From: Pedobacter sp.
GTDB taxonomy: Bacteria; Bacteroidota; Bacteroidia; Sphingobacteriales; Sphingobacteriaceae
DNA: 12,327 bases
Direction: 5' to 3'
Assembly (NCBI GenBank): GCA_030149995.1
Contig: JASLGV010000224.1
Coordinates: 1 to 12,327 of the forward strand
This document shows positions 1 to 12,327 of the stretch, one piece after another. Below the pieces are notes generated by a model. The model made no database searches. It saw nothing but the letters and a program-made list of their open reading frames with translations, and had not been told where the DNA came from. The position numbers and the translations under genes were made by a program. Each line of letters starts with the position of its first letter. Position 1 is the stretch's first letter.

Positions 1-295
1 CATAAATCAAAGCGGTATCCCCTTCGGTAAAAGTTAAAGTTGGCATCGGAATTTGCCCGTTTGCTGCAATGGCACGTATTTTTTTCTTCCCATAAGTTAC
101 GGTTGTATCGGCAATATATAGATCATACCGGACCGTACGGGGTGGCAAATGACTGTCAACCGTTTTTACCGGGCCAAGGTTTGCTTTGGCTTTATTTGCA
201 TTTGGCATGGTGGCATCCATTTGCATGCCTCCCATATCCTGGGCTACAGCAGCCGTACAAAAGAACCATAAGAAAGCCGTTAATATCTTTTTCAT
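1..295 (-). CDS. Multicopper oxidase, N-terminal part (cut by left window edge)
   Basis: This is the first 98 codons of a gene that runs off the left edge. It reads from the ATG at 293-295 and stays open to base 1. Residues 1-18 are a signal peptide (MKKILTAFLWFFCTAAVA, then Q), so the product is exported. A short Met-rich stretch follows (M21, M24, M26, M30). Residues 54-98 then read as the first cupredoxin strands of a CopA/CueO-type multicopper oxidase, with the family-typical segments VRYDLYIADTTVTYG and ANGQIPMPTLTFTEGD. Members of this family oxidise periplasmic Cu(I) to Cu(II) with O2 and so lower copper toxicity. The copper-ligand HxH motifs lie beyond the edge and cannot be checked. 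It sits 90 bases after a haem-binding gene on the same strand and is probably the last visible gene of operon 2. The family call is good; the exact oxidase subtype is uncertain. Confidence 0.8.
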   Translation of the reverse strand, partial: MKKILTAFLWFFCTAAVAQDMGGMQMDATMPNANKAKANLGPVKTVDSHLPPRTVRYDLYIADTTVTYGKKKIRAIAANGQIPMPTLTFTEGDTALIY

Positions 296-385
296 CGTAC
301 TGCAATTTAATTTTTAACCGGGTGTAAATCTGTAACCGTTAGGTTATATACATTATAAGCATCAATTTGTTGCTTACTTCCCTGA

Positions 386-859
386 TTAAATCTTTGTTAA
401 CGATTTATTTAAACCATCTTTCGAATGCTGAACCCAGTTAAGTACCTCCTGTTTTTCCATCACACTTAAAACAGCGCTTCTATGCATTCGTATGTAAGAA
501 GACAGCGGCATGCTACCAGCTTCTAAACTATTTTCTATTGCCTGTAATTTACTCTGCTGCCTTCTGGCTTTATATGTTCCGAATTCATTGAAATTCAGTT
601 CTTCTTTACCTGCCTTTACATGTGCCTCTATAAACCAACCCAAAGGTTGTATGTACGCATACCAGCGATAATTGGTATGGTTGCTGTGGCAATCGTAACA
701 GGCCCTTTTCAAAATTCCTTGTACCTTATCTGGCATGGCAACTACTTTAGAGATGTCGTTCGGAACAACCTGCCCACTTGTATTACGAGCAGGTTGTACA
801 AACTGGATCATTAAAAAAATGGCCAATAACCCTGTAAGGATTATTTTTACGCCGCTCAT
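386..859 (-). CDS. Haem-binding domain protein, membrane-anchored, CxxCH
   Basis: The product is a 157-residue exported protein. Residues 6-20 form one hydrophobic segment, probably an uncleaved N-terminal anchor, followed by a periplasmic domain. A single c-type haem attachment site, CYDCH, is at residues 54-58. It is followed by SNHTNYRWYAYIQP and GWFIEAHVKAGK, the pattern of the Bacteroidota haem-binding domain family (Pfam Haem_bd). The frame is open further upstream (to 895), but I chose the ATG at 857-859. The longer form would overlap the previous gene and add a charged, non-signal N-terminus; the chosen start leaves a 5-base gap after that gene's stop. Direct biochemical roles for the family are poorly known, and a small electron-transfer cytochrome is the natural reading. 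Lying between DUF3347 genes and a multicopper oxidase, it may serve periplasmic redox chemistry connected to copper; that link is inference. Confidence 0.85.
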   Translation of the reverse strand: MSGVKIILTGLLAIFLMIQFVQPARNTSGQVVPNDISKVVAMPDKVQGILKRACYDCHSNHTNYRWYAYIQPLGWFIEAHVKAGKEELNFNEFGTYKARRQQSKLQAIENSLEAGSMPLSSYIRMHRSAVLSVMEKQEVLNWVQHSKDGLNKSLTKI

Positions 860-864
860 GGTCT

Positions 865-1437
865 TTATTTTATTTCTTCCTGAACGGTGCCACATGCAGG
901 CATGGCTTTTCCAAGATAAGGATTTTTAATTTTCTGCTCTTCACTTAACCAGATGGCACCTTTGTTGTTATTATACATCGGGCAATGATCTACATATAAA
1001 GGTTTATCTGTACCCATTAGTTTAACCAGATCATAAATATCTTTGCTCAACAGCTCAAAGTGTTCGCGCTGGTGCGCAATGTTTCCGGTATTGGCACCAA
1101 TATGTTCGGCATGTTCTTTGGCATCATCGTAAATATCTTTATAAACTTTTTCCTGTGCCGGTGTTAAGGATTTGTAGTCAAAACGGGCAAATTCAGTTAC
1201 CATTTCATTTCCGGCGGCAGCAGCATCACGGTCGTTATCAATGGTAAAGGCATTTTTTAATTTAAGATATGCATTTAATATCCCCGAAACAGAAGTACCT
1301 TTTGCCGAAGTTGCGGAAGCCACAGACCCCGTTATTGCCGGGTTGGCCGAACCAGGACTTTGTGTTTTATTATTGCCACCAAAACATGCGGCCAAAAAGA
1401 GTAAGGAAAAGGCCAGGCTATAGATTAATATTTTCAT
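865..1437 (-). CDS. DUF3347 lipoprotein (copy 3)
   Basis: The product is a 190-residue lipoprotein. The signal peptide ends in the lipobox LAAC, so Cys18 would be lipidated and the protein held in a membrane facing the periplasm. A low-complexity Ser/Ala/Thr linker (about residues 22-50) leads into the DUF3347 domain. That domain has an N-terminal helical part (LNAYLKLKNAFTIDNDRDAAAAGNEM) and a C-terminal Cys/Met module: CPM at 152-154, WLS, IKNPYLG, M179 and CG at 182-183. The domain has no established function. It recurs beside, and sometimes fused to, CusB-type adaptors in Bacteroidota, which points to periplasmic metal binding. The cysteines and methionines are plausible Cu(I) ligands, which is inference. 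This is one of three copies in the window and the only one with Leu instead of Phe in NPYxG. The next gene follows after 5 bases, so they are co-transcribed. Confidence 0.88.
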   Translation of the reverse strand: MKILIYSLAFSLLFLAACFGGNNKTQSPGSANPAITGSVASATSAKGTSVSGILNAYLKLKNAFTIDNDRDAAAAGNEMVTEFARFDYKSLTPAQEKVYKDIYDDAKEHAEHIGANTGNIAHQREHFELLSKDIYDLVKLMGTDKPLYVDHCPMYNNNKGAIWLSEEQKIKNPYLGKAMPACGTVQEEIK

Positions 1438-1566
1438 TGTTCTTTATTTAAAGTGCCATACCAGCAGTATACTGTGCATTGCGTTACGGCTATATTTTAT
1501 TAATTAAATCAAAAATGCTTCATACAGGTCAGGTTTTCAGACAAAAGCTGTACAAAAACTAAAGAA

Positions 1567-2055
1567 TTACTTTAATGTTTCTTTTACTGCTCCGCAGGAT
1601 AACATTTGCTTACCGAAATAAGGATTTTTAATTACAGCCTGTTCAGAAAGCCAGTAACTCTTTTTCATAGGGCAGTAATCGTAATAAATGGGTTCTTTAC
1701 TGAGCTTCACAATTTTAGCCAGTGCAAAAAGGTTTGATGAAAAACTCGCAAAATAAGTTCTCTGTTGTGCAATATCCTGGGTTTCTGCAAGGTGTTTCGC
1801 ATCTGTTGCAAGTGCATGCTGAACATCTATCCAGGCTTTCATGTCTGCCTGCGGCAAACTTTTCATATCTATGCTGCCCAGGGCTTTTGAAAATTCATTT
1901 GCCTGGGTCGAGGCAGCGGCGGCATCACTGTTTACCAGTGCATCTTTAATGCCATAATAAGTCTTTAACAAATTTTGGGTCTCGCTGCTTTGTGCAAATC
2001 CGGGTTTAATCCATATTGTTACGATAAATGCAACCAATAAAAATATCTTTTTCAT
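1567..2055 (-). CDS. DUF3347 periplasmic protein (copy 2)
   Basis: The product is 162 residues long and exported by an ordinary signal peptide (about residues 1-21, ending GFA before QSS). It has no lipobox Cys, so unlike its two paralogues it should be soluble in the periplasm. Almost all the rest is the DUF3347 domain: LLKTYYGIKDALVNSDAAAA at the start, then the C-terminal module CPM at 128-130, WLS, IKNPYFG, M151 and CG at 154-155, ending VKETLK. It lacks the four-residue D/N-K-G-A insertion found between CPM and W in the other copies. The function is unknown; a copper chaperone or scavenger is the likeliest reading from the context and the conserved Cys/Met residues. It lies 113 bases after the His-rich gene and 129 bases before the next DUF3347 gene, all on the same strand. 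Confidence 0.88.
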   Translation of the reverse strand: MKKIFLLVAFIVTIWIKPGFAQSSETQNLLKTYYGIKDALVNSDAAAASTQANEFSKALGSIDMKSLPQADMKAWIDVQHALATDAKHLAETQDIAQQRTYFASFSSNLFALAKIVKLSKEPIYYDYCPMKKSYWLSEQAVIKNPYFGKQMLSCGAVKETLK

Positions 2056-2168
2056 GATGTAATCAATTTAATGTGTGGGTAATTCTTAGACACAGTTTCT
2101 CTGTGCCGGTTCATAATTATTCTGCTGCGATGCGCTTAAATGCTGCTCACCGCCTTTTACATTAAATT

Positions 2169-2594
2169 TTATATCTGAAAACTCCGAATGCGGATGCGAA
2201 TGTCCTGATTGGCCACATGTGCCCTTGTACCTGCACCAACCACCCGCATAAGCGTACCTTCGGCTGCCCGGATGGGCAACACATAAGCATAATCCGGCAG
2301 CCACATAACAGGTAAAACAAGTTCTGCTTTACCGGCCTCAGGCAGTAACTTGCTTTGGGTAACAAGATCGTTTACAAGCACTTTACAGCAAAGATCCTGC
2401 TCAGCATAACGGAGATCTGACACAGCACCAGCCTGGTGCTGGTGCAGTTGTACATGGTGATGCATAGAATGAGCTGTTTCCGGATGGTTATGGTTTATTC
2501 CATGTTTATGTGTTTCCATGCTTATTACACAGCCAAACCCAACAATGGTATGAAGCAAAAATATCACCAATAAAAAAACAGCTTTACTTTTCAT
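2169..2594 (-). CDS. Small His-rich secreted protein with CC motif
   Basis: The product is 141 residues. An N-terminal hydrophobic segment (about 5-21) acts as signal or anchor and is followed by Cys22, which fits a lipobox only poorly (GFGC). Residues 29-53 hold ten histidines (29, 31, 35, 37, 42, 45-47, 51, 53), an obvious divalent-metal ligand cluster. C69 and C70 follow in the stretch AEQDLCCKVLVNDL, and the protein ends DIRIRIRSFQI. I recognise this as a type of small Bacteroidota protein found in metal-resistance loci, resembling the HYC_CC_PP-type secreted proteins in layout, but I cannot assign an enzymatic role. Binding or buffering of metal ions in the periplasm is inferred from composition. 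It is the first gene of operon 2: a consensus -7 element lies just upstream, and the neighbouring gene behind it ends 138 bases away with a hairpin between them. Confidence 0.75.
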   Translation of the reverse strand: MKSKAVFLLVIFLLHTIVGFGCVISMETHKHGINHNHPETAHSMHHHVQLHQHQAGAVSDLRYAEQDLCCKVLVNDLVTQSKLLPEAGKAELVLPVMWLPDYAYVLPIRAAEGTLMRVVGAGTRAHVANQDIRIRIRSFQI

Positions 2595-2601
2595 GACAAT
2601 T

Positions 2602-2609
2602 CAAATTTA
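2602..2609 (-). promoter_or_regulatory. Candidate -7 promoter element (TAAATTTG) for operon 2
   Basis: On the minus strand this reads TAAATTTG, an exact match to the Bacteroidota -7 consensus TAnnTTTG. It lies 7 bases upstream of the ATG of the His-rich gene, so transcription would begin almost at the start codon, giving a very short or absent leader. A -33 TTTG at the usual distance is not evident; a TTG occurs at a shorter spacing. An 8-base motif can arise by chance, but no other match exists on this strand in this gap. Confidence 0.35.
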
Positions 2610-2631
2610 CCACAAGCACCTGCCAACCGGC

Positions 2632-2663
2632 TTATATAATTCTTTTTAATTGTTATATAATTC
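2632..2663. repeat. Direct repeat TTATATAATTC x2, 21 bases apart (candidate operator)
   Basis: The 11-mer TTATATAATTC occurs at 2632-2642 and again at 2653-2663, with exactly 21 bases from start to start, which is two helical turns. Each copy contains the palindromic core TTATATAA. The pair lies 38-69 bases upstream of the His-rich gene, beyond its -7 element, where an activator or an upstream repressor could bind. The AT-rich sequence makes a chance origin possible. No metal regulator gene is in this window to pair with it. Confidence 0.4.
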
Positions 2664-2684
2664 CAGTTAACAAGCAGGCAACCA

Positions 2685-2712
2685 GCGCTGTTATAAATCA
2701 ATACAACAGCGC
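2685..2712 (-). terminator. Inverted repeat after operon 1, possible terminator
   Basis: GCGCTGTT at 2685-2692 and AACAGCGC at 2705-2712 form a perfect 8-base-pair stem with a 12-base AT-rich loop. It starts 20 bases past the stop of the DUF3347 gene at the end of operon 1. No T-run follows it on the minus strand, so it is not a classical intrinsic terminator. It could instead act as a 3' stabilising hairpin or a weak terminator. Its position fits the boundary between the two metal operons. Confidence 0.4.
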
Positions 2713-2732
2713 CAGAAATGGTACAAATTTGA

Positions 2733-3275
2733 TTACTTAATGGTTTCTTTTACGCTGCCGCATGTTAACATGCTTTCTCCGAAATAGGGATTGCGGATTT
2801 CCTTGCTGTTGCTTACCCAATCAGCTCCTTTATCATGTAAAGCCATTGGGCAGTGTGCAACAAAAAGTTCGCCACTTTCCAGGCCTGTTTTTTTCAGCAT
2901 GGCAATAAATTCACGGTTCAGCGCGGCAAACGTTGCTCTTTGCGATTCGAGTTTTTTATCTTCGGTAATCCGGGCGGCAGCACGTTCCAAAGCGGTACCA
3001 CCCTCGAGTTGCTTCGCACCGATTTCAATGGCCGAGGCCGCCACTTTTGCTTCAGCGGCATCGCCATTGATAAGTGCCGTGGTTAAATGATTGTAGTGCG
3101 GATATACTGCATTCAACTGATCGTTTTTCAAAGTCACCGCAGTGTTTTTTGAGGCACTTACCACCTCCTGATGGTCGTGCCCTTCGTGGTCTTCTTCTGG
3201 TTTTAAATGGTTGCTGCATGCGGCCATCAGTCCTGCCGCTGCCAATAAAAAAATACACTTTACGCCTGTTTTCAT
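2733..3275 (-). CDS. DUF3347 lipoprotein (copy 1), last gene of operon 1
   Basis: The product is a 180-residue lipoprotein with the lipobox MAAC (Cys20), so it should be membrane-anchored facing the periplasm. Just after the anchor it has a short metal-ligand-rich stretch, EEDHEGHDHQE. The DUF3347 domain follows: a helical N-terminal part (LNAVYPHYNHLTTALINGDAAEA) and the C-terminal module CPM at 142-144, DWVS, IRNPYFG at 160-166, M169 and CG at 172-173. The gene begins 25 bases after the stop of the second CusB-type adaptor and clearly belongs to the pump operon. It may hand metal to the adaptor or pump, or bind it before export; that is inference, since the family has no established function. 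Of the three copies in the window, only this one sits with the pump genes. Confidence 0.88.
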   Translation of the reverse strand: MKTGVKCIFLLAAAGLMAACSNHLKPEEDHEGHDHQEVVSASKNTAVTLKNDQLNAVYPHYNHLTTALINGDAAEAKVAASAIEIGAKQLEGGTALERAAARITEDKKLESQRATFAALNREFIAMLKKTGLESGELFVAHCPMALHDKGADWVSNSKEIRNPYFGESMLTCGSVKETIK

Positions 3276-3300
3276 CTTGTTAATTGTATCTGATTTTGTT

Positions 3301-4518
3301 TTACATTTTCATTTCTGACATGGGATTTTTGCCTTTTTTGAGGATATACTCGCTATACAGCAAATAAGCACCACTTATCACCACGCGGTCGCCGGCTTTT
3401 AACCCCGCCTTAATTTCTACCGCATCAAAACTTTCCAAACCGGTCTTTACCATTTGTGGTTCAAACGTGCCCTTCGATTTTTCGATCCATACATGTGCCC
3501 CTTTACCATCCCGGATCACCGCATCAACCGGAAGGCTCATAACACTGCCTTTACTGCCTGTGGGTACAAATACATTGGCCTGTAAACCTGGCTGCCACTG
3601 ATTGTTTGGATTGGGAATGGAGCCCCTTAGCTGGATAACCTGTGAACCGGCATTCAGCTCAGGATTGATAAACTTTACGGTCATCATTTGCGGCTGATCT
3701 TCCCAGCCGTTAACCACTACTTTAAGCTGCTGTCCTTCTTTTATGCTTCCGGCTTCTGAAGGATAAATATCAGCCTCAACCCATAAAGACTGGTAACCTT
3801 CCAGGCGCATCAGCGCTGTTCCTTCTGCTACATACTGGCCTTCTGTTACCGGAAGCTCGGCCACCGTACCCGTTGCAGGTGCTGTAAACGTAATATAGGG
3901 GTCTGTTTTTTTTACGGAACCAAGCTTACTGATCTGACTTTCGGATTGACCGTAAAGGCTCAGTTTTTGTTTAGATGATTTCAGTAAGCTGATAAAAATC
4001 TGGTCGTTCGGAAATTGAGCCACCTGCTCCAAAGCCAGCAAGTATTCATTTTGAAGGGTAAGCAGCTGCTCTGAATAGATCTTGTATAAGGGGCTTCCTT
4101 TTGTAATCCGCTCGCCGGTTTGGCGCACATACAAACGTTCCAGTCTGCCGGCCACCCTGCTCGATATATACGCTGTTCCATCCGGGTTAACCACCAATCG
4201 CCCATTCAGCTGTTTATAAGTTTCAATCCCATTTAAACCGATGGTTGCCGTACTGATATTTGCCAAAGCCATTTGGCTTTCGTCGAGGTTTAATCCCGCC
4301 TGTGCGGCATTTTTTTCAAAAGGAACCAGATCCATGCCGCAAATCGGGCAGCTACCGGGTTTATCCTGTACAATTTGTGGGTGCATTGGACAGGTATACG
4401 TCTGGATTTTACCATCGGCTTTTTTTCCTGTTTTATCCCCACCGGTGCAGGCCGCAACAAACAAAGAAGGCATTAACGCTGCAATTGCAAACTTCCTGAT
4501 GAATTCTTTTCTTTCCAT
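3301..4518 (-). CDS. cusB: CusB-type RND periplasmic adaptor with heavy-metal-binding domain
   Basis: The product is a 405-residue membrane-fusion lipoprotein with lipobox VAAC (Cys24). Residues 41-66 are a heavy-metal-binding domain with the pattern CPMHP (43-47) and CPICGM (57-62), which supplies Cys, Met and His ligands. The adaptor core follows: the first lipoyl half (ISSRVAGRLERLYVRQTGE), a helical hairpin (LTLQNEYLLALEQ...), the second lipoyl half (FTAPATGTVAELPVTEGQ), a beta-barrel, and a membrane-proximal domain ending at LLYSEYILKKGKNPMSEMKM. CusB adaptors link the inner-membrane pump to the outer-membrane channel and receive or deliver Cu(I)/Ag(I). The ATG at 4516-4518 has a good Shine-Dalgarno sequence, GGAGA, inside the end of the preceding gene, whose stop is only 4 bases upstream. 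This is the second of two adaptors in the operon. Confidence 0.93.
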   Translation of the reverse strand: MERKEFIRKFAIAALMPSLFVAACTGGDKTGKKADGKIQTYTCPMHPQIVQDKPGSCPICGMDLVPFEKNAAQAGLNLDESQMALANISTATIGLNGIETYKQLNGRLVVNPDGTAYISSRVAGRLERLYVRQTGERITKGSPLYKIYSEQLLTLQNEYLLALEQVAQFPNDQIFISLLKSSKQKLSLYGQSESQISKLGSVKKTDPYITFTAPATGTVAELPVTEGQYVAEGTALMRLEGYQSLWVEADIYPSEAGSIKEGQQLKVVVNGWEDQPQMMTVKFINPELNAGSQVIQLRGSIPNPNNQWQPGLQANVFVPTGSKGSVMSLPVDAVIRDGKGAHVWIEKSKGTFEPQMVKTGLESFDAVEIKAGLKAGDRVVISGAYLLYSEYILKKGKNPMSEMKM

Positions 4519-4522
4519 TTGA

Positions 4523-5728
4523 TTAATCTCCTTTGTTTTGTGTTTTTATAAAACTTTCACTGTCGATGAGGTAGTAGGCATTGCCGGCTATTTCCCAGCC
4601 GCTCAGCTCTTCCAATACCTGAATCTGGTTGTTTTGTGTTATGCCGGTTTTTACAATTTGAGGTATAAAAACTTTACCTGTCTTTTTAAAAACAACCGAC
4701 TGGTTTCCGGTAGAAAGTACTGCTTCTTTTGGTAACCAGTATCCGCTTTTGGTTAGAAATGGAAACTGACCGGTTACGAGTTCGCCAACCTGCAGCCCGC
4801 CTTGAGGCAGGTAAACCCGTGCCAGTACAAAATTCTCACCTGCATTAAATACAGGTTGTATCAGCCCGATTTTTCCGGTTGTACTTTCTTCTTTATGAGC
4901 TGTTCTTTCTATAATCACTTTTGCATCCTTACCCAATTGCGAGGCAACTTCTGGTGTAAGTGAAAATTCTGCCACCAGGTTTCCTTTGCGGTAAATCGTA
5001 AAAATATTCTGCCCGGCACTCAGGTATTGACCTTCGCGCAGCAACACCGGCGAATTTGCCAATGTGGCACCAGACTGTGCAACAGGTACATCTCCAGCCG
5101 AAGCCATCTCATCCATACCTGCTGAAACCGCCGATGGTGGCATTGCAGTTGTTTGTACCGGACCTGACGAAGTTTGTTTTTCCAGGATATATCCGTTTGC
5201 ATTGCTGTAAACAGGTATTCTGTATAAAATCTGTCCGGTACGGATCAGGTTGTTAATCTGAGCCGGATTCATCCCCAGCAGCATTAACTTTTGCCGGGCA
5301 GGTCCGAGCATCTGATCCTGGTTTCCCCCGCGTTGTATCATCAGCAATTCGCGCTGTGCAGCCGCCAGATCGGGCGAGTATAATTCCAGGATCAGCTGGC
5401 CTTTTTTAACCTGCTGATAATTGTATCTGATGTACAGTTTCTCGATACGTCCGGAAACACGGCTGGCCAAAACAACCTGGTTTCGTGTATCGTAAGTTAC
5501 CCTGCCCTGTACTTCACGTACGTAGATGCCCGATCCTTTCTTTGCCTGTATGGTGGGCACATTCGCAACCACCTGCTCGTTTACAGGTTTTACCAGATCA
5601 TTCAGACTTGTATCTCTTTTTGCGTGTGTGCCGGCAGTTGAATGGTTTTCTGTTTTTTTGTTCTGACAAGCGACCAGCCCTGCTACGGTCAGGAATATGA
5701 ACAGCCTAACGATATAATTCCTTTTCAT
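4523..5728 (-). CDS. CusB-like RND periplasmic adaptor, first of two
   Basis: The product is a 401-residue adaptor (membrane-fusion) lipoprotein with lipobox LVAC (Cys21). Unlike its downstream neighbour it has no Cys-rich heavy-metal-binding domain. The recognisable parts are ASRVSGRIEKLYIRYNYQQV (first lipoyl half), an alpha hairpin (SPDLAAAQRELLMIQRGG), a second lipoyl region at about YSNANGYILEKQTSSG, and a barrel with VIIERTAHKEE. A loop of roughly 45 residues (from SSGPVQTTAMPPSAV to NSPVLLREGQ) interrupts the second lipoyl part and carries several Met. The start was set at ATG 5726-5728; a TTG two codons earlier is less likely. The first 23 bases overlap the end of the TolC-type gene in another frame, which implies translational coupling. 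The role is to bridge the CusA-type pump and the outer-membrane channel. Having two non-identical adaptors suggests a mixed ring or a division of labour, which is not provable here. Confidence 0.88.
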   Translation of the reverse strand: MKRNYIVRLFIFLTVAGLVACQNKKTENHSTAGTHAKRDTSLNDLVKPVNEQVVANVPTIQAKKGSGIYVREVQGRVTYDTRNQVVLASRVSGRIEKLYIRYNYQQVKKGQLILELYSPDLAAAQRELLMIQRGGNQDQMLGPARQKLMLLGMNPAQINNLIRTGQILYRIPVYSNANGYILEKQTSSGPVQTTAMPPSAVSAGMDEMASAGDVPVAQSGATLANSPVLLREGQYLSAGQNIFTIYRKGNLVAEFSLTPEVASQLGKDAKVIIERTAHKEESTTGKIGLIQPVFNAGENFVLARVYLPQGGLQVGELVTGQFPFLTKSGYWLPKEAVLSTGNQSVVFKKTGKVFIPQIVKTGITQNNQIQVLEELSGWEIAGNAYYLIDSESFIKTQNKGD

Positions 5729-6953
5729 AATCAACCATCATTTGATATAACTTCATTTTTTCGTCCAGTACCGTATTCTGCATCATAACCAGTGCTTCCC
5801 AGGAACTGATTACGGCCGGGAGTTGCAGTTTATTCTCCTGATAATTCAGGAAATCGGCATCCATTGTCTTTTTCAGTGCCGGTACAATGGTCTCTTCCAT
5901 CGCGGCAATTCTTTTCTTCATGGAGCCAATTTCGTACTGCATCCCATAAAGCATGCCCTGGGTTTCCTGCAGCATACCTGCCCGTTCTTTTTCCATTGCC
6001 TGAATTTCGTAATCCATGGCTTTAACTTCCGATTTGTACATTTTTGAAGACCATGGCGCAATCGGGATGCTAATCATCCCCATTAAACTGTAAGCCTGGG
6101 GCATCATTTTGCTCAAGGGCGACATGTGGTCAAACCGGATCTTAAAATCAGGCTTTGCCTGTGCTTTCATAGCGGTTATGCCCAGTTTCATCGAACGGAT
6201 GTTTTGTTCCATCTGTAAAATGTCTTTACGCTTATCGGCAAGAGAAGCAGTATCGAGTGTACTTTCGGTATAAAAATCAGGTGTAAAAAGCGTATCAATC
6301 TGGAGTGCCTGATTACCAGGCAAGTTCATCAGGCTGTTGAGCCAGGCTTTTGCTTTTGCAATATCACCCTGCTGCATCCGAATCATGTTCCGGTTCTCTT
6401 CTATCCTGGCATCGGCCCTGAATACACCCGACAGCTGAGATTGATTGTAAGGATAACGGATCTGCTCAATCTTTTTCACCATTTGCATAATTTTGTCGCT
6501 TTCCTGTAACACTTTTATGCGCTGACTGGCTACAATCCAGGTATAATACAAACGCTTTGCCTGCGCTTTTAAATCGTTTAATGCAATATCTTTTCCGGTT
6601 AGCTCAACGATCGCTTTCGATTCTATGTAGCGCTTTTGTGCCTGCTGCCTGGCAGGATTGGGGATTTCCTGTTCCAATTGAAACATAATCGAGCCCTTAT
6701 CGCGCTGATCCATAGTTTCGGCTCCGGGATAGGGTGTCATAAAAGTTCCTGCTCCAACCATTGGGGCCATCCAGGCTGTTCCTGCTTTTGCCTTATGCTT
6801 AAAGCTCTCTGCTTTTAGCGCATAGGTTTGCAGCAAAAGATTGTTCCGTTCAATCCGGCTCAGAATGGTATCTAAACTTACCGGACGCTGTTGTGCCAAA
6901 AGCTGAAAAGGCATAAGCACCAATAGTATTCCAATTTTTTTAATGATGCACAT
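5706..6953 (-). CDS. TolC-family outer-membrane efflux channel, Met-rich (CusC role)
   Basis: The product is 415 residues with a signal peptide (MCIIKKIGILLVLMPFQLLAQ). It has the repeated long alpha-helical, coiled-coil architecture of TolC-family channels: two halves of helix pairs, for example KRYIESKAIVELTGKDIALN and SEVKAMDYEIQAMEKERAGM. It would trimerise in the outer membrane and form the exit duct of the tripartite pump. It is unusually rich in methionine, with about 34 of 415 residues. An ATG at 6972-6974 is also in frame, but the ATG at 6951-6953 has a strong GGAGG seven bases upstream, so that start is preferred. This start overlaps the end of the pump gene by 14 bases, and the 3' end overlaps the next adaptor by 23 bases, giving a tightly coupled operon. 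Confidence 0.92.
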   Translation of the reverse strand: MCIIKKIGILLVLMPFQLLAQQRPVSLDTILSRIERNNLLLQTYALKAESFKHKAKAGTAWMAPMVGAGTFMTPYPGAETMDQRDKGSIMFQLEQEIPNPARQQAQKRYIESKAIVELTGKDIALNDLKAQAKRLYYTWIVASQRIKVLQESDKIMQMVKKIEQIRYPYNQSQLSGVFRADARIEENRNMIRMQQGDIAKAKAWLNSLMNLPGNQALQIDTLFTPDFYTESTLDTASLADKRKDILQMEQNIRSMKLGITAMKAQAKPDFKIRFDHMSPLSKMMPQAYSLMGMISIPIAPWSSKMYKSEVKAMDYEIQAMEKERAGMLQETQGMLYGMQYEIGSMKKRIAAMEETIVPALKKTMDADFLNYQENKLQLPAVISSWEALVMMQNTVLDEKMKLYQMMVDYEKELYR

Positions 6954-8877
6954 CGTGTACCTCCAGTTTTCCATATTTCTTTAATTCATATTCTTTCGAC
7001 ATCAAAAAGATGAGCGGTGTAACCAGTAAAATATGCGTAGATGAGGTTAAAACCCCTCCAATCATAGGAAGTACAATTGGTTGCATCACATCCGATCCCA
7101 CACCGGTAGCCCATAAAACCGGTATCAGGCCAAAAAGAGACACACATACCGTCATCAGTTTAGGACGTAACCGTTTGGCAGCACCTCTGATTACGTACTC
7201 CCGAAGATCTTCTTTGGTAATGGTTTCGCTCGAATTGCCTTTCAGCTTAATCAGTTGGCCCATGGCATCATTTAGGTAGATAACCATTACAATACCGGTT
7301 TCTACAGCAATTCCAAACAACGCAATAAAGCCTACGGCAACAGCTACAGACAGGTTAACACCCCAGAAATAGATGATGTAAGCGCCTCCTATTAAAGCAA
7401 ACGGAACTGTAATCAGACTTAAGAAAGCTTCTCTCAGCGATTTAAAAGCAAAGTACAGGGAGAAAAATATAACCAAAAGCACAATCGGCGCAATCCACAT
7501 CAGCGTTTGCTCGCCTCGGATCAGGTTTTCATACTGACCGCTCCATTCCAGAAAATAGCCTTCGGGCAGTATACCATTGCTTTTATTTAGCTTATCGATG
7601 GCTTCCTTAACGGTACTGCCCAGGTCCCGGTCTCTTACGTTAAACATCACCGCGCCTCTTAGCAGGGCATTTTCAGAATTAATCATTGGAGGGCCATCTT
7701 CAAAACGGATATCGGCTACAGCAGACAATGGGATTTCGCCCATGCTGGCTGATTGTACGGGTATTCGCCTGATGCGTTCCACACTGTTTCTGAATTCTTG
7801 TGCCAACCGCACGCTGATGGAAAAACGCTGACGGCCTTCGATGGTATTTCCAATGGTGGCACCGCCTAAAGCCGTTTCAACGGTCTGGTTAATATCGTCT
7901 ACTGTTAATCCGTAACGGGCCAGTTCGGCACGTTTTACATCAATGGATAAATATTTGCCACCGGTAATGGGATCTACATATAAATCACTAATACCTTTGG
8001 TTCCCTCCAGTGCCAGCTTTACCCTTTCTGATACAGCTGCCAGCGTATCGAGGTTCTGACCAAAAACCTTAATCCCCACATCTGTACGGATACCAGTTGC
8101 AAGCATATTGATCCGGTTGATGATCGGTTGTGTCCAACCGTTAACCACACCCGGGATCTGAAGTTTTTTATCCAGCTCGTTGATGATGTCTTTTTTGGTT
8201 ATTCCTTTGCGCCATTCTGTTTTGGGTTTCAGCATAATGATCGTTTCAATCATGCTGATGGGCGAGTTATCGGTTGCGGTGCTGGCACGCCCGGCTTTTC
8301 CCAAAACCTTGTCTACTTCGGGTACAGATTTGATGATTTTATCCTGTACCTGTAAAATGCGCTTTGCCTCATTATTCGATACATCGGGCAAGGTAACAGG
8401 CATAAAAAGAATGCTCTGCTCATCCAGTGGTGGCATAAACTCGCTCCCCAGGTTCTTTAACAACGGAATGGTAATTAACAAAGCAAGGATGTTTACAGCA
8501 ATGGTTGTTTTGCGCCATTTCAGTACTGTCCTGATAACAGGCTCGTAGTATCTCTCCAGAAACCTGTTTACCGGGTTGGCATTGTCTGGTCTGAATTTAC
8601 CTTTCATAAAAAAGGAAATTAAAACCGGTGCCAGTGTAAGTACCAGCAGGGCATCTACAATCAGAATAAATGTTTTGGTATAAGCCAGCGGATGAAATAA
8701 CTTCCCTTCCTGTCCGGTTAACATAAACACCGGCAGGAAAGAGGTTATAATAATCACCGTAGCAAAGAATACCCCTCTCGATACCTGTTTACTGGATCGC
8801 TCAATTACCTTCAACCGTTCTTCTTCAGATATCCAGCCGGGTTGTTTTTTAAATATTTTTTTAAACCAGGTTTTCAT
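6940..8877 (-). CDS. cusA: CusA-type RND pump, C-terminal part (TM5-TM12) of a split gene
   Basis: The product is 645 residues, corresponding to E. coli CusA from just before TM5 to the C-terminus. The metal-relay methionines are present: M159 (FMPVTLP), M209 (SPISMIET) and M258 (NRINMLATG). Their spacings of 50 and 49 equal those of M573, M623 and M672 in E. coli CusA. The proton-relay Glu (AVETGIVM, residue 526) and Lys (RLRPKLMT, residue 573) are conserved, as are the second porter domain and TM7-TM12. The start is the ATG at 8875-8877, which overlaps the stop of the N-terminal ORF as ATGA. The new N-terminus is a basic, amphipathic linker (MKTWFKKIFKKQPGW) followed by SEEERLKVIERSSKQVSRG, the usual pre-TM5 sequence. 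The Shine-Dalgarno is weak and A/G-rich only. It may be a separate subunit translated by coupling, or half of a frameshifted gene. Confidence 0.85.
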   Translation of the reverse strand: MKTWFKKIFKKQPGWISEEERLKVIERSSKQVSRGVFFATVIIITSFLPVFMLTGQEGKLFHPLAYTKTFILIVDALLVLTLAPVLISFFMKGKFRPDNANPVNRFLERYYEPVIRTVLKWRKTTIAVNILALLITIPLLKNLGSEFMPPLDEQSILFMPVTLPDVSNNEAKRILQVQDKIIKSVPEVDKVLGKAGRASTATDNSPISMIETIIMLKPKTEWRKGITKKDIINELDKKLQIPGVVNGWTQPIINRINMLATGIRTDVGIKVFGQNLDTLAAVSERVKLALEGTKGISDLYVDPITGGKYLSIDVKRAELARYGLTVDDINQTVETALGGATIGNTIEGRQRFSISVRLAQEFRNSVERIRRIPVQSASMGEIPLSAVADIRFEDGPPMINSENALLRGAVMFNVRDRDLGSTVKEAIDKLNKSNGILPEGYFLEWSGQYENLIRGEQTLMWIAPIVLLVIFFSLYFAFKSLREAFLSLITVPFALIGGAYIIYFWGVNLSVAVAVGFIALFGIAVETGIVMVIYLNDAMGQLIKLKGNSSETITKEDLREYVIRGAAKRLRPKLMTVCVSLFGLIPVLWATGVGSDVMQPIVLPMIGGVLTSSTHILLVTPLIFLMSKEYELKKYGKLEVHDVHH

Positions 8878-10172
8878 AACTCTTGTGTCTTTTCTTGTTC
8901 TTGTTGCCACTGTTCGTACCGTTCTGCCAGGTGTTTATAAGCATTTTCGCTCATCACAATTCCATTGTCTACAATAACCCCTATTGCCAGTGCAATACCG
9001 GTTAGCGACATAATGTTTGAAGAGATGTTAAATGCATCGAGCAGGATAAAACTGGTGGCAATGGTTATCGGTATCTGGATGATGATGCTCAGCGCACTGC
9101 GCCAGTGAAATAAGAAGATGATAACCACCAGTGATACCACAACCATTTCTTCGATAAGTGTATTTTTAATGGAGTCTACCGATTCCTGGATCAGCTGACC
9201 CCTGTCGTACACAATATCAAACTTTACACCCGCCGGTAAACCTTTGGATATCTCTTTCATTTTGGCTTTCACATTCTTGATAACCTCGGCTGCATTTTCG
9301 CCATAACGCATCACCACAATTCCACCAACACGCTCCCCTTCGCCGTTTTGATCAAAGATTCCAAGCCTGGTTTCGCCGGTCATCTGTACCTTAGCCACGT
9401 CTGATACGCGAATGGGCGTACCATTTTGATTTTTAACCGGGATATCGCCAATCTCCTGAAGCGATTTCAGGTAACCGGACGTTTTGATGATGTACCCGAT
9501 ATCGCTCATTTCAAATTTCCGTCCGCCCGATTCATTGTTGTTGGATCTGACGGCTGCAATAACTTCTGGTACCGTTAACTTGTAATACAATAACTTATTC
9601 GGATCCAGTGCAATCTGATATTGTTTTTGAAAGCCGCCAAAAGAGGCAATTTCACTCACGCCCGGCACATTCTGTAATCCAAATTTCACATACCAGTCCT
9701 GGATGGCGCGCTGTTCGCCTAAATCTGTGTTCGGGGCATTCAGCGTATACCAAAGAATGTGTCCTACGCCTGTACCATCGGGCCCGAGTTGCGGAGAAAC
9801 ACCTGTGGGTAATGCCCGGCTTACCGTACTTAATCTTTCCAATACACGCGCTCTTGCCCAATACACATCCACATTATCTTCGAAAATGACATAGATAAAG
9901 CTCATTCCGAACATGGAAGTTGCTCTTACATATTTAATTTTAGGCAATCCCTGCAGGTTTGTAACCAGTGGATAGGTAACCTGGTCTTCTATTAACTGCG
10001 GCGATCTGCCCATCCATTCTGTAAATACGATGACCTGATTTTCTGAAAGATCCGGTATGGCATCGATGGGGTTTTTCTTAACAGCCAGTACGCCCCAAAC
10101 AAACAAACCTGTTGCCAGCAGCAACACGATCCAGCGGTTTTTGAGCGACCATTCTATAATTTTATGTACCAT
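8874..10172 (-). CDS. cusA: CusA-type RND pump, N-terminal part (TM1-TM4) of a split gene
   Basis: The product is 432 residues matching the first part of a heavy-metal RND pump: TM1 (NRWIVLLLATGLFVWGVLAV), the first porter domain (PIDAIPDLSENQVIVFTEWMGRSPQ and GPDGTGVGHILWYTL), then TM2-TM4. TM4 ends GVIVDNGIVMSEN, carrying the proton-relay Asp at residue 402 (E. coli CusA D405). The ORF stops 30 residues later in a Gln/Glu-rich cytoplasmic tail (YEQWQQEQEKTQEL), whereas single-chain CusA proteins continue to about 1040 residues. The remainder is in the adjacent -1 frame. The ATG at 10170-10172 was chosen because it gives the normal RND N-terminus; an in-frame ATG ten codons upstream lies inside a hairpin. 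The gene starts 47 bases after the HMA chaperone gene. Alone this fragment lacks the metal-binding pore and cannot pump, so it needs the second ORF or a frameshifted read-through product. Confidence 0.85.
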   Translation of the reverse strand: MVHKIIEWSLKNRWIVLLLATGLFVWGVLAVKKNPIDAIPDLSENQVIVFTEWMGRSPQLIEDQVTYPLVTNLQGLPKIKYVRATSMFGMSFIYVIFEDNVDVYWARARVLERLSTVSRALPTGVSPQLGPDGTGVGHILWYTLNAPNTDLGEQRAIQDWYVKFGLQNVPGVSEIASFGGFQKQYQIALDPNKLLYYKLTVPEVIAAVRSNNNESGGRKFEMSDIGYIIKTSGYLKSLQEIGDIPVKNQNGTPIRVSDVAKVQMTGETRLGIFDQNGEGERVGGIVVMRYGENAAEVIKNVKAKMKEISKGLPAGVKFDIVYDRGQLIQESVDSIKNTLIEEMVVVSLVVIIFLFHWRSALSIIIQIPITIATSFILLDAFNISSNIMSLTGIALAIGVIVDNGIVMSENAYKHLAERYEQWQQEQEKTQEL

Positions 10173-10192
10173 TTTATTTTTATCAAAGCCCT

Positions 10193-10214
10193 GCACCCGC
10201 ATACGGGGTGCGGG
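10193..10214 (-). promoter_or_regulatory. GC-rich intercistronic hairpin with two alternative stems
   Basis: In the 47-base gap between the chaperone gene and cusA, GCACCC (10193-10198) pairs with GGGTGC (10206-10211). Alternatively, CCCGCA (10196-10201) pairs with TGCGGG (10209-10214). Both stems are perfect over 6 base pairs with 7-base loops, and they share bases, so only one can form at a time. It is markedly more GC-rich than its surroundings. It could stabilise one side of a processed mRNA, attenuate entry into cusA, or be a stray repeat unit; I found no second copy in the window. Confidence 0.4.
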
Positions 10215-10219
10215 ATGGG

Positions 10220-10579
10220 TTAATGATTCTGATCTGCCTTTACTGATTTACTTTCACGCTCGTATTTGCAGCAATCGTGAAGTTTTGAATATGCGGCGTC
10301 TGTGGCTTTGAAATTGGGGGTATCGTGCCCCGCAGCAGCAACCATTTGCTCCACCTGGTTCAGGTTCAGTTTTGCAGCATCGTAACGAAGGGTTAGCAAT
10401 TTCGTTTTTACATCATACTCTGCTGCTGTAATACCGGGAACTTTCAGGGCTGTTTCGATGCGTTGTTTGCACATCCCACAATTGCCCGATACTTTAATGC
10501 GATCTGTTTTTGACTGTGCAAATACAGCACTGCCCAACATGGTCAATACGACCACTGCGAAAAATCTAAATGATTTCAT
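10220..10579 (-). CDS. Periplasmic heavy-metal-associated (HMA) domain chaperone
   Basis: The product is 119 residues with a signal peptide (about 1-21, ending SAVFA before Q). Residues 26-90 are a single HMA domain of the ferredoxin-like Atx1/CopZ fold. The metal-binding loop is NCGMCKQRIE, with Cys34 and Cys37 as Cu(I) ligands, followed by ALKVPGITAAEYDVKTKLLTLRYD. After the domain come His101 and Cys103-Cys104 (KLHDCCKYE), a likely extra metal site at the C-terminal end. Unlike cytosolic CopZ it is exported, so it should bind Cu(I)/Ag(I) in the periplasm and pass it to the adaptor or the CusA-type pump whose gene follows. It lies in the same orientation between the HYC_CC_PP gene and cusA. 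Metal identity is inferred from context. Confidence 0.9.
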   Translation of the reverse strand: MKSFRFFAVVVLTMLGSAVFAQSKTDRIKVSGNCGMCKQRIETALKVPGITAAEYDVKTKLLTLRYDAAKLNLNQVEQMVAAAGHDTPNFKATDAAYSKLHDCCKYERESKSVKADQNH

Positions 10580-10676
10580 CTTAAAAATGGTTTAAAAAAG
10601 AAATGGATATAAAAATGATGGCGAATAGCCAGGCTATGGCCGTACACGAATGTGCAGGACAGGAAAAAGCGGAATT

Positions 10677-11072
10677 TTAAATTCGATAAGCGCAGTTGCG
10701 GATAAAGAGATGGGTATCTTCTACCGATGGGGGTGCATTGCTCAAAGACGCCTTGCCCGTTTCAACCGGGATGGCAACATGCACAGCAAAACTGGTTTGC
10801 TTCGGATACAGAACCACCGCAACCTGCTCAAACTGAAAATTGTTTGGATATACTTTTTGCGATTTATCTGTCTTAACGAGTTTATAGTCGTCTTTACAGC
10901 AGGATTTTTCGCAAGTTTTTTTAGGACTGCTACAAAGGGTACAACCACCTTTATCAGACAGCCCAATGCCCAGTTTTACAAGCTGCCCCATGCAATAATG
11001 AAAGCGCACAACAGCCCCGCTGGATGTACCAACGTACAGTAAAATCAATAAAAGGACTGTAATCTTTTTCAT
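10677..11072 (-). CDS. HYC_CC_PP-family small Cys-rich secreted protein
   Basis: The product is 131 residues starting at the ATG at 11070-11072; an in-frame start six codons upstream would only lengthen the signal peptide. Residues 1-20 are a signal peptide (MKKITVLLLILLYVGTSSGA). The family signature is present in order: HYC at 25-27 (followed by MG), C44 and C47, C54, CC at 58-59 in KSCCKDD, and a late NAPP at 112-115. One more Cys (C127) is near the end. I recognise this as the Bacteroidota HYC_CC_PP family, which has no defined biochemical function. Seven cysteines plus the HYC motif suggest metal binding or disulfides in the periplasm. It is the first gene of operon 1, with a consensus -7 element upstream and the HMA chaperone 97 bases downstream, suggesting metal buffering or sensing. 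The functional reading is inference. Confidence 0.82.
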   Translation of the reverse strand: MKKITVLLLILLYVGTSSGAVVRFHYCMGQLVKLGIGLSDKGGCTLCSSPKKTCEKSCCKDDYKLVKTDKSQKVYPNNFQFEQVAVVLYPKQTSFAVHVAIPVETGKASLSNAPPSVEDTHLFIRNCAYRI

Positions 11073-11122
11073 GGTTAAACCAACATGCACTAAAATTTAG
11101 CGTATTGCTAAGGGATTAACCG

Positions 11123-11130
11123 CAAAGATA
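11123..11130 (-). promoter_or_regulatory. Candidate -7 promoter element (TATCTTTG) for operon 1
   Basis: The minus strand reads TATCTTTG, an exact fit to the Bacteroidota -7 consensus TAnnTTTG. It lies 50 bases upstream of the HYC_CC_PP start codon, giving an expected leader of roughly 40-45 bases. A -33 TTTG at the normal distance is not seen, as expected if the promoter depends on an activator. It is the only such match in this gap and is well placed to drive the whole pump operon. Confidence 0.45.
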
Positions 11131-11154
11131 AAAGAGAATTGGGCGGAGCCTTTT

Positions 11155-11187
11155 ACAGAATTTTATAAAAAGCTTATAAAATTTTGT
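11155..11187 (-). terminator. AT-rich hairpin downstream of the HxlR gene, possible terminator
   Basis: A perfect 10-base-pair stem, AATTTTATAA (11159-11168) with TTATAAAATT (11174-11183), encloses a 5-base loop. It extends outward to 14 pairs (11155-11187), including one G-T pair. It begins 9 bases after the stop of the HxlR-family gene and lies between that gene and the operon 1 promoter. The stem is almost all A/T with no distinct T-tract beyond it on the minus strand, so terminator function is plausible but not certain. Confidence 0.4.
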
Positions 11188-11196
11188 GTTAAATGG

Positions 11197-11577
11197 TTAA
11201 ACCTGTTCTTCGAGTGCCGGCTCGTTAATGAGCAATTTGTGTTTTGCTCCCCATCCCTCCAGCAACCGCCAGATGGGAATTAATTCCAATGCAATATCCG
11301 TTAGCGTATAATCTACACGGGGTGGCACTTCAGCATAAACGGTTCGCTTAACCAAGCCTGCCTTTTCCAGCTCGCGCAGCTGCAGTGTCAGCATTCTTTC
11401 GGTAATGCCCCCAATTTTATCGCGCAGTTCACTGAAACGTAATTTACCATCTTCCAGTTTACAAAGGATCAGTAATTTCCAGCGGCCGCCAATTTTGCAT
11501 ACAGCATAAGAGAGGTTACATTCTGTAATGTATTTCTCATTCTGCATATTGGTTGAATTTTCTTTTCTCTTTCCCAT
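11197..11577 (-). CDS. HxlR-family winged-helix transcriptional regulator
   Basis: The product is 126 residues, the usual length for the family. The HxlR winged-helix signature runs from C20 (ECNLSYAVCKIGGRWKLLIL) through the recognition helix region (LRFSELRDKIGGITERMLTLQLRELEKAGLVKR) to the wing (YAEVPPRVDYTLTDIALEL). Family members act as dimeric DNA-binding proteins; YodB and HypR sense quinones, diamide or hypochlorite through an N-terminal Cys equivalent to C20 here. This protein has two more cysteines, C27 and C39, near it. The start at 11577 gives a basic extension; a second in-frame ATG is at 11545-11547. It is divergent from an alpha/beta-hydrolase gene with a 97-base shared control region containing repeats, so it probably controls itself and the hydrolase. 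A role in regulating the metal operon downstream is possible but not supported by a shared site. Confidence 0.92.
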   Translation of the reverse strand: MGKRKENSTNMQNEKYITECNLSYAVCKIGGRWKLLILCKLEDGKLRFSELRDKIGGITERMLTLQLRELEKAGLVKRTVYAEVPPRVDYTLTDIALELIPIWRLLEGWGAKHKLLINEPALEEQV

Positions 11578-11582
11578 TACTT

Positions 11583-11620
11583 ACAAATTTGTCCGTACCA
11601 TACATTTAGACGTGTACCAT
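11583..11620. promoter_or_regulatory. Candidate HxlR operator: palindrome and GTACCAT direct repeats
   Basis: Just upstream of the HxlR gene start are a perfect 10-base palindrome, ACAAATTTGT (11583-11592), and two copies of GTACCAT (11595-11601 and 11614-11620), 19 bases apart start to start. They lie between the candidate -7 element and the start codon of the regulator gene, where bound protein would block its transcription. Autoregulation from such a position is common for HxlR proteins. Which of the motifs is the true site cannot be decided from one sequence. Confidence 0.4.
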
Positions 11621-11621
11621 G

Positions 11622-11629
11622 CAAAAATA
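11622..11629 (-). promoter_or_regulatory. Candidate -7 element (TATTTTTG) of the HxlR gene
   Basis: The minus strand reads TATTTTTG, matching the Bacteroidota consensus TAnnTTTG, 44 bases upstream of the HxlR start codon. The GTACCAT repeats lie immediately downstream, over the expected transcription start. No clear -33 TTTG is seen. Confidence 0.35.
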
Positions 11630-11641
11630 AGGATTGGCTGA

Positions 11642-11649
11642 TAAATTTG
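11642..11649 (+). promoter_or_regulatory. Candidate -7 element (TAAATTTG) of the hydrolase gene
   Basis: The plus strand reads TAAATTTG, matching TAnnTTTG, 25 bases upstream of the hydrolase ATG. It is divergent from the HxlR -7 element and separated from it by only 12 bases, so the two promoters would overlap and could be regulated together. A -33 element is not apparent. Confidence 0.35.
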
Positions 11650-11674
11650 CGACCTATTTTAAAAGAATATAGTC

Positions 11675-12327
11675 ATGATATTATCAGACCAAGTACAAAA
11701 AGTACTGGCATACATTCAAGATATTGAGGTGCCAGCGTACCCTAATCCCTGGGAAACCCACAGGGCTGTTTACGAAAAATTTTCTCCCCTGGGTGGGGAA
11801 AAAGAAGCTGTTTTTCAAATCAGTGCGGAGCAATTATCCAACAACGGGCATCCGGTAAACCTGCGGATCTATCGTCCGAACAATAAACAGGAATTGCCGG
11901 TAATTATTTATTTTCATGGAGGCTGGTTTAGCGCAGGCAGTTTTGAAACACACGATACGCCCTTGCGCCAGCTCAGCAATTTATCCCGGTCCCTCCTCAT
12001 TTCGGTAGACTACCGGCTTGCGCCCGAACATCCTTTTCCTTCGGGCTTACACGATTGCGAGTTTGCCACAAACTGGATTATAGAGAATGCCTCTACACTT
12101 GGCATCGATGCCCGTAAAATAACAATAGCCGGCGACAGTGCGGGTGCTGCACTCGCTGCAACGGTTACCAGGAAATTTAGAAAAAAAGTCTGTTTACAAC
12201 TGCTGATTTATCCGGTTACCGATAATGCTTTAAAAACTTCTTCCTGGAATGAGTTTCAGAATGGCCCCATATTGGATTTGGAAGGTGGTATTCAAGCCTG
12301 GGAATGGTATTTACCAAAAGAAGAACA
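11675..12327 (+). CDS. Alpha/beta-hydrolase fold-3 esterase, cut by right window edge
   Basis: This is 217 codons of an open frame beginning at ATG 11675-11677 and still open at the edge; the family usually has about 300 residues. It shows the hormone-sensitive-lipase-like (Abhydrolase_3) motifs in order: the oxyanion-hole motif HGGW at 81-84 in VIIYFHGGWFSAGS; VDYRLAPEHPFPSG at 111-124; and the nucleophile elbow GDSAG at 153-157 with catalytic Ser155. The catalytic Asp and His lie beyond the edge. There is no signal peptide, so it should be a cytoplasmic carboxylesterase or lipase acting on short acyl esters; the substrate is unknown. It is divergent from the HxlR regulator and probably its target. 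Nothing ties it to the metal cluster. Confidence 0.9.
   Translation, partial: MILSDQVQKVLAYIQDIEVPAYPNPWETHRAVYEKFSPLGGEKEAVFQISAEQLSNNGHPVNLRIYRPNNKQELPVIIYFHGGWFSAGSFETHDTPLRQLSNLSRSLLISVDYRLAPEHPFPSGLHDCEFATNWIIENASTLGIDARKITIAGDSAGAALAATVTRKFRKKVCLQLLIYPVTDNALKTSSWNEFQNGPILDLEGGIQAWEWYLPKEE

Follow-up and report, generated by a model that had tools for sequence, protein, structure and literature searches.

The CusA-type RND permease encoded in the 12,327-nucleotide stretch of Pedobacter sp. DNA analysed here (the window) is divided between two ORFs, A and B, and comparison with related loci indicates that this split is old and conserved across many Bacteroidota, and is neither a broken gene nor a sequencing error. 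We hold with high confidence that A and B form a native two-chain Cu(I)/Ag(I) permease, predicted to act with an outer-membrane channel and two adaptors; the same confidence applies to this explanation as a whole, including a single putative origin of the split in the ancestor of this Bacteroidota CusA branch and one reversal. The record read from the sequences comprises two conserved ORFs, an apparent history of one fission and one re-fusion, halves that have been separated and rearranged, retained key residues and an operon. The age of the split, its sharing across Bacteroidota and its one reversal lie beyond what a single sequence can reveal.

Both ORFs are read from the minus strand (Table 1), in different frames, with the TGA stop of A at 8876..8874 and the ATG of B at 8877..8875. 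The earlier note had described an ATGA overlap of two ORFs in the loop after TM4, and re-reading of the coordinates and both frames showed this to be correct. Its residue numbers also hold: M159, M209, M258, E526 and K573 were checked in B, and the relay Asp is residue 402 when counted from the second ATG at 10172 (412 when counted from 10202). The ORFs encode 442 aa (A; 432 from the second ATG) and 645 aa (B), with predicted masses of 49.5 kDa (from 10202) and 72.0 kDa, respectively. Because the 120 best-listed A relatives, all free-standing halves, are mostly 432 aa long and cover 97–98% of the query, the true start of A is probably the ATG at 10172. Against PF00873 (1021 positions) A aligns to 1–425 and B to 417–1019, and against TIGR00914 (1051 positions) to 1–431 and 432–1036; the curated TIGR00914 cut-off of 701.45 bits is reached by neither half (A 464.8, B 618.7). 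The CusA matches have E-values of 1e-124 for A and 2e-162 for B, and within the PDB both halves match CusA entries best, by sequence search as well as by Foldseek. The chain is interrupted after TM4 (TIGR00914 position ~431, CusA-aligned residue ~430); the TM4/TM5 division was taken from the alignment to CusA, and hydropathy and AF2 models are in rough agreement with it, though with low confidence. The 12 TM helices and two porter regions of a single-chain permease are here found in two ORFs. AlphaFold models of the lone halves were poor (mean pLDDT 62.5 and 67.7, from 32-row alignments); Foldseek ranked CusA first for both, with an rmsd near 12, and no geometry was read from them.

Table 1. 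Features of the permease locus in the window
Feature	Coordinates	Strand	Description and occurrence
ORF A	8874..10202	(-)	N-terminal part of CusA-type RND permease: TM1, first porter region, TM2–TM4, relay Asp
ORF B	6940..8877	(-)	C-terminal part of permease: TM5–TM12, second porter region, M159/M209/M258, E526, K573
ATGA overlap	8874..8877	(-)	A stop codon and B start codon share bases
Outer-membrane efflux protein (OEP), CusC/TolC type	5706..6974	(-)	PF02321, E 4e-15; after A-B in 80/80 loci
Periplasmic adaptor MFP1	4523..5734	(-)	HlyD_D23 and CusB hairpin domain HlyD_D4; 78/80 loci
Periplasmic adaptor MFP2, CusB-like	3301..4518	(-)	HlyD_D23, N-terminal heavy-metal-binding domain (HMBD), CusB model; 76/80 loci
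Heavy-metal-associated (HMA) domain protein upstream of A	10220..10579	(-)	PF00403, E 1e-9; 39/80 loci
Small Cys-rich protein upstream of pump genes	10677..11090	(-)	No Pfam match; 57/80 loci
DUF3347 protein downstream of adaptors	2733..3275	(-)	64/80 loci

The gene order A-B-OEP was found in all 80 genome loci compared, and the permease is encoded together with an outer-membrane factor and periplasmic adaptors in the numbers of loci given in Table 1; the loci in which MFP1 (L043, L050) or MFP2 (L003, L043, L050, L069) was missed are short ones. Residues M159, M209, M258, E526 and K573 of B align with M573, M623, M672, E939 and K984 of E. coli CusA, and the relay Asp of A with D405. We take D405, E939 and K984 to be the proton relay of CusA. 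The Asp is present in 94/94 A rows of the alignment and the five B residues in 98/98 B rows; in one further row (G323, L154) the relay Lys is replaced by Phe. The five B residues were likewise found in 13/13 single-chain CusA-type rows, and all together in 0/16 CzcA-type rows. M573, M623 and M672 are named as the Cu(I)/Ag(I) methionine triad in a passage of PMC11213822, and the Cu(I)/Ag(I) specificity of the window's permease is predicted from two sources, these residues and the neighbouring genes.

In 80/80 loci, A and B are closer to those of the window than any other compared gene is to its counterpart (identity of 73–90% for A, 79–93% for B, 43–81% for OEP and 34–71% for the adaptors). In four relatives, amino-acid identity amounts to 84–93% at a DNA identity of 74–79%, with dN of 0.05–0.11 and dS saturated or above 4; dS was saturated in 6/8 comparisons, and dN/dS is given for two only (0.018 and 0.026). 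Internal stops are absent from 23/23 split B matches. Among the A matches, 2/22 (G162, G166) count one internal stop, which is taken to be the natural stop, overrun by the alignment, since the open frames of 434 and 428 aa have the normal length of A.

Separate A and B genes are carried by 80/80 genome loci, and each of the 120 best-listed B relatives is a free-standing half of 642–671 aa, with 88–96% identity except for the window's own. Judged by the open-frame length of B, A and B had appeared fused in 10/80 loci and A missing in 1; separate A and B ORFs were found in all 11. The single-base loss considered in the earlier note was not borne out, as none of these B relatives is one ORF; the alignment with close relatives that it had set as a test found the split conserved, with a single ORF absent from the best-listed relatives. 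Its suggestion that a two-polypeptide pump is conceivable gains support from the same relatives, from the varying spacing and frame, and from the genomes in which the halves lie apart. Junction spacing ranged from -14 to +686 nt among 101 distinct adjacent A/B pairs (window included; distinct by DNA key, some being tandem pairs from one genome): -14 in 11 pairs, -8 in 1, -4 in 42, -1 in 1, +1 to +12 in 41 and over 12 in 5 (83, 196, 230, 307 and 686). All three frame relations occur (66/28/7), and both ORFs remain open although spacing and frame vary freely. The start of B is ATG in every pair, by a start picker that favours ATG. With the same break in 100 other distinct pairs, the break in the window is thus not due to chance. 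Outside the 101 are L093 and L097 (G204 and G220, with no adjacent A) and a B truncated where L073 ends, as well as 14 further spacings from 15 loci (none from L155): -4 in eight, -14 or -17 in three, and -1, +4 and +19 in one each.

Searches with B across 296 Bacteroidota genomes, in which few candidates were scored per genome (4 here, up to 10 in a further search) under strict E limits that make absences weak, placed 23/23 matches of at least 786 bits in frames of 643–728 aa and 28/28 matches of at most 744 bits in frames of 1031–1100 aa. In the PLSDB gene table, Runella and Hymenobacter plasmids carry the two halves as separate CDS that have protein accessions. Some genomes contain two A/B pairs or even three, at times arranged in tandem (A-B-A-B).

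The alignments held 136 A and 138 B rows, or 123 and 127 after removal of identical ones, of which 53 and 55 were used for the first trees. Here the split sequences form one side of a branch in both the A tree (97) and the B tree (99). Trees rooted on E. coli CusA with more rows, some newly added (48 A and 50 B rows, 48 of the latter different), require 2 changes each, one fission and one re-fusion. The single-chain Bacteroidota CusA proteins L099–L110 (1049–1051 aa, 52–55% identical) lie outside the split branch; they are its sister group in the B tree (support 85), and in the A tree L099–L110, E. coli CusA and the split branch form no resolved order. In three genomes (G430, G500, G687; L145–L147), A and B constitute one ORF of 1051–1067 aa with a short linker, the loop being short like that of ordinary CusA, and these re-fused rows are nested inside starred split groups. 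As these three genomes have returned to a single-chain form, the split is not required. The halves have also been moved apart: an intact 219-aa methyltransferase ORF lies between A and B in Chitinophaga japonensis (L017), and both G204 and G220 show the arrangement B-OEP-MFP1-MFP2-A, in which A lies ~3.6–3.9 kb downstream of B and three or four genes separate them.

The reading of a one-ORF natural gene, broken here by a sequencing artefact or by recent strain-specific damage, would fit the two frames lying one step apart and the single-chain CusA known in Bacteroidota, including three genomes within the split branch. It is nonetheless scarcely credible: the split is present in every one of the 80 loci and in all 240 best-listed proteins (window's two included), protein identity is kept while synonymous sites are saturated, and spacing and frame vary among lineages, so that no shared error could explain it. 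A programmed frameshift or stop read-through, joining the ORFs into one chain, is in turn highly improbable. In most lineages the ORFs do overlap or lie almost end to end, and 66/101 pairs share one frame relation; yet the other two relations also occur, some gaps measure 83–686 nt, an extra gene intervenes in L017, and the halves of G204 and G220 stand in reversed order with three or four genes in between. The constant frame and adjacency across relatives expected of such a mechanism are hence not found, and the varying frame relation bears out the doubt of the earlier note, which had seen no slippery site in the overlap. A small amount of fused product may arise from the window's own ATGA junction.

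A decaying pseudogene, with one half or neither functional, could be covered for by the single-chain CusA/CzcA paralogues found in 12/12 genomes looked at, and G323 lacks the relay Lys. With this one exception the loss of key residues, further stops and relaxed constraint that decay would bring are not seen; no key residue varies across the 94 A rows or the 98 B rows, conservation in every locus is highest for A and B among the compared genes, and the split B matches are free of internal stops, which leaves decay very improbable. Repeated independent splits of a single-chain ancestor at the same loop, with the single-chain state of the three nested genes taken as ancestral and not as the outcome of re-fusion, are an improbable history. 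The short loop of these genes, as in ordinary CusA, and the tolerance of the TM4–TM5 loop to breaks would suit it, but both trees need just 2 changes, the single-chain rows are nested in the starred split groups, and a history lacking re-fusion would call for several separate breaks at the same place.

In the preferred two-chain explanation, A (TM1–4, first periplasmic porter region) and B (TM5–12, second) would co-assemble into one RND protomer, and three A-B pairs would probably build the usual trimer, (AB)3. The trimer would export Cu(I)/Ag(I) together with the outer-membrane channel and the two adaptors encoded alongside. The proton relay would be divided between the chains, with Asp in A and Glu and Lys in B, while the metal is predicted to pass via the methionine triad of B. 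Translation of the two chains is probably coupled through the ATGA overlap in the window. The fission would have occurred once, in the cytoplasmic loop after TM4 in the ancestor of the branch, and been undone once. It is rather unlikely, if conceivable, that mixed A/B pairs form hybrid protomers in a modular pump, each half with its own one of the two unlike adaptors; if true, mixed chains in genomes with several pairs would yield a modular RND pump with half-specific adaptors.

RND permeases are usually drawn as one 12-TM chain with the proton relay inside. Here the chain is cut within the first repeat, which places the relay Asp and its Glu/Lys partners on different proteins, an arrangement kept in many Bacteroidota. 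As the halves have been moved apart at least once and rejoined at least once in nature, they provide a ready natural system for studying the folding of RND halves, their mutual recognition and the coupling of protons to export. An account of a split CusA was not found in a literature search of open-licence PMC papers. A passage of a published HME/HAE/NFE survey states that hits under 852 aa were dropped (PMC10872679), a limit too high for either half to pass, and in some sources B and A bear the names of two different pumps ('CusA/SilA' and 'CzcA family', respectively). The split thus falls in a blind spot of annotation and surveys, its halves being removed by a length filter or named as separate pumps.

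Known systems close to the window's permease include E. coli CusA (the Cu(I)/Ag(I) RND permease of CusCFBA; TIGR00914, PF00873), which aligns near full length with both halves (A 46%, B 41% identity), shares the aligned D405, E939, K984 and M573/M623/M672, and is likewise encoded in an operon with an outer-membrane channel and adaptor. However, E. coli CusA is one chain of 1047 aa and its operon has one CusB adaptor and CusF, whereas the window has two chains and two different adaptors. In 12/12 of the single-chain Bacteroidota CusA proteins L099–L110 the set M, M, M, E, K is likewise complete, but again in one chain; in 7/7 neighbourhoods of the single-chain group (L136–L142), searched with the window's proteins, one adaptor only was found, upstream, and an outer-membrane channel beside CusA was not found. 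The re-fused genes of G430, G500 and G687 share the operon order A+B-OEP-MFP1-MFP2, 69–72% identity and the key residues, and differ in that A and B are one ORF. Within the RND superfamily, SecD/SecF is an RND-fold transporter that many bacteria make as two chains and others as one, divided between its two internal repeats (6+6 TM); the break in the window is instead uneven, after TM4 (4+8) and inside the first repeat. MdtB/MdtC (PMC7015380) is another RND pump whose inner-membrane subunits are of two kinds; MdtB and MdtC are homologous and arose by gene duplication, whereas A and B are two pieces of one protein.

The pump operon encodes the permease as two open reading frames (see table): A, the N-terminal (TM1-4), and B, the C-terminal (TM5-12), part of a CusA-type RND protein. 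The best solved-structure relatives of both are E. coli CusA entries. The best-listed relatives of A are mostly 432 aa long and cover 97-98% of the query, so the ATG at 10172 is probably its true start; an earlier note had numbered the relay aspartate Asp402, which follows correctly from this probable start. At 386-3275 the pump genes are followed by three DUF3347 proteins, all different from one another, and by a haem-binding-domain protein; DUF3347 recurs in loci related to that of the window.

Coordinates of the split permease and its operon in the window
Feature	Position	Strand	Remark
Operon order		minus	small Cys-rich protein, HMA-domain protein, A, B, outer-membrane efflux protein (OEP), two adaptors (MFP1, MFP2), DUF3347 proteins and haem-binding-domain protein
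ORF A	10202..8874	minus	PF00873 positions 1-425 matched
ORF B	8877..6940	minus	PF00873 positions 417-1019 matched
ATGA common to A and B	8874-8877	minus	

The two-chain CusA variant is real, ancient and conserved. Among the best 120 relatives listed for each half, the window's own copy included, B spans 642-671 aa (645 aa in 109) and A 429-445 aa. A lies upstream of B in 80/80 genome loci, and at all 80 both are nearer to the window's copies than any other compared gene. Of 296 Bacteroidota genomes, 46 matched B at E ≤ 1e-200, with split genes in 18 (23 matches, frames of 643-728 aa) and single-chain genes in 28 (28 matches, 1031-1100 aa); at this threshold, with four candidates scored per genome, none of the 46 contained both. 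Within the order of genome G001, 100/300 genomes matched B at E ≤ 1e-226, and of the 109 matches 106 fell in frames of 632-735 aa and three in longer ones (1051-1067 aa). Two of 123 genomes in the order to which G204 belongs matched B. A TIGR00914 search of 12 genomes returned, among the matches listed, at least one split pair together with at least one single-chain CusA/CzcA paralogue in every case. Many of these paralogues occupy open frames of ~1450 aa, some 400 aa over the usual length, the excess perhaps being an added outer-membrane-factor part. The 671-aa form of B (L008, P0109) has a longer N-terminus which by eye resembles a partly repeated leader. The pump and its operon also occur in a metagenome-assembled genome labelled Williamsia, outside Bacteroidota (L068), probably a mislabelled bin.

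The relay Asp resides in A and was present in 94/94 rows, while B holds the methionine triad and the relay Glu and Lys, all five present in 98/98 rows. E. coli CusA and 12/12 single-chain Bacteroidota CusA rows have the same five; none of the 16 other single-chain (CzcA-type) rows has the full set. From this pattern the split pump is assigned to the Cu/Ag type. A later check of 20 loci, two of which repeat genes already counted, found the methionines and Glu in 20/20 and Lys in 19/20. The B of G323 (L154) has Phe in place of the relay Lys, with the remaining key residues present.

The A/B junction is free to vary. Across 101 distinct adjacent pairs, window included, the spacing was -14 (n = 11), -8 (n = 1), -4 (n = 42), -1 (n = 1) or +1 to +12 (n = 41), with single gaps of 83, 196, 230, 307 and 686 nt, and the frame relations were distributed 66/28/7, the last class comprising pairs that share a frame and are separated by a stop. 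In Chitinophaga japonensis (L017), the 686-nt gap holds a 219-aa ORF matching Methyltransf_11 (7e-21); a complete methyltransferase-like gene (L017:5316-5975) has moved in between intact A and B. The 307- and 230-nt gaps (L021:5691-6000, L047:5768-6000) belong to two Pedobacter genomes and contain no listed ORF above 64 aa. In G204 and G220 A does not directly precede B but is located 3.6-3.9 kb downstream of it, in the order B-OEP-MFP1-MFP2-A (L143, L144), so that the N-terminal half is encoded last, with key residues unchanged and, in G204, a 78-aa HMBD protein preceding A. Such separation is beyond any frameshift or read-through, and there the pump, if working, must consist of two chains. 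Four loci (L111, L112, L117, L135) each carry two unlike A/B pairs, tandem or close, which are ~55-60% and 66-80% identical to the window's pair.

In separately built trees (A part, 53 rows; B part, 55 rows) all split rows fell on one side of one branch, with support of 97 and 99, respectively. The nearest single-chain relatives in the B tree were Bacteroidota CusA proteins of 1049-1051 aa (support 85); in the A tree no settled order emerged among these proteins, the split branch and E. coli CusA. A second pair of trees included added rows (48 rows for A, 50 for B) and took E. coli CusA as root; each of them requires two changes, a single fission and a single return to one chain. Because long branches lead to CusA in these trees and the bootstrap of B had not fully settled, the exact sister of the split branch is less sure than its unity. 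The return is common to G430, G500 and G687 (L145-L147), nested inside starred split groups with operon order and key residues retained, and on tree position is read as a natural re-fusion.

No description of a split CusA was recognised in a literature search. In the portions available of the respective papers, RND hits below 852 aa were discarded (PMC10872679), and CusA-like proteins in Bizionia (PMC11213822) and counts of CusCBA systems in Mucilaginibacter (PMC6316836) are given with no occurrence of the word 'split'. In PLSDB the two halves stand as separate CDS under one name, 'efflux RND transporter permease subunit'; pRUNSL02, a plasmid typed as conjugative, is an example. The split is thus present in databases, unremarked. 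At E ≤ 1e-100, 3250 plasmid records matched B, 12 of them at 60-80% identity and all 12 named after Bacteroidota genera. The parts of the two-chain CusA are known; the whole has apparently not yet been described.

One A and one B would form a protomer, and three A-B protomers the pump. The split form is accompanied by two unlike adaptors, MFP1 in 78/80 and MFP2 in 76/80 loci, the absences being short loci. With the window's proteins as queries, which more distant homologues could escape, 7/7 single-chain neighbourhoods had one adaptor and 0/7 an outer-membrane channel. The available part of PMC6316836 gives RND metal pumps a 3:6 composition, which two adaptors per protomer would fit.
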